From Desertivirga arenae (GTDB taxonomy: Bacteria; Bacteroidota; Bacteroidia; Sphingobacteriales; Sphingobacteriaceae): a DNA stretch of 64,000 nt. This document shows positions 1 to 64,000 of this stretch, one piece after another. The stretch is from positions 62,001 through 126,000 of the forward strand of contig NZ_JAFEWE010000007.1 of assembly GCF_017355785.1 (NCBI RefSeq), read 5' to 3'. Each line of letters opens with the position of its first letter. The stretch's first letter is position 1. Under the pieces are notes generated by a model, which was given only the letters and a program-made list of their open reading frames with translations, ran no database searches and was not told the DNA's origin. The position numbers and the translations under genes are program-made.

Positions 1-39
1 GATGCTATAGTATTTAATAAGACGATCACAGTTAATTGA

Positions 40-84
<45 letters not shown>

Positions 85-122
85 CACAGAAACACATACA
101 TATAAACTAACTAATTACGATA

Positions 123-884
123 ATGAAAAAACTCATTTTTACTTTTTTTTACCTGATCCTGGCAGCTGTAGAGGCAGAGGCTCAGGTGGGCTTGGGTGTA
201 AAGCCAGGCAAAGGAGCAGATGTTTTATTCGATGGAACAAAAGGTATGCTTGATAGTAAGTGGACCTACTGGGAAGGACCTCGCTTTTCTGCAACTTATC
301 CGGTAAAATGGAAAATAGTAGACGATCCTGCAGGGGAGGGAACGGTATTGTATGGAAATGATCCAGCATCTTCAGGGGGTAAATATGGGGCAGCTGATTT
401 GGTTACCCGTAAGGCATATCGTGATTTTAGAGCACACATTGAGTTTCTTATTGGTAATCCGGGCGGAAACAGTGGCATTTACATGCAGAACAGGTACGAG
501 ATCCAGATCCTCGATGGAGATAGTACCTCTCATGGTATGGCTGCTGTGATTAATGATTCGAAATCGCCTTACTATGCTTACAATGGTCTCAGAAAGTGGA
601 ATGCCTACGATATAGTTTTCAGAGCGGCACGGTTTAAAGAGGGTAAGCTTGTGGAGAAACCCATCTTAACGATGTATTTTAATGGAAAAAAGGTTCATAA
701 AAATCAAAGTATAAGTCAGGTTTGGGGCGGACCCTCCTCAGGATTAGATGGTGGCAACGATGGAGGAAAAGGGATTAGTGATACTCCGGGAGGTTTAAAG
801 CTTCAGGCAGAAGGACATGATATTTACTTTAGGAACATCTGGGTAAAGGAGCTTAATCTGAAAAAAGCAGAAACCGACTTTTAA
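123..884 (+). CDS. DUF1080 (3-keto-disaccharide hydrolase-like) secreted protein
   Basis: This is a 253-residue protein with an N-terminal signal peptide (hydrophobic stretch, then AEAQ near residue 21). The body is a single DUF1080 domain, a concanavalin-like beta-sandwich. It shows the family signature NSGIYMQNRYEIQILD in the middle and the usual closing segment with PGGLKLQAEGHDIYFRNIWVKEL. Members occur widely in Bacteroidota and Planctomycetes and some cleave 3-keto-glycosides; the substrate cannot be read from this sequence. The ATG follows an AT-rich leader without a Shine-Dalgarno motif, as is usual in the phylum. It stands alone, with a (CA)15 tract upstream and a convergent proline dehydrogenase gene downstream. 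Recognition of the domain is secure, the substrate is not. Confidence 0.88.
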   Translation: MKKLIFTFFYLILAAVEAEAQVGLGVKPGKGADVLFDGTKGMLDSKWTYWEGPRFSATYPVKWKIVDDPAGEGTVLYGNDPASSGGKYGAADLVTRKAYRDFRAHIEFLIGNPGGNSGIYMQNRYEIQILDGDSTSHGMAAVINDSKSPYYAYNGLRKWNAYDIVFRAARFKEGKLVEKPILTMYFNGKKVHKNQSISQVWGGPSSGLDGGNDGGKGISDTPGGLKLQAEGHDIYFRNIWVKELNLKKAETDF

Positions 885-1279
885 CAATCTTAATAAATTG
901 CATGTGCTGCCGAAAGGGACAGCTGGAAATAAGGGTTGAATTTCGAAAGCGGTATTTGGAAATAATGTTTGCGTAAAGCCGTTTCTTCACCTCCGGGGAA
1001 GATGCCGATGGCAGAGATGGTAATACCAGATTAAAGGTTGGGCATGCCTGCCAGCTTTTAATAGAAGGCAATATGCACGTAAAGCAGATTTGTTTTGAAA
1101 GAGTCCGGTTACGTATCAAAGAGAGTTTCTGACCCGGAATAAAGTAGTATCACTGTATTCAACTGAGCCATCCCTATACAAAGAGGCAAATTGATCTAAA
1201 AGTACTTCTTGTAAGGAATTGCAAATTAGTTACTATGCAAGATCGTTACGGGCACATCACGTGCCCTTAACTCTCTTTG
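885..1279. other. 395-bp intergenic region without a supported gene
   Basis: This is the space between convergent genes. No reading frame here has a recognisable domain. The only structure noticed is an inverted repeat, GGGCAC at 1250-1255 with GTGCCC at 1261-1266, lying 14 bases beyond the end of the minus-strand proline dehydrogenase gene. It has no clear T-run, so it is a weak terminator candidate at best. Confidence 0.6.
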
Positions 1280-2233
1280 TTATACCCTGATGTCTAACCC
1301 GATAATATCTAATAACGCCGTAAATACGTTTTGGGGATATTCCGCGAGCCTGTTACAAAGGTAAAGGTACCATTGGGTGCCATAAACGAAGTATAACTTA
1401 GCTGGATGACCTTCATCTTTTAGTCTGCGGAGACGTTCCGTTTGGATTCCGTGCAGTGACTCGAACTCATAATATTCTTTTTTGGATCCATGAGCCTTTA
1501 TTAATGCTTTAGCTTCATTTTGTACATAAGGGTCATGTGTCGCAATGGAGCATAAATGTTCCCGCTGAAGCAGCTGATCCAAAAAATCGAGATAGCGCTG
1601 ATTTAATTTACTTCCACGCGGTAAGGCCAGCTCTGGTGGCGTTTCAAATGCTCCTTTGACAAGTCGTATCCGTCCTGAAGTTTTCATAATCTCATGGAGG
1701 TCATCTTTTGTCCTATGAAGGTAGACCTGCAGGGTTATTGAAAGATTCTTAAAGATCTTAGCGGTATCAATGTAGGTGATTAACACCTTGTCTGTCTTGT
1801 AGGTGTCCTCTGCACTTATCGTTACTTCAATATTAGCTTCTTCTGCCGCTTGACAAATAGCTTCCAGATTCGCTCTGCAAAGCTCCTCCGATAATGAAAG
1901 CCCGATGTGCGAAAGATCCAGAGAAATAGTCGAGTTCAGCCTTTGTTCCTGAATGTGACGAATTGCTTTAATAAACTCTTTTGTAGCCAGGCCAGCTTCA
2001 AATTCTGTAGAGATGTTTTCTCCCATAAATTCTATAGAGCACTTATATCCTTCACGGTTATAATGCACTGCTTTTACAAGGGTCTGTTCGATCGTTTCGC
2101 CACCAATATACCTGTCTGCCGCTTTTTTAAGTACCTGGTATAATGCTGGATTGTTGAGTACAAGGTGTTTAGCATCATCGTTTAACGCCGCTTTTTTCAA
2201 AGCGGCAGCCGTTGTATTTAATAGTTCTTCCAT
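1280..2233 (-). CDS. Proline dehydrogenase family protein
   Basis: A FAD-dependent proline dehydrogenase oxidises L-proline to pyrroline-5-carboxylate. The sequence shows the family's TIM-barrel pattern: a strand with SLDLSHIG, then EVTISAEDTYKTD, then the segment GRIRLVKGAFETP, then CSIATHDPYV, and a closing YEFESLHGIQTERLRRL followed by a helix with WYLYLCNRLAEYPQN. From the ATG at 2233 it is 317 residues, the usual length for short monofunctional enzymes. A longer frame begins at 2311, but its extra 26 residues do not look conserved and would run through the promoter shared with the divergent HxlR gene, so 2233 is preferred. The divergent regulator may control it (inference from position and the palindrome between them). 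Confidence 0.85.
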   Translation of the reverse strand: MEELLNTTAAALKKAALNDDAKHLVLNNPALYQVLKKAADRYIGGETIEQTLVKAVHYNREGYKCSIEFMGENISTEFEAGLATKEFIKAIRHIQEQRLNSTISLDLSHIGLSLSEELCRANLEAICQAAEEANIEVTISAEDTYKTDKVLITYIDTAKIFKNLSITLQVYLHRTKDDLHEIMKTSGRIRLVKGAFETPPELALPRGSKLNQRYLDFLDQLLQREHLCSIATHDPYVQNEAKALIKAHGSKKEYYEFESLHGIQTERLRRLKDEGHPAKLYFVYGTQWYLYLCNRLAEYPQNVFTALLDIIGLDIRV

Positions 2234-2311
2234 TTTGTATTTTAAGTAACAGTAGACATATGGGTGGCGAAAGTAATTTTTAATAGTTAAGTTTACCTGA
2301 ACACAACCCAT

Positions 2312-2326
2312 TGTCTGCTACAGACA
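2312..2326. promoter_or_regulatory. Palindromic operator candidate between proline dehydrogenase and HxlR genes
   Basis: TGTCTG-CTA-CAGACA is a perfect inverted repeat with 6-bp arms and a 3-bp centre. It ends three bases before the first possible ATG of the HxlR-family gene and lies in the divergent intergenic space. HxlR proteins are winged-helix dimers that bind palindromes near their own promoters, so this is a plausible autoregulatory operator. No binding data are implied. Confidence 0.45.
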
Positions 2327-2329
2327 AAA

Positions 2330-2764
2330 ATGTATGTAATGACGAAGATAAAGGAGAGGTCAACTAACAAAGCCAACCGCGAAAAGCTCTATGATTTCTG
2401 TGCTGCTATGTATGCTCTAGATATTCTGGCAGGGCGTTGGAAATTATATATTCTGTATAAGCTGGAACATGGTAGTTTGCGTTTTAATGAATTAAAACAG
2501 CTTATTCCGGATATTACTGAGCGGATGCTAACCGTGCAGTTAAAGGAAATGGAACGGGACGGACTGATCATAAGGAAGGTCTATGCTGAAGTTCCTCCAA
2601 GGGTAGAATATCAACTTACTGATAGTTCGGTTAATTTAATGCCTTTTTGGGCACAGCTTGAAAAATGGGGAAATGCTCACAGGGTACTGCAGGGTAAACT
2701 GCCTGTTGAATGCCCGGCAGATCAGGCTGGGGTACTTGCTTCTCCTGATACTTCGGCGGGATGA
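2330..2764 (+). CDS. HxlR family winged-helix transcriptional regulator
   Basis: This 144-residue protein has one HxlR-type winged-helix domain covering roughly residues 18-120. It shows the sequence AGRWKLYILYKL, then LRFNELKQLIPDITERML, then LKEMERDGLIIRKVYAEVPPRVEY, which are the family's recognition helix and wing. A cysteine in FCAAMYAL precedes the helix, as in redox- or aldehyde-sensing relatives, but its role here is unknown. An alternative ATG lies three codons in, at 2339. The last 25 residues (after about residue 120) are unlike the family, and the same frame continues after the stop into a serine-hydrolase relic, so the present C-terminus may be a product of local rearrangement (inference). 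Confidence 0.88.
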   Translation: MYVMTKIKERSTNKANREKLYDFCAAMYALDILAGRWKLYILYKLEHGSLRFNELKQLIPDITERMLTVQLKEMERDGLIIRKVYAEVPPRVEYQLTDSSVNLMPFWAQLEKWGNAHRVLQGKLPVECPADQAGVLASPDTSAG

Positions 2765-2935
2765 GGTAACATAGATAGGGATGCGTATAATCCCTACGAG
2801 GGTTATCCGGAAGAAAAACTTTTAAAATACCTCGCATTCTATAACCTGTCATCTACTCCAGGTACTGATTATAACTATTCTAATATAGGATATGCCCTAA
2901 TCGGGAAATCTGGTTTTGGGTTGCCTGATGAATAA
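2765..2935 (+). pseudogene. Relic of a serine hydrolase (beta-lactamase/class C type)
   Basis: After the HxlR stop the same frame reads about 56 codons to a stop at 2933-2935. It contains NPYEGYPEEKLLKYLA, then LSSTPGTDYNYSNIGYALIG. This matches the segment of class C beta-lactamase-like serine hydrolases that carries the YSN catalytic motif and the PG-x-x-Y-x-YSN-x-GY signature. There is no SxxK region and no C-terminal half, so it is a fragment left by deletion. The homology is recognised by eye and the motif is distinctive. Confidence 0.7.
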
Positions 2936-3203
2936 GGATTATTTTCATGATCAATTGAAAAATTTAAGGTTGCTCTGCGTTTCCTGTGGTTCGTCCGGAA
3001 AAATAAAGGGTTTTCTGTCGATAATCCGGAAATATTATAGAATATCTCCCAGTCATTGTTTCTTTTGCCGGATCTGATGATCTTTAGCCATGCGATTAAT
3101 ACGCCGTAATTGTACATCCACCTCTTTTTAGGATGGAAAATGGGTATAGGAGAATTACTGCAAGGTGAAAGTATTAATGCAGATAGTAATCAAAAGATAA
3201 TAT
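2936..3203. other. Intergenic region after the serine-hydrolase relic
   Basis: No plus-strand gene is supported. A minus-strand open frame runs 3117-2875 (80 codons) but overlaps the relic antisense and shows no domain I recognise. It could be debris from another deleted gene. The leader of the M16 peptidase occupies the last part, without a clear Shine-Dalgarno or -7 motif. Confidence 0.5.
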
Positions 3204-6056
3204 ATGAATAAAAAAACCGCTCTTCTGCTTGGGTTATTAGGTATCGCAACCTATTCGGGAGCCATTGCTCAAAACACTGCAAAGCTTGTTGAATCCGTTG
3301 TGAAAACAGGCAGCGAACTGGTGATACCCTATCAGAAGTATGTAATGCCCAATGGGCTTACAGTAGTGCTTACTGAAGATCATTCAGACCCCATTGCTCA
3401 TGTAGATGTAACCTACCATGTTGGTTCCGCAAGGGAACAGATCGGGAAGTCAGGTTTTGCGCACTTCTTCGAGCACATGATGTTCCAGGGTTCTGATCAT
3501 GTTCCTAATGGTGATCACTTCCGGCTTATTACCGAGGCCGGCGGTACATTAAATGGAACAACAAACCTGGATAGAACAAATTACTTTGAGACCGTGCCCA
3601 GCAACCAATTGGAAAAAATGCTATGGCTCGAGTCCGACAGAATGGGCTTTCTGCTGGATGCTGTAACGCAGCGAAAGTTTGAAGTGCAGCGTGCTACTGT
3701 GAAAAATGAGCGGGGGCAGAATTACGATAACAAGCCCTACGGCCTGGTGATGGAAACAATAAGCAAAAACTTATATCCCTACGGGCATCCTTATTCATGG
3801 CTTACCATTGGGTACATCGATGACCTGAACCGGGTAGGAGTGAACGATCTGAAGGATTTCTTTTTGAGATGGTATGGCCCTAATAATGCCACCATTACCA
3901 TAGGGGGCGACATTGATGTTAAACAAACACTAGCCTGGGTAGAGAAGTATTTTGGAAGCATCCGCCCATGTCCTGCTGTTGATAAAATGGAATTACCTGC
4001 TCCTGTTTTAGGTGCTAACAGGTACGTTTCAATGGTAGATAATTATGCAAAGCTTCCATTGTTATCGGTTACATACCCCGGAGTCAAAATGTTCCACAAG
4101 GATATGGCTGCTCTTGATGCCCTAAGCATGATCATCGGAAACGGGCCGAATTCTATCTTCTATAAGAACTTTGTTAAAACAAGAAAAGCAGTACAGGCTA
4201 GCATGTACTCCAGTAATGCAGAACTTGCCGGAACAATAGGTTTTCAGATTGTGCCATATGCCGGTTTAACCCTTACCGAAATGAATACGATCTTACAGGC
4301 TTCCCTGACGGAGTTCGAGCAAAAGGGGGTAAGTGATCAAGATTTGGAACGGTTTAAAACAACTTCTGAAGCAGATTTTATTAATTCTCTTAGCAGTATT
4401 TCTGGCAAGGTAAGCCAGCTCGCTTTCTATCAAACCTTTACGGGGGATCCGAACAAGATTGGCAGCGAGCTTCAAGCGATCAGAAATGTTTCCAAAGAAG
4501 ATGTCATCCGGGTTTATAACCAGTATGTAAAGGGAAAAAGTGCTGTTATCCTAAGCGTACTCCCAAAGAGTTCAACCGTTCAGGCACTTGCTGCAGATAA
4601 TTATAAGCCTGGTACTGATGCTGCGTATAAGGCTCCCGACTATGGTTACGGAAAGCAAAAATATGTTAAAGCACAGGATAGCTTTAATCGCTCTGATATG
4701 CCTGCAGCCGGTCCTAATCCGGTTCTTAAAGTTCCTTCCATTTGGACATCAAAAACTAAAAATGGAATCAGGATGATGGGAACTTCTAATAACGAAATTC
4801 CATCTGTATACATCAGCTTATCGCTTAAAGGCGGAGCAATGCACGCCGTGAAGACTCCTGAAAAGGCGGGTCTGGCGGGAATTGTAGCTGCTATGATGAA
4901 CGAAGACACTCAGTCATACACCAAAGAGCAATTCAGTGCTGAGCTCGGAAAGTTAGGTAGTGAAATTGGTGTAGGGGCAGGTGCAGAAGAAATCTCCATA
5001 GGTGTTTCATCATTAACTAAAAACCTTGATAAAACCCTTGCATTACTGCAGGAGCGCTTGTTCCATCCGAAGTTCAGCCAGGAGAGCCTTGACCGCATTA
5101 AAAAGCAGGCTCTGCAGCAATTTGAAACCGCGAAAACACAGGCTGGAACTGTTGCGGGGAATGTATATAGTAAAGTGCTTTACGGAAAGGATAATATCAG
5201 GACATATGCGGTAACTGGTAACGAAAAAACCGTTGCTTCCATTACTTTAGAGGATGTTCAGAAGTTCTATAACGAGAATTTTTCTCCCGACCTTGTTTCT
5301 GTTGTTGTTGTTGGAGATATCACGGAAGAACAGGCGAAAAATAAGCTGACATTCCTGTCGGGCTGGCCGGTTAAGAAAGTCAAGCTCGCAGCTTATCCCA
5401 CAGCAATTAAAGCGCAGGAGAGCAATATACTTTATCTGGTGAATATTCCGAAAGCTGCACAGTCTGAAATAAGGATTGGTTACCTTACCGGGGTTAATTA
5501 CGATGCTACGGGCACGTCGTATCGCTTAGGCCTGGCTAATTATCCGTTAGGTGGAGGATTCAATAGCCGGATTAACTTGAAATTGCGGGAAGACAAGGGA
5601 TGGACTTATGGTGCCAGTTCAGGTTTCAGTTCTGGTCGTTACGGTGGATCATTTACTGCATCTGCAAGTGTTCTTGCTTCTGCAACTGATAGTTCAGTGG
5701 TCGAGTTCATTAATCAAATGAAAGAGTATACATCCAAAGGTGTTACAGATAAAGAACTCGATTTTACGAGGAAATCTATCAGCCAGAGTGAAGCCCGGAA
5801 ATATGAGACCAATCAGCAGAAAGCAGCTTTTCTTTCCAGCATGCAAAAGTTTGATCTGAAGCCGGAGTTCGTTAAGGAACAATCCAGAGTATTGGAAACC
5901 ATATCAGTTGCTGAAATAAATAAGCTTGCCACTCAATACCTGAACACCGATAAGATGGTGGTTGTGGTAGTTGGCGATAAAGAGCGGATCATGCCGGGAT
6001 TGCAAAAAACAGGATTTAAGATCGTTGAGCTAAATGCAGACGGCGAACAGATCTAA
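3204..6056 (+). CDS. M16 family zinc metallopeptidase (pitrilysin/insulinase-like), two-domain
   Basis: This 950-residue secreted peptidase starts with a signal peptide ending near AIAQ (residue 23). The first M16 domain carries the inverted zinc motif HFFEH at residues 87-91, in the context GFAHFFEHMMFQGSDH. A downstream conserved stretch (VKNERGQNYDNKPYG) supplies the third zinc ligand region. The second half (from about residue 510) is a second M16 core without an HxxEH motif, containing RINLKLREDKGWTYGASSGF, the usual inactive partner with the R/Y substrate-binding pair. Family members degrade peptides in the periplasm. It is not in an operon with its neighbours and is followed by a strong terminator, but it lies next to a transporter locus that could import peptides (inference). 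Confidence 0.93.
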   Translation: MNKKTALLLGLLGIATYSGAIAQNTAKLVESVVKTGSELVIPYQKYVMPNGLTVVLTEDHSDPIAHVDVTYHVGSAREQIGKSGFAHFFEHMMFQGSDHVPNGDHFRLITEAGGTLNGTTNLDRTNYFETVPSNQLEKMLWLESDRMGFLLDAVTQRKFEVQRATVKNERGQNYDNKPYGLVMETISKNLYPYGHPYSWLTIGYIDDLNRVGVNDLKDFFLRWYGPNNATITIGGDIDVKQTLAWVEKYFGSIRPCPAVDKMELPAPVLGANRYVSMVDNYAKLPLLSVTYPGVKMFHKDMAALDALSMIIGNGPNSIFYKNFVKTRKAVQASMYSSNAELAGTIGFQIVPYAGLTLTEMNTILQASLTEFEQKGVSDQDLERFKTTSEADFINSLSSISGKVSQLAFYQTFTGDPNKIGSELQAIRNVSKEDVIRVYNQYVKGKSAVILSVLPKSSTVQALAADNYKPGTDAAYKAPDYGYGKQKYVKAQDSFNRSDMPAAGPNPVLKVPSIWTSKTKNGIRMMGTSNNEIPSVYISLSLKGGAMHAVKTPEKAGLAGIVAAMMNEDTQSYTKEQFSAELGKLGSEIGVGAGAEEISIGVSSLTKNLDKTLALLQERLFHPKFSQESLDRIKKQALQQFETAKTQAGTVAGNVYSKVLYGKDNIRTYAVTGNEKTVASITLEDVQKFYNENFSPDLVSVVVVGDITEEQAKNKLTFLSGWPVKKVKLAAYPTAIKAQESNILYLVNIPKAAQSEIRIGYLTGVNYDATGTSYRLGLANYPLGGGFNSRINLKLREDKGWTYGASSGFSSGRYGGSFTASASVLASATDSSVVEFINQMKEYTSKGVTDKELDFTRKSISQSEARKYETNQQKAAFLSSMQKFDLKPEFVKEQSRVLETISVAEINKLATQYLNTDKMVVVVVGDKERIMPGLQKTGFKIVELNADGEQI

Positions 6057-6077
6057 ATAGATCTTATATTTTTGATG

Positions 6078-6111
6078 AAGCCCGTTGTGCAAATAGCGCA
6101 ACGGGCTTTTT
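6078..6111 (+). terminator. Rho-independent terminator after the M16 peptidase
   Basis: AAGCCCGTTGTGC (6078-6090) pairs with GCGCAACGGGCTT (6096-6108) around a 5-base loop, with one G-T wobble, and a T-run follows. It lies 21 bases after the stop codon. Confidence 0.9.
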
Positions 6112-6322
6112 CGTTGATACTTCTCTTAATCCCCAGGGCACCCGGGCTGACAAAAATGTAGTTCCCGTAATTTGTAATAACCGAACCTATTGCGGTTTTC
6201 TTGTTGTTTGCGAATTTCAGGAAGGGCAACTGCATTTCCTTCGATGATAAGTTGACCTCTTGTAACAAATTTGTGCATTAGGTAATAAAAACTTAACTTC
6301 GGATAACCGCAGGAGGTAGGGA

Positions 6323-6883
6323 GTGATTTATAGAGATTCTTCGGATTCAGAACTTATTCTTTTATTAAATAATGGCGATCGTGATGCTTTTAGTGAAATT
6401 TACTCTCGTCACTGGAATGCTATGTATAAATCCGCCATTTCAGTTCTAAGAGATGAAGAGTCTGCCATGGACGTGGTTCAGGATGTCTTCTTATGGCTTT
6501 GGAACAACAAGGGAAAGCTGCGGATCGAAACATTAAGATCTTACCTGCTAAGCTCTGTCAAATACAAAGTTGCTAACCAAATCAGAAAGGGGAAAGCAAG
6601 GGACCGTTTCTTTTCGTTTATCGAGGAAACAGAGCTAACTGAAGACCCGGTAACAGATTGGGTTGAAGTGAAGGAATTACGACGTGTAATCCAACAATCT
6701 GTCGAATCGCTGCCGGAAAGATGGAGGGAAGTTTACGAATTAAGCCGGAATGAGCATTTATCCAATAAGCAGATAGCTGAAAGATTAGGTATTTCGGAGA
6801 AAACAGTAGAAAAGCACATTACATCTTCCCTTAAACGCATAAGGATTTCAGTTTCACAGTTTCTTTTTAGTCTTATTTTGTAG
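6323..6883 (+). CDS. ECF RNA polymerase sigma factor (Bacteroidota FecI/RpoE-like)
   Basis: This is a 186-residue sigma-70 factor of the extracytoplasmic type. Region 2 covers about residues 20-90 (YSRHWNAMYKSAISVL, then DEESAMDVVQDVFLWLW). Region 4 covers about 125-178 (LPERWREVYELSRNEHLSNKQIAERLGISEKTVEKHI, the -35-recognising helix-turn-helix). The start is GTG at 6323, placed just after a purine-rich AGGAGGTAGG that resembles a Shine-Dalgarno site, unusual in this phylum. It precedes a FecR-type anti-sigma gene and a SusC with an STN domain, the standard cell-surface signalling trio: substrate binding at the transporter releases the sigma factor from FecR, which activates the susCD operon. 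Confidence 0.93.
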   Translation: MIYRDSSDSELILLLNNGDRDAFSEIYSRHWNAMYKSAISVLRDEESAMDVVQDVFLWLWNNKGKLRIETLRSYLLSSVKYKVANQIRKGKARDRFFSFIEETELTEDPVTDWVEVKELRRVIQQSVESLPERWREVYELSRNEHLSNKQIAERLGISEKTVEKHITSSLKRIRISVSQFLFSLIL

Positions 6884-6950
6884 TAAATCTTATTAGAAAT
6901 CGTCTTTTTATCCCTTTTTTCTTAAATTAAATAAAAAAATGCAAAAATGC

Positions 6951-6980
6951 GGTAGGGTTGTGCAGTCATTGCGTGCCTTA
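6951..6980 (+). promoter_or_regulatory. Candidate ECF-sigma promoter ahead of fecR-like gene
   Basis: In the 140-bp space between the sigma and anti-sigma genes, GGTAGGGTT (6951-6959) is followed 11 bases later by GCGTGCCTTA (6971-6980). The arrangement resembles an ECF -35 box and a CGT-containing -10 box. An upstream A/T-rich tract (6905-6940) precedes it. This suggests autoregulation of the anti-sigma gene. It is a pattern-based call. Confidence 0.4.
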
Positions 6981-7023
6981 GATGTATAGAACCTGCTGAA
7001 GAACATGTTTGGCGAGGTCTGAA

Positions 7024-7998
7024 ATGATAATGAAAAGGGAAGAGTTTAGAAAAATAGCAGACAAAGTTTATTTAGGTATCGCCAGTGATGAGGAGCTGGC
7101 TTTATATAATACTTATTTTAATCGCTATCAGGATTTAGCTGCATCTGATACTACTGTCGATTCTTCGGTTGGCGAGAGGATCTATAATGGAGTGATGGTA
7201 GAGTTAGATAGTCAGGCTCAGATGTTCCGTAAGTCCAGATTGCGGAAAATGTACCTACGCATGGGGGCAGTTGCTGCAATTCTTATTGCCGTATCGTATT
7301 CAACCTTTTTGTGGCAGCGAAGGTCAGTTACAGGGGAGCCCGTTGAAATTGCAGCAAAAACAGCTTCAAGGGAAAATTACCTGGTACAACTACCAGATGG
7401 TAGCACAGTAATCCTGAATAATGGAAGTACCTTAAAATATTCACCAACACTTGCGAGCGACAATTCACGGGATGTTTATCTGAGTGGTAAAGGTTTCTTT
7501 GATATTAGACATGATGCTTCAAGACCCTTTATTGTTCACTCGGGTGAGGTGGATACAAAAGTGTTAGGTACTGCTTTTGATGTTAATACTATAAACTCGG
7601 GAAAAGAGGTGATCGTGCGGGTGATCAGGGGGAAAGTAGCGGTATCAAAGGGAACATCCTTGTTAGGAACACTGACTTCGGGAAAGCAACTGGCGTATGA
7701 TGCAGTTCGTAAAGAACCGGTGGTAAGTACTATTAATGCCCACAAGGCAACGGAGTGGAAAGAGCAAGACCTCGTTTTTAATGACATGAGCTTTGAAGAT
7801 GCCTCGAGATTGCTTGAGATACGCTTTGGTGTAGATATCAAAATTAAGGATGAAGAGCTTCGTGAACGTCGTTTTACCACTACGCTTTATGAAAAACAAA
7901 GTTTAGATGAGTTTTTATCCCTCATATGTGATTTCAATCACGCCAGCTATAAACTAGTGGCTGGAGGTAAAGAAGTAGTAATTGAACCTTCAAATTAA
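7024..7998 (+). CDS. FecR family anti-sigma factor
   Basis: This inner-membrane anti-sigma regulator is the partner of the preceding ECF sigma factor. From the ATG at 7024 it is 324 residues (an ATG at 7030 is equally possible; an upstream TTG at 7009 is less likely). The cytoplasmic N-terminal sigma-binding region covers about residues 1-75. A single transmembrane helix lies near 80-97 (MGAVAAILIAVSYSTFLW). The periplasmic FecR domain follows at about 115-215, with YLVQLPDGSTVILNNGSTLKY and ARPFIVHSGEVDTKVLGTAF-type segments. A DUF4974 domain closes the protein from about 250 (WKEQDLVFNDMSFEDASRLLEIRF onwards) and receives the signal from the STN domain of the outer-membrane transporter. Confidence 0.93.
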   Translation: MIMKREEFRKIADKVYLGIASDEELALYNTYFNRYQDLAASDTTVDSSVGERIYNGVMVELDSQAQMFRKSRLRKMYLRMGAVAAILIAVSYSTFLWQRRSVTGEPVEIAAKTASRENYLVQLPDGSTVILNNGSTLKYSPTLASDNSRDVYLSGKGFFDIRHDASRPFIVHSGEVDTKVLGTAFDVNTINSGKEVIVRVIRGKVAVSKGTSLLGTLTSGKQLAYDAVRKEPVVSTINAHKATEWKEQDLVFNDMSFEDASRLLEIRFGVDIKIKDEELRERRFTTTLYEKQSLDEFLSLICDFNHASYKLVAGGKEVVIEPSN

Positions 7999-8086
7999 TT
8001 TTAAATGGCAGAAAGCAAACCCACTTAAAAAGAAAAGCCTGCATCAGCAAACATATTAGCCGTATGATTACTGCTGCAGACCCTCC

Positions 8087-8103
8087 TGCGATCTAAGATC
8101 GCA
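8087..8103. promoter_or_regulatory. Perfect inverted repeat between fecR-like and susC-like genes
   Basis: TGCGATC-TAA-GATCGCA is a perfect inverted repeat with 7-bp arms and a 3-base centre, 57 bases before the susC start. It could be an mRNA hairpin that separates fecR and susC expression, or a protein-binding site. A similar short-loop repeat occurs in the corresponding gap of the other fecR-susC locus at 63208-63226. Confidence 0.4.
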
Positions 8104-8160
8104 TCGTTTCTTCATGTAAATCTCCGTCAGAGAAATTTTCACACCAAAACATTCAAATAT

Positions 8161-11100
8161 ATGAATTTAACTGCTATTGCAGCAAGTTGCAGGATTCCTA
8201 TTGTCCTGCCGGAACGTAAAAGTCTATTACTCTTCATGCGAGTTACATTATTCACCATATTGTCCATGGCTTTTTCCCTTCAGATGCTCATCGCTTCTTC
8301 AGTAAGAGGTCAGGGGCTTCAGTCGACGATCGTTCAGATCGAACTTAAGAACGAAAGCTTGAGCACTGCCCTTCAGCGAATTGAAAAGCAGACTTCATTC
8401 AGGTTCCTTTACCGTAAGGATGAGATCGGAGAGGTTAGAGGTTTAAGTATCCCTAAAACAACAGGATCTGTTGAATCGGTGCTTAAACGATTACTTAAAG
8501 GTACAGATCTCAGTTTCAGACAGGTCAATAAACATATTGTTATATCATCAGGACGGGCTAGTACTCAGGAAATACCTGATGATTCAAAAGTTGTTTTAGC
8601 TGCAGATCCATTTGCAATCAGTGGAAGAATAGTTGATGAAAAAGACGATCCAATTCCGGGAGCAACAGTTTGGGTAAAAGGTACCCGTTCCGGGGCTGTT
8701 GCAACTAATAAAGGTTATTTCACGGTAACAGTGCCTGATTCTTCTGCTCTGCTCGAATTTCGTTTCATCGGGTATTTAACGTTGGAAATATCAGTAAAAA
8801 GTGGAGCTTACCGGCTGGTGAAAATGCAGCCGGACAAGAAAATGCTCGGCGAAGTAACCATCAGCACAGGTATGTTCGACCGTAAAGCTGGCTCATTCAC
8901 CGGTGCTGTTTCAACTTTCTCAGGTGCTGATTTGAAGGTTGTTACTAATCAGAACGTATTGCAGGGGCTCGCCATTCTTGATCCCTCATTTCAAATAGTT
9001 GAAAGTAATGAGTTCGGATCAGACCCTAATCGCTTGCCGGTAATCCAACTGAGAGGACAAACAGGTTTTAGTAATCTAACAACGGATTATGCCAATGTAC
9101 CCAACCAGCCTTTGTTTATTCTTGACGGGTTTGAAACAACTCTTCAAAAGGTATACGACCTGAACATCAATATGGTAAAGAGCATCACGATTTTAAAGGA
9201 TGCCTCTGCCAAGGCAATTTATGGAGCTAAGGCTGGAAATGGGGTAGTAGTTATTGAAACCATTACCCCAAAAGCTGGTGCACTTCGCCTTTCATATAAT
9301 ATAAGTTCGAATATAACAGCTCCGGATCTAAGAAGCTATAAGCTGACTGATGGGATGCAGAAAGTTGAAGCAGAATACCTTGCCGGAAAATATACTTCTG
9401 CTATCCCTGAAACTCAATCCGGTTTAATTAAAACTTATGCGGCCAACCTGAAAGCTGCCCTTGACGGTGTGGATACTTATTGGCTCTCTAAACCCTTACG
9501 AAATGGGCTTGGGCAAAGGCATAGTGTTTTTCTTGAAGGAGGAGATGATGTAATGCGTTATTCGGCCAATATGAATTACAACGACCTGAAAGGAGTTATG
9601 AAAGGTTCAGACAGAGAAACGCTTTCCGGAACACTTAATCTGCAGTATCGCCTCCGTAACTTCTCGTTCAGAAATAATCTGATGATCGATCGCAATCGTG
9701 CTGAAAACTCACGCTATGGCAGCTTTTCAGAATATGCCCGGATGAATCCCTACTGGAGGATCTATGATGAGGCTGGCGCCCTTATACCTACCTACACCTC
9801 ATTCGGAGCCCAGGTTTATAATCCCTTATACAATGCCTCTTTAAATAGTATTAATGACGATAAGTATACTATGATCACGGAGAACTTCTACACTGACTAC
9901 AATCCGGTAAAGGATCTTCGTTTAACAGCCCGTGTAGGAATTACAAGTCAGAACAATGAAGCTAACTTGTTCTACCCTGCTATGCACACACGTTTTATGG
10001 GTATTTCTCCCACTTCTGAAGAGTACCTGAACAGAGGGGAATTTACCAGGACAAATGGCAAATTAAATACATATAGTGCAGATCTGCTTGCTGCCTATAA
10101 TCTTCAGTTCGGAAAAAGTCAGCTCTTATTAAATGCGGGTTTTTCTGCAAACGAGAGCAAAACTGAAAGTACAGGATTTACCATGGTAGGTTTTCCTAAT
10201 GATAATATTGTTGACATAGCATACGGTAATAGCTTTAAGCCAAATACAAAGGCGACTGGGGTTGAAAATACAAGTCGCTTGCTGGGCATAACAACTGCGC
10301 TGAATTATGCATACGATAACCGCTATCTGGCCGATCTTACCTACCGCAGCAATGCAAGCTCGCAATTTGGTTCCAATCAACGCTGGGGCGACTTCTGGTC
10401 TGCAGGATTGGGATGGAACTTACATAACGAACCCTTTCTTAAAGATCTAAAGCTGATTAACCTCCTGAAAGTTCGCGGTAGCGTGGGTAGTACAGGTACC
10501 TTGGGTTTCAGTTCCTACCAGTCTATGGCCACGTATCAATACATAACCAACCAAAATTACAACGGGGATATGGGTTTTACATTGATGGGCTTGGCGAATC
10601 CGGATTTGAGATGGCAGAAGGTAATGGATTATAATATAGGTACCGATGCAACTTTGTTCAACAGGTTAAGCCTCCGCTTCGACTATTTCATTAAAGATAC
10701 GAAAGGACTGCTGACAGATCAGATCATTGCCCCCTCTGCAGGTTTCACGAATTATAAAGAGAATATCGGCGAGGTACGGAACAAAGGGTATCAGGTTTCC
10801 GCAAATATGCGTGTGTACGCAGCGAAGTCTGCTTCTGTAAACGTTTTTGTTAATGGTCAGCATGCCACTAACCGCATTCGTAATGTGTCTAATTCAATAG
10901 TAGCATTAAACAGCACTAACGACAACTTTACTCAAAGACCGGGTGAGACTCAGGCAGAGAACCAGGCCAGAAGACAACGGGTTTATTCACGCTATGTACC
11001 CGGGCAATCGATGAATGCCATTTGGGCAGTGCAATCTTTAGGAATTGATCCGACTAACGGAAGGGAGATATTCCTTAAAAAGGATGGAAGCCTTACTTAC

Positions 11101-11607
11101 GTATGGTCTGCGGAGGATTACATCGTGGCAGGAGATAATAATCCTGATTTTACCGGAACTTTCGGAACTAACTTACGCCTGGGCAATTTTAGCGCTAACG
11201 TCACCATGAGTTACCGCTTAGGTGGGCAAACCTATAATTCGACCCTGGTTCAAAAAGTAGAAAATGCCGACTTTAATTACAATGTAGATGTGAGGGCCTT
11301 AGAGGAAAGATGGAAAACACCAGGACAGGTAAGTCTCTATAAAGACATTGCTGATATAAGCTCTACTCAACCGACCACGAGATTTGTTCAGGACCTGGAT
11401 GAGTTAATCATTTCTGCAGTTGGTTTAGGATATACGTTCAACAATCCTCTGAGCAAGCTTAAGATCGCCAAAAGTGATCGCCGTTCAAATCTTACAGCGT
11501 CCATGAATTTAAATGATCTGGCAAGGTTCTCCACAGTAAAAACTGAACGAGGAACAGACTATCCTTTTGCGCGCACTATTTCTTTCTCATTACAAGCATC
11601 CTTTTAA
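8161..11607 (+). CDS. SusC/RagA-like TonB-dependent transporter with STN signalling domain
   Basis: This 1148-residue outer-membrane transporter has a membrane-export segment at about residues 22-47. An STN (secretin/TonB short N-terminal) domain follows at about 57-129 (NESLSTALQRIEKQTSFRF), which contacts FecR in the periplasm. A carboxypeptidase-regulatory-like beta-sandwich lies at about 152-223 (ISGRIVDEKDDPIPGATVWV). The plug follows at about 240-375, including LDGFETTLQKVYDLN and LKDASAKAIYGAKAGNGVV. The 22-strand barrel fills the rest and ends in FSLQASF with the terminal aromatic residue typical of barrels. It pairs with the SusD lipoprotein 11 bases downstream. The linked sigma and anti-sigma genes make it a signal-transducing transporter. 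The substrate is not identifiable by eye; the operon lacks glycoside hydrolases. Confidence 0.95.
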   Translation: MNLTAIAASCRIPIVLPERKSLLLFMRVTLFTILSMAFSLQMLIASSVRGQGLQSTIVQIELKNESLSTALQRIEKQTSFRFLYRKDEIGEVRGLSIPKTTGSVESVLKRLLKGTDLSFRQVNKHIVISSGRASTQEIPDDSKVVLAADPFAISGRIVDEKDDPIPGATVWVKGTRSGAVATNKGYFTVTVPDSSALLEFRFIGYLTLEISVKSGAYRLVKMQPDKKMLGEVTISTGMFDRKAGSFTGAVSTFSGADLKVVTNQNVLQGLAILDPSFQIVESNEFGSDPNRLPVIQLRGQTGFSNLTTDYANVPNQPLFILDGFETTLQKVYDLNINMVKSITILKDASAKAIYGAKAGNGVVVIETITPKAGALRLSYNISSNITAPDLRSYKLTDGMQKVEAEYLAGKYTSAIPETQSGLIKTYAANLKAALDGVDTYWLSKPLRNGLGQRHSVFLEGGDDVMRYSANMNYNDLKGVMKGSDRETLSGTLNLQYRLRNFSFRNNLMIDRNRAENSRYGSFSEYARMNPYWRIYDEAGALIPTYTSFGAQVYNPLYNASLNSINDDKYTMITENFYTDYNPVKDLRLTARVGITSQNNEANLFYPAMHTRFMGISPTSEEYLNRGEFTRTNGKLNTYSADLLAAYNLQFGKSQLLLNAGFSANESKTESTGFTMVGFPNDNIVDIAYGNSFKPNTKATGVENTSRLLGITTALNYAYDNRYLADLTYRSNASSQFGSNQRWGDFWSAGLGWNLHNEPFLKDLKLINLLKVRGSVGSTGTLGFSSYQSMATYQYITNQNYNGDMGFTLMGLANPDLRWQKVMDYNIGTDATLFNRLSLRFDYFIKDTKGLLTDQIIAPSAGFTNYKENIGEVRNKGYQVSANMRVYAAKSASVNVFVNGQHATNRIRNVSNSIVALNSTNDNFTQRPGETQAENQARRQRVYSRYVPGQSMNAIWAVQSLGIDPTNGREIFLKKDGSLTYVWSAEDYIVAGDNNPDFTGTFGTNLRLGNFSANVTMSYRLGGQTYNSTLVQKVENADFNYNVDVRALEERWKTPGQVSLYKDIADISSTQPTTRFVQDLDELIISAVGLGYTFNNPLSKLKIAKSDRRSNLTASMNLNDLARFSTVKTERGTDYPFARTISFSLQASF

Positions 11608-11618
11608 TCACACAGAAA

Positions 11619-13028
11619 ATGAAGAAGATATTTTCATACATAATTATTCTGACAGCACTTGCTGCATTAAGCTCCTGCGAAAAATGGCTTGATGTAAAGC
11701 CGAAGTCACAGGTGGAATCGGAAGTAGCCTTTAGAGAGGAGCAGGGATTCAAGGATGCCTTAACCGGAATCTATGTAGGGCTTACAGATAACTCCCTGTA
11801 CGGCAAAGAAATGACTTATGGGATGGCAGATGTGCTTGGAAGACAATATACCCAGTTAACAGGGGCTTACAACCAGTTTGCTGCATATAACTATACAAAT
11901 GATACGGTAAAGACCAGGGTTAATGCCGTTTGGAACAAGATGTATAAGAATATTGCCAATGCTAACAATCTGATCACTAACATAAAGTCTGCAGATCCCG
12001 GTATGTTCACTGGTACAGATCAGAAGGTAATAACAGGCGAAGCTTTAGCTTTAAGGGCCTTTATGCATTTTGATCTGTTAAGGTTATATGCTCCGGCACC
12101 TGCATCTAGTGGCGGCTCTTCAGCCCAAGCCATTCCTTATGTCACTTCATTCGGTGTCCAAAGCGTGTCGAAACGTACGGTCGCTGCGGTAATTGAAAAA
12201 GTCCTGGCCGATTTGAATGAGGCGGCGGCGGCTTTGAAAGATGCAGATCCGATCGTTAAGGGAAGTACTATCCCTTCTACAACTACAGGTTACTTAAGGA
12301 ATCGAACGTATAAATTCAACTACTACGCTGTAAAAGCCCTTATGGCCAGAGTGTATTTGTATGCAGGAGACAGAGTGAATGCATTAGCTGCTGCAAAAGA
12401 AGTAATAGAATCTTCAGTATTCCCTTTTGCCACACCCGTTACTGTTCTAAATGGAAACGATAAGGTATTTGTATCAGAGCTGATCTTTGCGCTGAATATC
12501 AATAATATCCACACGCAGGCATTAACCTACTTCAATGCGGATGCCGCTGCCCTGCTTTCAAGACTTGAAACGGAATACAGTGCAGATTTCGACAATGACG
12601 CAAACGATTACCGCTATATCTACGGCAGTGCGACAACGGCGGGTAACATAAAACGCTTTCCTACCAAATTGCTCAGCAATTCTTTTGCAGCCTACAACTT
12701 CAAAATGCCTGTTCTGCGTGTTTCGGAGATGTATCTTATAGCTGCGGAGTGTCTGAAGCTGAGTGATGCCTCTGCGGCTGCTGATTATATCAACAAACTA
12801 AGAACGGCCAGAAATAACAGGTACACCGTAGCAGCTAATGCAACAGCCGATGAAATCCAGACACAGATCTTTAAAGAGTACCGTAGAGAATTTGTGGCAG
12901 AGGGGCAGTTGTTCTATTACTATAAGCGCCTTAATGCTGCTACCATAATGTATTCGGGCATTAATGCAACAAATGCCATCTACGTATTGCCACTTCCGGA
13001 TGAGGAAATAGAATACGGTGCTAATTAA
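11619..13028 (+). CDS. SusD/RagB family surface lipoprotein
   Basis: This 469-residue substrate-binding lipoprotein acts as the lid of the SusC transporter encoded just upstream. The lipobox is AALSSC with the acylated cysteine at residue 20. The N-terminal SusD-like part contains KSQVESEVAFREEQGFKDALTGIY. Tetratricopeptide-like helices follow (TGEALALRAFMHFDLLRLYAPAP, then YYAVKALMARVYLYAGD). The RagB C-terminal part contains VLRVSEMYLIAAECL and FKEYRREFVAEGQLFYYYKRL. These landmarks are diagnostic of the family. Its length is slightly shorter than glycan-binding SusD proteins, which fits a non-starch ligand but does not define it. Confidence 0.94.
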   Translation: MKKIFSYIIILTALAALSSCEKWLDVKPKSQVESEVAFREEQGFKDALTGIYVGLTDNSLYGKEMTYGMADVLGRQYTQLTGAYNQFAAYNYTNDTVKTRVNAVWNKMYKNIANANNLITNIKSADPGMFTGTDQKVITGEALALRAFMHFDLLRLYAPAPASSGGSSAQAIPYVTSFGVQSVSKRTVAAVIEKVLADLNEAAAALKDADPIVKGSTIPSTTTGYLRNRTYKFNYYAVKALMARVYLYAGDRVNALAAAKEVIESSVFPFATPVTVLNGNDKVFVSELIFALNINNIHTQALTYFNADAAALLSRLETEYSADFDNDANDYRYIYGSATTAGNIKRFPTKLLSNSFAAYNFKMPVLRVSEMYLIAAECLKLSDASAAADYINKLRTARNNRYTVAANATADEIQTQIFKEYRREFVAEGQLFYYYKRLNAATIMYSGINATNAIYVLPLPDEEIEYGAN

Positions 13029-13048
13029 TCACATTCAAATTTAAGCTG

Positions 13049-13804
13049 ATGAAGAATCTGAAACTTAATATACTGGTCACCATAGTATCGGTAATAAGCC
13101 TTTGCGCATGTAATAAAGAGGTGATGACCTATGAGAATGACCCTCGTGTTTATTTTTTCGAAAGAGCGAATGATCTTGTAAAAACACGTCTGACATTTAA
13201 ATCCTATTCGTTCTTGCTGCTGCCATCTACAGTGTTGCAGGATACCTTGAAGATTAAGATTAAAACAATGGGACTACCGGCTACCCGCGACCGGATAGTG
13301 CGTGGTGAGGCAATAAGCGAAGGAACGACCGCTGTGGAGGGAACCCATTACAGGTTTATTGATGGGTTTGTTCGGGCTGGCCAGACAGAGGGAACCTTGA
13401 ATGTGCTTTTGCTGCGGACTGCGGATATCAAAAGTAAAACAGCGAGTCTCAATTTGCGGATTGCAGAAACTGCAGATTTCAAGCCCGGAGTTGTTGAGGA
13501 TAATTTCTTTACGGTCAGCTGGAGCGATAACTTGGTGAAGCCCTCGAATTGGGATGCTTTTATAGGCCTAAGCACTTATTTCGGTGCCTATAGTAATGTT
13601 AAATACCGGTTTATAATTGATGTTTTAGGTGTAGCTAATTTTCCACTTCAGCAAAGCGCACGCGTGCCACTGCAACCTGGTGAGTACTCAGGTGCTATGA
13701 TGCTCGACCTGAAATTCAGGTTAAAAGCAGCTCTTGCAAGCTATAATGCAACAAATCCGCCACTTACAGATGAAAATGGAACTGCAGTAACTTTTCCTAA
13801 TTAA
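13049..13804 (+). CDS. DUF4843 domain lipoprotein
   Basis: This 251-residue lipoprotein has a lipobox LCAC with the acylated cysteine at residue 21. The DUF4843 pattern begins with YENDPRVYFFER, continues through repeated beta-strands (DTLKIKIKTMGLPATRDR, EGTHYRFIDGFVRAGQ) and ends after the SDNLVKPSNWD and STYFGAYSNVKYRF region. DUF4843 proteins are encoded directly after susCD in many Bacteroidota loci and are probably accessory surface lipoproteins of the transporter complex, like SusE and SusF. The binding partner is unknown. It lies 20 bases after susD and 25 bases before the PKD-like gene, so it is co-transcribed. Confidence 0.85.
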   Translation: MKNLKLNILVTIVSVISLCACNKEVMTYENDPRVYFFERANDLVKTRLTFKSYSFLLLPSTVLQDTLKIKIKTMGLPATRDRIVRGEAISEGTTAVEGTHYRFIDGFVRAGQTEGTLNVLLLRTADIKSKTASLNLRIAETADFKPGVVEDNFFTVSWSDNLVKPSNWDAFIGLSTYFGAYSNVKYRFIIDVLGVANFPLQQSARVPLQPGEYSGAMMLDLKFRLKAALASYNATNPPLTDENGTAVTFPN

Positions 13805-13829
13805 TAGAACAGATCCTAAAAACTATTTC

Positions 13830-15365
13830 ATGAAGAAGATTTCAGAATATATACTTCCAATACTGTTGCTGTTTATTTCAGGTTTCTCTGCCTGTAAAAA
13901 AGATTTGGGGAACTATGACTATAGCAATAATCCTTTGCCTGTAATTGATAGCACAGGAATAGGCAACGTTTACACTATAGAACGCTATGATAGTTTGTTC
14001 ATTAATCCAAAAGTAAGCTACCTGGGTGATACTTCCAGGCTTAACTACTCCTGGGTAATCTACAAAGTTATTACAGGTTCTACAACAGAAGTTCAGGAAA
14101 GGAAGAACATCTCTTCCCGTAAAGAACTAAGAACACGAATTGCCGAGCCTGTTGGAAATTACAAGGTGGAACTGGTAGTGACAGATAATGTAAATAAGCT
14201 GGTAGCCAATACAGCATTTAATGTAACTATTGCGTCGGGCATTGAATATGGCTGGATGGTGTTGCATACCCTGAACGGTGAAAGTGATCTTGATTTCATC
14301 ACCTCAAGAGCAGCAATGCCGATAGCAGCGCAAGAGAAACACTTAAGGAACATTTATTCAGGGTCGACAGGGAAAAAGCTCCCGGGCGAGGGAAGATTTA
14401 TTGCTCAATCACGTCGTACTACCTTTTCTGCACCTATTCAAAACTGGTTAACTGTAGCTTCTCCTTCACAGATCACACGCATACATGGCAACGATTTCTC
14501 TTTAATGCGTGAGAATTCAGGATTGTTCCTTCGTTCTGGTGAGGTGATCAATCCCCAGGCATTTTTGACAAGCTCCACCAATTTTAACGAGGTGTTGATC
14601 AATAACAATAAGTTGTATTTCAGTGCTACGCCCGATCCTCTTGGAGCCATATTTCCGGGTGCCCTTACTGGCGACTATTCCCTGGCTCCATATATTGCCG
14701 ACGCTTCATCTTCCAGCATCGTTGCCGCAGTGTATGACGAAAAATACCAGCGATTTCTGCATCCGGTAAACGGAACGGCAGCTATTGCAACATTCCGTGA
14801 GCCCGCTAATCCAGCACAGCCATTTAATCTTAACAATATTGGTAAGTCTATGATCGGGATGGACAGAGGTTTCCAGAACCAGACGCTCAGTTTTTTTAAG
14901 GACCTTACAGGAAATGGCCGCTGGTTATACATCACCAATTTTAATAAAACGGATGATGGATTGATGGCAGTATCCAGAATGGATATGTCTGCCTTGCCGG
15001 AAATTACCACTGCTAAGTATTTTCAATCGAGCGAGTTTGGCTATGCGGTGTTTTATGCTACTGAACGTAGTGTTTATTTGTATGATTATCAGGGAAGTAA
15101 TACGGCTTCGAGAGTGCTGAGTTATCCTGCCCAGGAAACCATTACCAGCATGAAGATCTTTAAGCCGCGGCCAACTTCGAACCTAACTACTACCGACGGT
15201 CGTTTCTTATACGTTGCTACCTGGGATGGAACAACCGGGCGCTTGTATGAATACAGCATTAACCCTACCAGCGGACAGGTTACCGCAACTCCAACACATA
15301 CTTATTTCATCCAGGGGAAAATAGTAGACATGTGTCCGAAAGCAAGAGGGGGGGGAATTATATAA
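13830..15365 (+). CDS. PKD-like family lipoprotein
   Basis: This 511-residue lipoprotein carries a lipobox ending FSAC (cysteine 22). The N-terminal part is a PKD-like beta-sandwich (ERYDSLFINPKVSYLGDTS, YSWVIYK, PVGNYKVELVVTDNVN). The C-terminal part from about residue 130 looks like a beta-propeller (GWMVLHTLNGESDLDFI, repeated blades, final GKIVDMCPKAR). Proteins of this type follow susCD-DUF4843 genes and are thought to be surface-exposed accessory binding proteins. The coding region ends in a G8 run (15348-15355), where loss of one G would join this frame to the next gene without an intervening stop. Confidence 0.85.
   Translation: MKKISEYILPILLLFISGFSACKKDLGNYDYSNNPLPVIDSTGIGNVYTIERYDSLFINPKVSYLGDTSRLNYSWVIYKVITGSTTEVQERKNISSRKELRTRIAEPVGNYKVELVVTDNVNKLVANTAFNVTIASGIEYGWMVLHTLNGESDLDFITSRAAMPIAAQEKHLRNIYSGSTGKKLPGEGRFIAQSRRTTFSAPIQNWLTVASPSQITRIHGNDFSLMRENSGLFLRSGEVINPQAFLTSSTNFNEVLINNNKLYFSATPDPLGAIFPGALTGDYSLAPYIADASSSSIVAAVYDEKYQRFLHPVNGTAAIATFREPANPAQPFNLNNIGKSMIGMDRGFQNQTLSFFKDLTGNGRWLYITNFNKTDDGLMAVSRMDMSALPEITTAKYFQSSEFGYAVFYATERSVYLYDYQGSNTASRVLSYPAQETITSMKIFKPRPTSNLTTTDGRFLYVATWDGTTGRLYEYSINPTSGQVTATPTHTYFIQGKIVDMCPKARGGGII
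15348..15355 (+). repeat. G8 homopolymer at the 3' end of the PKD-like gene
   Basis: Eight consecutive G bases encode the terminal glycines three codons before the stop. G-runs of this length are slippage-prone. The frame reached by losing one G runs through 15355-15375 without a stop and enters the ATG of the next gene in frame. Confidence 0.85.
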
Positions 15366-15375
15366 AACTATAGAA

Positions 15376-16611
15376 ATGAAATTAAAACTAACAACAGGAG
15401 CTTTATGGCTCCTGTTACTCACCTTTATTTGCTTTCAAGAAGCGAATGCCCAGGATAAAAAGCCCTTTGTTGTAGAACCTGCACAATTAAAAGCAGGGGA
15501 GAAGGTTCTTGTTAAATATGACCCTGCTGAAACCGTATTGAAGGGAAAGAACAAAATTAAGGGAGTGCTATACTTATTCAGGGATTTTAAGTGGATCGCC
15601 GATGATTTGAAGATGGAGAAGAAAGGCGAGTTCTGGGAAGCCTCCTACCTGCTACCTGAAGATGCAGCACTGATGACTTGCAAGTTCAGTTCAGGAGATC
15701 TTACGGATCATGGAGGGAAGGCCACTTACACCTGGTTTATTGGAAAGAAAGATCCCTCCAAGGGCCCTGTTCCTGGTTCTTACATTGGTTGGGCTTTACT
15801 TAGGAACAAGGTGATCCGTGAAGGAAAGCCCTCGTTCCTCTCACCCGAAAGCTTCATAGGTAATGACGTGGTCGTATGGTGGTTCAACCAGGAACTTCAG
15901 TATTCGCCGGTCAGTCGCAGGCCTATGTTTCCTTTGGTGATGGAATTTCTCCAGGCTACAGATACGCTGCGCGCACAAAAAGCTGCTATACGTGAAGCTG
16001 ATGCTTTGCTCTCTCAACCTGACCTCAAAGAAGAGGAATTGCTGAATGTGGTAAAAGTGTATCGGGAAGTATTAAAAAGAAATTCATCCGCCGACTCTCT
16101 AGAGCAGGTGATCTTGCAACGCTTTTTAAAAGGCCAGTTAGCGTGTGATAAGGAGATCGAGGCTATTGACAGGGAAACAAATACGCAAAGCCGCCTGAAG
16201 ATGTGGGAGAACTGTAAGACAAGGTTTCCGGCGGGGCAGTTAAAATACGGACGGTCATCAGTGATGAAGAATATTTATCCCGGTCTCCTGAAAAAAATTA
16301 TGATGAGTCGCCTTGCTAAGGGAGCCGCTGTAGCAGACTTGAAATCCGACGTGGAAGTTGCTCCATACTATATCTTAACTGATCTCCAAACAATGCTGGT
16401 AGAAGAAGGAAAAGCCAGAGGTAAAAAAGTTAGCAGCAAAATGTTGCCTTTAGTTCAGCAGATTAATACAGAAGTGGAAAAAGCATCAGAAGACAGGATG
16501 ATCCCTGAAAGCCGCCTATTCTCTCCGTCCGAGTGGAAAGCAGGTATACTCAAAAAAGAGCCTGCAGTTTACCAGATGGCCGTTTCTCCTCAGGATCAAA
16601 ATATTAAATAG
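15376..16611 (+). CDS. Secreted protein of unknown function in the transporter operon
   Basis: This 411-residue protein has a clear signal peptide (cleavage after ANA, near residue 25). I do not recognise a named domain. The first 120 residues form an Ig-like beta-sandwich pattern (VEPAQLKAGEKVLVKYDPAE, GVLYLFRDFKWIADDL, TYTWFIGKKDP). The remainder is charged and helical. Its general plan, an N-terminal beta domain followed by helices, resembles the non-catalytic front part of some Bacteroidota TlpA proteins, but there is no thioredoxin domain or CxxC motif here. The next gene encodes a TlpA-like protein, so the two may work together in the periplasm (inference). It is 10 bases after the PKD-like gene. 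Confidence 0.75.
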   Translation: MKLKLTTGALWLLLLTFICFQEANAQDKKPFVVEPAQLKAGEKVLVKYDPAETVLKGKNKIKGVLYLFRDFKWIADDLKMEKKGEFWEASYLLPEDAALMTCKFSSGDLTDHGGKATYTWFIGKKDPSKGPVPGSYIGWALLRNKVIREGKPSFLSPESFIGNDVVVWWFNQELQYSPVSRRPMFPLVMEFLQATDTLRAQKAAIREADALLSQPDLKEEELLNVVKVYREVLKRNSSADSLEQVILQRFLKGQLACDKEIEAIDRETNTQSRLKMWENCKTRFPAGQLKYGRSSVMKNIYPGLLKKIMMSRLAKGAAVADLKSDVEVAPYYILTDLQTMLVEEGKARGKKVSSKMLPLVQQINTEVEKASEDRMIPESRLFSPSEWKAGILKKEPAVYQMAVSPQDQNIK

Positions 16612-16655
16612 AAAATAACAATCACATCATTTACAAACACACCAAAATTTTTAAG

Positions 16656-17939
16656 ATGAAACTTTTAAGATGTCTGCCTTTTGTAGCTCTCCTGCTCAGC
16701 ACAGGTATTAGCAGGGCTCAGAGTAACAATGATAAGCTAATAGAATTCAAGGCGATTGCGAAAACGCGCAATGCCGACAGTGTATTAATGCGTACTACTG
16801 CATTTATCGATAAATATCCCTACACCAAAACAGATACAGCATTTGATAAAAGCAACTGGATAGACTATGCACGTATGTATCAAACGGTAGGTATATTAAC
16901 CTCAATAAAAAAGGATCTTTCAACTTACAAAAAATATGTAGCATCGGCACCATTCAACTCGCTCGCCACTATTTGGTATAAGGCGGTTGAGATCCCGTAT
17001 GAACATCAGAAAAGCAGTACTGCAGAAGAGGTGCTTCCCTGGGCCAGGCTACTTATGCAGCGTATCGAGGAATTTAAAGATGGTAAACCTGTAGAGAGTC
17101 CCAATATTAGTACGGACGAATGGGATAAAATGTTCTCAGGCGTGTATGCTAACTCTTCCGCTTTATACGCCGACATTCTTCTGCATGTTAAGCAGTACAA
17201 GGAGGGACTTTATTACGCTGAAATTGCCCAGCAAAGGGCGCAGTATAAAAAGGCCCCTTTAAATGAAGTATATAGTATGCTGCTTAAAGAAACCGGGAAC
17301 ACTGCCCGGATGAAAGAGACCTTGATTAAAAGCATGCAGCAGAACCAGGCCTCTCCTGCTGTAATTGCGATGTTGAAAGAACAGTATATCCAGGAAAATA
17401 AGAAAGCCGAAGGTTTCGATGCGTATATCAGTGGTTTAAAAGACAATACCCTGACTGGCAAGCTTGAGGCGAAGGTAAAGGAATCAATGATAAACCAGGA
17501 ATTGCCCGAGTTCAAGGCCGAAAGTAATAGGGGAGAAATGGTTAGCCTGAAAGCCCAAAAAGGTAAGGTTGTTGTACTTGATTTTTTTGCTTCCTGGTGT
17601 GCTCCCTGTAAGGAGGCTTTTCCGGGAATGGATATGGTTAGGCAGAAGTATTTAAATGATAAAAATGTGGTTTTCTACTTTGTTGATACCCAGGAGCGCA
17701 GACCTGATTACAAAGAGTACGTAGCAAAGTATCTGAAAGATCATAACTTCTCCTTTACAGTATTATTTGACGCAGACGCGAAGCTGGGTAAAAGTTTTGG
17801 AGTCGGGGCTATACCCCATAAAATGGTGATAGACCCTAATGGAAAGCTTCGCTTTTCTGAAGTAGGTTACATGGGAAGCCCTTCAGAACTCTCAGATGAA
17901 ATAAGTATGATGATAGAACTTTCCCGTAAATCGAAATAA
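16656..17939 (+). CDS. TlpA-like thioredoxin-fold protein with helical N-terminal region
   Basis: This 427-residue periplasmic thiol-disulfide protein has a signal peptide to about residue 21. A helical, TPR-like region of about 250 residues follows. A C-terminal thioredoxin/AhpC-TSA domain carries the active site WCAPC with cysteines 315 and 318, in VVVLDFFASWCAPCKEAFPGM. The cis-proline region AIPHKMVIDPNGK completes the fold. Proteins of this design reduce disulfides or resolve cysteine modifications in exported proteins. Placement in a susCD operon suggests service to the imported substrate or to operon-encoded secreted proteins, several of which contain cysteines. The partner is unknown. 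Confidence 0.9.
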   Translation: MKLLRCLPFVALLLSTGISRAQSNNDKLIEFKAIAKTRNADSVLMRTTAFIDKYPYTKTDTAFDKSNWIDYARMYQTVGILTSIKKDLSTYKKYVASAPFNSLATIWYKAVEIPYEHQKSSTAEEVLPWARLLMQRIEEFKDGKPVESPNISTDEWDKMFSGVYANSSALYADILLHVKQYKEGLYYAEIAQQRAQYKKAPLNEVYSMLLKETGNTARMKETLIKSMQQNQASPAVIAMLKEQYIQENKKAEGFDAYISGLKDNTLTGKLEAKVKESMINQELPEFKAESNRGEMVSLKAQKGKVVVLDFFASWCAPCKEAFPGMDMVRQKYLNDKNVVFYFVDTQERRPDYKEYVAKYLKDHNFSFTVLFDADAKLGKSFGVGAIPHKMVIDPNGKLRFSEVGYMGSPSELSDEISMMIELSRKSK

Positions 17940-17953
17940 AGCCGGAAACGAAC

Positions 17954-19918
17954 ATGTTATTAAAAAGAGCATTGGCAGTGTTTATACTGCCACTACTGGT
18001 TTGCTGTTCCGCACTGGCTCAGGGTAGCAGAGCGGATAGTGTGATATTCGAAGGGGGAGGCCAGGGAATTGAGCTGGCCGGCACCTTGAGTCTGCCGGCC
18101 AAGGGAACAAATTTCCCCGTAGCGGTGATCCTTTCAGGAACAGGAAGGCAAGACCGGGATGGTACAATGGCTGGTCATAAGCTGTTCCTTGCCATAGCCG
18201 ATCATCTTAATAAAAATGGTTATGCGGTGCTGAGGATGGATGATCGTGGTGTTGGTAAGAGTACCGGAGTGTACGAGGATGCTACCACAATGGATTTTGC
18301 AAATGATGCATTGGCTGCAGTTCAATTTCTGAAGGGACGTAAAGAAATAGATCCGGGGCGTATAGGATTTATAGGTCATAGCGAAGGGGGAGCAGTAATG
18401 AGCATTGCTGCTTCCAAATCAAAAGAAATTGCCTTTCTGATAAGTCTTGCTGGTCTTGCATCGAGGGGTTATGATTCGAATATGAAGCAGAACTTAGACC
18501 TGATTGAGGCAGCTGCGATACCGGAGTATGATAAGAAACGGCATCGCGAGATCATCCGGTTGATGTTTGACACCGTGTTGAAGAACGTTAACTCACCTGT
18601 ACTTGATACGATCATGCGTTCTACCTTTGCTACCTGGTCTAAAAAGGACCAGGAGTATTTTAAGACTCTAAACGTCGAGTTTGACCATTTCCGGTTTCCA
18701 ATAGAAAGCTATATCAGAACAGCTACTGGGCCCTGGTACCGCTATTTTATGCAGTTCGATCCTAAACCTTTTATGAAAGGACTGAAAATGCCGGTCCTGG
18801 CAATTAATGGAGATAAGGACCTCTTTGTTGCTGGTAAAGAGAATTTGGCTAACTGGAAGAACTACTTGCAGGAGGGGGGGAATAAAAATGTAACCACAGT
18901 ATTGCTGCCCGGTGTAAACCATTTATTGCAGCATTGTAAAACATGTACTGCTCAGGAATATGCAAGCCTGGAAGAAACTATCGCTCCGGAAATACTGCAG
19001 ACGATTACAAGCTGGCTGAAGGAAAATGTAAAACAGCCCTTACAGAAGGATAATAAGGCTTTAATTCCTCGCGCTTATTTTCCTGATGAGATGAAAGTGC
19101 CGTTTAAAATAAGGAAAGACGTGATCTATGTGGCAGCAAATCTAAATGGAAAGGAAGGATACTTTCTATTTGATAGTGGCTGTCCTTTGATTATGCTTAA
19201 TGAAAGATTCGCCGCACCTTCTGCAGATGCTGAAAAAATAAATGGTTTTAGTGGCATAAATGGTGCTTTAGGAGAGGTCCATATTACCAAAGTTGATTCC
19301 CTGAAATGGGGCAATATTATTTTGAAAGACTTTCAGACTCCTGCAACAGCGTTGCAGGAGGATCCTGAAATGAGCTCTGTAAATGTCTTTGGCTTGCTAG
19401 GTCTTGAAGCCTTTAAAAATTACGAGCTAACTTTCGACTATGATGCCCTGCAAATGACTTTCAGGAGAGTTGATAAGCTGGGAAATTATGTAAAACAACC
19501 CAGCCAGGAAATTAAACCGCTTCACCAGGCTGCAGTTACAATGCAAAGACACATTCCTATTATCACTTTAAATATCAATAAAAAAGATTACCGGTTCGGG
19601 ATCGACTGCGGGGCGGCTATTAATATTATCTACCCTCAGTTTTACGATGAATTAAAAACACAATTCGAAGCAGTAGATACATTAAAAATTAATGGTAATG
19701 AGGCGAATAAACTCCTAGCTGGATTCATAAAAGAAGCTCATTGTGGGCCCCTTCAGTTCAAGGAATTGTATACGGGCTTTGGTGAGTCACACTTGCTGAC
19801 CAAAGGTGAAAATGCCTTGAAAATCGATGGTCTGTTGGGCACTCCTTTCTTAGTAAATTATATCACAAGTATTAATTTTCGAAGAGGCATAGTTAGCTTT
19901 TATCCACGCAGAAGCTAA
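17954..19918 (+). CDS. Alpha/beta-hydrolase fused to an aspartic-protease-like domain
   Basis: This 654-residue secreted protein joins two hydrolase folds. Residues about 25-360 are an alpha/beta-hydrolase of the dienelactone/prolyl-oligopeptidase type, with nucleophile motif GHSEGG (Ser143), acid region AINGDKDLF and histidine region LLPGVNHLLQHC. Residues about 375-654 are a pepsin/retropepsin-like domain with two lobes. The first has FDSGCP (Asp407, a DSG motif) and the second has GIDCGAAINIIY (Asp551, DCG instead of D-T/S-G), followed by GLLGLEAF and GLLGTPFLVNY, the hydrophobic-glycine pattern of this fold. The signal peptide ends near SALAQ. It is last in the operon, 14 bases after the TlpA-like gene. 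The substrate is unknown; peptide or ester hydrolysis in the periplasm is likely. Confidence 0.85.
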   Translation: MLLKRALAVFILPLLVCCSALAQGSRADSVIFEGGGQGIELAGTLSLPAKGTNFPVAVILSGTGRQDRDGTMAGHKLFLAIADHLNKNGYAVLRMDDRGVGKSTGVYEDATTMDFANDALAAVQFLKGRKEIDPGRIGFIGHSEGGAVMSIAASKSKEIAFLISLAGLASRGYDSNMKQNLDLIEAAAIPEYDKKRHREIIRLMFDTVLKNVNSPVLDTIMRSTFATWSKKDQEYFKTLNVEFDHFRFPIESYIRTATGPWYRYFMQFDPKPFMKGLKMPVLAINGDKDLFVAGKENLANWKNYLQEGGNKNVTTVLLPGVNHLLQHCKTCTAQEYASLEETIAPEILQTITSWLKENVKQPLQKDNKALIPRAYFPDEMKVPFKIRKDVIYVAANLNGKEGYFLFDSGCPLIMLNERFAAPSADAEKINGFSGINGALGEVHITKVDSLKWGNIILKDFQTPATALQEDPEMSSVNVFGLLGLEAFKNYELTFDYDALQMTFRRVDKLGNYVKQPSQEIKPLHQAAVTMQRHIPIITLNINKKDYRFGIDCGAAINIIYPQFYDELKTQFEAVDTLKINGNEANKLLAGFIKEAHCGPLQFKELYTGFGESHLLTKGENALKIDGLLGTPFLVNYITSINFRRGIVSFYPRRS

Positions 19919-19961
19919 GAGTGATTGGATTTATAATTGGATAATTTTAGTACGCAACAGT

Positions 19962-20516
19962 GATGTTACTACCTTTCTTGAGACAAATTTTTTGCACAAG
20001 CCTGCTCGTCCTTCTTTCTACATTGTTTTCCACCGACTCTTTCCGCTCAGGAAGATACCATATTGGACAGTCATCATTATAAGAAATATGCACGGGCGAA
20101 AATGGTTCCTGGAGGACGTGTTCTGTACTGTGCTATCCTTTTTTGCTGATAATTAGATCTGGCGATACTAATTATCAGCTTTTTTTAGAGGCCGTAGATT
20201 ATTACATCATTTTTCTTTACTAGCCGTTAATTCTGGCCTGCCCGAAAGTAAACGCATCACCTATTCTTATCCGGTGGTTGCCAAGCCTGAGGATAAACTG
20301 GTGCCATCTGGATTAACAGCGGTGAAATTGTTAAAAAGGTGAGAGAGGGTAGCAAGCGGGGAAGATCACCTTGTATGACAATTATAAAAGCAAAGTCCTG
20401 AAGCTGTTTCCATAAATGAAGCGTTAAAGAAAGGAGTGGCTCTTTCCTGAGGAAACGTAAGATAAGTGGCTGGATGCAGAAAGGAAAATATCTGACCCTA
20501 AGTAGGAAAAAAGGCA
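19962..20516 (+). pseudogene. Frameshifted and degraded secreted-protein gene (two relic blocks)
   Basis: From the ATG at 19962 a signal-peptide-like stretch reads in one frame (MLLPFLRQIFCTSLLVLLST) and then shifts. The adjacent frame continues with AQEDTILDSHHYKKYARAKM and VPGG up to a stop before the terminator. A second block after the terminator reads LYDNYKSKVLKLFP, then stops interrupting what continues as coding-like EEW/PEET and DKWLDAERKISDPK, ending near 20504. Stops and frame changes show decay. I do not recognise the family. The two blocks may be one gene interrupted by the terminator sequence or two separate relics. Confidence 0.5.
20145..20186 (+). terminator. Strong rho-independent terminator closing the 8.2-19.9 kb operon
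   Basis: GCTGATAATTAG (20145-20156) pairs perfectly over 12 bp with CTAATTATCAGC (20168-20179), around an 11-base loop. It is followed by seven T bases. It is the first terminator downstream of the transporter operon. Confidence 0.9.
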
Positions 20517-20601
20517 TCAAAAAATCGAATTTGAACTTTTGGGATATGAATTAAGACAAATGTGGTGTAGGAATAAAAATACTTAGCTGAACTTCGCTTG
20601 G

Positions 20602-20635
<34 letters not shown>

Positions 20636-20653
20636 GATCCCTTAGGTAATACT

Positions 20654-23530
20654 ATGAACAAATTCGTAACACTGCTTTTATTGCTCCCTTATTTGTCTTA
20701 TTCGCAGATTATAATAAGCAATAAACATCAGAAAGCTGCCACTCACTTTTCAATAGTTGATGAAGCCTCCCCCGCTACCATCATTTACTCAGATAGTGAA
20801 AATATTCTGGTAAGGAAGTCTGCAGAATTTCTGGCTGGCGATATCGAAAAGGTCGCTGGAACAAAGCCTGCTATTTCTGCATCTGGCACAGCTAAAAATG
20901 GGAATCCGATCATTATCGGAACGGTTGGAAATAATCCCTTGATCAACCAACTGGTTACTAATAAAAAATTGGATGTTTCTCCAATTACCAATCAGTGGGA
21001 ACGTTTTATTATTCAAACGGTTGATAATCCATTTCCTGGAGTGAAACAAGCTTTGGTTATAGTAGGAAGCGATAGACGAGGGGCAGCATACGGGGTGTTT
21101 ACACTTTCAGAAAAAATGGGCGTTTCTCCCTGGTATTGGTGGGCTGATGCTCCGGTCAAGAAAAATGATGCTGTTTTTTTGAAGAAAGGGCGTTATGTTT
21201 CTGACGGCCCGGCAGTAAAGTATCGCGGTATTTTTATCAACGATGAGTCGCCTGCTTTCAGATATTGGGCCTTCGAGAAGTTCGGTGGTATAAATCACAA
21301 ATGCTATGAGAAAATTTTTGAATTGCTTTTACGTAATAAAGCAAATTTCTTATGGCCATCGATGTGGCTCCCCACAATGTTCTATGTGGATGATCCATTG
21401 AATCCCAAAGTAGCTGATGAATTTGGGATCGTAATGTCTACCAGCCATCATGAACCTATGACCCGTGCACATAACGAATGGTCGATGTTTAAAGGAGGTG
21501 CCTGGAATTACCAGACGAATAAAGAAAAGTTGCAGGAGTTTTGGCGGGGAGGTATTAAGCGTATGGGCAATTATGAAAGTGTGGTTACGGTAGGAATGCG
21601 CGGAGACGGCGACGAGGGAATGGCTGAAGAAACTGCCGTTGAACTTTTGCAAACGGTCATTAAGGATCAGCGTGCGATTATTGCTGAGGTTACAGGGAAA
21701 CCCGCAAAGAAAACTCCTCAGCTTTGGGCTATTTACAAAGAAGTGCAGGATTATTACGATAAAGGGATGCGGGTGGATGATGATATTACCGTCCTTTTCA
21801 GCGACGATAATTGGGGGAACATCCGTTATCTTCCAAAAAAGAAGGATCTCAGTCACCCAGGAGGTTACGGAATGTACTATCATTTTGACTACGTTGGTGC
21901 TCCTGTCTCCTACAGGTGGTTAAATGTAACCCAGATCGAACGGGTATGGGAACAGATGAAGCTGACGTACGAACACGGAGTGAATACGATATGGATAGCC
22001 AATGTTGGGGATATTAAACCAATGGAACTCCCGATCAGTTTTTTTATGGATTATGCCTGGAATCCTAAGAGTATCCAGGCTGGTGATCTTACCAAATATT
22101 ACCAGAACTGGTCAAGGCAACAGTTTGGAGAATTGCATAGCAGAGAAATTGCTCATTTGTTGGCCCTTTACTCCAAGTATAATTCGCGCCGGGTACCAGA
22201 GATGCTCAGTCCCGATACTTATAGTCTGGATAACTACCGCGAAGCGGACAGGATAGTGGAAGAATATCAAACCTTGGTAAAGAAGAGCAGGAATATCTAT
22301 CAGCAACTTCCTGCCTCTCATAAATCTGCATTTTATCAATTAGTGCTTTCTCCGATTGAATTGAGCTGTAACGTAAACGAGATGTACGTAGCTGCAGCAA
22401 AAAATAAAATGTACGCAAACCAGGGAAGAGCTTCCGCCAATATGTATGCTGAAAAGGTAAAAGAATTATTCAATAAGGACTTGGAGCTAACACGGCAGTT
22501 CCACGAAGAATTGGAAAATGGTAAATGGAATCATATGATGTCACAAACACATATGGGATATACCAGCTGGAATCATCCGAGGGTTAACGTGATGCCCGCT
22601 GTAACGAATATTAGAACAAATCCAAAAGCACAACTGGGTTATGCGATAGAATATGGACCAGCACCAGCATGGGGTGGTTTCAGTGTAGAAGCAGATCCGC
22701 TTTTCAGTACCACTTTTGCAAAATTTGACGCCATCAATAAACAAAGCTATTACCTTGATATCTTCAACATGGGTGATCAGTCACTTAACTATTCCATTGA
22801 AACTCAAAACGACTGGATCATTCTATCTAAATCATCAGGAACCATACCATATGATGAAAGGGTTTATGTAGGTATCAACTGGGATAAAGTACCCAAAGGA
22901 GAAGCAACCGGTACCTTGCTCATTAAAGGTGCAGGAAAAGAGTATGCGGTTAAAGTTCCTGTGCGCAACAATTTGGCGAAAGCAGCTGGCTTTGTAGAAA
23001 ACAATGGTATTGTCTCTTTTGAGGCAGCAAATTATTCAAAGAAGGTTGATTCCAAAGATGTTCAATGGACCGTAGTACCTAATCTTGGCCGTACTGGTTC
23101 GTCTGTTATTATCGAACCGGTAACAGCTTCCCGGCAAACTCCTGGTGCTAATTCTATACGATTGGAATATGAGTTTACCATCTTTGATGGTGGTGATCTA
23201 TCCATCGACGCATTTCTTTCGCCAACCCAGGATTTTAAAAAGCAGGACGGTTTGAGATATGCCATCTCTATAGATGATGAAGCTCCTCAGATAATTAATA
23301 TGAACGAAGGCGAGATAAAGCCTGATTACGAATATGCCGACTGGTGGTCAAAATCTGTTGCTGATCATGTCAAAATAAAGAGATCCCATCACAAGGCATC
23401 TGCCGGTAAGCATACCTTAAAGGTTTGGGCAGTCGATCCTGGGATTGTTTTCCAAAAGTTTGTGATAAGTCGCGGCAGATTAAAGCCAAGCTATTTAGGC
23501 CCACCGGAGAGTATTTATATAAAACCTTAA
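20654..23530 (+). CDS. GH115 alpha-1,2-glucuronidase, secreted
   Basis: This 958-residue glycosyl hydrolase family 115 enzyme removes (4-O-methyl-)glucuronic acid side chains from xylans and related glycans. A signal peptide ends near YSQ (residue 18). The N-terminal domain shows the family's VIVGSDRRGAAYGVFTLSE and SPWYWWADAPV. The TIM-barrel core has KYRGIFINDESPA, LWPSMWLPTMF, STSHHEPMTRAHNEW, GMRGDGDEG (about residues 314-322) and FSDDNWGN (about 382-389). These are core family segments near the active site. The C-terminal half carries a helical region and beta-domains ending in a galactose-binding-like module. It is the first gene of the polysaccharide region and stands alone after the CA repeat. 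Confidence 0.93.
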   Translation: MNKFVTLLLLLPYLSYSQIIISNKHQKAATHFSIVDEASPATIIYSDSENILVRKSAEFLAGDIEKVAGTKPAISASGTAKNGNPIIIGTVGNNPLINQLVTNKKLDVSPITNQWERFIIQTVDNPFPGVKQALVIVGSDRRGAAYGVFTLSEKMGVSPWYWWADAPVKKNDAVFLKKGRYVSDGPAVKYRGIFINDESPAFRYWAFEKFGGINHKCYEKIFELLLRNKANFLWPSMWLPTMFYVDDPLNPKVADEFGIVMSTSHHEPMTRAHNEWSMFKGGAWNYQTNKEKLQEFWRGGIKRMGNYESVVTVGMRGDGDEGMAEETAVELLQTVIKDQRAIIAEVTGKPAKKTPQLWAIYKEVQDYYDKGMRVDDDITVLFSDDNWGNIRYLPKKKDLSHPGGYGMYYHFDYVGAPVSYRWLNVTQIERVWEQMKLTYEHGVNTIWIANVGDIKPMELPISFFMDYAWNPKSIQAGDLTKYYQNWSRQQFGELHSREIAHLLALYSKYNSRRVPEMLSPDTYSLDNYREADRIVEEYQTLVKKSRNIYQQLPASHKSAFYQLVLSPIELSCNVNEMYVAAAKNKMYANQGRASANMYAEKVKELFNKDLELTRQFHEELENGKWNHMMSQTHMGYTSWNHPRVNVMPAVTNIRTNPKAQLGYAIEYGPAPAWGGFSVEADPLFSTTFAKFDAINKQSYYLDIFNMGDQSLNYSIETQNDWIILSKSSGTIPYDERVYVGINWDKVPKGEATGTLLIKGAGKEYAVKVPVRNNLAKAAGFVENNGIVSFEAANYSKKVDSKDVQWTVVPNLGRTGSSVIIEPVTASRQTPGANSIRLEYEFTIFDGGDLSIDAFLSPTQDFKKQDGLRYAISIDDEAPQIINMNEGEIKPDYEYADWWSKSVADHVKIKRSHHKASAGKHTLKVWAVDPGIVFQKFVISRGRLKPSYLGPPESIYIKP

Positions 23531-23746
23531 TTGGTAAGGGAGCTATGTCCTCCTGCATCCATCAATTGAACCTCTTAATATTCATTGCTATACTGATGAT
23601 AAGAAGTTTGGTTAAAGTAGAGTTTTTTATAATCCTTTTCTGCGGGTAACTTTTTGAACTTATGTGCCAGCATTCAGAACATTAGTGATACTCTTTGCAG
23701 GAAAATTGCCGGAGTTTTGTTTCCAACCAATTATAAAATACCTAAT

Positions 23747-26700
23747 ATGAAAACAAGACTACCCAATTTAATTATTTTCCTTGGTATTGTTATTATGCTG
23801 CAAAATATGGCTTTTGCAGTAACAAGAACGGCATCAGTAAGAGTAAATAAAGCCGTTTTACATCAAAAGATCACCGGCTTTGGTGGTTTTGTTAATAGTC
23901 CCCAGTTCGGCTACAACTATATGACGGAGGCTGAAATTCGAAAGCTTTGGGGGAAAAACAGTGAAGCGGGCTATAACATCATGAGGCTCTACCTTCCTAT
24001 CGGCGAGGCAAACTGGAGCCAGTCTTTAAACACTGCAAAACTTGCAAAATCTCTTGGTTTAAAGATTTTTGCTACTCCCTGGTCGATGCCTTCTGAGTGG
24101 AAAACAAATAACACGATAGCTTCAGTATTTGTAGAAAATGGAGTGAAAAAAAATGTTTACCTTAAAGAAGAACATTATTTAGATTATGCAAACTATCTGA
24201 ATAATTATGTTACCTATCTGAAAAATAACGGGGTAGAGCTGGATGCAATATCTATCCAGAACGAGCCGGATTACCAGGTAGAATACGCAGGGTGTATATG
24301 GACGCCTGCTCAGATGGCAAAATTTATCAAAGAGTATGCTCACCTTATTAATTGCAAGGTGATTGCGCCTGAGGGTGTGGGTATTACAGATAATTATGCA
24401 AGTGCTTTTCTGGATCAGGGAGTACTAAACAATTTCGAAATCTTCGCGGGGCACCAATACGGGGCGATCCAGTCGGGCTTAAAGAATGTTCAGGCTCAGG
24501 GAAAAGAGGTTTGGATGACAGAGTTCCTCATTAACTGGATCGCAGATGAGGGAGCATCCAGAAATGTGAGTTGGGTTAAAGATGCATTCAGTTTCGCAAA
24601 TAAACTAAATGATGCACTCCTGGCAAATGTGAATGCCTGGGTTCATTACGCTTCCAAACGGTATTATGGATTAATGGGTGACGGCACTTTTGGAACCACG
24701 AGCGGCGTTCTTACAAAACGCGGTTATGTTCTTTCTCATTTTGCAAAATATGTTACCGGAGCAACCCGTATTGAAAGTACCTGGAATGATGAATCGAATG
24801 TTTTAAAGGGCTCGTCATACTTATCCCAGAGTGGCGACAGCGTTTTCGTTTTTCTTATAAATTCATCCAACGATAGTTATTCTCTCACGGTTGATCTGCC
24901 TTTTTATACCAAATCAGGCAAAGCGGTAACAACCACCGAAACAACCGACCTATCCGAAGTTCCGGTTAGTTATGCTGAAGAGTCTTTACGGCCAAAAGTA
25001 ACCATTGCCCCTTCCAGTATAACTACGTTAGTGTTCGCAAAGAGTAGTGACCGTGCGATATCACAGATGACTGGAGAACCTGTATTCTACGATAAGATAG
25101 AAAAACAACCAGTAACGAACACAGCTTTCGGAACGGCATACACCTTAAGTGGAAAAACGGCGCTTTTCAAGAATGATAATCCTCTTATTAGTTCTAATAC
25201 CAATGCTACCAACGGCTATTTGAAGCTTGATCAGCCCTTCAACCGTTTAGTGTTCAGGGTGAAAAGCTTGTCGTCAACACTAAATTACAGTTCTTCGAAT
25301 ACTACATTATACTACATCAATAACGCAGGAGCGGTTCGTTCTTATAACTACGGCAATATCACATTCGACAAACGAAATGATTTTGACTGGGTGTTCGACA
25401 TTTCCACTAATACCCTTACTGATGGCTGTACTGGCATTATAGGCTTAAGGAATGGAAATTTCAGTTCGGCGCTAACTTTTAATTTTGCAGATGTTTACTT
25501 TTCATTTGGTAATGAAAAGGGATTTAAATTCAGGGGTATATATAGTAAAGACGACAGCAATTTATTAGAGTGCCTCGATGATATTGCCTACACATCATTA
25601 GATTTTTCAGGAACAACAGGGCTTACCACTGAAACAGATTGGAATAGAGCTGCCGCAAATAAGAACTCCGTTTATTACGTGAGTGGAGACCTGAATAGTA
25701 CTAAAGCGAATGTTATTAGTGGTTCAACTTGTAATAACCTGATACTTACTGATGCACCAGGGAATTTTTATTCGCCACTTAACTTCTCTGCAACAAGCGC
25801 CTCATATCGTTTTGCATCGGATGGATATAAAATGATAGTTTTACCTTTTGATGCCAATATCCCGGAGGGGCTCAAAGCTTATACATTGGAGGTGACTGAT
25901 TCTAATGTAGTAGCTAAGCCAATAACTACAGGCAAAATTTCCTCCAATACTCCATTCCTGGCTAAAGGTATCGGTGAATTTACCTTTACAGGTAGCGGAA
26001 ATGTTTCCTCTCCACGTGTAGTGAAAGCAGGTTCCGTAAACGGAGTTTATATTGCAGGCAGGGTACCCACTTCCGGATACTATCTTAAAAAAGAGGCTGA
26101 TAAAGTTTATTTTCAGCGGGTGCAGGCAGGGGCACAAATACCAGCATCTGCCTTTAGTGCTTACTTAAGTCCGGCTTCTACAGTCACTGCTTCTATGCTG
26201 CCTTTAACCCTTGAAGAAGCGCCACTAGTGCAGGCGAGAAACCTGACCATTGAGCTTGACGAGAACGGAAATGCCCTTATCAGCGCCGCTCAGCTGGACA
26301 GCGGATCTGTCAGTTATTCAGGTCCCTTACAATTGAAAACAGACAGAAGCTCATTTTCATGTTCCGATATTGGATCTGTTGTTCCGGTAACTCTTACTGG
26401 CATTGATGGAAAAGGGTATACAGCTTCTGCCATAGGTTATATAACAGTAAAAGATACCAGGAAGCCAGAACTCACAACACCTGCCGCGCAAACCTTCTGT
26501 TTCAGCAATGCCGGGTATACATTGCCGGTTCTTCAGGCAAGAGATAACTGTGGAATTGCTTCGATGAGCTATACGATAAGTGGAGCAACACAAAGAAGCG
26601 GACAGAACGGAGACGCAAGCGGGATGTTTAATGCGGGAACATCTACTATCGAATGGCTGGTAACAGATTTAAGTGGCAACATTGCAAAGGATACAACCCT

Positions 26701-27391
26701 GGTGTCAGTTAATTCAGCATTTACTGCGGTGATACCTGATGTTTATGCAGGTAGCTCCTCCACGGACCAAAAAAATACGCTCTATCTTGGTTACGGTTCA
26801 TCGTCGCTCAGTCTGACTGCTGTGCCGGATGGAGGAACAGCGCCCTATACTTATACCTGGAGCAATGGAGAAATTGCTTCATCTATTAAGGCTACTCAGG
26901 CTGGAACTTATTCTGTTGTTATTTCAGATGCCAAAGGCTGTCAAACTACAGCTTCGATAGACATAAGAGTTGAGGACGTCAGATGTGGTAACAACAATGA
27001 TAAAGTTCTGCTATGCCACAATGGAACTAATATCTGCGTATCCTCGTCAGCAGTTAAAGCACACCTGGCGCATGGAGATAATTTGGGATCTTGTGTAAGT
27101 GCCGGCACACTTGCTATCGCAACAAACAATGAGTCGAAGGATGACTTGCATGAAAAGAAATTTACAGTGTATCCTAATCCTGTCTCCAGTACCTTGCATT
27201 TCAAACTAGATAACATTGTGATGGGTGCAAAAGCAGAGATCTACAACCTGAACGGTTCAGAGGCTCTGAGGCTTCCTCTGCTATCTGGTCCGGAGGTAGT
27301 TATACCCGTAGCAGATCTGGCAAGCGGCACATACATTCTTCGGATAATTAATGGTACTGAGATAATCTCTTCCAGGTTTGTGAAAAATTAA
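23747..27391 (+). CDS. GH30 endo-glycanase (glucuronoxylanase-like) with Ig/SprB modules and T9SS sorting domain
   Basis: The ATG at 23747 is chosen because it begins a proper signal peptide (to FAVTR, about residue 25); an upstream TTG would add 31 unlikely residues. The product is 1214 residues. The GH30 barrel begins at GFGGFVN and contains ISIQNEPDYQ with acid/base Glu173 and VWMTEFL with nucleophile Glu259. The small companion beta-domain ends near residue 425. Then follow a DUF-like beta-region, a HYR-like Ig domain with DVTDKDTRKPEL-type layout (TVKDTRKPELTTP), and an SprB-like repeat (GGTAPYTYTWSNGE). A short cysteine module (VLLCHNGTNICVSSSAVKAH) precedes the C-terminal type IX secretion sorting domain (FTVYPNPVSSTLHF onwards). 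The GH30_8-like pattern suggests cleavage of glucuronoxylan, consistent with the adjacent GH115. Confidence 0.88.
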   Translation: MKTRLPNLIIFLGIVIMLQNMAFAVTRTASVRVNKAVLHQKITGFGGFVNSPQFGYNYMTEAEIRKLWGKNSEAGYNIMRLYLPIGEANWSQSLNTAKLAKSLGLKIFATPWSMPSEWKTNNTIASVFVENGVKKNVYLKEEHYLDYANYLNNYVTYLKNNGVELDAISIQNEPDYQVEYAGCIWTPAQMAKFIKEYAHLINCKVIAPEGVGITDNYASAFLDQGVLNNFEIFAGHQYGAIQSGLKNVQAQGKEVWMTEFLINWIADEGASRNVSWVKDAFSFANKLNDALLANVNAWVHYASKRYYGLMGDGTFGTTSGVLTKRGYVLSHFAKYVTGATRIESTWNDESNVLKGSSYLSQSGDSVFVFLINSSNDSYSLTVDLPFYTKSGKAVTTTETTDLSEVPVSYAEESLRPKVTIAPSSITTLVFAKSSDRAISQMTGEPVFYDKIEKQPVTNTAFGTAYTLSGKTALFKNDNPLISSNTNATNGYLKLDQPFNRLVFRVKSLSSTLNYSSSNTTLYYINNAGAVRSYNYGNITFDKRNDFDWVFDISTNTLTDGCTGIIGLRNGNFSSALTFNFADVYFSFGNEKGFKFRGIYSKDDSNLLECLDDIAYTSLDFSGTTGLTTETDWNRAAANKNSVYYVSGDLNSTKANVISGSTCNNLILTDAPGNFYSPLNFSATSASYRFASDGYKMIVLPFDANIPEGLKAYTLEVTDSNVVAKPITTGKISSNTPFLAKGIGEFTFTGSGNVSSPRVVKAGSVNGVYIAGRVPTSGYYLKKEADKVYFQRVQAGAQIPASAFSAYLSPASTVTASMLPLTLEEAPLVQARNLTIELDENGNALISAAQLDSGSVSYSGPLQLKTDRSSFSCSDIGSVVPVTLTGIDGKGYTASAIGYITVKDTRKPELTTPAAQTFCFSNAGYTLPVLQARDNCGIASMSYTISGATQRSGQNGDASGMFNAGTSTIEWLVTDLSGNIAKDTTLVSVNSAFTAVIPDVYAGSSSTDQKNTLYLGYGSSSLSLTAVPDGGTAPYTYTWSNGEIASSIKATQAGTYSVVISDAKGCQTTASIDIRVEDVRCGNNNDKVLLCHNGTNICVSSSAVKAHLAHGDNLGSCVSAGTLAIATNNESKDDLHEKKFTVYPNPVSSTLHFKLDNIVMGAKAEIYNLNGSEALRLPLLSGPEVVIPVADLASGTYILRIINGTEIISSRFVKN

Positions 27392-27449
27392 CAGGCATGC
27401 TTTAATTCTGATTGAGGCGGCGCCCACTTTACTAAATCATATTTATGCA

Positions 27450-27479
27450 GCCCACTTCATACATTGAGGTGGGCTTTTT
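27450..27479 (+). terminator. Rho-independent terminator after the GH30 gene
   Basis: GCCCACTTCA (27450-27459) pairs with TGAGGTGGGC (27465-27474), with one wobble and a 5-base loop. TTTTT follows. Confidence 0.9.
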
Positions 27480-27576
27480 GTTTCTCAAATTCCGTTAAAT
27501 GCGTTGCTACTCCTGAGTTTAGACATTTCACCCATCAATTTGCACATGCGGCGCCGTCTAAGATCCTTTTCTGAAA

Positions 27577-27584
27577 TAGTTTTG
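27577..27584 (+). promoter_or_regulatory. Bacteroidota -7 promoter element candidate before GH43
   Basis: TAGTTTTG matches the phylum -7 consensus TAnnTTTG exactly and would start transcription about 40 bases before the GH43 ATG. No well-placed -33 TTTG is seen. Confidence 0.4.
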
Positions 27585-27631
27585 ACTCGGTTTTCAATAA
27601 TGGCTGAGCAGGAAACCAAGTAGATAAATTT

Positions 27632-28753
27632 ATGAAGCAGATGAAAGCAAAATGTATGGCGCTGAGTACTGCCCTGATGTTTTTGGCGATAACAGGCGTG
27701 GCGCAACAACTTACCCAGGCAGCAGCAGAAGGTAGTAATGAAAAGGTAAGTAAAGTAAAAAATCCTTTTGAAAAGGCTATCTCTGAACCCCTGGTGCGCG
27801 ACATCTATACGGCTGATCCATCAGCTCATGTTTTTAATGGAAAAATCTATATCTATCCCTCTCATGATATAGAAGCAGGGGAAGCGGAAAAGGGTACGGG
27901 AGACCATTTTAATATGAAGGATTACCATGTCTTCTCAATGGAAAGAATTGGTGGAGAAATCCGGGATCATGGCGTTGGCCTTGACATAAAAACAATTCCC
28001 TGGGCAGGAAGACAATTGTGGGCACCTGACGTAGCGTTCAAAAACAATAAGTATTACTTATATTTTCCTCTGAAGGATAAGCAGGACGTTTTTAGAATAG
28101 GTGTAGGAGTCAGTAACAAACCTGAAGGGCCGTTTAAAGCTCAGCCAGAACCTATAAAAGGAAGTTTTAGTATTGATCCGGCTGTGTTCACTGATAATGA
28201 CGGAGAGACATACATGTACTTCGGAGGTATCTGGGGAGGACAGTTGCAGCAATGGGATAAAGGGAAATTTGATCCCGAAGGCTCTAAAACTGATCTTCGA
28301 AAAAATGAAGAGCCTGCCATCGCTCCTAAAATTGCAAAACTGCAATCCAACATGCTCGAATTTGCCGAGGAGCCAAAAGATATTGTCGTTTTAGATGAAA
28401 GTGGAAAACCTCTTTTGGGCGGGGATCATGAGCGGCGATTTTTCGAAGCGGCCTGGATGCACAAATACAAGGGAAAGTATTATTTCTCCTATTCTACCGG
28501 AGATACACATAAGATCGTTTATGCCAAAGGCGACAGTCCTTATGGCCCTTTTACCTATCAGGGTGTAGTATTGAACCCGGTAGTAGGGTGGACAAATCAT
28601 CACTCCATTCTTGAATTTAAGGGTAAATGGTATTTATTCTATCATGATAGTCAGCTGTCGGGAGGTAAGACACATTTAAGGAATATAAAGGTAACCGAAC
28701 TGCAATACGATAATGAAGGAAAGATTTTGACAATTAATCCTTACGGAAAATAA
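27632..28753 (+). CDS. GH43 family glycoside hydrolase (beta-xylosidase/arabinofuranosidase-like)
   Basis: This 373-residue secreted five-bladed propeller enzyme has a signal peptide ending near GVAQQ. The three acidic catalytic residues of GH43 can be placed: Asp62 (base) in YTADPSAHVFNGKIYIYPSHD, Asp182 (pKa modulator) in FSIDPAVFTDNDG, and Glu272 (acid) in RRFFEAAWMHKYKGKYYFSYS. WAPDVAFKNNKYYLYFP and GWTNHHSILEFKGKWYLFYHD are further blades. Related enzymes release xylose or arabinose from the non-reducing end of xylo-oligosaccharides. Together with GH115 and GH30 upstream it would finish glucuronoxylan breakdown. The exact specificity cannot be decided by eye. Confidence 0.9.
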   Translation: MKQMKAKCMALSTALMFLAITGVAQQLTQAAAEGSNEKVSKVKNPFEKAISEPLVRDIYTADPSAHVFNGKIYIYPSHDIEAGEAEKGTGDHFNMKDYHVFSMERIGGEIRDHGVGLDIKTIPWAGRQLWAPDVAFKNNKYYLYFPLKDKQDVFRIGVGVSNKPEGPFKAQPEPIKGSFSIDPAVFTDNDGETYMYFGGIWGGQLQQWDKGKFDPEGSKTDLRKNEEPAIAPKIAKLQSNMLEFAEEPKDIVVLDESGKPLLGGDHERRFFEAAWMHKYKGKYYFSYSTGDTHKIVYAKGDSPYGPFTYQGVVLNPVVGWTNHHSILEFKGKWYLFYHDSQLSGGKTHLRNIKVTELQYDNEGKILTINPYGK

Positions 28754-29107
28754 GCTTTTGATCCCTATTTATATTTTTCGGCTGGGATTAGAAGAATTCT
28801 GACTATCCAAGGTTATCCAAGATCAATCTCTTACTGTGTTTGTCGATCTACTGTTCAAGTTCGTAACTGATCTTCTCAACCAATTCAAACCAATTTCCTT
28901 TCCTTTTATAAGAGGATTGATATGAATAGAAAATGCACTAAGTCCTGTGCTTTTGCCTTAATGTCCCAGGGTTAGGTGATGTATAATTATACTTTTGTAG
29001 GCACTCAGTTATGAATATTCTGCATTGATACCTTCAGGAGGGCTTCGAAATATGAACTTTGAGAGAATACTTACGATTAATTTGGCATTAAAAGATGATT
29101 TAACAAT
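28754..29107. other. 354-bp intergenic region before the TlpA gene
   Basis: No gene is supported. The minus strand contains an in-frame stretch reading KGNWFELVEKISYELEQ before a stop (around 28910-28860), which might be a relic but is too short to assign. An exact TAnnTTTG sequence at 28990-28997 is listed separately. Confidence 0.5.
28990..28997 (+). promoter_or_regulatory. -7 promoter element candidate for the TlpA gene
   Basis: TACTTTTG matches TAnnTTTG exactly, about 110 bases before the ATG at 29108. No convincing -33 element is at the right distance, so the call rests on the -7 box alone. Confidence 0.35.
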
Positions 29108-30253
29108 ATGAATTACGGATTGAAACTTCTAACGGGCCTTATCATTTCTACATTGCCGGGCCTTGCTTTTGCCCAGGGTGGGCAATATAATCTCAGTGGT
29201 AAAGTAGCGCCTTTACCCGCCTCGGCCAAAGCCTACCTCTATTATGAATCCTCTGGTACTGCAAAAACCGATTCTACTTTGATTAAGGACGGATCCTTCT
29301 CATTTTCAGGTAATGTGAAAGAACCTGGTAGTTCCTATTTGATCATCAACCCTAAAGGGATGGGCATTCGCCAGAGAAATCTTCAGAGTTTAACTTTATA
29401 TCTTGAACCAGGTAAGATCACTATTACCAGTCCTGATTCCTTGCCCAATGCAAAGATTGCAGGAGGAGTGATCAACAAGGATAATGAGAGCTTACAGAAA
29501 TTATTGAAGCCGGTTAAGGACAAGATGGATATCCTCAATAAGGAATATGCTGAAGCAGCTCCGGAAAAGAAGAAGTCGGATGAGTTTGTAAAGTCGCTTC
29601 AGGCGCGTTATGCTGTTCTTGAAGATGAGCAGAAAGTAATTCAGAAAGCTTTTATTAAGAGCCATCCTTCTTCCGCGTTAAGTCTATTTACAGTAAAAGA
29701 GATTGCAGGAGCTGTACCTGATGTTTCTCAAATTGAGCCTTTGTTTAATTCACTTTCAGCTTCTGTAAGGGCAAGCGCGGCGGGCAAAGCCTATGCTGAA
29801 GAACTAATCAAACTGAAAACTGTAGCGGTAGGTGCTATGGCACCAGAGTTTAGCCTGCCCGATACTTTGGGCAAGCAAGTATCCCTTAGGGATTTCCGTG
29901 GCAAGTACGTGCTGATAGACTTTTGGGCAAGCTGGTGTGGTCCATGTCGTGCTGAAAATCCCAATGTTGTAAAGGCATTTAATGCTTATAAATCTAAAGG
30001 TTTTGAGATATTAGGGGTTTCATTGGATCAACCTAATGCTAAAGATCGTTGGATGAAAGCGATTCATGATGATGGTCTAACATGGACACAGCTTTCTGAT
30101 CTTAAAGGTTGGAAGAGTGAGGCTGCAGCGCTTTATTCAGTGCGTGCAATTCCTCAGAATTTTCTGGTTGATCCTAGCGGAAAGATAGTAGCAACCAATG
30201 TGAGAGGTGAAGAACTCGAAAAGACCCTAAGTAAGCTTTTAGGAAAGATTTAG
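29108..30253 (+). CDS. TlpA family disulfide reductase with DUF4369 domain
   Basis: This 381-residue periplasmic thiol-disulfide oxidoreductase has a signal peptide ending near FAQG. An N-terminal DUF4369 beta-domain spans about residues 25-120 (YNLSGKVAPLPASAKAYLYYES, DSTLIKDGSFSFSGNVKEPG). A helical linker follows, then a C-terminal thioredoxin domain with WCGPC (cysteines 277 and 280) in VLIDFWASWCGPCRAENP and the cis-proline segment RAIPQNFLVDPSGKI. This domain order is the common Bacteroidota form. It is monocistronic, flanked by its own terminator, and lies inside the polysaccharide region, where it may maintain cysteines in secreted enzymes or lipoproteins. That role is inference. Confidence 0.93.
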   Translation: MNYGLKLLTGLIISTLPGLAFAQGGQYNLSGKVAPLPASAKAYLYYESSGTAKTDSTLIKDGSFSFSGNVKEPGSSYLIINPKGMGIRQRNLQSLTLYLEPGKITITSPDSLPNAKIAGGVINKDNESLQKLLKPVKDKMDILNKEYAEAAPEKKKSDEFVKSLQARYAVLEDEQKVIQKAFIKSHPSSALSLFTVKEIAGAVPDVSQIEPLFNSLSASVRASAAGKAYAEELIKLKTVAVGAMAPEFSLPDTLGKQVSLRDFRGKYVLIDFWASWCGPCRAENPNVVKAFNAYKSKGFEILGVSLDQPNAKDRWMKAIHDDGLTWTQLSDLKGWKSEAAALYSVRAIPQNFLVDPSGKIVATNVRGEELEKTLSKLLGKI

Positions 30254-30618
30254 TGATATTTTTTATCATGTTGAGAGCTGTGACAATTGTTGCAGCTCTT
30301 TTTTTTAAAAATGCCTTTAACATTGGCGGTAATATCACTTCTGGTATATTATCACCATTCGATGATGTCTGAATAGTCTGATATTGATACTGCATGCTGA
30401 TCTGCTTGTACGTACTCAATAAGGAAACCTATTAGTAATTGCTTTCCGTATGTCTTTTCATGTAACGTTGAAGTTTAAGTTACAACGGTAATGTGGAACA
30501 AAAATAAAATCGATTAGAAGTATTGTCTACTAAATCACTTGGTTATATATGTTTTTTTAAATACTATTGCCCTGTAATATACTTCCGCTGTTGAAGACAG
30601 GGAAAAAGTACATTGGGA
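30254..30618. other. 365-bp intergenic region upstream of the sulfatase cluster
   Basis: It contains the terminator at 30274-30306 and the AT-rich promoter/leader of the sulfatase operon. Close to the start codon, CCCTGT (30570-30575) pairs with ACAGGG (30597-30602), with an inner CTTC/GAAG stem, giving a candidate leader hairpin. No gene is supported and no exact TAnnTTTG box was found. Confidence 0.5.
30274..30306 (+). terminator. Rho-independent terminator after the TlpA gene
   Basis: AGAGCTG (30274-30280) pairs with CAGCTCT (30293-30299), extended inward by AC/GT and wobble pairs around an AATT loop. A run of eight T bases (30299-30306) follows. Confidence 0.88.
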
Positions 30619-32016
30619 ATGAAAAAATATACTGCCTTTCTTTTGTTATTATTAACCCTACCAAGAGTCTTCGCTCAAAGTAAAAGCCCCCCTAATATCG
30701 TTGTGTTTTTTATTGATGATATGGGGCAGCAGGACCTGGGTTGTTATGGAAGCGATTTTTATCAAACTCCCGCTATTGATAATCTGGCTAAAAAAGGCGT
30801 AAGGTTTACCAACGCATATTCCGCATGTACTGTATGTTCTCCTTCAAGAGCTGCCTTAATGACTGGTAAATACCCCGCTCGCTTACACATTACAGATTGG
30901 ATCCAGGGGAAACGGATGCCCTGGGCAAAATTAGCGGTACCGGATTGGAAAATGTATCTTCCTTTAGAGGAAAAAACGTTAGCTGAATCTTTAAAAGAAC
31001 GCGGTTATGCTACGTGGCATGTCGGGAAATGGCATTTGGGGGATGATGAGAAATATTGGGCAGAGAACCAGGGTTTTGATGTAAACATTGCTGGTAATTT
31101 TAAGGGCTCACCTAATAAAAAAGGAGAATATAATGGTTACTTCTCTCCCTACGGTTTAAAAAGGATTGAAGATGGTCCGAAAGATGAATATTTAACAGAC
31201 CGGCTGACCAATGAAGCTCTCAGATTAATTGCGCATCACAAAGCAGGAACTCCTTTTTATCTAAATCTTGCTCATTATGCAGTCCATATGCCTATACAGC
31301 CTAAGCCCGATAAGCTGGAGAAATACAAGAAATTGTTGAAAGCGCCTGATCCTCAAAAAAATCCGGCGTATGCTGCAATGATTGAAAGTGTTGATGAAAG
31401 TGTGGCAAGAATAATTACGGCCTTGGAAATGAGAAAACTGCTGGAAAACACCCTTATCGTTTTTGCTACAGATAATGGAGCTCTGGCATCTGTTTCCACC
31501 AGTAAACCTTTCCGCGAAGGTAAAGGTTGGGCATATGAAGGTGGAACCCGCACGCCTTTACTTATCTATTGGAAAGGAAAAATTGATGGTGGAAAAGTAA
31601 TAAATGAGCCAGCAATCACCATGGATATTTACGCTACCATTATGCAAATAGCCGGAGCTGTTAAGCCAGCTGATGTAGATGGAAGAAGTTTACTTCCTGT
31701 GATCCAGAAAGGAATTCATTATGATCGCCCATTGTTCTGGCATTATCCTCACTACCACAACGATAAACCCCATGGTTCTGTCAGGTACCAGGATTGGAAA
31801 CTTATCCAGTATTTCGAGGATATGCATTACGAACTCTATAACCTTAAAGAAGATGAAGGGGAGGGAAATGATCTGGCAGCCCATCATCCGGAAAAAGTGA
31901 AGGAGCTTGCAGATATGCTGATTGCATGGCGTGAAGAGGTGAAGGCTCAGATGCCAGCCCCGAATCCGGATTATCAGCCGGCAAAAGCACAACAAAAGGG
32001 AGCGGGAGCCGAATGA
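30619..32016 (+). CDS. S1 family sulfatase (CSPSR type)
   Basis: This 465-residue sulfatase starts at the ATG at 30619; an upstream TTG adds only two residues. A signal peptide ends at VFAQ. The alkaline-phosphatase-like fold opens with PPNIVVFFIDDMGQQD, whose two aspartates bind calcium. The formylglycine motif CSPSR has the modified cysteine at residue 73, in the signature CSPSRAALMTGKYPAR. Downstream metal and substrate ligands are in GKWHLGDD, the HMPIQP segment and IVFATDNGAL. The enzyme hydrolyses sulfate esters from a glycan after maturation of the cysteine. It is the first of three consecutive sulfatase genes before the susCD pair, followed 45 bases later by the second. Confidence 0.93.
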   Translation: MKKYTAFLLLLLTLPRVFAQSKSPPNIVVFFIDDMGQQDLGCYGSDFYQTPAIDNLAKKGVRFTNAYSACTVCSPSRAALMTGKYPARLHITDWIQGKRMPWAKLAVPDWKMYLPLEEKTLAESLKERGYATWHVGKWHLGDDEKYWAENQGFDVNIAGNFKGSPNKKGEYNGYFSPYGLKRIEDGPKDEYLTDRLTNEALRLIAHHKAGTPFYLNLAHYAVHMPIQPKPDKLEKYKKLLKAPDPQKNPAYAAMIESVDESVARIITALEMRKLLENTLIVFATDNGALASVSTSKPFREGKGWAYEGGTRTPLLIYWKGKIDGGKVINEPAITMDIYATIMQIAGAVKPADVDGRSLLPVIQKGIHYDRPLFWHYPHYHNDKPHGSVRYQDWKLIQYFEDMHYELYNLKEDEGEGNDLAAHHPEKVKELADMLIAWREEVKAQMPAPNPDYQPAKAQQKGAGAE

Positions 32017-32061
32017 TCAGGCTGTCAGTTACTACCTGTGTACCATTATCTGTAAACAACA

Positions 32062-34128
32062 ATGAACCTCAAATTCCATCAAGCTATTTTTGTTTTAACT
32101 TCTCTGATTCTTGCTGCAGTTGTCCCTGGTTATTCACAAGAGAAGAAGCCTAACATTGTGCTTATCCTGGCCGATGATCTCGGCTTTTCGGATATCGGCA
32201 GCTATGGTGGTGAAATTCAAACTCCTAACCTTGACAAGCTAGCTGCTAAGGGGATCAGATATAAGCAGTTTTATAATGCTGCCCGTTGTTGTCCAACCCG
32301 TGCTTCTTTAATCACCGGACTTTATCCTCATCAGGCAGGAATGGGGTGGATGGCTGTAGCTGATCTTGGTACTCCCTCTTATCAGGGCTCTATCAATAAT
32401 AACAGTGTTACCATTGCCGAAGTACTGAAAACAGTAGGTTACTCTACCTATATGACGGGTAAGTGGCATCTTACCAATGAACGTAAAATAGACGGTTTGG
32501 TAACAGACACCTGGCCTAAACAACGGGGTTTTGACAGGTATTTTGGTATTGTTCCCGGCGGTGCTAATTATTTTACTCCTGTTCTTTATAGTGATAATAA
32601 AAGGTATCCGGCGCCCGAAAACTTTTACCTTACCAATGCCATCTCAGATACTAGCGTAAAATATATTGACGAGCACTTTTCACGCAAAGGATCTGACCCC
32701 TTATTTCTATATGTAGCCTATACTGCACCACACTGGCCTTTACATGCTTTACAAAAGGAGATAGATAAGTACAAGGAGTTATATAAGGCAGGTTGGGACA
32801 AGCTACGTGCTGCTCGCCTCGAGAAGCAAAAGCAGCTGGGTCTTTTTCCGGAAAATACAGTTATAAGTGAAAGGGACCGTAGTGTGGAAGCCTGGAATAG
32901 CTTGCCGGAAGAAAGGAAGAATGAGATGGCTTTGCGCATGGCTATTTATGCTGCACAAGTGGATATTATGGATCAGGGAATAGGCCGGATTGTGGAGAAG
33001 CTGAAAGAGAAAAATGAGTTGGATAACACACTGATCTTCTTTTTGAGCGATAACGGTGCCTGTGCTGAATTTATAAGCAGTGGAACCAGTAAAGAAGTTA
33101 ACGGTAAGGAAGATACATTTGAGAGCTATCGTATAAACTGGGCTAACTTAAGCAGCACTCCTTTTCGCGAGTACAAGCACTTTACTCATGAAGGGGGAAT
33201 TGCTACGCCTCTGATTGTTCATTGGCCTAAGGGTGTTAGCTCTTCTTTAAACGGGAAGTATGTGAATGAATACGGATATCTCACAGATATCATGTCAACC
33301 TGTGTTGAAGTGGCTCAGGCACAGTATCCCTTCTCCTTTAATGGAAATAAAATAGTGCCTCAACAGGGAAAAAGCTTGTTACCGCATTTCACTGGCAGCA
33401 GTAATAGCAGAGGTCTGAATTACTGGGAGCATGAGGGTAATATAGCCGTCAGGGATGGGAAATGGAAGATGGTTGCTAAGACACCTGAAAAAGGTACTTT
33501 AACTAAGAAAGCTTTGGAGCTTTACGACCTGGACGCTGATCCTGTGGAATTAAATAATCTCGCATCAAAATATCCCGAAAAAGTAGAATCTCTTTTCAAG
33601 TCCTGGGAAAAATGGGCTAAGAATGTAGGAGCTTATCCTATAGATACCCGTGAGTATGGTTTGAGAGGGCAGGAATACAGGAAAAGGATCAATGGATCGT
33701 TCGATGATAATCTTGGAGGTTGGAACGTTAAAAAATCCAATGCAGTGCAAGGTTCTATAGAGATCGATACTACGGCTCAGATCACAGGAGGAAAATCAGC
33801 TCTGATCTCCGTTAGTCAGTCAGGTGAGCGTCCTGCAGCCCTGGCCCTCAGTTGGAGATTTGTGCCGTCAGCCGGCGAGAAGTACCAGATTCGCCTGAAG
33901 TCGAAGTCGGCCGCTAATACATCTTTCTTTCTTCGCCTGGAAAAGCCCACAGGAGAGGGTAAACTTATTGATCGGGCAATTAATACTTCAGGAAATATCG
34001 AGGAAGTTGCTACAGATGTTGTAGAAATTCCTGAAAAGGCTCCATATCAACTGGCCTTGTATTTTGGAAAGCTTAAAAGCGGAGATAAAGTGTGGATAGA
34101 TGATGTTGAACTAGTTCGGATAAAATAG
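32062..34128 (+). CDS. S1 family sulfatase (CCPTR type) with C-terminal carbohydrate-binding-like domain
   Basis: This 688-residue sulfatase has a signal peptide to about residue 25 (YSQE). The catalytic domain begins KPNIVLILADDLGFSDIG. Its formylglycine motif is CCPTR with Cys76 modified, in ARCCPTRASLITGLYPHQAG; this is the arylsulfatase A-like type. Other landmarks are TGKWHL, YTAPHWPLHA and FFLSDNGACAEF. After about residue 535 an extra beta-sandwich domain (NGSFDDNLGGWNV to VWIDDVELVRIK) resembles CBM4/CBM22-like carbohydrate-binding modules and accounts for the additional length. This domain may hold the enzyme on polymeric substrate, whereas the other five sulfatases lack it. Confidence 0.92.
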   Translation: MNLKFHQAIFVLTSLILAAVVPGYSQEKKPNIVLILADDLGFSDIGSYGGEIQTPNLDKLAAKGIRYKQFYNAARCCPTRASLITGLYPHQAGMGWMAVADLGTPSYQGSINNNSVTIAEVLKTVGYSTYMTGKWHLTNERKIDGLVTDTWPKQRGFDRYFGIVPGGANYFTPVLYSDNKRYPAPENFYLTNAISDTSVKYIDEHFSRKGSDPLFLYVAYTAPHWPLHALQKEIDKYKELYKAGWDKLRAARLEKQKQLGLFPENTVISERDRSVEAWNSLPEERKNEMALRMAIYAAQVDIMDQGIGRIVEKLKEKNELDNTLIFFLSDNGACAEFISSGTSKEVNGKEDTFESYRINWANLSSTPFREYKHFTHEGGIATPLIVHWPKGVSSSLNGKYVNEYGYLTDIMSTCVEVAQAQYPFSFNGNKIVPQQGKSLLPHFTGSSNSRGLNYWEHEGNIAVRDGKWKMVAKTPEKGTLTKKALELYDLDADPVELNNLASKYPEKVESLFKSWEKWAKNVGAYPIDTREYGLRGQEYRKRINGSFDDNLGGWNVKKSNAVQGSIEIDTTAQITGGKSALISVSQSGERPAALALSWRFVPSAGEKYQIRLKSKSAANTSFFLRLEKPTGEGKLIDRAINTSGNIEEVATDVVEIPEKAPYQLALYFGKLKSGDKVWIDDVELVRIK

Positions 34129-34193
34129 TACTCCTTTAATTAAAACCTCTATAAGCTGAAAACCTCAAACGAAGGATGAAAGCTTTTTAATAT

Positions 34194-35573
34194 ATGAAGA
34201 AGTTATCTAACATATTTACTACGGTTCTTTTGGCCGCTGCGGTATCTGCAGGTGCCCAGATTAAAAAACCTAATATCGTTTTCATTATGGCCGATGACTT
34301 AGGCTGGGGAGAGTTGAATACCTACGCGAGTTCCTTCAATGAAACCCCGAACCTTAACAAACTGGCTGCCCAGGGCACCCGTTTTATCCAAGCCTATGCT
34401 GCAGCACCTAATTGTTCCCCAACCAGGGCTAGTATTATGACCGGTCAGTATCCTGCGCGTGTAGGAATAACTGATTTTCTACCTGGAGGACAGGCTACTC
34501 AGAAATGGCTTGATCCTGCTAAATATGTTACCCTGAACGAAGCTCTTTCTGAAGCCGGATACCATACAGGAATAGTAGGCAAGTGGCATCTTGATACTCA
34601 CTTTGCCAATTTAAAAGGAGGACCTAAGCAGCATGGTTTTGATGAGGTAATTGGATCTGAAACGAAGTATATTGCAGATGGGGATTACTTTTTTCCATAT
34701 GATAAGATTGCAACGTTTGATACCGGGGCAGAAGGAGAATACCTTACAGACCGGCAGAGCAAGGAAGCTGCTGCATTTATAAAACGTAATAAAGCTAACC
34801 CGTTCTTCCTGTATCTAACATACTATAGTGTTCATAGCAAGCTGGATGCCCCGGAAGATCTTGTGAACAAATACAAAAAGAAGTTTGATGCGAAGTATGG
34901 AGATGGTCAGGCTGAGAAGATATTTGGTAAAGGTCCGGGCAGTCCTCATAGAGATAATCCTTATCTGGCAGCAATGCTTGAAAGAATAGATGCAGGGGTA
35001 GGTGAAATTATGGAAACGCTCGAAAAGAGTGGCCTGGCAGAAAACACTTTGCTGGTATTCTTTTCTGATAACGGAGGAGCCGGAAAAGGGGCCAACAATG
35101 GAAAGTTCAGGGAAGGCAAAATGTGGTTATATGAGGGTGGGATCAGGGAACCTCTTCTGATCAGATGGCCAGGTAAAGTAAAGGCGGGGGCTGTTGAAGA
35201 TACCCCGGTATCTAGTGTGGATTTTTATCCTACCTTTCTGAGTATTGCAGGAGCTGCTCCCTCAAAGCAGCTGTGCGACGGCCTTGATATCAGCCCTTTG
35301 TTTAAAGGAAAGGTACTTAAACGAGACGAGTTATACTGGCATTACCCAGCTGAAACTGCTAAAACTCCTGAAAAGATGGCTAGCGTAGTCAGAAAGGGAG
35401 ATTATAAATTGCTGGAGTTTTATGCAGACAATCGTCTGGAGTTATACAATCTCAAGGATGATCCATCCGAAAGTAGAAATCTGACTGAAATATTCCCTAA
35501 AAAGACGGCCAAGCTGAAGAAGCTGCTTGATGCCTGGAAAATTAATGTAAATGCCGAAAAACCAAATTTGTAA
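34194..35573 (+). CDS. S1 family sulfatase (CSPTR type)
   Basis: This 459-residue secreted sulfatase has a signal peptide ending at AGAQ. It shows KPNIVFIMADDLGWGELN (calcium-binding aspartates), the modified Cys74 in NCSPTRASIMTGQYPARVG, then GIVGKWHLDTH, YYSVHSKLDAP and VFFSDNGGAGKG. The C-terminal subdomain ends with LYNLKDDPSESRNL, typical of S1 enzymes. It is third in the first sulfatase group. No terminator was seen between it and the susC gene 260 bases downstream, so read-through is possible, although a promoter candidate lies between. The linkage specificity cannot be assigned by eye. Confidence 0.93.
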   Translation: MKKLSNIFTTVLLAAAVSAGAQIKKPNIVFIMADDLGWGELNTYASSFNETPNLNKLAAQGTRFIQAYAAAPNCSPTRASIMTGQYPARVGITDFLPGGQATQKWLDPAKYVTLNEALSEAGYHTGIVGKWHLDTHFANLKGGPKQHGFDEVIGSETKYIADGDYFFPYDKIATFDTGAEGEYLTDRQSKEAAAFIKRNKANPFFLYLTYYSVHSKLDAPEDLVNKYKKKFDAKYGDGQAEKIFGKGPGSPHRDNPYLAAMLERIDAGVGEIMETLEKSGLAENTLLVFFSDNGGAGKGANNGKFREGKMWLYEGGIREPLLIRWPGKVKAGAVEDTPVSSVDFYPTFLSIAGAAPSKQLCDGLDISPLFKGKVLKRDELYWHYPAETAKTPEKMASVVRKGDYKLLEFYADNRLELYNLKDDPSESRNLTEIFPKKTAKLKKLLDAWKINVNAEKPNL

Positions 35574-35657
35574 ATTTTCAGGTGATAACCTATTCCCTAA
35601 AATCAGATTTGAAAGCAAAAAATGAAAGTTCCTGTATAGTCTATATGTTTTATAGTT

Positions 35658-35665
35658 TATATTTG
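35658..35665 (+). promoter_or_regulatory. -7 promoter element candidate upstream of susC (leader start)
   Basis: TATATTTG matches TAnnTTTG exactly. Transcription would begin about five bases downstream, at or just before the ATG of a 15-codon leader ORF at 35671. The -33 region is weak (TTCCTG at 35629-35634). Confidence 0.5.
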
Positions 35666-35670
35666 TCGCC

Positions 35671-35718
35671 ATGAATTACCAGATGAAAAGGAGGGCATTG
35701 CAGAACGTCTACTACTAA
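35671..35718 (+). CDS. Short leader-peptide ORF (15 codons) upstream of susC
   Basis: ATG at 35671 opens the frame MNYQMKRRALQNVYY and stops at 35716-35718. It lies right after an exact -7 box, so its mRNA would be nearly leaderless. A hairpin follows at 35734-35755 and the susC ATG at 35834. This arrangement of promoter, tiny ORF, hairpin and structural gene is the form of a translation-coupled attenuator. Whether it is translated is unknown, and no family is claimed. Confidence 0.35.
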   Translation: MNYQMKRRALQNVYY

Positions 35719-35733
35719 TTTCAATATAAAAAA

Positions 35734-35755
35734 GGGAAATGCTAAGAGCATTCCC
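35734..35755. promoter_or_regulatory. Hairpin in the susC leader
   Basis: GGGAAATGC (35734-35742) pairs with GCATTCCC (35748-35755), with one bulged A. On the plus strand no T-run follows. On the minus strand it is followed by a T-rich stretch, which would form a minus-strand terminator although no minus-strand gene is nearby. It may be a leader structure controlling susC. Confidence 0.4.
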
Positions 35756-35833
35756 CCCTGCAATTAATCAACAACAGGCTCTCAATTGGCGTTGGTACCT
35801 GTTTTTCTAGTTAACTAATCTTATATCAAAATT

Positions 35834-38800
35834 ATGCAAAATTTTGAGAAGGCTCTCGTATGTTCTTATGCGAAAGCTTTACAAAACGCATTATCCTTTT
35901 CCAGACGATCACGTACCCGGGCAGAAGCTCAAATGAGTCTGAGCCAAAGTTCTAAAACACAGAGAATATTTACAGGAACAAATGCAGTTCGTGGGCAAAT
36001 AGTATTCGTATTTATAGTTTTCTTTCTAGGTCACTTTCTGGCAGCAGCTCAAAACACTCCACCCCTGATCAACTCTAAATTAACAGGGGTAGTTGTCGAT
36101 GCACTATCTAAAGAATCACTGCCGGGAGCACTTGTAGCAATCAAAGGAACTACGCACAGGGTCTCAACAGACGCGCAAGGAAAATTTAGCTTCGTCACGG
36201 GGCAGAAGTTTCCTTATACCCTTGTTGTCTCTTATACGGGATTCAAAACAAAGGAACTGATTGTAAATGAAAGTCCGGTAACAATTGAGCTGGAAGAGTC
36301 TGTCAGCCAGTTAAGCGACGTGGTAGTTGTGGGATATGGTACGCAGAAGCGTACCTCATTAACAAACTCGGTAGCTCAGATCAGCGGCGAGGAATTAACC
36401 AAGAGACCTGTATCCAATATTCCCCAAGCCTTACAAGGACAATTACCTGGTGTTACGGTGATTGATAATGGCGGTGCTCCTGGTCGCACTACTGCCACTC
36501 TTCGCGTTCGTGGAGTAACCACTTTCAATATTAATAGTAGCAGTACATCTGGTTTTGATCTTTCAAAGAATGAGGCCCTTGTAATTGTTGATGGAATAGA
36601 ACAGCAACTGAATGATATTAATCCGGATGATATCGAGACTGTTTCAGTTTTGAAAGATGCTTCTTCTACGGCCATTTACGGTTCCCGGGCCACCAATGGA
36701 GTTATATTAATAACGACCAAGAGGGCGAAAGGTAACAAGCTTCAGGTTGATGTGAACAGCTATTATGCAGTACAGCAGGCTAATAATACTCCTGAACAAA
36801 TGGGCCTTGAAGATTATATGAGAATGCAGGTTGCCGCTTTTACTAACGTTGGAGCCACTTTACCCGCCAGGTTCACTGAACAGTCTATCCAAACTTACCT
36901 TACTACGGATGACAGGGAGAAGTATCCTTTGCCTAATACATGGTTTAGTAGAATGCTAAGTTCTGCTCCTCAGCAAAACTATAGTGTAGCCATCGCTGGA
37001 GGTAATGAAACTGTAAAAACCAGGGCCAGTTTGCGATACCTGGACCAGGATGGCGTGATTACAAATTTTAGCAGTAACCTGGCAGAATTAAGAGTGAATA
37101 ATGACTTCCAGGCCTCAAAGAAAGTGAGTCTTAGTGGCGACTTGAATTACCGGAGGGTTAATTCACGCTATCCTACTATTGATCCGGTTAATGCCTTCTT
37201 TCATGGATCTTTATGGGCTGTGCCGAAATACGCGGACGGAACTTATGGATTAAGTACCCAGGGAAACAATCCTCTGATGACAACTGAAATAGGAGGAATG
37301 TCAGGACAATCGACCGATTATTTAAACGCGGCTTTTAAAGGTAACTGGAATATTGTCCCTGGACTTAACTACACTCTTCAACTTGCCGGACGGGCCCAAT
37401 ATCTCGAACGTAAAGCTTTTGCAAATGCCTTTACTAATACAGATAAGAATACCAATATCATAAGAAGGGTTCCAAATAACAGCCTCACAGAGACTCGAAA
37501 TAACTTCCGGGAGTATACGATTAATAACCTCCTGACTTACGAAAGGAAGTTTAAACACCATAACCTGAAAACCCTTGCAGGATATTCAGAAATTCATAAC
37601 AATCAAAACTACCTTTCTGCATATCGCGAGCGCTTCTATAATAATGATATACAGTCCATTGGCCAAGGGGCAAACGACGCTACAAAAAGTAATACTGGTA
37701 ATGAAGCCGAATTTGGTTTAAAATCCTTTATTGGACGTGTAAACTACGACTTTGATGGTAAATACCTTTTGGAAGTAAATGGTCGCTATGACGGCTCTTC
37801 TAAATTTACAGGTGATAAACAGTACAGCTTTTTTCCTTCGGTTTCTGCTGCCTGGAGAATCTCCAATGAGAACTTCTGGAAAAACGGAGTTGGTTTTGTG
37901 AACGATTTTAAACTGAGAGGCTCCTGGGGTATTACGGGAAACCAGTCAGTTGATCTATATAGTTATTACTCAGCCTTAAGCGGTACCAGTTATACATTTG
38001 GAGGGACTTCAGTACAGGGATACCAACAAAATACATTAGCAAACACCGATCTGGGATGGGAATCAACAACGCAGTACGACATTGGAATTGACGCCTCGTT
38101 TTTCAAAAGCCGTCTGGATCTTACTGTCGACTACTATAATAAGTTGACTGAAGATATCCTCCTTAACTTGGATATTCCCGCAACTATCGGCTTGAATGCC
38201 CCACCGCAAAACGCAGGTTCGGTAGAGAATAAGGGTTGGGAGTTCGGAGCAATTTTTAGAAATGGAAACAGGAACTCTAAGTTTCGATACAATGTTGGTG
38301 CTAACCTTAGTATAAACAGGAATGAGGTGACTGATTTGAAGGGGACAGGTCCTTATATAACTGGCACCGACATTAATCCTCGTTATATTATCGCTAAAGG
38401 CTATCCTATAAATAGTCACTGGGGTTTTCTTACAGATGGTTTGTTTCAAACAGAACAGGAGATTGTTGATTATAAGGCAACCTATGCTGCTAACACTAAG
38501 CCAGGAGATGTAAAGTATATAGATCTTAACTCCGATGGGAAGATAGATGCCAACGACATGACTTATCTGGGTAGTGCCATTCCTAAGTTTACGTATGGCT
38601 TCAATACTAACTTAAACTATAAGAACTTTGACCTGAACCTACAGTTTCAGGGGGTAGCTAAAAATGATGTAAGACTTGCAGGGGCTTTGGCTGAAATGGG
38701 TAACCAGGAAGGTTTTACTCATCAAATGTATGCCGACTATTGGACCCCGGAAAATAGAGATGCAAGATTTCCTCGCCCTACCAAGTTTGATCTGCGGAAT

Positions 38801-39055
38801 GTTTCTACTTCTGACAGGCTGATGCTTAACGGATCGTATCTGAGATTAAAGAACATACAATTCGGTTATACTCTGCCCACTGCATTTACCAGAAAGGCAA
38901 ATGTTAACAAGGTTCGGGTATATGCCTCTGCAACTAACGTTTTCACCATTTCTAGATTAAATGAATGGAACCTTGATCCGGAGGTAGAATCAGGTCGCGC
39001 GGTGTATTATCCGCAGACCTCTTTATATACCTTCGGTATAAACCTGCAACTATAA
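35834..39055 (+). CDS. SusC/RagA-like TonB-dependent transporter
   Basis: This 1073-residue outer-membrane transporter of the sulfatase locus has an export segment at about residues 55-72, after an unusually long, arginine-containing N-terminus. An internal ATG at residue 34 could be the true start. A carboxypeptidase-regulatory-like domain covers about 83-155 (LTGVVVDALSKESLPGALVAIKG). The TonB-box-like segment VVVGYGTQKRTSLT leads to the plug at about 170-295 (LVIVDGIEQQLNDIN, LKDASSTAIYGSRATNGVI). The barrel follows to the end. There is no STN domain and no linked sigma/anti-sigma pair, so this transporter is not of the sigma-signalling kind. It is followed after 4 bases by susD. Confidence 0.95.
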   Translation: MQNFEKALVCSYAKALQNALSFSRRSRTRAEAQMSLSQSSKTQRIFTGTNAVRGQIVFVFIVFFLGHFLAAAQNTPPLINSKLTGVVVDALSKESLPGALVAIKGTTHRVSTDAQGKFSFVTGQKFPYTLVVSYTGFKTKELIVNESPVTIELEESVSQLSDVVVVGYGTQKRTSLTNSVAQISGEELTKRPVSNIPQALQGQLPGVTVIDNGGAPGRTTATLRVRGVTTFNINSSSTSGFDLSKNEALVIVDGIEQQLNDINPDDIETVSVLKDASSTAIYGSRATNGVILITTKRAKGNKLQVDVNSYYAVQQANNTPEQMGLEDYMRMQVAAFTNVGATLPARFTEQSIQTYLTTDDREKYPLPNTWFSRMLSSAPQQNYSVAIAGGNETVKTRASLRYLDQDGVITNFSSNLAELRVNNDFQASKKVSLSGDLNYRRVNSRYPTIDPVNAFFHGSLWAVPKYADGTYGLSTQGNNPLMTTEIGGMSGQSTDYLNAAFKGNWNIVPGLNYTLQLAGRAQYLERKAFANAFTNTDKNTNIIRRVPNNSLTETRNNFREYTINNLLTYERKFKHHNLKTLAGYSEIHNNQNYLSAYRERFYNNDIQSIGQGANDATKSNTGNEAEFGLKSFIGRVNYDFDGKYLLEVNGRYDGSSKFTGDKQYSFFPSVSAAWRISNENFWKNGVGFVNDFKLRGSWGITGNQSVDLYSYYSALSGTSYTFGGTSVQGYQQNTLANTDLGWESTTQYDIGIDASFFKSRLDLTVDYYNKLTEDILLNLDIPATIGLNAPPQNAGSVENKGWEFGAIFRNGNRNSKFRYNVGANLSINRNEVTDLKGTGPYITGTDINPRYIIAKGYPINSHWGFLTDGLFQTEQEIVDYKATYAANTKPGDVKYIDLNSDGKIDANDMTYLGSAIPKFTYGFNTNLNYKNFDLNLQFQGVAKNDVRLAGALAEMGNQEGFTHQMYADYWTPENRDARFPRPTKFDLRNVSTSDRLMLNGSYLRLKNIQFGYTLPTAFTRKANVNKVRVYASATNVFTISRLNEWNLDPEVESGRAVYYPQTSLYTFGINLQL

Positions 39056-39059
39056 CCAG

Positions 39060-40673
39060 ATGAAGCCAGAACATAAAATGAGATTTCAATCAAAATTAAA
39101 AGTGCCGGTTTTACTGATAGCCGCCGCACTCACTATTATATCCTGTCGTAAAGATATTCTTGACACTGTTCCCAACGACCGCTTGTCGGAGGAGTTGTTC
39201 TGGAAATCGGAGAACGATGCCAAGCTTGCTGTAAATGCGCTTTATACCCGCCTTGACAGTACTAACGTCCTTGCCTGGGACGCCATGTCTGACATCGCTC
39301 ATACTAATCAGAACTTCAACACAAATGCCTACATCGAACTGGGCACCTATGATGCTACCAGTCCGAAGGTTTTAAGTGAATGGGTATTGGCATATAAGGG
39401 AATAAGGGCAGCTAATTATTTTCTTGATAATGTTGATAAGGTTCCTGTCACTACTCCTTCCCTTATCAATCAGTTGAAAGGTGAAGCAAGAACGTTACGG
39501 GCTTACCAATATATTAAACTTGCCAGCTTATATGGAGATGTCCCGTTGATTACTAAATCAATTGGTATTGAAGAGGGAAGATCCGTTTCTCGTAATCCGG
39601 TAAATGAAGTGTGGGATTTTATCGACAAGGAACTGAGTGAATCAGCAGCACTCCTGCCTCCTTCATATACTGCAGCTGCTGATAAAGGAAGGATAACAAA
39701 AGGTGCTGCTTTAGCATTAAAAGCGCGGGCCGACCTGTTTGCCGGCCGTTATGAAAATGCTGCTGAAGCGGCTTTGCAAGTAATGAATCTAAACGTATAT
39801 GACCTGTATGAGAATTATGAGAAGTTGTTCAGCTACGCCGCGGAGAACAACAAGGAGGTGATTCTGGATAAGCAGTTTATTAAAGATTCATACCCTAATA
39901 ACGTATTTAACCTGCTGGCCCCTTATAGTCAGACGGGTAGTAGCTCCTACGTTCCGACAAGAAGTCTTGTTGACCTCTATGAAACAAGCAATGGAAAATC
40001 TATACTGGATGGAACAAGCGGCTACGATGAGCGCAATCCTTACCAGAACAGGGATCCACGGTTGAAGTTCTCGATCTTTCTGGATGGTGATCTCCTGCCT
40101 TCAGGTATTGTCTTTCGACCTCGTTCGGATAGTGGTACCTCTGATGCTATCGGAAATACATATATCGCTTCCACAACGGGTTTTAACATTAAGAAATATA
40201 TCAATAAAGAAGATTATGCTTCCCCATCGAACGGTGGTATCAATATTATCCTTTTAAGATATGCTGAAGTACTGCTTACCTATGCGGAAGCTAAAATTGA
40301 GCTGAACCAGATTGATAATACAGTATATGATGCCATCAACAAGGTCAGGAACGGACGGCAAGACGTTAAGCAGCCATCTATTGCGATCGGAAGAACGCAG
40401 GCTGAGTTGCGGGAGATTGTAAGACGTGAACGTACAGTTGAATTAGCATTTGAAGGTCTCCATTTCTTCGACATAAGAAGGTGGAAGACGGCGGAGGCTG
40501 TAATGCAAGGCCCTGTTTATGGCATTTCCTACGTAAAACCTGATAATACACTAACCACGGTGCAGGTAGTAGCGGTGAACAGAGTTTTTAATAAGGCTAA
40601 CCATTATCTGTGGCCGGTGCCGCAGAAGGAGCGGGACCTTAACCCTTCTTTATCCCAAAATCCTAACTGGTAA
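39060..40673 (+). CDS. SusD/RagB family surface glycan-binding lipoprotein
   Basis: This 537-residue lipoprotein has a lipobox ending IISC (Cys29 from the first ATG; an ATG at 39078 would shorten it by six residues). SusD landmarks are visible: DTVPNDRLSEELFWKSENDAKLAVNALY, GEARTLRAYQYIKLASLYGDVPL, GAALALKARADLFAGRYENAA, ILLRYAEVLLTYAEAKIEL, then RRERTVELAFEGLHFFDIRRW and the terminal HYLWPVPQKERDLNPSLSQNPNW. It pairs with the upstream susC to bind oligosaccharides at the cell surface. It is followed 19 bases later by a sulfatase, which places sulfated glycans as the likely ligand. Confidence 0.95.
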   Translation: MKPEHKMRFQSKLKVPVLLIAAALTIISCRKDILDTVPNDRLSEELFWKSENDAKLAVNALYTRLDSTNVLAWDAMSDIAHTNQNFNTNAYIELGTYDATSPKVLSEWVLAYKGIRAANYFLDNVDKVPVTTPSLINQLKGEARTLRAYQYIKLASLYGDVPLITKSIGIEEGRSVSRNPVNEVWDFIDKELSESAALLPPSYTAAADKGRITKGAALALKARADLFAGRYENAAEAALQVMNLNVYDLYENYEKLFSYAAENNKEVILDKQFIKDSYPNNVFNLLAPYSQTGSSSYVPTRSLVDLYETSNGKSILDGTSGYDERNPYQNRDPRLKFSIFLDGDLLPSGIVFRPRSDSGTSDAIGNTYIASTTGFNIKKYINKEDYASPSNGGINIILLRYAEVLLTYAEAKIELNQIDNTVYDAINKVRNGRQDVKQPSIAIGRTQAELREIVRRERTVELAFEGLHFFDIRRWKTAEAVMQGPVYGISYVKPDNTLTTVQVVAVNRVFNKANHYLWPVPQKERDLNPSLSQNPNW

Positions 40674-40692
40674 TTACTATTAAGGAGATTTT

Positions 40693-42024
40693 ATGAGATT
40701 TAATGAAAAGGCTTTAGTAATGATCCTGACTCTGGTCTCCCTGATTCAGTTGTCTGCTCAGGCACAGAAACCGAACATTGTTTTTGTGCTGGCAGACGAT
40801 TTGGGGTACGGCGACCTTAGCAGTTATGGAAATCCCGTTATTCAAACTCCTTTTTTAGACCGGATGGCTGCCAGAGGCGTCCGGTCAACTAATTATGTGG
40901 TTACGAGTCCCGTTTGTACACCCTCAAGGGCTGCGCTTCTAACTGGACGTTATCCTTCACGGATGGGACATCGCCCGGGGATTGATTGGGGACTTCCGGA
41001 AAGTGAAATAACACTGGCTCAGATCTTGAAAACCGCAGGATATAATACAGCAGTAATTGGAAAATGGCACCTGGCAGAGAGCGGCCCAGCCGCATTACCT
41101 AACAGGAAAGGATTCGATTACTATTACGGATTGCTTTACAGTCACGATTATAAGAAACCCTACGTGCAACGTGAGTATGATCTGAAGACCTTCAGAAATG
41201 AAGAACCCGATATTTCACATCCTGCTGATTCTAATCTGATTGGATTATACACCCGGGAGGCGATCGGGTTTGTGAACAGGCAAACAAAGAACAAGCCCTT
41301 CTTCTTGTATCTGGCGCATAATATGCCGCACTTGCCCCTGTCGTCATCTTTAAAGAATAAAGGCCGGTCGAAAGGAGGGCCGCTGGGAGATGTTATTGAG
41401 GAAATGGATCAGAGCCTTGAAACTATCTGGAAGGCTTTGGAGAAAAAGGGGATGGCCGACAACACAATTTTCATTTTTTCAAGTGATAACGGACCCTGGG
41501 TGAATTACCCTGACCGCATGGCGGGTGACGGAGTTACAAGACGCTGGTTTGTGGGATCTGCGGGAGGTTTCCGGGGAAGCAAGTCGGAGACATACGAGGG
41601 TGGACATCGCGTGCCTTTTATCGCTTATTGGAAAGGTCATACTCCAGCAGGAAAAGTTTCGACTGATATGATAAGCAGTCTGGATATGTTTCCTACGTTG
41701 GCGAACACGGCTCATGCTACTCTTCCGAAAGATCGTAGCCTTGATGGACAGGACATCACGAATGGGCTATTCAACAATTCCTCTCCTAAACAGCATAGAG
41801 AGATTTACTACGTTCACAATGGGCTTTGTCAGGCAGTAAAGCTTGGCGACTGGAAATATCGTGAAACTAAAATAAAGGCTGGCGACAAAGAACTACTACA
41901 GAAGGAGTTGTTCAACCTTGGGATAGATCCTTATGAACGGGTAAATGTTATTGAGGAGAATCCTGAGCAATATTCACGGCTTAAGGCACTTTTTGACAAG
42001 TTACCCACCTCTTCTGAAAATTAA
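40693..42024 (+). CDS. S1 family sulfatase (CTPSR type)
   Basis: This 443-residue secreted sulfatase has a signal peptide ending near AQAQ. It shows [21 protein letters not shown] with the calcium-binding aspartates, then the modified Cys75 in [39 protein letters not shown] and [15 protein letters not shown] follow, with a His and Asn-Gly pair for sulfate and metal contacts. The segment [18 protein letters not shown] is the usual helix before the SDNGP motif. It is the first of three sulfatases after susD. The preceding AAGGAGATT lies close to the ATG and looks like a Shine-Dalgarno site. Confidence 0.93.
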
Positions 42025-42053
42025 AATTGAAATAATTATAAAAGCTTTAAAAT

Positions 42054-43511
42054 ATGTTGAAACGTTTACGGATCGTGCTGTTCAGAGGCCTGATCCTTTT
42101 ACCAGCAGCGATGATATTCTCATCTGCAAATCCAGAAAAAGAGAAACCACAAAAGCCTAATGTTATCGTCTTTTTCCTGGATGATATGGGGTATGGCGAC
42201 CTGTCAGTTACAGGTGCTTTAGGGTATAGGACCCCGAACATAGATCGGATGGCAGCAGAGGGCACACGCTTCACCAATTTTATGAGTGCTCAGGCTGTGT
42301 GTAGCGCATCAAGGGCTGCGATTATGACGGGATGCTATCCCAACCGTATTGGCATCTTTGGAGCGTTGGGCCCAACTTCTCCTATCGCTTTAAATAATGA
42401 TGAGGAGACGATTGCTGAGCTTCTGAAGGAAAGAGGCTACGCAACCGGTATTTTTGGAAAGTGGCATTTGGGTAGCAAAGAGCCTTATCTTCCACTTCAA
42501 AATGGCTTTGACGAGTATTTCGGGGTTCCTTATTCTCACGACATGTGGCCCCTGCATCCCAACCAGGTAAAAGCTAACTATCCTTCGTTGTTCCTTATTG
42601 ATGGGAATAAAAAAGTGAAAGAGGTTAAGAATCTGGAAGATGCTTCTACCATCACTACATCTATAACAGAAAGAGCAGTGGGATTTATACAGAAGCACAA
42701 AAATGAGTCCTTTTTTATGTATGTGCCACACCCGCTGCCTCACGTGCCACTGGCTGTTTCTTCTAAATTTAAGGGAAAAAGTGAACGGGGGCTTTTTGGT
42801 GACGTGATGATGGAAATTGACTGGTCGGTAGGAGAGATTTTGAAGGAACTTAAGAAGCAGGGATTAGATAAAAATACCCTGGTACTTTTTACAAGTGATA
42901 ATGGCCCATGGTTGAATTATGGTGACCATGCAGGATCAAGCGGAGCTTTCAGAGAAGGTAAGGGAACTTCTTTTGAAGGAGGACAGCGAGTTCCTTTAAT
43001 TGCAAGATGGCCAGGAGTTGTTCCTGAAGGAAGAGTGTCAGGAAAGCTGCTTTCAACGATTGATATCCTTCCGACTGTAGCGACACTCTGCGGTGCCAGA
43101 ATGCCGAAGAATCGCATTGACGGGGTGGAGTGGACCGCTTTGCTGAAAGGAGATGATGCTCAAAATCCGAGAGAGACCTTCCTCTACTATTACCGGAAGA
43201 ACAGCCTGGAAGCAGTTCGTAAAGGAAATTGGAAGCTTGTATTTCCGCACCCTGGTCGTACTTATGAAACAAGTAGTCCAGGCTATGGTGGAGCTCCAGG
43301 TCCTGTGAGTGAGGAAAAGAATTACCCGGCTGCATTATATAACCTGGAGAGAGACCCGGGAGAAAGATATGACGTAAGTTCCCAGTTTCCGGATATAGTA
43401 TCCACCCTTTCTAAAATTGGCGATGCTGCCCGGGAAGATCTGGGAGATGACTTGCAGAACCGGGTAGGAAAGAATGTGAGAGCGGCAGGGAAGGTTAATT
43501 TAGATAAATAG
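42054..43511 (+). CDS. S1 family sulfatase (CSASR variant motif)
   Basis: This 485-residue secreted sulfatase begins with a signal-like hydrophobic stretch (residues 8-25). It shows KPNVIVFFLDDMGYGDLSVTG, and its formylglycine motif is CSASR with Cys83, in VCSASRAAIMTGCYPNRIG. The proline of the canonical C-x-P-x-R is replaced by alanine. Sulfatase-maturating radical SAM enzymes accept C/S-x-A/P-x-R, so it is probably active. GKWHLGSKEP, HPLPHVPLA and LFTSDNGPWLNYGDHAG complete the active site. It ends two bases before the next sulfatase gene, so the two are transcriptionally coupled. Confidence 0.92.
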   Translation: MLKRLRIVLFRGLILLPAAMIFSSANPEKEKPQKPNVIVFFLDDMGYGDLSVTGALGYRTPNIDRMAAEGTRFTNFMSAQAVCSASRAAIMTGCYPNRIGIFGALGPTSPIALNNDEETIAELLKERGYATGIFGKWHLGSKEPYLPLQNGFDEYFGVPYSHDMWPLHPNQVKANYPSLFLIDGNKKVKEVKNLEDASTITTSITERAVGFIQKHKNESFFMYVPHPLPHVPLAVSSKFKGKSERGLFGDVMMEIDWSVGEILKELKKQGLDKNTLVLFTSDNGPWLNYGDHAGSSGAFREGKGTSFEGGQRVPLIARWPGVVPEGRVSGKLLSTIDILPTVATLCGARMPKNRIDGVEWTALLKGDDAQNPRETFLYYYRKNSLEAVRKGNWKLVFPHPGRTYETSSPGYGGAPGPVSEEKNYPAALYNLERDPGERYDVSSQFPDIVSTLSKIGDAAREDLGDDLQNRVGKNVRAAGKVNLDK

Positions 43512-43513
43512 AA

Positions 43514-45016
43514 ATGAAAGCTTTTCTTCCAATCCTCTCCACCCTGGTATTATTGGCTGAGCTGGTTACCGCTCAGGTCAAGAAAGTTACCGCCAAGCGA
43601 CCTCCTAATATTATTTATATCTATGCTGACGATCTTGGATACGGCGAGACAGGACCTTATGGACAGCAAAAGATAAAAACGCCTAATATAGATCGTTTAG
43701 CCAGGGAGGGAATGGTATTTACTCAGCATTATACGAGTGCACCTGTTTGTGCTCCAGCCAGGTGTATGTTAATGACAGGTAAACATAGCGGTCATTCGTA
43801 CATACGAGGTAACTATGAACTGGGAGGGTTTGCAGATAGCCTGGAAGGAGGACAGATGCCTCTGCCTGAAGGAACTTATACCCTGCCAAAAATGTTGAAG
43901 AAGGCTGGATACATTTGCGGGTTAGCCGGAAAATGGGGCTTAGGCGTAGCTAATACTACTGGCTCCCCCTTAAAACAGGGCTTTGATTATTACTTCGGCT
44001 ATCTTGATCAGAAACAGGCTCATAATTTTTATCCAAGTCACCTGTGGGAGAATGATAAGGTTTATAAATTAGCTAACCCCTATATTGATGTTCATCGCAA
44101 GCTGGACACCAACAATGTGCGCGACGAGGATTTTGAGTATTATAAAGGAAAGCAATATGCCCCCGATTTGATAACAGCAAAAGCGAACGACTTTATCCGC
44201 TCTAATCAGAAAGCCCCTTTTTTTCTGTATGTTCCTTACACCATACCTCACGCTGCTCTGCAGGTGCCTGATGCCTATGTAAATAAGTATAAAGGAAAGT
44301 TTGCTGAAAAGCCTTATTTAGGGCAGCGAGGATATGCTGCTGTGAAATATCCTTTTTCAACTTATGCTGGTATGATAAGTTATCTGGACGATCAAGTGGG
44401 ATTGATCCTGGAACAGGTAAGACGACTCGGCCTGGATGAAAATACGATCATTATGTTTTCAAGTGATAACGGCACTACTTATGCCGCAGGGGTAGACAAT
44501 AAATTTTTTAACAGCGTTGATGGATTACGAGGCTTGAAAAGTGATGTTTTTGAGGGAGGGATCCGGGAACCATTCATTGCTAGATGGCCAGGAAAGATAA
44601 GAGCGGGTGCAAGAACGGACCTTGTATCCGTACAGTTTGATTTAATGGCAACCCTGGGCGAATTAACTGGGCAAGATCCTGGAAATACTGATGGGGTATC
44701 TTTCCTCCCAACCTTATTGGGAAAGAATGAAAAGCAGCAAGCTCATCAATATTTGTATTTTGAATACCCGGAGAAAGGAGGACAGATTGCAGTGAGGATG
44801 GGGGATTGGAAAGGGGTACGGTTAGATCTTGCAAATAACTCTAATAGTCCCTGGATGCTCTTTAATCTGAAAACAGATAGAAATGAAACTAGTGACGTGG
44901 CTGCACAACATCCTGAAATTACTGCCAGGCTATCTGAAATTGTACGGAAGGAACATCAACCTGCTCACGTAAAGGAATGGGAGTTCATTGAGCCGAAATT
45001 TGAGAGCAGGAAATAG
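43514..45016 (+). CDS. S1 family sulfatase (CAPAR type)
   Basis: This 500-residue secreted sulfatase has a signal peptide ending at VTAQ. It shows PPNIIYIYADDLGYGETGPYG, then the modified Cys79 in VCAPARCMLMTGKHSGHSYIRGN. The GHSYIRGN variant after the motif, and the segment LAGKWGLGV in place of the usual GKWHLG, mark a different S1 subfamily from the other five. IMFSSDNGTTYAAGVDNKFFNS completes the catalytic residues. The closing part, YLYFEYPEKGGQIAVRMGDWKGVRLDL, is common in this group. It is the last gene of the sulfatase-susCD operon and is followed by a strong hairpin. Confidence 0.93.
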   Translation: MKAFLPILSTLVLLAELVTAQVKKVTAKRPPNIIYIYADDLGYGETGPYGQQKIKTPNIDRLAREGMVFTQHYTSAPVCAPARCMLMTGKHSGHSYIRGNYELGGFADSLEGGQMPLPEGTYTLPKMLKKAGYICGLAGKWGLGVANTTGSPLKQGFDYYFGYLDQKQAHNFYPSHLWENDKVYKLANPYIDVHRKLDTNNVRDEDFEYYKGKQYAPDLITAKANDFIRSNQKAPFFLYVPYTIPHAALQVPDAYVNKYKGKFAEKPYLGQRGYAAVKYPFSTYAGMISYLDDQVGLILEQVRRLGLDENTIIMFSSDNGTTYAAGVDNKFFNSVDGLRGLKSDVFEGGIREPFIARWPGKIRAGARTDLVSVQFDLMATLGELTGQDPGNTDGVSFLPTLLGKNEKQQAHQYLYFEYPEKGGQIAVRMGDWKGVRLDLANNSNSPWMLFNLKTDRNETSDVAAQHPEITARLSEIVRKEHQPAHVKEWEFIEPKFESRK

Positions 45017-45134
45017 TGTGTAATCTTAGAAAATTGAAAGTTGTTAGGAGATGCCTGGAGGGGCGATTTGTAGCATTAATGTGAGAAACGTCTGCCGTCC
45101 TAAAGAATTTGTTACTCAAGGATACCCTGAAAGG

Positions 45135-45171
45135 ATGATGTACTGCACTAATCTTAAATGCAGTACATCAT
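45135..45171. terminator. Bidirectional hairpin between the sulfatase operon and GH31 gene
   Basis: ATGATGTACTGCA (45135-45147) pairs perfectly over 13 bp with TGCAGTACATCAT (45159-45171). The GH31 gene ends six bases away on the minus strand, and the sulfatase operon ends 118 bases before it on the plus strand. The flanks are only partly T-rich, so it is a terminator by position and stem strength. Confidence 0.75.
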
Positions 45172-45176
45172 GATTT

Positions 45177-47510
45177 TCAAAATTTTATTGTTTGTTTTTT
45201 GCCCTTATAAACAATTGTCTTGGTATGTTGACTGTCTGTAAGTCCATTGGCGTTACCGGGTTTAACAACGGAGATCCTAAATCTGCGCGTGTTTAACATT
45301 CCTGCAAAACTGCCTTTCCTGTCGGTAATAGTTAACAACTTCTGCGGATCATCCCATAAGAAATTAATAGTACTGTACCTGCCCTTTTCGTAGTTGTAAT
45401 TATCATTCTCATCCTCGTACAGGGTGAAAGTTCCGTTTGTTCCCGGGTACACTCTGATCTCCAGATCGTCCCATTTTTTCTCGCTTGAGTACTGAACAGC
45501 TGGACCCCATGGAATAATTGAGCCAGCTTTTATATAGATTGGAACTATATCTTTTGGCACCTCAGGGTTTACTGTCTGTCCGCCTTTTACCTTTTCCCCG
45601 GTCCAGAAATCCCACCAATCTGTTCCTTCGGGCAGATAAACGGGCCAGGTCTTGACGTCTGGTTTGGTTACAGGAGCAACCAGCAATGAGCGCCCAAACA
45701 GGTACTCACTACCAATTTCATGTGTTTCTTTATCGGCAGGAAAATCCATCACTAAAGGTCGCATAAAAGTACCATCATTGCTCGAAACATCCCAGGAGGT
45801 GCTGTAGGTATAAGGCAAGAGCCGGTAACGAAGGTTGATCATTTTCTCCTGGGCGTCAAAACACCATTCGCCGCGATCCCCAAAATTGTATATCTCTCTT
45901 GGTATTTCGGTGCCATGCGAACGCATCATCGGGCAGAATGTGCCGAATTGCATCCAGCGAACATACAGCTCCTGGAACTTTGGATTTTTGGCACCGCCCT
46001 CCTTATTCCACCTGCCTGCAAAGAACCCACCAATGTCGCTGTTCCAGTTTGGGATACCCATCAGGGTGTAGTTTAATGCAGCAGGGATCTGCTTCTCCAA
46101 CATCTCCCAGGTAGAGGCGACATCGCCGCTCCAGGTATTGGAACCATATCGTTGCTGCCCGATAAAACCTGATCTGGTTAACAGAACAACCCGCTTGTCA
46201 TGACTGGTAGCCTTTTGATGAGATGCAATTCCTCCATTATGCATAAACGAAAATGCATTTTTTACACTCCGGTATGAACCGAGATGAGTAGGCAGATCAA
46301 AGTCCGACTCTTTTACATTAATATGATCAGGTTCGGTTGAATCGAGCCACCATCCATCGTTCTTGATATAACTGAAAATATTCTTATTCAGGTATTTCCA
46401 GTAGATGTTAAGGGCTTCGGGATTATAGACATCATATGGTCTTGCTCCACTTTTTGGAGGCCAGGTGTCAAAATTGATGATCATGTTTTTCGAATCGAGC
46501 TCTCGCCGTTGCGGTGTTTTTGGTCCAAAGCCTGGCCACGTTACAATAAGCAGCTTCGCGTTTAACTTGTGGATTTCATCTACCCAGCCTTTGGGATCAG
46601 GAAACCGTTCCCTATCAAAGGTCTGGGAGTTCCATGCACTGTCAGTTTTATTGTACTCTGGCCAGTATCTCCAATCCTGGATGATCACATCAATAGGAAC
46701 TTTGAGGTTGCGGTATTTCCTCAGTACATCCACACCCTCTTCCTGTGTTTGATATCTCTCCTTACTCTGGAAAAAGCCATAGGCCCATAGGGGGAGCATG
46801 GGGGCTTTGCCAGTTAAGTTACGTACTTGTTTTATGATACCATCTGCGTTCCCTCCATACATAAAATAGTAGTCGGCGCAATGACCTAAGCTTTGAAAGG
46901 ACAACTCGCCAGGTTTGTCTGAAAAATTGGAAATTGAATAATTATCCCAGTAGACAGCGTAGCCCTTCAGCGACATAAAGTAAGGGGAATAGGTGAACAT
47001 GTTCTCGTTCTTAAGGAGGTAAGAAGAGTTTCTACGATTGAATTTATTGTCCATAACCTGTCCAATGCCATAAATAGGTTCAGACCTGTCCAGAACAAAA
47101 GAGCCTTTTACTGAATAGGAAGGTGTTCCTGCATCGTCTTTTGGATCAAAGAGCGTTGAACTGTCTTGCAAAAGCTGTTTTCCTGAGGAACCGAAAAAGG
47201 TGATGTTTCCTTTGGCAGGATCGAGCTGCACTTTGATCTTAGATGATTGGAGGATCACCTTGTTTGCTTCTTTACGGAAGGTAAGCTCTACCTTTTCCGG
47301 AGATTTGGTCACCACCAGACTTGCTTTGGAATAAGGATGCTTTTCTGGCGTTTTAAATACCCGTACGATGGAAGGAGAATAAAATTTAATCTCCACATTT
47401 TGACTACCTGTTTTGACTTTAATTCCATTACGACTCTGCACTATTTTCTGTGCAAAAGCAGAATTGATGGCAAGCGCAACACCGATTAAACTCATCAAAA
47501 ATTTCTTCAT
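45177..47510 (-). CDS. GH31 family alpha-glycosidase (alpha-xylosidase/alpha-glucosidase-like)
   Basis: This 777-residue secreted enzyme has a signal peptide ending at AFAQ. The N-terminal GH31 beta-domain contains YGIGQVMDNKFNRRN. The barrel has WAYGFFQSKERYQTQEE, then WWLDSTEPD with the catalytic nucleophile Asp390. GSNTWSGDVASTWEML carries the acid/base Asp463, and NSDIGGFFAGR follows. The C-terminal beta-domains end with VYPGTNGTFTLYEDENDNYNYEKG. GH31 includes alpha-glucosidases, alpha-xylosidases and alpha-galactosidases; the TEP sequence after the nucleophile and the Bacteroidota PUL context make alpha-xylosidase a reasonable guess. It is downstream of the propeller-AraC regulator and has its own activator-type promoter. 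Confidence 0.9.
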   Translation of the reverse strand: MKKFLMSLIGVALAINSAFAQKIVQSRNGIKVKTGSQNVEIKFYSPSIVRVFKTPEKHPYSKASLVVTKSPEKVELTFRKEANKVILQSSKIKVQLDPAKGNITFFGSSGKQLLQDSSTLFDPKDDAGTPSYSVKGSFVLDRSEPIYGIGQVMDNKFNRRNSSYLLKNENMFTYSPYFMSLKGYAVYWDNYSISNFSDKPGELSFQSLGHCADYYFMYGGNADGIIKQVRNLTGKAPMLPLWAYGFFQSKERYQTQEEGVDVLRKYRNLKVPIDVIIQDWRYWPEYNKTDSAWNSQTFDRERFPDPKGWVDEIHKLNAKLLIVTWPGFGPKTPQRRELDSKNMIINFDTWPPKSGARPYDVYNPEALNIYWKYLNKNIFSYIKNDGWWLDSTEPDHINVKESDFDLPTHLGSYRSVKNAFSFMHNGGIASHQKATSHDKRVVLLTRSGFIGQQRYGSNTWSGDVASTWEMLEKQIPAALNYTLMGIPNWNSDIGGFFAGRWNKEGGAKNPKFQELYVRWMQFGTFCPMMRSHGTEIPREIYNFGDRGEWCFDAQEKMINLRYRLLPYTYSTSWDVSSNDGTFMRPLVMDFPADKETHEIGSEYLFGRSLLVAPVTKPDVKTWPVYLPEGTDWWDFWTGEKVKGGQTVNPEVPKDIVPIYIKAGSIIPWGPAVQYSSEKKWDDLEIRVYPGTNGTFTLYEDENDNYNYEKGRYSTINFLWDDPQKLLTITDRKGSFAGMLNTRRFRISVVKPGNANGLTDSQHTKTIVYKGKKQTIKF

Positions 47511-47533
47511 ATGATTGGATTAGTTTGACGTCA

Positions 47534-47541
47534 CAAATCTA
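47534..47541 (-). promoter_or_regulatory. -7 promoter element for GH31
   Basis: Read on the minus strand this is TAGATTTG, an exact TAnnTTTG match. It would start transcription about 17 bases before the GH31 ATG at 47510. The identical octamer serves the mutarotase promoter at 51863-51870. Confidence 0.6.
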
Positions 47542-47566
47542 GATCAGTGCAGCACTAACGGTTAAT

Positions 47567-47600
47567 AACCATGTTGAAAATTATAACAACCAGGTTGAAA
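47567..47600 (-). promoter_or_regulatory. Tandem direct repeats, operator candidate of the SusR-like regulator
   Basis: On the plus strand AACCATGTTGAAA (47567-47579) and AACCAGGTTGAAA (47588-47600) differ in one base and are spaced 21 bp start to start, two DNA turns. They lie 25 bp upstream of the -7 box of GH31. This is the usual form of an AraC-type activator site. The regulator gene ends only three bases upstream, making it the best candidate. Confidence 0.6.
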
Positions 47601-47602
47601 TC

Positions 47603-50600
47603 TTACTGATTTGGAGCTTTTTTCTCCTGTTTAGCCGATTCAAGGTACTGGGAGGGCTTCATACCGAACTCTTCCTGAAAACATTTGGTTAGATAGCTTG
47701 ACGTACTAAAGCCAACCCTGTCTGCAACTTCTGCTACTGTGAGACCTTGATCTAATAACAAGGCAGCCCGTTTCAATCGAACCGATCTAATAAACGATGA
47801 AGGCGTTTTTCCTATAACATGTAAGAGCTTGCGGTATAATCCGGTGCGGTCCATCCCCATATCCTTACTTAACAGTTCTACTGAGTAGTCCGGATTGTCA
47901 AGATTCTCTTCGACATATTTCAACGCTTTTTGAATAAACTTTTCATCCTGGACAGACATAATATTTCCAGCCGGCAGGTTATCCTCGTTCCCGTCCTGGA
48001 TATTTTCCCTGCGTTCTTTTTGATGTTCTATTAACCTGCGCATGTTAAGCAACAAGACCTCCAGATTGAGGGCATTTTCATCCCTGGGGATCGGAGCCAG
48101 TACGTTTTCTGAAAGTTGCCCAACCAATTCTTTCAAGCCCTGGGCCTTATTCTGAATCTCTTTGAGCTGATGTTTCACCCGTCCTTCATCTGTATGTTTC
48201 ATTATAGCATCTAATGGAGAGATGATTTGGTCCAGTGGCTGATTTAGTTCTTCCTTAACATTACTCAGGAAGGCGGACTTCATCTGGTTCAACTTCTCTT
48301 TCTGTTCGCGAACCAGATTCCTGCGTTTTCTCTGCAAGTATAGCCACATCAAAAAAACAGTTAAGGTAAGGAGAAGAAGGATGTAGACGCAATAGGCGAT
48401 CCCTGACTTCCAGAAAGGTGCTTTTACAGTAATTTCAATTTCAGCATAATTTCCGCTCCAATCTCTGGCATTATTAGCAGAGCTTACTCTAAAGTGATAT
48501 TTGCCCGGCTCCAAATTGGTATAGCTTGCCCGGCCCTTTCCGTCGGGAGCCTGGATCTCCCGCTCGGTCTTATCGATGCCTGAAAGCTGATAACGGTAAT
48601 AGGTCTGGGTTGGATTTATAAAGTTAAGAGAGCTGAATTCAAGACTGAAGAAGTTTTGATCATAGTTTAAAATGATTTTTTTAGTAATAGGAAGAGGCTT
48701 GTTCAGTATGGTATTGCCTGCGTACTCCACACCACTTTCAATTTTTTTGTTGAACAGCAGAAAATTGACAAATAGAGGTACTGTTTTTTGTTGAGCCCGC
48801 ATCGTTTTTTGTGCTGGCAGTTCGTTGAATCCATCCGTCCCTCCCCAAAATATATTACCGTTTCTACCCAGATAAACAGAACGCTCAGTGAATTCATTAG
48901 CAATTAATCCGTCGTCACGTTTGAAATTATTGAAGGTATAGCGGTTGTTTTTTTGCCAGATAAGCCGCGTTATACCATTGGATGTAGAAACCCAAATTGC
49001 ACCATCTTTGTCTTCGGCAATAGATTGGATATAGTTATTTACTAAGCCCTGTTCTGTATAGAAAGATCGCTGTAGCCCCTTCTGCAAGTCCCACAGATGC
49101 AAGCCATCTTTACTCCCCAACCAGATCTGTTTCCGCGAATCTACAAGGATGGCATTGATGGAATGCTTGCCCGGATAGAAATTGCTTTTTCCATTCATCG
49201 GGTTATAAACAAAGAATCCATCCCTGCAAATACCAATCACTGAATTGTTATTTACTGTTATGAGCTGTAAAACGGTGTTAACCTTTTCAGATATGTTCAA
49301 CTTGACTGCCCTATAAGTTCCTGTCTGAGGATAAAAGGTGCCAAACGACTCCTCGCCCGTGCCTATGTATAAAGAGCCGTCAGGGGTTTCGCACAGAGAA
49401 TAAATAACCCTGGGAGTGTTTGGAAACTCTCTTATTTTTCCATTATCTTCCATACAGATTAAGCCTTCTCCTGCAGTCGCCAGCCAAATCCGGTTTTTAC
49501 TATCACGTAAGAGTGCTTTACAGTTCAGGCTTTGCTTAAATTTATTCAAAGGCTCGATCATCTGAGACTTTTTGTGGTAGCGAAACACGCCTTGCTGTGT
49601 TCCTACCAGCACAGCGCCATCCTGATCTTCTGTAAAGCAGGTAATATTAATCGTTGCGTTGGAGGCTGTCTTGAAGAGCGATTTTCCTATATTCCTGAAT
49701 TTAAACCGCTCTGGATGGTAGTAGAGTAATCCCCGGTTTAGCGTGCCGAGCCACAAACCGCCTTGGTTATCATGGTAAACAGTACTTACCTCGGTATTGA
49801 TGATCTGGCCGTCAACCAGTTTGAGGTCTTGAATAAACTCTTTCCTTGATAGATCGCTGCTCAGCTTCCACAATCCTTCTTTGCAAGTCACCCAGAGTTG
49901 ATCCTGGGGATCGATCGAAAGATAGTTCAACCAATAATCAGTTTGCAATACTGTTTCCCATTTCCTTTCCGGAATGTTGTAGGTTAGCATAATTCCACCA
50001 GCCGCGCCGTTCTTCAATTGAAAGAACCTGTTTTTCCCTTGAATGACAAATGAAGTAGATTCATAATTTCCTGCGTTAATTGCTGGTTGGATACTCTGGC
50101 GGTAAATCTCCCTCCCTGACGCAAGATCCAAACAGATCAGATATCCGGAACGGTAAAATAAGTATAGTTTCTTATTTAATACCGCCAGATCGTATACCTG
50201 ATCACTTCTTCCTGTAAGGCTGGACACCTGATGTCGAAAAAGTTTTAATTTTTTACCAGCCCGGAGATATATCAGTTCATCGTTTTTGGAAATTAGCCAG
50301 AGGTTTTTCTCGTTGTCTGCAAAAAAGTCGTCCAGGTCTTCATTAATTCCCATTACCTTCAAAAAAGCTTTTGGGTTCTCTTCAAATCGTTCCTTGTTTA
50401 GGTTGATCAGGTATAGCCGGTGCTGGTTCTTTAACCACAGATAGCCGTTACTACTTATATAGCTGTGGTGAAACCCCGAGTATCCTGAGAGCCACTGGCC
50501 GTTTTTATTAGTATAATGAAGGTATTTGAACGAGGTGCCATCGTAAATGTTAAGTAAACCTTCCGTTGTGATCATCATACGACCGTCGGGTAATTGTATA

Positions 50601-50725
50601 ATATTCCTTACCTGATTGTCTGACAATCCATTATTGCCATCAATAGGTGTAAAGGGGTAGTCTTGGATGGCAGATGCTGCTAATGTGCTGCAAACAAGTG
50701 TTATAAAGACAATAAGGATACGCAT
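47603..50725 (-). CDS. SusR-like regulator: propeller, Y_Y_Y, transmembrane helix, degenerate kinase helix, AraC HTH
   Basis: This 1040-residue inner-membrane regulator starts with a signal/anchor segment. About 640 residues of two-component-type propeller repeats follow (e.g. IWLGSKDGLHLWDL, AIWVSTSNGITRL). A Y_Y_Y domain lies at about 690-765, a transmembrane helix near 775-797, a degenerate kinase dimerisation helix around 800-870, and an AraC-type HTH at about 930-1035. In the dimerisation helix the phospho-accepting His is replaced by Glu825 (SNVKEELNQPLDQI). No ATPase or receiver domain is present. So it is not a kinase; it should pass ligand binding directly to its DNA-binding domain, as SusR does. 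It is likely to control GH31 through the 47567-47600 repeats (inference). Confidence 0.88.
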   Translation of the reverse strand: MRILIVFITLVCSTLAASAIQDYPFTPIDGNNGLSDNQVRNIIQLPDGRMMITTEGLLNIYDGTSFKYLHYTNKNGQWLSGYSGFHHSYISSNGYLWLKNQHRLYLINLNKERFEENPKAFLKVMGINEDLDDFFADNEKNLWLISKNDELIYLRAGKKLKLFRHQVSSLTGRSDQVYDLAVLNKKLYLFYRSGYLICLDLASGREIYRQSIQPAINAGNYESTSFVIQGKNRFFQLKNGAAGGIMLTYNIPERKWETVLQTDYWLNYLSIDPQDQLWVTCKEGLWKLSSDLSRKEFIQDLKLVDGQIINTEVSTVYHDNQGGLWLGTLNRGLLYYHPERFKFRNIGKSLFKTASNATINITCFTEDQDGAVLVGTQQGVFRYHKKSQMIEPLNKFKQSLNCKALLRDSKNRIWLATAGEGLICMEDNGKIREFPNTPRVIYSLCETPDGSLYIGTGEESFGTFYPQTGTYRAVKLNISEKVNTVLQLITVNNNSVIGICRDGFFVYNPMNGKSNFYPGKHSINAILVDSRKQIWLGSKDGLHLWDLQKGLQRSFYTEQGLVNNYIQSIAEDKDGAIWVSTSNGITRLIWQKNNRYTFNNFKRDDGLIANEFTERSVYLGRNGNIFWGGTDGFNELPAQKTMRAQQKTVPLFVNFLLFNKKIESGVEYAGNTILNKPLPITKKIILNYDQNFFSLEFSSLNFINPTQTYYRYQLSGIDKTEREIQAPDGKGRASYTNLEPGKYHFRVSSANNARDWSGNYAEIEITVKAPFWKSGIAYCVYILLLLTLTVFLMWLYLQRKRRNLVREQKEKLNQMKSAFLSNVKEELNQPLDQIISPLDAIMKHTDEGRVKHQLKEIQNKAQGLKELVGQLSENVLAPIPRDENALNLEVLLLNMRRLIEHQKERRENIQDGNEDNLPAGNIMSVQDEKFIQKALKYVEENLDNPDYSVELLSKDMGMDRTGLYRKLLHVIGKTPSSFIRSVRLKRAALLLDQGLTVAEVADRVGFSTSSYLTKCFQEEFGMKPSQYLESAKQEKKAPNQ

Positions 50726-50778
50726 TAAACAGGGATGTTATGATTTTTACTTAGTAACAAGACCGCATCTAATTTTAT

Positions 50779-51663
50779 TTAACTATATCGGGAAGAACAG
50801 TTTTGTTCTTTATATTGGCCTGGAGTAAGGCCTGTTATCTTTTTGAATATCTTTGAGAAGTAAGGTACATTTTCAAATCCAGTTTCTAAAGCCACCTCTT
50901 CAGAGGGCATTTTCGTTGTTGTTAATAAGTATTGTGCCCGTTCAATACGTTTTTCATTTATAAAAGCAATTGGGCGATCTCCTGTACTTCGCAGAAAAAG
51001 TCTCGAAAAATAATCTGGGTGCTGATTTGCTCTTTCTGCCAAATGAGCTACTGTAAGGTTTTTACCAAGGTTAAGTTGGATATAGCTGATCGAGTCGAGA
51101 ATTTTAGATGGAATTGTGGCCGATGTGGATTGTCTGAATGTTTTGGTTGTCAGAAACCTTGATATTAATTGAAGTAGTATTCCCTGTGTTTCCATGTAGG
51201 ATGCAAGGCTCTGTAAGTTGTTCAATTCCTGATATTGTTTGTAGTAAATACTTTTCTCGTATACCCGTGGATTATCTGAGCGGTTTATTCCCCTGCCTGG
51301 GTTAATGAATAGTAGTCGTTTGAAATTTTCTGAATCAAGAATGCTCGCTTCTACTTTCATTGTTGTCCTGTTGTTAGCAAACAATGAAATACCGTCTGCA
51401 GAATCTTCAAAGAATTGAATAAAGTACTGACTCAAGTATCTTTCACATTGCAAACTGCATAAGGTAAAGCTTGGAATAATATATAAGTAGCCAGGTTCGA
51501 GTTTGATAGTCTGTTTCTGGTCAGAAATATATCCTTCGCCATCGTCAATATAGTATAACCTGTAATACGGACTAACCACGTTGCTATAATTCCATTTTCG
51601 ATCAAGTTTCACGTGGTCTGCATGCAGGAGCGAAAATGAATGCTTTAGGATCTTCTTAGGCAT
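50779..51663 (-). CDS. AraC family transcriptional activator
   Basis: This is a 294-residue regulator. The N-terminal half is a cupin-like ligand-binding domain (YYRLYYIDDGEGYISDQKQTIKLEPGYLYIIPSFT). The C-terminal half has two helix-turn-helix motifs (LTVAHLAERANQHPDYFSRLFLRSTGDRP and MPSEEVALETGFENVPYFSKIFKKITGLTPGQY). Bacteroidota members with this architecture often regulate catabolic loci in response to sugars. It is divergent from the mutarotase-fucosidase pair; three copies of a GGTT(n)TGTGTAA motif lie in the shared intergenic space, one beside its own start codon, which suggests autoregulation. The SusR-like gene follows 53 bases downstream on the same strand. Confidence 0.9.
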   Translation of the reverse strand: MPKKILKHSFSLLHADHVKLDRKWNYSNVVSPYYRLYYIDDGEGYISDQKQTIKLEPGYLYIIPSFTLCSLQCERYLSQYFIQFFEDSADGISLFANNRTTMKVEASILDSENFKRLLFINPGRGINRSDNPRVYEKSIYYKQYQELNNLQSLASYMETQGILLQLISRFLTTKTFRQSTSATIPSKILDSISYIQLNLGKNLTVAHLAERANQHPDYFSRLFLRSTGDRPIAFINEKRIERAQYLLTTTKMPSEEVALETGFENVPYFSKIFKKITGLTPGQYKEQNCSSRYS

Positions 51664-51667
51664 AATC

Positions 51668-51679
51668 GGTTTTGTGTAA
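51668..51679. promoter_or_regulatory. AraC-type site, copy 1 (next to regulator start)
   Basis: GGTTTTGTGTAA lies four bases upstream of the AraC gene's start codon. It differs by one base from copy 2 at 51809-51820. Binding here could repress or limit its own transcription (inference). Confidence 0.5.
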
Positions 51680-51778
51680 TGATTGCACTACTCTTAATTC
51701 AGGAAATTTAGCCAAGTTTAAGGCTGTTGTTAGCTTGTTTTTCTGGTAATAATAAGATTTATTCGCGTTGATTTCAAT

Positions 51779-51798
51779 TTATTAACCTAAGTTAATAA
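51779..51798. promoter_or_regulatory. Inverted repeat in the divergent AraC/mutarotase region
   Basis: TTATTAAC-CTAA-GTTAATAA has perfect 8-bp arms with a 4-bp centre. It is AT-rich and may be a further operator or a regulator-binding palindrome. It lies just upstream of the direct repeats. Confidence 0.4.
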
Positions 51799-51808
51799 TG
51801 CTCAGGTC

Positions 51809-51841
51809 GGTTATGTGTAAGAAAAAGTCTGGTTTGTGTAA
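51809..51841 (+). promoter_or_regulatory. AraC-type sites, copies 2 and 3 (tandem)
   Basis: GGTTATGTGTAA (51809-51820) and GGTTTGTGTAA (51831-51841) share the core TGTGTAA, whose copies lie 21 bp apart, two helical turns. The second ends 21 bp before the -7 box at 51863. This is the standard layout of an activator-dependent AraC promoter. Confidence 0.6.
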
Positions 51842-51862
51842 ATGTGGAGATCACATTCTCAA

Positions 51863-51870
51863 TAGATTTG
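51863..51870 (+). promoter_or_regulatory. -7 promoter element for mutarotase-fucosidase operon
   Basis: TAGATTTG matches TAnnTTTG exactly. No good -33 box is at the normal distance, which fits dependence on the activator sites at 51809-51841. Confidence 0.6.
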
Positions 51871-51942
51871 TACTAAGGACAACAATAAGGATGCCTCCTT
51901 ATCCTTCAGACTAGCTGATAAAATAAATCTAAAAATTCTCTC

Positions 51943-52320
51943 ATGAAAAGGTACTGTCTTGCACTGGATCTGGTAGATGATCCTGAATTAATCCAAGAAT
52001 ATGTAAGCTGGCACAGGGATGTCTGGCCTGAGATACAACTTGGGATACATGAAAGTGGGATCAGAGAGATGGAAATCTATCTGGTGGGTAACCGCCTTTT
52101 TATGATTATTGAAGCTGAGGATTATTTCACATTTGAGAAGAAGACTGTAATAGATGCCACTAACCACAAGGTGCAGGAATGGGAACAGTTGATGTGGAAA
52201 TTTCAGAAACCGCTTCCCTGGGCAAAGAATGGAGAAAAATGGATACTGATGGATCGAATTTTTACGCTGGGAACAATCAAAACTCAAGAAAAACCTGGAG
52301 ACAGAAACAACAGGAAGTGA
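51943..52320 (+). CDS. L-rhamnose/L-fucose mutarotase family protein
   Basis: This 125-residue cytoplasmic protein is of the RhaM family (ferredoxin-like fold). It interconverts alpha and beta anomers of L-rhamnose or related 6-deoxysugars. The motifs LDLVDDPELIQEYVSWHRDVWPEI, IYLVGNRLFMIIEAEDYF and EWEQLMWKFQKPLPWA are family landmarks. The usual length is about 104 residues; the last 20 or so residues, charged and low in hydrophobicity, are an extension. Its stop TGA overlaps the ATG of the GH29 gene by one base (TGATG), so the two are translationally coupled. Because the partner is an alpha-L-fucosidase, L-fucose is the more likely sugar (inference). Confidence 0.9.
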   Translation: MKRYCLALDLVDDPELIQEYVSWHRDVWPEIQLGIHESGIREMEIYLVGNRLFMIIEAEDYFTFEKKTVIDATNHKVQEWEQLMWKFQKPLPWAKNGEKWILMDRIFTLGTIKTQEKPGDRNNRK

Positions 52321-53972
52321 TGAATAGAAGAGATTTGTTAAAAAAACTTGCCCTGGCCATTCCAGCATTAGCTGTAGCTAAAGATCTTGAAGCTGCAGAC
52401 TTCCTTATTAACGGATATAAAGAGAAAATGGCCCGGGGGCCATTCCAGCCAAACTGGGAGTCCTTATCCGCATTTCAAACCCCTGATTGGTTTCGAAATG
52501 CAAAGTTTGGGATATGGGCACATTGGGGCCCCCAATGTCAGCCTGAATATGGCGACTGGTATGCCAGGGAAATGTATATGGAGGGAAGCCGCCAATATAA
52601 ATACCACCAACAAAAATACGGTCATCCATCAAAATATGGTTTTAAAGATGTGATCAATGATTGGAAGGCAGAGCAATGGAATCCCGAAGAGTTAATGGCC
52701 TTATATAAAAAGGCGGGGGCAAAATACTTCATGGCCCTTGCTAACCATCATGACAATTTTGACCTGTTTAAAAGCAAATATCAGAAAGGCTGGAATTCTA
52801 CCAAAATAGGTCCTAAGAAGGACTTGATTGCCGGGTGGGAGAGAGCATCCAGAAACAATGGATTGTATTTTGGTGTTAGCGTTCACGCTGCTCACGCCTG
52901 GAGTTGGATGGAAACATCCCAAAGATCAGATAAAAGCGGGCCTTATGCAGGTATTCCATACGATGGCAAGCTTACCAAAGTTGATGGCAAAGGGCAATGG
53001 TGGCAGGGGCTGGATCCTCAGGAGCTCTATGAGCAATCACATCCTCTAAGTAAAAATAGTTCGGATAACGGCATGATCCACCAGCAATGGAACTGGGGAA
53101 ATGGAGTGACAGTGCCTTCAAAAGAGTATTGTGAGAAGTTTTATAACAGAACTATTGATCTGATCAATTCTTATAATCCCGATCTGGTTTATTTTGATGA
53201 TACAGCACTTCCCTTATGGCCGGTAAGTGATGCAGGACTTCGTATCGCAGCTCATTTATACAACCGGAGTATTAAAAAGCATGGGAAGGTGGAGACTGTT
53301 GTCTTCGGAAAGATATTGGATGAATTGCAGCGTAAGTGCATGGTTTGGGATATTGAAAGGGGGCAAAGCAACACTATAGAGCCCTTGCCATGGCAAACCG
53401 ATACTTGTATTGGAAGCTGGCATTATGATAGAGAGGTGTATCGTAATAAAAGGTATAAAAGCGCTAAGACCGTAATCCAAACCTTAGCTGATGTGGTTAG
53501 TAAAAATGGTAACCTCTTGTTAAGCGTGCCAGTGAGGGGTAATGGAACAATCGACGAACAGGAACGTGAGATCGTTGAAGAGATAGGTGAATGGATGGCG
53601 GTTAATGGAGAGGGGATATATGACACCCGTCCCTGGAAGGTATTTGGAGAAGGGCCTGCAATGCATTCTTTGGCCCCTCTTTCTGCACAGGGATTTAATG
53701 AGGGAAAGGGAAAGCCTTTCACTTCTGCTGATATTCGTTTTACATCAAAAGATAATGTGATCTATGCAATTGTTCTCGGATACCCTGAAAATGGGGAAGT
53801 TTTAATTACAGGTCTAAACAGTAACACAAGGGCAGGAATGAATCAATTATCCAGTGTAGAAATGCTTGGAAATTCGCAGAAGCTCTTATTCAAAGAGGAC
53901 GATATGGGCTTAAGGATTCAACTTCCAGAAAAGCCAAAGTTTAATTACGCCTTTACATTGAAAATTGTGTGA
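52320..53972 (+). CDS. GH29 alpha-L-fucosidase, putative Tat-exported
   Basis: The ATG at 52320 is chosen because it gives a coherent signal peptide, MNRRDLLKKLALAIPALAVA. Its twin arginines (residues 3-4) suggest Tat export; a longer frame from 52179 would overlap the mutarotase gene and has no such start. The product is 550 residues. The barrel has DWFRNAKFGIWAHWGPQCQPEYGDWYAREMY, then KKAGAKYFMALANHHDNFDLF, and NPDLVYFDD with catalytic nucleophile Asp293. WQTDTCIGSWHYD and VVSKNGNLLLSVPVRGNG close the barrel before a C-terminal beta-domain. It removes terminal alpha-L-fucose. It is activated together with the mutarotase, probably through the AraC sites upstream. Confidence 0.92.
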   Translation: MNRRDLLKKLALAIPALAVAKDLEAADFLINGYKEKMARGPFQPNWESLSAFQTPDWFRNAKFGIWAHWGPQCQPEYGDWYAREMYMEGSRQYKYHQQKYGHPSKYGFKDVINDWKAEQWNPEELMALYKKAGAKYFMALANHHDNFDLFKSKYQKGWNSTKIGPKKDLIAGWERASRNNGLYFGVSVHAAHAWSWMETSQRSDKSGPYAGIPYDGKLTKVDGKGQWWQGLDPQELYEQSHPLSKNSSDNGMIHQQWNWGNGVTVPSKEYCEKFYNRTIDLINSYNPDLVYFDDTALPLWPVSDAGLRIAAHLYNRSIKKHGKVETVVFGKILDELQRKCMVWDIERGQSNTIEPLPWQTDTCIGSWHYDREVYRNKRYKSAKTVIQTLADVVSKNGNLLLSVPVRGNGTIDEQEREIVEEIGEWMAVNGEGIYDTRPWKVFGEGPAMHSLAPLSAQGFNEGKGKPFTSADIRFTSKDNVIYAIVLGYPENGEVLITGLNSNTRAGMNQLSSVEMLGNSQKLLFKEDDMGLRIQLPEKPKFNYAFTLKIV

Positions 53973-54071
53973 TCTGGTTATAGGGTTATGTAAAAAACGT
54001 ATTACGCGGGTGAAAAAAATGTCAGGATTCTTGTTCCTTCTGCCTGCATTTGCAATATTTCAGGCTTGAAG

Positions 54072-54084
54072 GGAGTTTAACTCC
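54072..54084. promoter_or_regulatory. Short palindrome upstream of the GH43-like gene
   Basis: GGAGTT-T-AACTCC is a perfect 13-bp palindrome, 56 bases before the ATG at 54141. It may be an operator. No exact -7 box was found nearby. A partial AraC-type core, GGTTATGT, occurs at 53984-53991. Confidence 0.3.
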
Positions 54085-54140
54085 AGTTTTGAGGAAAGCG
54101 TAACCTTCAACTTTTCTTCTTAACCAATCAAACACATCAA

Positions 54141-55754
54141 ATGTTCGTAAACGTAGATTTTGCAGCCTTTTACAGCCTTTCACGATTGCTTTTTTTCCTT
54201 ATTGTACCAGGAATGATCCTGCCAGTGAGTGCGCAGAAGTTGAATATAAAAAATGACAGATTTTGGGACACAAAAGACGGTAAACCTATTTACAGTCAGG
54301 GGGGAGGGATCTTTAAGTTTAAAGATCCTAAAACAGGAATGGAAAAATTTTACTGGTACGGTGTGCATTATAAGGAAGCTGAGATATATAGAAATGCGCC
54401 TGAAAAGACCTTGCCCAGGAGTACCTTTGAGGCAGTTACCTGCTATACCTCTACAGATCTTGTGAACTGGGCCTTTGAAAGTAATGCAATGATAAAGGAA
54501 GAAGCTTTGCCCGATGGAAGATGGACATGGGTTGGCAGGCTGGGAGTGTGTTACGTTAAAGAGATGAATAAGTATGCCATGCTGGTCCAGCATGGAAATC
54601 AAGTTTTGATAGCTGTGGCGGATGCCCCCGCAGGCCCATTTAAGTGGCATCAAAAGATAAGCATGCTTGAGCGCATTGGAACTACAAATACTGGAGATCA
54701 GACAGTTTTCACTGATGAGGATACTGGTAGGTCATACCTTATTTATTCTTATGGACGCGGAAGAAATAGGATCTATGTATCGGAGATAGGTGTAAGAGAT
54801 GGCAAAATAGATCTGCTGGATTGTACTAAGATCTTCGAAGGCGCTGGTCGCGAAGGAAATTGTATGTTCAAATACAAAGGCAAGTATTATATGGCAGCTT
54901 CCAATCTCTATGGCTGGGATGCTTCTTTGGCTTATTACCTGGTAGCAAATGATATCCGCGGCCCTTTTGTGCCAACTAATAATATGTTAGTCATGGACGG
55001 AAGCGGCAATGACTATGCTCATGTTACGCAGACTGGATTCTTCGTTACGATTAAAGGAAGCAAGCAGGAAACTGTAATTTATTGTGGCGACCGCTGGGCT
55101 GATTTTGCAGGTAATGGTTTAGGATATAATCAGTGGGTTCCGATCTCTTTTGCTGATGATAAGCCTTATTTCAATTCTCTGAATTCATGGGACTTAAATG
55201 TTAGAACGGGTGAGTGGAATGTAGCAAGGGATAATAATTATGTCCTGAACGGTAGTTTTGAGGCTGACAGAAAAAGGATCCCAAGCGTGGTTAAACCTGA
55301 ACAAACTTTTCTTCTTGGTTGGGAAACCACTATAATCACTGGAAACAAGATCTCACTTGATACGACCAGTTCTCCTGCGCTTAACTACTTTAATACGGAA
55401 GAAGACCGAAGAACGGTAATAGGCGAAAAGAGCCTTAACATAAGTGATCAGATTGCTTTTGAACGTAATGTTTCTCAAACAGTCAAATCAACCCCTTATG
55501 TTACCTTAAAAGATGGTTTCTATACCTTAAAAGCTACAATTAAGAATACAAGTGGATTTTCCAAATTGCTTATGTATGCCGAAAGTGGAGGCAAACGTCT
55601 TGAGAATAAGGTGAAGACTGAACATCCTACCTGGAAAGTAATCGAATTAAAGCGTGTACCAGTAAAAAACGGTAAAGTTGAAATAGGTTTTAAAGCCGGG
55701 GGTAAGGCTAACTCCAGCTGTCGGATAGACGATGTTTCTTTGATCCTTGAATAA
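54141..55754 (+). CDS. GH43-like five-bladed propeller enzyme with C-terminal binding domain
   Basis: This 537-residue secreted protein has a hydrophobic export segment at about residues 16-30, ending SAQ. The catalytic part (about 35-380) has the GH43-type propeller opening DTKDGKPIYSQGGGIFKFKDP, with KFYWYGVHY close by, then YTSTDLVNWAFES, GDQTVFTDEDTGRSYLIYSYG and MFKYKGKYYMAASNLYGWD. The pattern with QGGGI and YWYG recalls the exo-galactanase-like subfamilies of GH43, but I cannot assign one. The C-terminal 150 residues form a beta-sandwich like CBM4/CBM6-type modules (NGSFEADRKRIP to CRIDDVSLIL). It is probably active on side chains of the same polymer. Confidence 0.78.
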   Translation: MFVNVDFAAFYSLSRLLFFLIVPGMILPVSAQKLNIKNDRFWDTKDGKPIYSQGGGIFKFKDPKTGMEKFYWYGVHYKEAEIYRNAPEKTLPRSTFEAVTCYTSTDLVNWAFESNAMIKEEALPDGRWTWVGRLGVCYVKEMNKYAMLVQHGNQVLIAVADAPAGPFKWHQKISMLERIGTTNTGDQTVFTDEDTGRSYLIYSYGRGRNRIYVSEIGVRDGKIDLLDCTKIFEGAGREGNCMFKYKGKYYMAASNLYGWDASLAYYLVANDIRGPFVPTNNMLVMDGSGNDYAHVTQTGFFVTIKGSKQETVIYCGDRWADFAGNGLGYNQWVPISFADDKPYFNSLNSWDLNVRTGEWNVARDNNYVLNGSFEADRKRIPSVVKPEQTFLLGWETTIITGNKISLDTTSSPALNYFNTEEDRRTVIGEKSLNISDQIAFERNVSQTVKSTPYVTLKDGFYTLKATIKNTSGFSKLLMYAESGGKRLENKVKTEHPTWKVIELKRVPVKNGKVEIGFKAGGKANSSCRIDDVSLILE

Positions 55755-55770
55755 GTTTCTTTTTCAAAGG

Positions 55771-55804
55771 AGGAGCACTGCCCCTTAAGCAGGTCAGTGC
55801 TCCT
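55771..55804 (+). terminator. Hairpin after the GH43-like gene
   Basis: AGGAGCACTG (55771-55780) pairs perfectly with CAGTGCTCCT (55795-55804), 16 bases after the stop codon. There is no good T-run, so termination is likely but not certain. Confidence 0.55.
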
Positions 55805-55827
55805 GGATTTCTGAGCAGGGTCAACTT

Positions 55828-55953
55828 ATGAAGCTTAAAACTATTTCTCAGATCTGTTATATTGTAGGCTTCACCACCCCCAGCTATTTCACCCGGGCCT
55901 TTAAAACTAAATATGGAATAACCCCTTCAGATTTTATTGCAAAACGCGGTTGA
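55828..55953 (+). pseudogene. Relic of an AraC-type helix-turn-helix (C-terminal end only)
   Basis: From ATG 55828, 41 codons read the second HTH of an AraC-family or hybrid two-component regulator. They include ISQICYIVGFTTPSYFTRAF and then KTKYGITPSDFIAKRG before TGA. Nothing upstream continues it, so this is the stranded end of a deleted regulator. The protein fragment alone would not fold as an active regulator. Confidence 0.75.
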
Positions 55954-56042
55954 AATAGTAAAACCTGGATTCCTGACTAATCCAGATCCTATTTGAACCA
56001 GCGTTATTCTAAAGGCTCGCTGTGGGATTATTTCAACTAATT

Positions 56043-56072
56043 TAAAAAACGAGCCTCAGATGGGCTGAGGCT
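56043..56072 (-). terminator. Rho-independent terminator for the minus-strand pectin operon
   Basis: On the minus strand AGCCTCAG (56072-56065) and CTGAGGCT (56059-56052) form an 8-bp stem around CCCAT, followed by CG and a TTTTTT run (56049-56044). Confidence 0.88.
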
Positions 56073-56147
56073 GCGTATTCGAACCAATTAAGAGTAGCCC
56101 ATACGGAGCTACAATCAATTAAAATAATTGAATAAGGGGCTTGATCA

Positions 56148-57116
56148 TTAATACTTATACCAGCCTTGTTCTTTTTCTAAGGCGGTCCTAGGGGAATTAA
56201 ATATCTTTTCCGGAGTATAAAGTTTTGCCTCTCTTGCTGTCAATTGCTTAGACCAGCTAACACGGCTTCCCGGAATATAGCCTGCTCCGGTGTTTGCGAA
56301 TTCTGCATAAAACGCGGTCTTTTCAGCTTCAGGTTTTTGCCAGTTTTCCCAGCCTTCAGGTAGTATATGAGGCCCCATATTACAGCCAATAAAAACAGTT
56401 TTAGCATAGATCCTCCAGGGCCTTCCCAAATACACCTTTGTGGCAGAGCTATCTGCTATCAGATTACAGTTTAAAAATACAAAGCCATAGGGTACGCCTG
56501 CAGGGGTATTCGCGGCCGTGATATAAGAATTTGTTTTGCTTTTGATGGTGCAGTTTTGAAAGACGGCGGTGGAAGGGCCGAATATGAAATCCGTTGTGCC
56601 TTCCACATAGCAATCCACAAACAGTTGTCTGCAGTTCTCTCCCGCCAAGTACATGGTATCCTGGCAGCCAATAAACCGGCAATTTTTAAACACGGCACGA
56701 TCTGATTCCAGGTGTAAAGCTACTGCCTGGCCAACAGGCCCTGCAGAATTAATAAAGGTTATGTTTTCAGCCCTGAAGTCGTTCCCCGCGATCTTTGCAG
56801 TGTAGGAGGTGAATGTGTTCGTTTTTCCCCTTCCAGAATAATCATTAAATGTGATGATAGTTTTGTCAACTGATTCACCTATAAATGTCACTTCTGTATT
56901 GGAACTCGGCAATTCTATTTTCTCATTATAAATTCCATTCTTTATCCGCAAAGTGATACGCTTCAAGGGAAAAACCCTCATAGCATTTATCGCGTCTTGA
57001 ATTGTCAGGTATTCTGCACTTCCATCTTTCGCTACAGTGAACTCATATTTATAATTTTGAGCATACAGTGTTAAGGAAAATAAAAGAAAGAATGCTGTGT
57101 ATAGAAGCTTCTTCAT
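56148..57116 (-). CDS. CE8 pectin methylesterase (pectinesterase)
   Basis: This 322-residue secreted enzyme has a signal peptide to about residue 19 (LYAQ). It demethylates homogalacturonan. The right-handed beta-helix signature motifs are all visible: GPVGQAVALHLESDRAVF (substrate Gln), FIGCQDTMYL with Asp153, VEGTTDFIFGPSTAVF with Asp176, and VYLGRPWR with the catalytic-site arginine. The final WSKQLTAREAKLYTPEKIF is also typical. It is the last gene of the minus-strand locus, starting one base after the esterase gene stops. A terminator follows. Confidence 0.95.
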   Translation of the reverse strand: MKKLLYTAFFLLFSLTLYAQNYKYEFTVAKDGSAEYLTIQDAINAMRVFPLKRITLRIKNGIYNEKIELPSSNTEVTFIGESVDKTIITFNDYSGRGKTNTFTSYTAKIAGNDFRAENITFINSAGPVGQAVALHLESDRAVFKNCRFIGCQDTMYLAGENCRQLFVDCYVEGTTDFIFGPSTAVFQNCTIKSKTNSYITAANTPAGVPYGFVFLNCNLIADSSATKVYLGRPWRIYAKTVFIGCNMGPHILPEGWENWQKPEAEKTAFYAEFANTGAGYIPGSRVSWSKQLTAREAKLYTPEKIFNSPRTALEKEQGWYKY

Positions 57117-57117
57117 A

Positions 57118-58104
57118 TCAACGCGGGTTGTTAGTCAATACTTTTTTTAGAAAAGTGTCAATGTACGTTACTGAGGGCTTAAACCATGGCTCGAACAGAA
57201 TAAATGAGTGCGGCGCCTCAGGAAACGTTTGCACTTCAGAATATATATTCTTTTTGTCAAGTTCTCTTCTGAAATCATCCCGTCCGGCATGCATCATATT
57301 AACTGAACTGTTCAGGAATAAAACAGGAGCCTTATTCTCTTTTGCGTGGGCGAGGGGCGATGCATCTGCCCATAAGGCCGGGTTCTCCTTCTTTGAATAT
57401 CCAAACCAGTAAGTGCCTGCAGAGGTAGAGCGGCTGTCGTCTCCTTCTCCCGACTCGGGATGAACGAAGGATAGAGTTCCGTCAATATCCACGATAGCCT
57501 GAACACTGGTAGAGTAATTTGCATGGCAACTGCTGTCCTCATACTGCAGATTGTTTGCCGTTGAACCTATGAAAGCTGCAAGTTCGCCTCCTGCAGAAAA
57601 GCCAAGTACAGCGATACGACCGGTATCTATCCGATATTTACTGCCTTCTGCTTTCATCCAGCGTAAAGCAGCCTTGAGGTCATAAACAGCAGCAGGGTAC
57701 AGTGCTTCAGTAGAAAGTCTGTATTCTGCAGTAAAGCAGGCAAAACCTTTTTTCGCAAGGTGTTGCGCAAGCGGGTAGTGTTGAGCTCGGTTTCCGGTTC
57801 TCCAGCCACCGCCGTGGATGATCAGAATTGCAGGAGCTTTCTTCTTACGTATGGGAAGGAATGCATCCACTTTTAAATTCCTTGATCCAAGATTGCAGTA
57901 AGTGATATTTCGCAGCTCTTTCACCTCTCTGAATTTCTGCTCCTTGACGATCTTTATATCAGGAAACTGCCTCACCGTATTTCTAAAGGCGGAATAGGTA
58001 GAATAAGAAGTGTCTGGCTTACCGGTGAGGCCGGAAGTATTTTGTGCTACCAGTGGCGACAAGTATCCTGTCAGCGCTAATAGCAGGGAAAGGTATTTAT
58101 ACAT
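57118..58104 (-). CDS. Alpha/beta-hydrolase, acetylesterase/BD-FAE-like
   Basis: This 328-residue secreted hydrolase starts at the ATG at 58104, which begins MYKYLSLLLALTGYLSPLVAQ, a signal peptide; an upstream ATG at 58134 is less likely. It has the oxyanion motif IHGGGWRTGNRA, the nucleophile GFSAGGEL (Ser170), an Asp region (VLFLNSS, RDDFRRE) and a terminal His in AHSFILFEP. This resembles bifunctional acetyl/feruloyl esterases and other BD-FAE-like enzymes of polysaccharide loci. Next to a pectin methylesterase, deacetylation of pectin side groups is the likely role (inference). The genes are separated by one base. Confidence 0.88.
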   Translation of the reverse strand: MYKYLSLLLALTGYLSPLVAQNTSGLTGKPDTSYSTYSAFRNTVRQFPDIKIVKEQKFREVKELRNITYCNLGSRNLKVDAFLPIRKKKAPAILIIHGGGWRTGNRAQHYPLAQHLAKKGFACFTAEYRLSTEALYPAAVYDLKAALRWMKAEGSKYRIDTGRIAVLGFSAGGELAAFIGSTANNLQYEDSSCHANYSTSVQAIVDIDGTLSFVHPESGEGDDSRSTSAGTYWFGYSKKENPALWADASPLAHAKENKAPVLFLNSSVNMMHAGRDDFRRELDKKNIYSEVQTFPEAPHSFILFEPWFKPSVTYIDTFLKKVLTNNPR

Positions 58105-58189
58105 GTTAAGGGATATAATGATAACGAAGCCCACAAGGCCGCCTTGTTATTCACCCATGGGCTAAAATAACAAGGCATTTCCTGTAGTA

Positions 58190-59824
58190 CTAATTCGCGT
58201 AACCTGGGTTCTGTTTTAGCTTGGGATTCTTATTCAGCTCCTGTAGAGGAATTGGGAAAATTGTTTTATTTGCTCCATTTGGTGAATGAGAAAGCCAGGA
58301 TTTGCTCGTAAAAACACCGAACCTGATCATGTCCTGGCGTCTGTGAGCTTCTGCTGCAAACTCCCAACCGAGCTCATCCAGGAACCTGCCGTATTGAATA
58401 TCTCCAACGGCTTCCGTTGTAGTAGCCAGGTGGTTCTTCAGTCCGTATTTATATGAGGTACTACCTTGTAATTGAGCCCCGGTTACTGTCGCCAAAGAGG
58501 GATTGCCTGAAAAGCTTCGTTGGCGAACCTCTGTTACCAGGCTTGCAGCTGCGTCCGGGCTTCCTGTCCTAAGTAAACACTCCGCTTTCATCATCAGAAT
58601 ATCCGCATACCTAAAGAGAGGAAAGTCATTATTCATATTATTGGGTGATGAATTAGCTGCAATCTCGAACTTATTGATACGGTAACTGTGGATTTCCTGA
58701 GTTGAGTCAATACCAGGGCATTCATTCACATAGACAAGATTTTGACCAATCATGGTACCATAAGCGCACTTCAGCGGTGTTCCGCTGGAGGAGTATTGCT
58801 GACCCATCATCCAACCGTCCGTTAATCTTTTATCCTGGGGATGATAAGTGTCAATAAATTGGGGAATTGCATTTAAACCTCCATATCCTCCAGATTTGGC
58901 ATTAAAAGTGAATTGGTTTTGAGGCGACATTGTCCAGGCGGCAAGGAAAAAACCTCCTGCATAAACCTCATCATGCGGAATTGCATATATTATTTCTTTA
59001 GAATTTTGGTTTTGAGCCTTGAAAACGTCTTTTTGAACCGGCTCAAGAATAAATTTCTTAGAGTCGATAATTGCATTACAAGCTTCTATACATTTACTCC
59101 ATTCGGCTTGCCCAGTATATACCCCTGCGTTTAAATATACCTTTGCCAGTAAAGCGTAGGCAGCCCATTTATTATTGAAACGAGCATAAGTGCTCACATC
59201 GCTGTTTTCAGAAAGAGAGGGTATCGAAGCGGTAATCTCTTTTACTATAAAGTCGTAAACCTGCTTCCTTGTACTTTGTTCAGGTAAAAATCCTTCAGGA
59301 AGATCAAATTTATCTACTAGAGGAACGTTACCGAAATTGTCACAAAGTACCCAGTAATAGGATGCACGAAGCACCTTCAATTCTGCAAGTATACTTGCTT
59401 TATTGCTTTCATCAGTAGGTATTGCACCAGACTCTACCTGATAAATAACCCTGTTGCAATTAGTAACACCCGCGTAAGTTTTAGTCCAGAGATCCTGCCC
59501 ATGAGCCTGTTCAGATGTCCACTTATGTTCATGCATACGTCTGTGCAAACCTCCGTCAACGAAACCATAAGGTTTTGCTGGTACAGCCAGCTCATCTGCT
59601 GCGATCTCCTGGGTAATGTAATAGCCTGTGGCATTAGACATCAAAACATCCCTCCAATTGGCATAGGCAGGTGCTACTAAAGAACCAATATCATTTTTTC
59701 CTGGGGTAAACGTTGATGCAATTATGCTGGAGTAACTCTCGTCTTCAAGTTTAGTACATGAGGGTACACTTAATGTTAAAATTGCGCTGCTTAATATAAT
59801 GATGTAATTGCTGATCTTTTTCAT
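58190..59824 (-). CDS. SusD/RagB family surface lipoprotein (pectin-type locus)
   Basis: This 544-residue lipoprotein has a lipobox ending VPSC (Cys23). It shows the SusD features LVAPAYANWRDVLM, ILAELKVLRASYYWVLCDNFGNVPLV, KWAAYALLAKVYLNAGVY, FPLFRYADILMMKAECLLRTGSPDAAASLV, and LDELGWEFAAEAHRRQDMIRFGVF. The terminal part, IFPIPLQELNKNPKLKQNPGY, is typical. It is 13 bases downstream of its susC partner. Pectin-derived oligosaccharides are the probable ligands, by association with CE8. Confidence 0.94.
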   Translation of the reverse strand: MKKISNYIIILSSAILTLSVPSCTKLEDESYSSIIASTFTPGKNDIGSLVAPAYANWRDVLMSNATGYYITQEIAADELAVPAKPYGFVDGGLHRRMHEHKWTSEQAHGQDLWTKTYAGVTNCNRVIYQVESGAIPTDESNKASILAELKVLRASYYWVLCDNFGNVPLVDKFDLPEGFLPEQSTRKQVYDFIVKEITASIPSLSENSDVSTYARFNNKWAAYALLAKVYLNAGVYTGQAEWSKCIEACNAIIDSKKFILEPVQKDVFKAQNQNSKEIIYAIPHDEVYAGGFFLAAWTMSPQNQFTFNAKSGGYGGLNAIPQFIDTYHPQDKRLTDGWMMGQQYSSSGTPLKCAYGTMIGQNLVYVNECPGIDSTQEIHSYRINKFEIAANSSPNNMNNDFPLFRYADILMMKAECLLRTGSPDAAASLVTEVRQRSFSGNPSLATVTGAQLQGSTSYKYGLKNHLATTTEAVGDIQYGRFLDELGWEFAAEAHRRQDMIRFGVFTSKSWLSHSPNGANKTIFPIPLQELNKNPKLKQNPGYAN

Positions 59825-59837
59825 GATAACGCTTCGA

Positions 59838-62800
59838 TTAATTGATGTTTAAACTTAGCCCTAAGGTGTAAACCCTTGTTGTAGGGTACTTATCCCTGTC
59901 GTCATTACCAGGGGATAAGCCTAAGCGGTTCACTTCCGGATCCATTCCTTTGTACCCAGTTATGGTAAAGGCATTCAGAGCAGATGCATAAACCCTTGCA
60001 GATTTAAAATGACGGGAAGGAAGGTTTAAGCGGTAACCGAGGGTAATGTTATCTACCTTCCAAAAATCTCCGTTTTCAATATAGTAGCTATTATACTCTG
60101 GCGAAATACTATTGTTTAAAACTGCTTTCCCAAATACTTTGTCGTAGGCAGATTGAAGCTGGTTATATAAAGAGAACCCAGGAATTTCAGAATACATGCG
60201 CTGGAAGTTTAGGATCTGGTAATCGAACGCCCCTCGCATAGTAATGCTTAGATCAAATTTGCCATAGTTGAAATTGTTGTTCCAGCCTGCATAGTATTTA
60301 GGAAGCCCGTTACCAAGGATCTTTTTATCTGCTTCGGCTTTAGTGGCAGAAGGATTTCCATCTTTATCCTCGTAGATCCATTTTCCATCGTCTGTAATAT
60401 CTAGTACCTTGTAACCATAGAAGTTACCGATGGGTTTACCAACTTCAACCCTATGTGTATAGGTTTGAACAGGAGAGCCTGTAAAGCCAACATTTATAAA
60501 GTTATTGGTAGCTTGATATAAATCGTTAGAGAGGGAAACAAGCTTATTGCTGTTTGTAGAGAAGTTCACGCTCGATTGCCAGGAGAACTTTTTGGTTCTT
60601 ACAGGGCTAATATTTAACAACGCCTCGAAGCCTTTATTAGCCATTACACCAACATTGGCTGTAGTAGTGCCATAAAGGTTTGGAGGAGAGGGTACAGCAT
60701 AATCATAAAGAAGCCCTTCAGTCCTTCTGTTGTAATAGTCTAGGTTTCCGCTAATGATTCCTTTAAATAGGGTAAAGTCCAGGCCTAAATTCTTTTCTTT
60801 TTTAACCTCCCATTTCAAATAGGGGTTCGGGTTACTGATCGGCGATAATCCGGAGATCCACTGCCCGTCAATAAGGTAGGTTATAGATCTTTGGGTAATA
60901 GGGTCACGGTACCCAAGCCTGCTTACTCCGAGGAACAAGGCATCAGGAGCAGTGCCTGTTACCCCATAACCCGCTCTTAATTTCAAGTCTGTAAGGAATG
61001 TAAGCTTGCTCATGAACGGCTCTTTACTTAGTCTCCAGCCTGCAGATACAGAAGGGAAGGTCCCCCAGGGATCTTTAGTGCCAACAAAACGGGAGGAAGC
61101 CTCATGTCTTAAATTTGCAGTCAGAAGATATTTCTCCCTATAGTTGTAGGTAAGCCTGCCAAAGAAGCCAATCAGGTTTGAAGCTAGCTTATTGCTCGAC
61201 ATGCCAGCCAGTCCGTTGCCTAATCCTGTACCGACTCCAATGTTATCTATATAAGAAAAGTTTCCTGCCGGAAAACCCAAATTCTGAATGTTAGTGCTTT
61301 CACTGGTATTGTGCTGATAGCTATATCCTCCAAGCACAGAAAAGTTATGACTGTTGATGGCTTTGTTATACTGTGCACTTAATTCAATCAGATTATCCAG
61401 GCTCTGTCCATCACTTTTAGCTGCAAAGCCTTGTCGACCATCCCGAACGGTTGATATATGGTTCTTCGTTTCTGCATAACCATATACACTGTTAAACTTG
61501 CTGCGAGACCCAAGGGCTTTTAACTGGAGACCTGTTACAGGCAACCAGGTCAGGCTTCCACTGATCCGGGTGTTCTGCGACTGGTTTTCCCCATAGGCCT
61601 CATTAATAAGTGCCAATGGGTTTTCGTAACCGGCGATAGCTGCCTGCTCGTGCCAGGTTCCATCTGCATTTGTGATTGGGGCTGTCGGGTTCCTTCCAAG
61701 AACTTGTCTCAGGATGGTTGTATTAAACCCGCCATTGCCAAGACTATTGTATTTAATATCGGTGTTCAATACATTCAAATTAACCTTCAATTTGTTATTG
61801 AACATGTTGTGGTTCACATCTACCCTTCCGTTGATTGTCCGATTGTCAGACTTAAGAAAAACACCCTCAAAATAGCGGTAACCCAATGTTGCTACGTAGT
61901 TAGTTTTGTTACTCCCACCTTTAAAAGATAAGTTTTGGCTATTGCTTATAGGTGTTTCCCGGCTGACCGCTTTTACCCAATCCGTGTTATCACCTAAATC
62001 CTGAAGAGGAAGATGTTCTTTATATTGCTCATTGCTTAGCATCTTGGGAAGGTTGGCAAATTGTTGGGTGCTTGCAAACCCATTATAGTCTATTGTAGGT
62101 TCTATATTGCCATTAGGTCTTTTAGTTGTTATTAGTATAACTCCATTAGTACCACGGGTTCCATAGATAGCAGCGGCAGAACCGTCTTTCAGAACATCCA
62201 TACTTTCAATATCCTCTGGCGCAACAGTGTTTAAGTCGCCGGGTATACCATCTACCAGGATAAGAGGTTGCACACTTGAGCCCAGGGTTGCAGTTCCGCG
62301 TAGAAGGATCTGGGTAGAAGAGGTAGGATCTCCACTGGGTGTTCCGATAGCAAGACCTGCCACCTTACCTTGAAGCAGCTGACCCGCATCTTTCACTGCA
62401 CCTTTGACAAAATTATCAGACTTTACGCTGGTTACTGCACTAGTTACATCTGCTTTTCGCTGAGTTCCGTATCCAATTACGACAACCTCATTCAAGCTCG
62501 TCTGCTGTTCCTGGAGCGTAATATTTAGCGTTGCCGACTCGCCAATTGTTCTCTCCTGAGTTACAAAGCCGATAAAACTGAATACGAGGATCGCGTTCTT
62601 ATCAGCAACTGAAATTTTATATTTCCCGGCACCATCAGTCACCGACCCATTTGCCTGACCTTTTATTTTAACAATAACACCAGGGATCGGCCGGCCTGCT
62701 GCATCAGTAACAACCCCGCTTACCGTTAATTGCTGGGCTGCTTTATCTGATACCAGGCTAGAGGTTTTAATTGCTCCCTCTTTTACAGAGATCGTGTTAT

Positions 62801-63125
62801 TGATCTGCTTAAAAACCAAGCCTGTTTGCCTGCCTATTGACTGGAGAAGCTCGTCAATAGATTGCTTTTTTGAAGACAGAATGATCTTGAAATCTTTCTC
62901 AAGTAGGTTCTGATCATAGAAAAATTTAAGGTCGGTTTGCTTTTCAATAGTAGTAAATGCTTCCTTCAGGCTAACCTGCATGGAGCCTACCTTTACTTTC
63001 GCTTTTGAGGGAGTTTGAGAACGTCCGTCCTCTGGTACAATAACAAAAGAGGAAAGGCAGAAAATGAAAATAAACAATATGGCATTCAACGACATAAGAA
63101 AGAACTTATGTTTTAGATTTTTCAT
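59838..63125 (-). CDS. SusC/RagA-like TonB-dependent transporter with STN domain (pectin-type locus)
   Basis: The ATG at 63125 is chosen (a further upstream ATG at 63176 would add 17 residues before the hydrophobic export segment). The 1095-residue protein has an export segment at about 10-30. The STN domain is at about 47-115 (MQVSLKEAFTTIEKQTDLKFFYDQ), the carboxypeptidase-regulatory-like domain at about 134-208 (VSGVVTDAAGRPIPGVIVKIKG), the TonB-box-like VVVIGYGTQRKADVT, and the plug at about 220-335 (LVDGIPGDLNTVAPEDIESMDVLKDGSAAAIYGTRGTNGV). The barrel fills the rest. The STN domain and the FecR-like gene upstream make it a sigma-signalling transporter whose sigma gene would lie outside the window. 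Confidence 0.95.
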   Translation of the reverse strand: MKNLKHKFFLMSLNAILFIFIFCLSSFVIVPEDGRSQTPSKAKVKVGSMQVSLKEAFTTIEKQTDLKFFYDQNLLEKDFKIILSSKKQSIDELLQSIGRQTGLVFKQINNTISVKEGAIKTSSLVSDKAAQQLTVSGVVTDAAGRPIPGVIVKIKGQANGSVTDGAGKYKISVADKNAILVFSFIGFVTQERTIGESATLNITLQEQQTSLNEVVVIGYGTQRKADVTSAVTSVKSDNFVKGAVKDAGQLLQGKVAGLAIGTPSGDPTSSTQILLRGTATLGSSVQPLILVDGIPGDLNTVAPEDIESMDVLKDGSAAAIYGTRGTNGVILITTKRPNGNIEPTIDYNGFASTQQFANLPKMLSNEQYKEHLPLQDLGDNTDWVKAVSRETPISNSQNLSFKGGSNKTNYVATLGYRYFEGVFLKSDNRTINGRVDVNHNMFNNKLKVNLNVLNTDIKYNSLGNGGFNTTILRQVLGRNPTAPITNADGTWHEQAAIAGYENPLALINEAYGENQSQNTRISGSLTWLPVTGLQLKALGSRSKFNSVYGYAETKNHISTVRDGRQGFAAKSDGQSLDNLIELSAQYNKAINSHNFSVLGGYSYQHNTSESTNIQNLGFPAGNFSYIDNIGVGTGLGNGLAGMSSNKLASNLIGFFGRLTYNYREKYLLTANLRHEASSRFVGTKDPWGTFPSVSAGWRLSKEPFMSKLTFLTDLKLRAGYGVTGTAPDALFLGVSRLGYRDPITQRSITYLIDGQWISGLSPISNPNPYLKWEVKKEKNLGLDFTLFKGIISGNLDYYNRRTEGLLYDYAVPSPPNLYGTTTANVGVMANKGFEALLNISPVRTKKFSWQSSVNFSTNSNKLVSLSNDLYQATNNFINVGFTGSPVQTYTHRVEVGKPIGNFYGYKVLDITDDGKWIYEDKDGNPSATKAEADKKILGNGLPKYYAGWNNNFNYGKFDLSITMRGAFDYQILNFQRMYSEIPGFSLYNQLQSAYDKVFGKAVLNNSISPEYNSYYIENGDFWKVDNITLGYRLNLPSRHFKSARVYASALNAFTITGYKGMDPEVNRLGLSPGNDDRDKYPTTRVYTLGLSLNIN

Positions 63126-63207
63126 AACTTTGAATGTTTGATAAATAAAATTTGTTAAACTTCTAAGCGCCTGCAATGACCGTCGAAAAGTGTTGCGGGC
63201 GTTTCTG

Positions 63208-63226
63208 TTTGCCTTCTAAAGGCAAA
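63208..63226. promoter_or_regulatory. Perfect inverted repeat between fecR-like and susC-like genes
   Basis: TTTGCCTT-CTA-AAGGCAAA has perfect 8-bp arms and a 3-base centre, 83 bases upstream of the minus-strand susC start. It parallels the repeat at 8087-8103 in the other sigma-linked locus. Confidence 0.4.
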
Positions 63227-63284
63227 GCTTTAGTGGGTTAAGTAAATTTGCCTGGCATAATCATTGGTTAGTTTTGTTAATTGG

Positions 63285-64000
63285 TTACTTGTTAGTTGAG
63301 GAGCAATTACCTCCGCTTATAAATACCTTGTTACCCTCGATCCTATATTTAATGTTAACCGAGAATTTCATTGCTTCAAGAATATTTTTGAGGCTCTCTT
63401 GATGATAAGAGCCTATCATGCTGCATTTGCCTAGCTGAGGGTTCTCGTAAGTGATCTTAACATTGTACCACCGTTCAAGAACGGGCTTCATTTCAAAAAG
63501 TGTTTTCCCGGTAAATACAAGGTCTCCATCTTTCCAGCTAGCGAACTGATCTGTGCTTACATTGGTTTTAACTACGAATTTTGCCCCGGGAGAATAGGTG
63601 ACTTGTTGTGCTGGAGTTAACATTACCGGCTTTGGGTTTAAAGGCTTTTTGTTAAACTGAAGGTCTTCGCTTACTGCTACTTTTCCAGTTCTTACAGTAA
63701 TTTGCGAATATTCATTTTTGTAAGATTTCACATTAAATGAAGTACCTAAAACGGTGGTATTCACTCGTCCTGAATGAATAATAAAAGGCTTCTTAGGATC
63801 ATGAAAAACTTCAAAAAAGGCTTCGCCCTCCAGTTCTAATTCTCTTTTATTCCGGTTAAATTTTTCGGGATATCGCAAACGACTACCTGAATTTAACCAT
63901 ACAACTGATCCGTCGTCGAGTATTAGTTTACGAACTTTTCCATTTTCTGCAGCTGCTGTAACGTATTTTGCGGGCTCAACTAAGTTTTTTACAGCTGTTT
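63285..64000 (-). CDS. FecR family anti-sigma factor, partial (5' end outside window)
   Basis: The gene runs off the right edge: the frame is open past 63878 to 64000, so the visible 238 codons are the C-terminal part. It contains LDDGSVVWLNSGSRLRYPE, then ELEGEAFFEVFHDPKKPFIIHSGRVNTTVLGTSFNVKSY-type FecR-domain sequence. The C-terminal DUF4974 domain follows (WKDGDLVFTGKTLFEMKPVLERWYNVKI to the end). The cytoplasmic and transmembrane parts are not in view. It is the likely anti-sigma partner of the STN-susC transporter next to it. Confidence 0.9.
   Translation of the reverse strand, partial: TAVKNLVEPAKYVTAAAENGKVRKLILDDGSVVWLNSGSRLRYPEKFNRNKRELELEGEAFFEVFHDPKKPFIIHSGRVNTTVLGTSFNVKSYKNEYSQITVRTGKVAVSEDLQFNKKPLNPKPVMLTPAQQVTYSPGAKFVVKTNVSTDQFASWKDGDLVFTGKTLFEMKPVLERWYNVKITYENPQLGKCSMIGSYHQESLKNILEAMKFSVNIKYRIEGNKVFISGGNCSSTNK

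Follow-up and report, generated by a model that had tools for sequence, protein, structure and literature searches.

Tandem 21-bp sites in fixed register with a -7 box form a probable AraC-type promoter layout ahead of a mutarotase-fucosidase gene pair in Bacteroidota

The window, which is the whole 64-kb stretch of DNA analysed here, contains a gene for an AraC-family regulator and, divergent from it across a 279-bp intergenic region, the genes for a mutarotase and a GH29 fucosidase. The genes and the candidate regulatory features, in window coordinates, are as follows:

50779-51663, minus strand: AraC-family regulator of 294 aa, from the open reading frame with PF12833 (E=1e-20) and PF00165; HTH_18 at residues 208-286
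51663-51661, minus strand: start codon of the AraC-family regulator, from the open reading frame
51661-51681, plus strand: copy 1, CATAATCGGTTTTGTGTAATG, a single isolated site that overlaps the AraC start codon; held-out score 17.4; candidate autoregulatory site
51802-51822, plus strand: copy 2, TCAGGTCGGTTATGTGTAAGA, the distal tandem site; held-out score 13.6; 40 bp 5' of the -7 box, in an orthologue-like register
51823-51843, plus strand: copy 3, AAAAGTCTGGTTTGTGTAAAT, the proximal tandem site; held-out score 14.4; 19 bp 5' of the -7 box and reaching about -32, in an orthologue-like register
51863-51870, plus strand: -7 box TAGATTTG of the putative mutarotase-fucosidase promoter, the single exact TAnnTTTG on the plus strand of the intergenic region
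51943-52320, plus strand: RhaM-family mutarotase, the first gene behind the promoter (PF05336, E=9.2e-30)
52320-53972, plus strand: GH29 alpha-L-fucosidase, the second gene (PF01120, E=6e-88, and PF16757)

The window mutarotase scores 25.2 bits against TIGR02625, the L-rhamnose mutarotase equivalog, which is below the cut-off of 99.6. The neighbouring gene on the minus strand (47603-50725) encodes an HTCS-like protein with Reg_prop, Y_Y_Y and HTH_18 domains, a sub-threshold HisKA match and no ATPase or receiver match; judged by these domains, it is a sensor with a reduced kinase core.

The original prediction described three copies of GGTT(n)TGTGTAA in the intergenic region, and the copies are found where it placed them, GGTTTTGTGTAA at 51668-51679, GGTTATGTGTAA at 51809-51820 and GGTTTGTGTAA at 51831-51841. 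In copies 2 and 3 the TGTGTAA core begins at 51814 and 51835, respectively, which gives the predicted 21-bp spacing, and the exact TAGATTTG box at 51863-51870 does lie 21 bp beyond the end of copy 3 (51841). The TGTGTAA core is indeed present in all three copies, but the GGTT part of the proposed motif is out of register in copy 3. The frame common to the three copies is RTCKGnTnTGTGTAA, which extends to 21-bp sites, and copies 2 and 3 are contiguous as such sites. Copy 1 had been said to abut the start of the regulator; its full 21-bp form instead overlaps the AraC start codon. TGTGTAA itself is found 6 times in the window against 8.15 expected, and because it is not enriched, the core by itself proves nothing. 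It was therefore rejected as the binding unit, and the 21-bp site took its place.

A single search of genome contigs with the AraC protein yielded 75 loci, 74 of which were kept as orthologous; the remaining one, L078 (29% over 69 residues, on a Bacilli contig), was removed ahead of all counts. The AraC orthologues of the 74 loci show 54-72% identity over the best segment, and those of L076 and L077 cover residues 1-95 only. The k-mers enriched directly upstream of the orthologous araC genes include GTCGGATT, TTGTATAA and AAAGTC, and the 21-bp weight matrix built from the regions upstream of the 74 orthologues, with the window held out, reads AAAARTCGGWTTTGTATAAAA. The three highest matrix scores on both strands of the window are those of copies 1, 3 and 2 (17.4, 14.4 and 13.6), and the next is 8.2. 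At intergenic composition, one strand of the 279-bp intergenic region would by chance contain 0.0009 sites scoring at least 13.6. By arithmetic from the same per-position value, about 17 single sites of at least 13.6 are expected in the whole 6.19-Mb genome. A single-site score is also not diagnostic because an isolated site in the same genome (L107, C2:170887-170901), with no partner at 21 bp, scores 16.3 and thus exceeds either tandem copy. The rare feature is the pair in register, not the single sites. The scores of the window tandem (13.6 and 14.4) are low for the family, in which many relatives reach at least 20. Counts inside the orthologous upstream regions are partly circular, since k-mers from these regions served as the seed of the matrix; the held-out parts are the window, the positions outside the orthologous upstream regions and the cross-lineage test below, the seed of which came from all loci.

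We examined the register of the sites to the -7 box in the orthologous loci with a composite, defined as a site scoring at least 11 in one or the other position of the pair, a proximal site at 21-bp spacing that scores above 8 or keeps at least four of the five AAGTC letters, and at least five of the six fixed TAnnTTTG bases 40 or 41 bp from the distal site. The divergent region carries such a composite in 59 of the 74 loci, with a gap of 41 bp in 36 and of 40 bp in 23, and the gap in the window is 40 bp. All six box bases are present in 54 of these 59 composites. Composites also occur at nine places elsewhere in the orthologous loci, and L026, L028, L030 and L031 carry one only there. No composite was found anywhere in the sequence stretch of 11 of the 74 loci, including L052 and L067. 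The reversed-sequence control gave no composite in 906,738 bases on two strands. In five loci the GH29 gene lies upstream of araC and is co-directional with it; the composite precedes the GH29 gene in L026, L030 and L031, and the other two, L052 and L067, where GH29 is just upstream of araC, are the loci named above in which no composite was found. The first gene called behind the 69 composites of the orthologous loci and the window is a GH29 relative in 44 and a mutarotase in 5. Here, as for the pairs read below, the target gene is taken as the first frame past the box that opens with ATG and runs for 90 (or 80) codons or more, and is not a curated call.

The two sites of the composite are used in different ways. 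Both sites score at least 11 in 28 of the 59 composites, the distal site alone does so in 30 and the proximal site alone in one, and by reading of the site table the 28 with two strong sites appear to be the Flavobacteriia loci. In the composites with a single strong site, the proximal site mostly retains AAAGTC and has lost the rest. The window tandem consists of two middling sites, unlike either the both-strong or the distal-strong pattern. A further conserved element, AAARTCGGAAATATATAAAT, is found at L036:5735-5755 and in 22 more loci, nearly all of them Flavobacteriia (for example L043, L047 and L056), mostly about 3-30 nt 5' of the GH29 start codon. It resembles the 21-bp site yet is distinct from it, and it may give the leader a third site for binding.

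The cross-lineage test used a manual split of the loci, based on record titles, into 28 Flavobacteriia and 46 others. A matrix from the 46 other loci finds, in all 28 Flavobacteriia loci, a site of at least 11 together with an exact TAnnTTTG at the offset expected. The matrix from the 28 Flavobacteriia loci finds sites in 25 of the 46 held-out other loci, 16 of them in register. The expected box offsets have a chance level of 0.94% of positions in this test. Both lineage matrices also rank the three copies of the window as the top three of the region; with the Flavobacteriia-only matrix the distal copy of the window scores just 5.8 and is still third in the region.

The pair pattern was also searched in 251 genomes of the family with one mismatch permitted. 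It occurs 35 times in 27 of these genomes, and the control gave no occurrence. An AraC orthologue (E up to 1e-60) is present in 50 of the 251 genomes, comprising 26 of the 27 pair-bearing genomes compared to 24 of the 224 pair-free genomes (Fisher p 2e-20, a value that overstates the evidence because the genomes are related and not independent). The single exception, G140, has a pair-pattern match (L114) with neither an orthologue nor a -7 box. Conversely, the pair pattern at up to one mismatch is absent from 24 of the 50 orthologue-bearing genomes, and two other genomes of the genus (G001 and G002) have no orthologue at E up to 1e-40. The 34 pairs outside the window comprise 16 within 5 kb of the orthologue, 17 farther away or on another contig, and the one of G140. 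We read the 29 of these 34 pairs that had a locus. An exact TAnnTTTG stands at 40 or 41 bp in 23 of them and is missing in 6, and the genes behind 17 of the 29 are GH29 genes, namely 14 close relatives of the window fucosidase and 3 other GH29. The other genes behind the pairs read are one mutarotase, two aldo/keto reductases, one FucP, one Zn-dehydrogenase, two GH97, one GH42 and one GH43; no informative gene was called behind three of the 29 (L114, L118 and L121). The FucP-like target exceeds the TIGR00885 cut-off (379.9 compared to 280.4 bits). The pair set and the set of orthologous loci overlap, with the same organisms and identical sites in both, for example L127/L004 and L116/L023.

Further tandem sites in the window's own genome, for which the original prediction had proposed a search, did not appear: there is no other pair under three mismatches. 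The single-site pattern at up to two mismatches gives 240 matches in this genome compared to 235 in the control. With the pair pattern, one further match appears, at three mismatches, against one in the control. The composite pattern matches the window at zero mismatches and nothing else in the genome, with two matches in the control, and a second composite-pattern search gives two other matches at three mismatches, with none in the control. In addition, the aldo/keto reductase, FucP-like and other GH29 loci of this genome contain, apart from the window's sites, nothing above 8.0 in the 18 loci scanned, the window's own and 17 more with about 1.5 kb to either side, a scan that covers six of the eight FucP-like matches, as the other two had no locus. 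Since its own loci lack a good site, the regulon in this organism may equal the window operon and perhaps araC, and a wider regulon is not seen in its sequence. At C1:191699-193072 of this genome, an aldo/keto reductase lies beside a short FucP-like fragment, with a best site of 7.8; this is possibly a decayed fucose cluster.

The TAGATTTG box fits TAnnTTTG, the Bacteroidota primary sigma promoter criterion. According to the available portion of PMC6847099, transcription begins 4-5 nt past the -7 element in the probable promoters of F. johnsoniae, their -33 motif is much less evident, and G is virtually absent at bases 3-4 of their -7 box (TAHHTTTG). The 4-5 nt distance given there would place the start in the window at about 51875-51876, and with a start near 51875 the distal site would span about -73 to -53 and the proximal site about -52 to -32. 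Because the -33 motif is less evident in F. johnsoniae, as far as that portion goes, a missing -33 element in the window is not strong evidence. TAGATTTG has a G at the third base and so departs from the refined TAHHTTTG, a rule that, in the same portion, derives from another organism, F. johnsoniae; perhaps the G at base 3 makes this a weak box in need of help. A leader hairpin at 51885-51902 was considered; the fold of the whole leader has a z-score of -0.85, which is not significant. Two inverted repeats are also present: AATGTG-GAGAT-CACATT (51841-51857), read by eye, runs from the end of the proximal site toward the -7 box, and the perfect repeat TTATTAAC-CTAA-GTTAATAA (51779-51798) lies just upstream of the tandem.

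Autoregulation through copy 1, the other part of the predicted layout, receives a mixed answer. No single site in the window matches better than copy 1, which is also beyond chance for its place, with about 1.2e-4 such sites expected in 300 bp, but a site near araC is poorly conserved. Among the 12 other loci whose tandem is more than 100 bp from araC, an AraC-proximal site of at least 11 is found in two (L018 and L071), and L013 comes close with one at 10.7. In L004 and L005, the closest relatives, there are only look-alikes near araC, with scores of about 1 at most. In 43 of the 59 composite loci no more than 50 bp separate the araC start codon from the beginning of the distal site, from which we infer that some feedback is likely in general. 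For the window, autoregulation through copy 1 appears plausible. A DNA loop between copy 1 and the tandem, for which arithmetic turns the 141-bp spacing into 13.4 turns at 10.5 bp, is not favoured.

The predicted structural model of the regulator (pLDDT 80.8, pTM 0.61) is rich in beta structure in its N-terminal half and helical in its C-terminal half. The C-terminal double helix-turn-helix (PF12833, E=1e-20, and PF00165) matches the AraC DNA-binding domain 2k9s. The Pfam search gave no match to an N-terminal domain, where an AraC-type sugar regulator would carry a cupin-like one that binds the sugar, and the domains that it found in the regulator are only of the AraC type, not the GntR type of Bacteroides FucR. 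The predicted beta-rich N-terminal fold resembles AraC (2arc and 2aac) and BgaR with E of a few 1e-6 (about 5e-6 for 2arc) and a large rmsd. The best Foldseek matches to the model are AraC-family proteins such as ToxT and Rns, again with a large overall rmsd, and the 50 matches listed also include E. coli AraC in structures with L-arabinose or D-fucose.

The targets fit fucose release, uptake and oxidation, with GH29 and the mutarotase in the window and GH29, FucP and dehydrogenases in relatives. Targets such as GH29 and FucP make fucose or a fucosylated sugar a likely inducer, and L-fucose or a fucose-containing sugar is the most likely one on the genes at hand. With the mechanism otherwise the same, the inducer could instead be L-rhamnose or another deoxy sugar, given that the first gene belongs to the RhaM family and that AraC-family RhaR regulators with 21-bp direct repeats are described in the part of PMC3870299 available. 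We consider this unlikely, since the targets elsewhere are GH29 in 17 of the 29 pairs read and include a FucP above the curated cut-off, and the window mutarotase is far under the cut-off of the L-rhamnose mutarotase equivalog.

Comparison among related loci and genomes brings out, all at the level of sequence, the sites and the fixed register that they keep with the -7 box, together with the link to the AraC regulator and the target genes. The predicted activator layout ahead of the mutarotase-fucosidase genes is strongly backed by the register in 59 of 74 loci, the cross-lineage hold-out, the co-occurrence of pair and orthologue and the pairs that stand ahead of the target gene but far from araC, and the window tandem is very probably the operator of an AraC-family activator, with an araI-like layout and perhaps responsive to L-fucose. 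Binding by the AraC protein and activation rather than repression, like the inducer and autoregulation, are what we infer from these comparisons. In the proposed mechanism, the sugar-bound AraC protein would sit on the two head-to-tail 21-bp sites at 51802-51822 and 51823-51843 and bring the holoenzyme with the primary sigma factor of Bacteroidota to the -7 box TAGATTTG, and this recruitment would switch on the mutarotase and GH29 fucosidase genes. The third site over the start codon of the regulator (51661-51681) may restrain AraC's own synthesis.

The same layout could be read with the AraC protein as a repressor, the proximal site touching -33 and barring RNA polymerase until the sugar comes. 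E. coli AraC has a dual role, which lends this reading some support, but sites that keep a fixed register and a single orientation and lie entirely 5' of about -31 typically serve activation. Repression is also favoured by the position of the proximal site, which ends at about -32 with the start taken from the portion of PMC6847099 cited above; against it stand the positive action of RhaR in B. thetaiotaomicron (in the available text of PMC3870299) and of CgrA, an AraC-family sugar regulator of Zobellia (in that of PMC5698469), and we regard repression as quite improbable. Still less probable is that the tandem serves mainly for autorepression of araC with the fucosidase operon under other control. 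The closeness of the distal site to the araC start codon (within 50 bp in 43 of 59 loci) and the overlap of copy 1 with the start codon in the window agree with it, but the in-register -7 box points toward the mutarotase and fucosidase, the pair stands ahead of the co-directional fucosidase in L026, L030 and L031, 17 of the 33 pairs outside the window in orthologue-bearing genomes are far from araC, and GH29 genes follow 17 of the 29 pairs read. Use of the sites by another regulator, for example the neighbouring HTCS-like protein, is barely credible and was rejected, as the AraC orthologue is present in 26 of the 27 pair-bearing genomes and the HTCS-like gene is not conserved beside AraC orthologues, with relatives (E up to 1e-8) in only 4 of the 74 loci at 21-28% identity.

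The whole model of an AraC-type, sugar-responsive promoter driving the mutarotase and GH29 genes is highly probable as read from the compared genomes. A broader proposal, which we put forward tentatively and somewhat short of an even chance, is that many environmental Bacteroidota (Sphingobacteriia, Chitinophagia and Flavobacteriia) rely on this AraC-type protein as their main L-fucose activator, where gut Bacteroides use the GntR-type FucR, with a rigid register between tandem and -7 box and a lineage-specific use of the tandem, both sites being strong in Flavobacteriia and a strong distal site being paired with a weak proximal site in most others. If true, these promoters would offer a natural setting in which to test the strong/weak switch of araI1-I2 with a phylum-specific sigma factor. 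Among the matches listed in a search of titles and abstract openings in the open-licence literature, we found no description of the window regulator or its motif. To our knowledge, the DNA site is known for few regulators of environmental Bacteroidota; the predicted site, the register of the -7 box and the target list make one such regulator directly testable, and they turn a single-genome observation into a predicted regulon for the use of fucose glycans in several classes.

At araI1-I2 of araBAD, the half-sites of E. coli AraC are two direct repeats spaced by about 21 bp; the one closer to the promoter reaches the -35/-33 region, and I1 is strong and I2 weak. An AraC-type class II operator more generally has two direct repeats 21 bp apart, the nearer adjoining the -33/-35 element, and window positions 51802-51843 have this layout, with 21-bp direct repeats 19 bp ahead of the -7 box. 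The window tandem thus resembles araI1-I2 in its 21-bp spacing and in the nearer site at -33, and 30 of the 59 composites share the pattern of a strong distal site only; it differs in the sequence of the site and in the sigma factor. The likeness between the N-terminal domain of E. coli AraC and that of the modelled regulator is at the level of fold only. The available portion of PMC3870299 describes RhaR, of the AraC family, in Bacteroides, Bacillales and Enterococcus with direct-repeat motifs of 21-bp periodicity, and positive control by RhaR in B. thetaiotaomicron. RhaR is therefore like the window regulator as an AraC-family sugar regulator with 21-bp direct repeats, but in that account it targets the rhamnose pathway and its motifs are unique to each group, so that the two are likened by periodicity and not by letters. 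FucR of Bacteroides thetaiotaomicron (BT1272), as presented in the accessible part of PMC3878776, likewise controls fucose use in a Bacteroidota species, unlike the window regulator in belonging to the GntR family and having a single target operon. FucR sites have also been predicted in L-fucose/L-fuconate loci of a hypersaline-mat set that includes Algoriphagus, a genus of Bacteroidota with FucP in its locus (PMC5507952), a comparison which, from the portion of that study available, concerns the target loci only and not the family or motif. Set beside these systems, the window tandem is very probably, as far as sequence can tell, a real on-switch of an already known kind.
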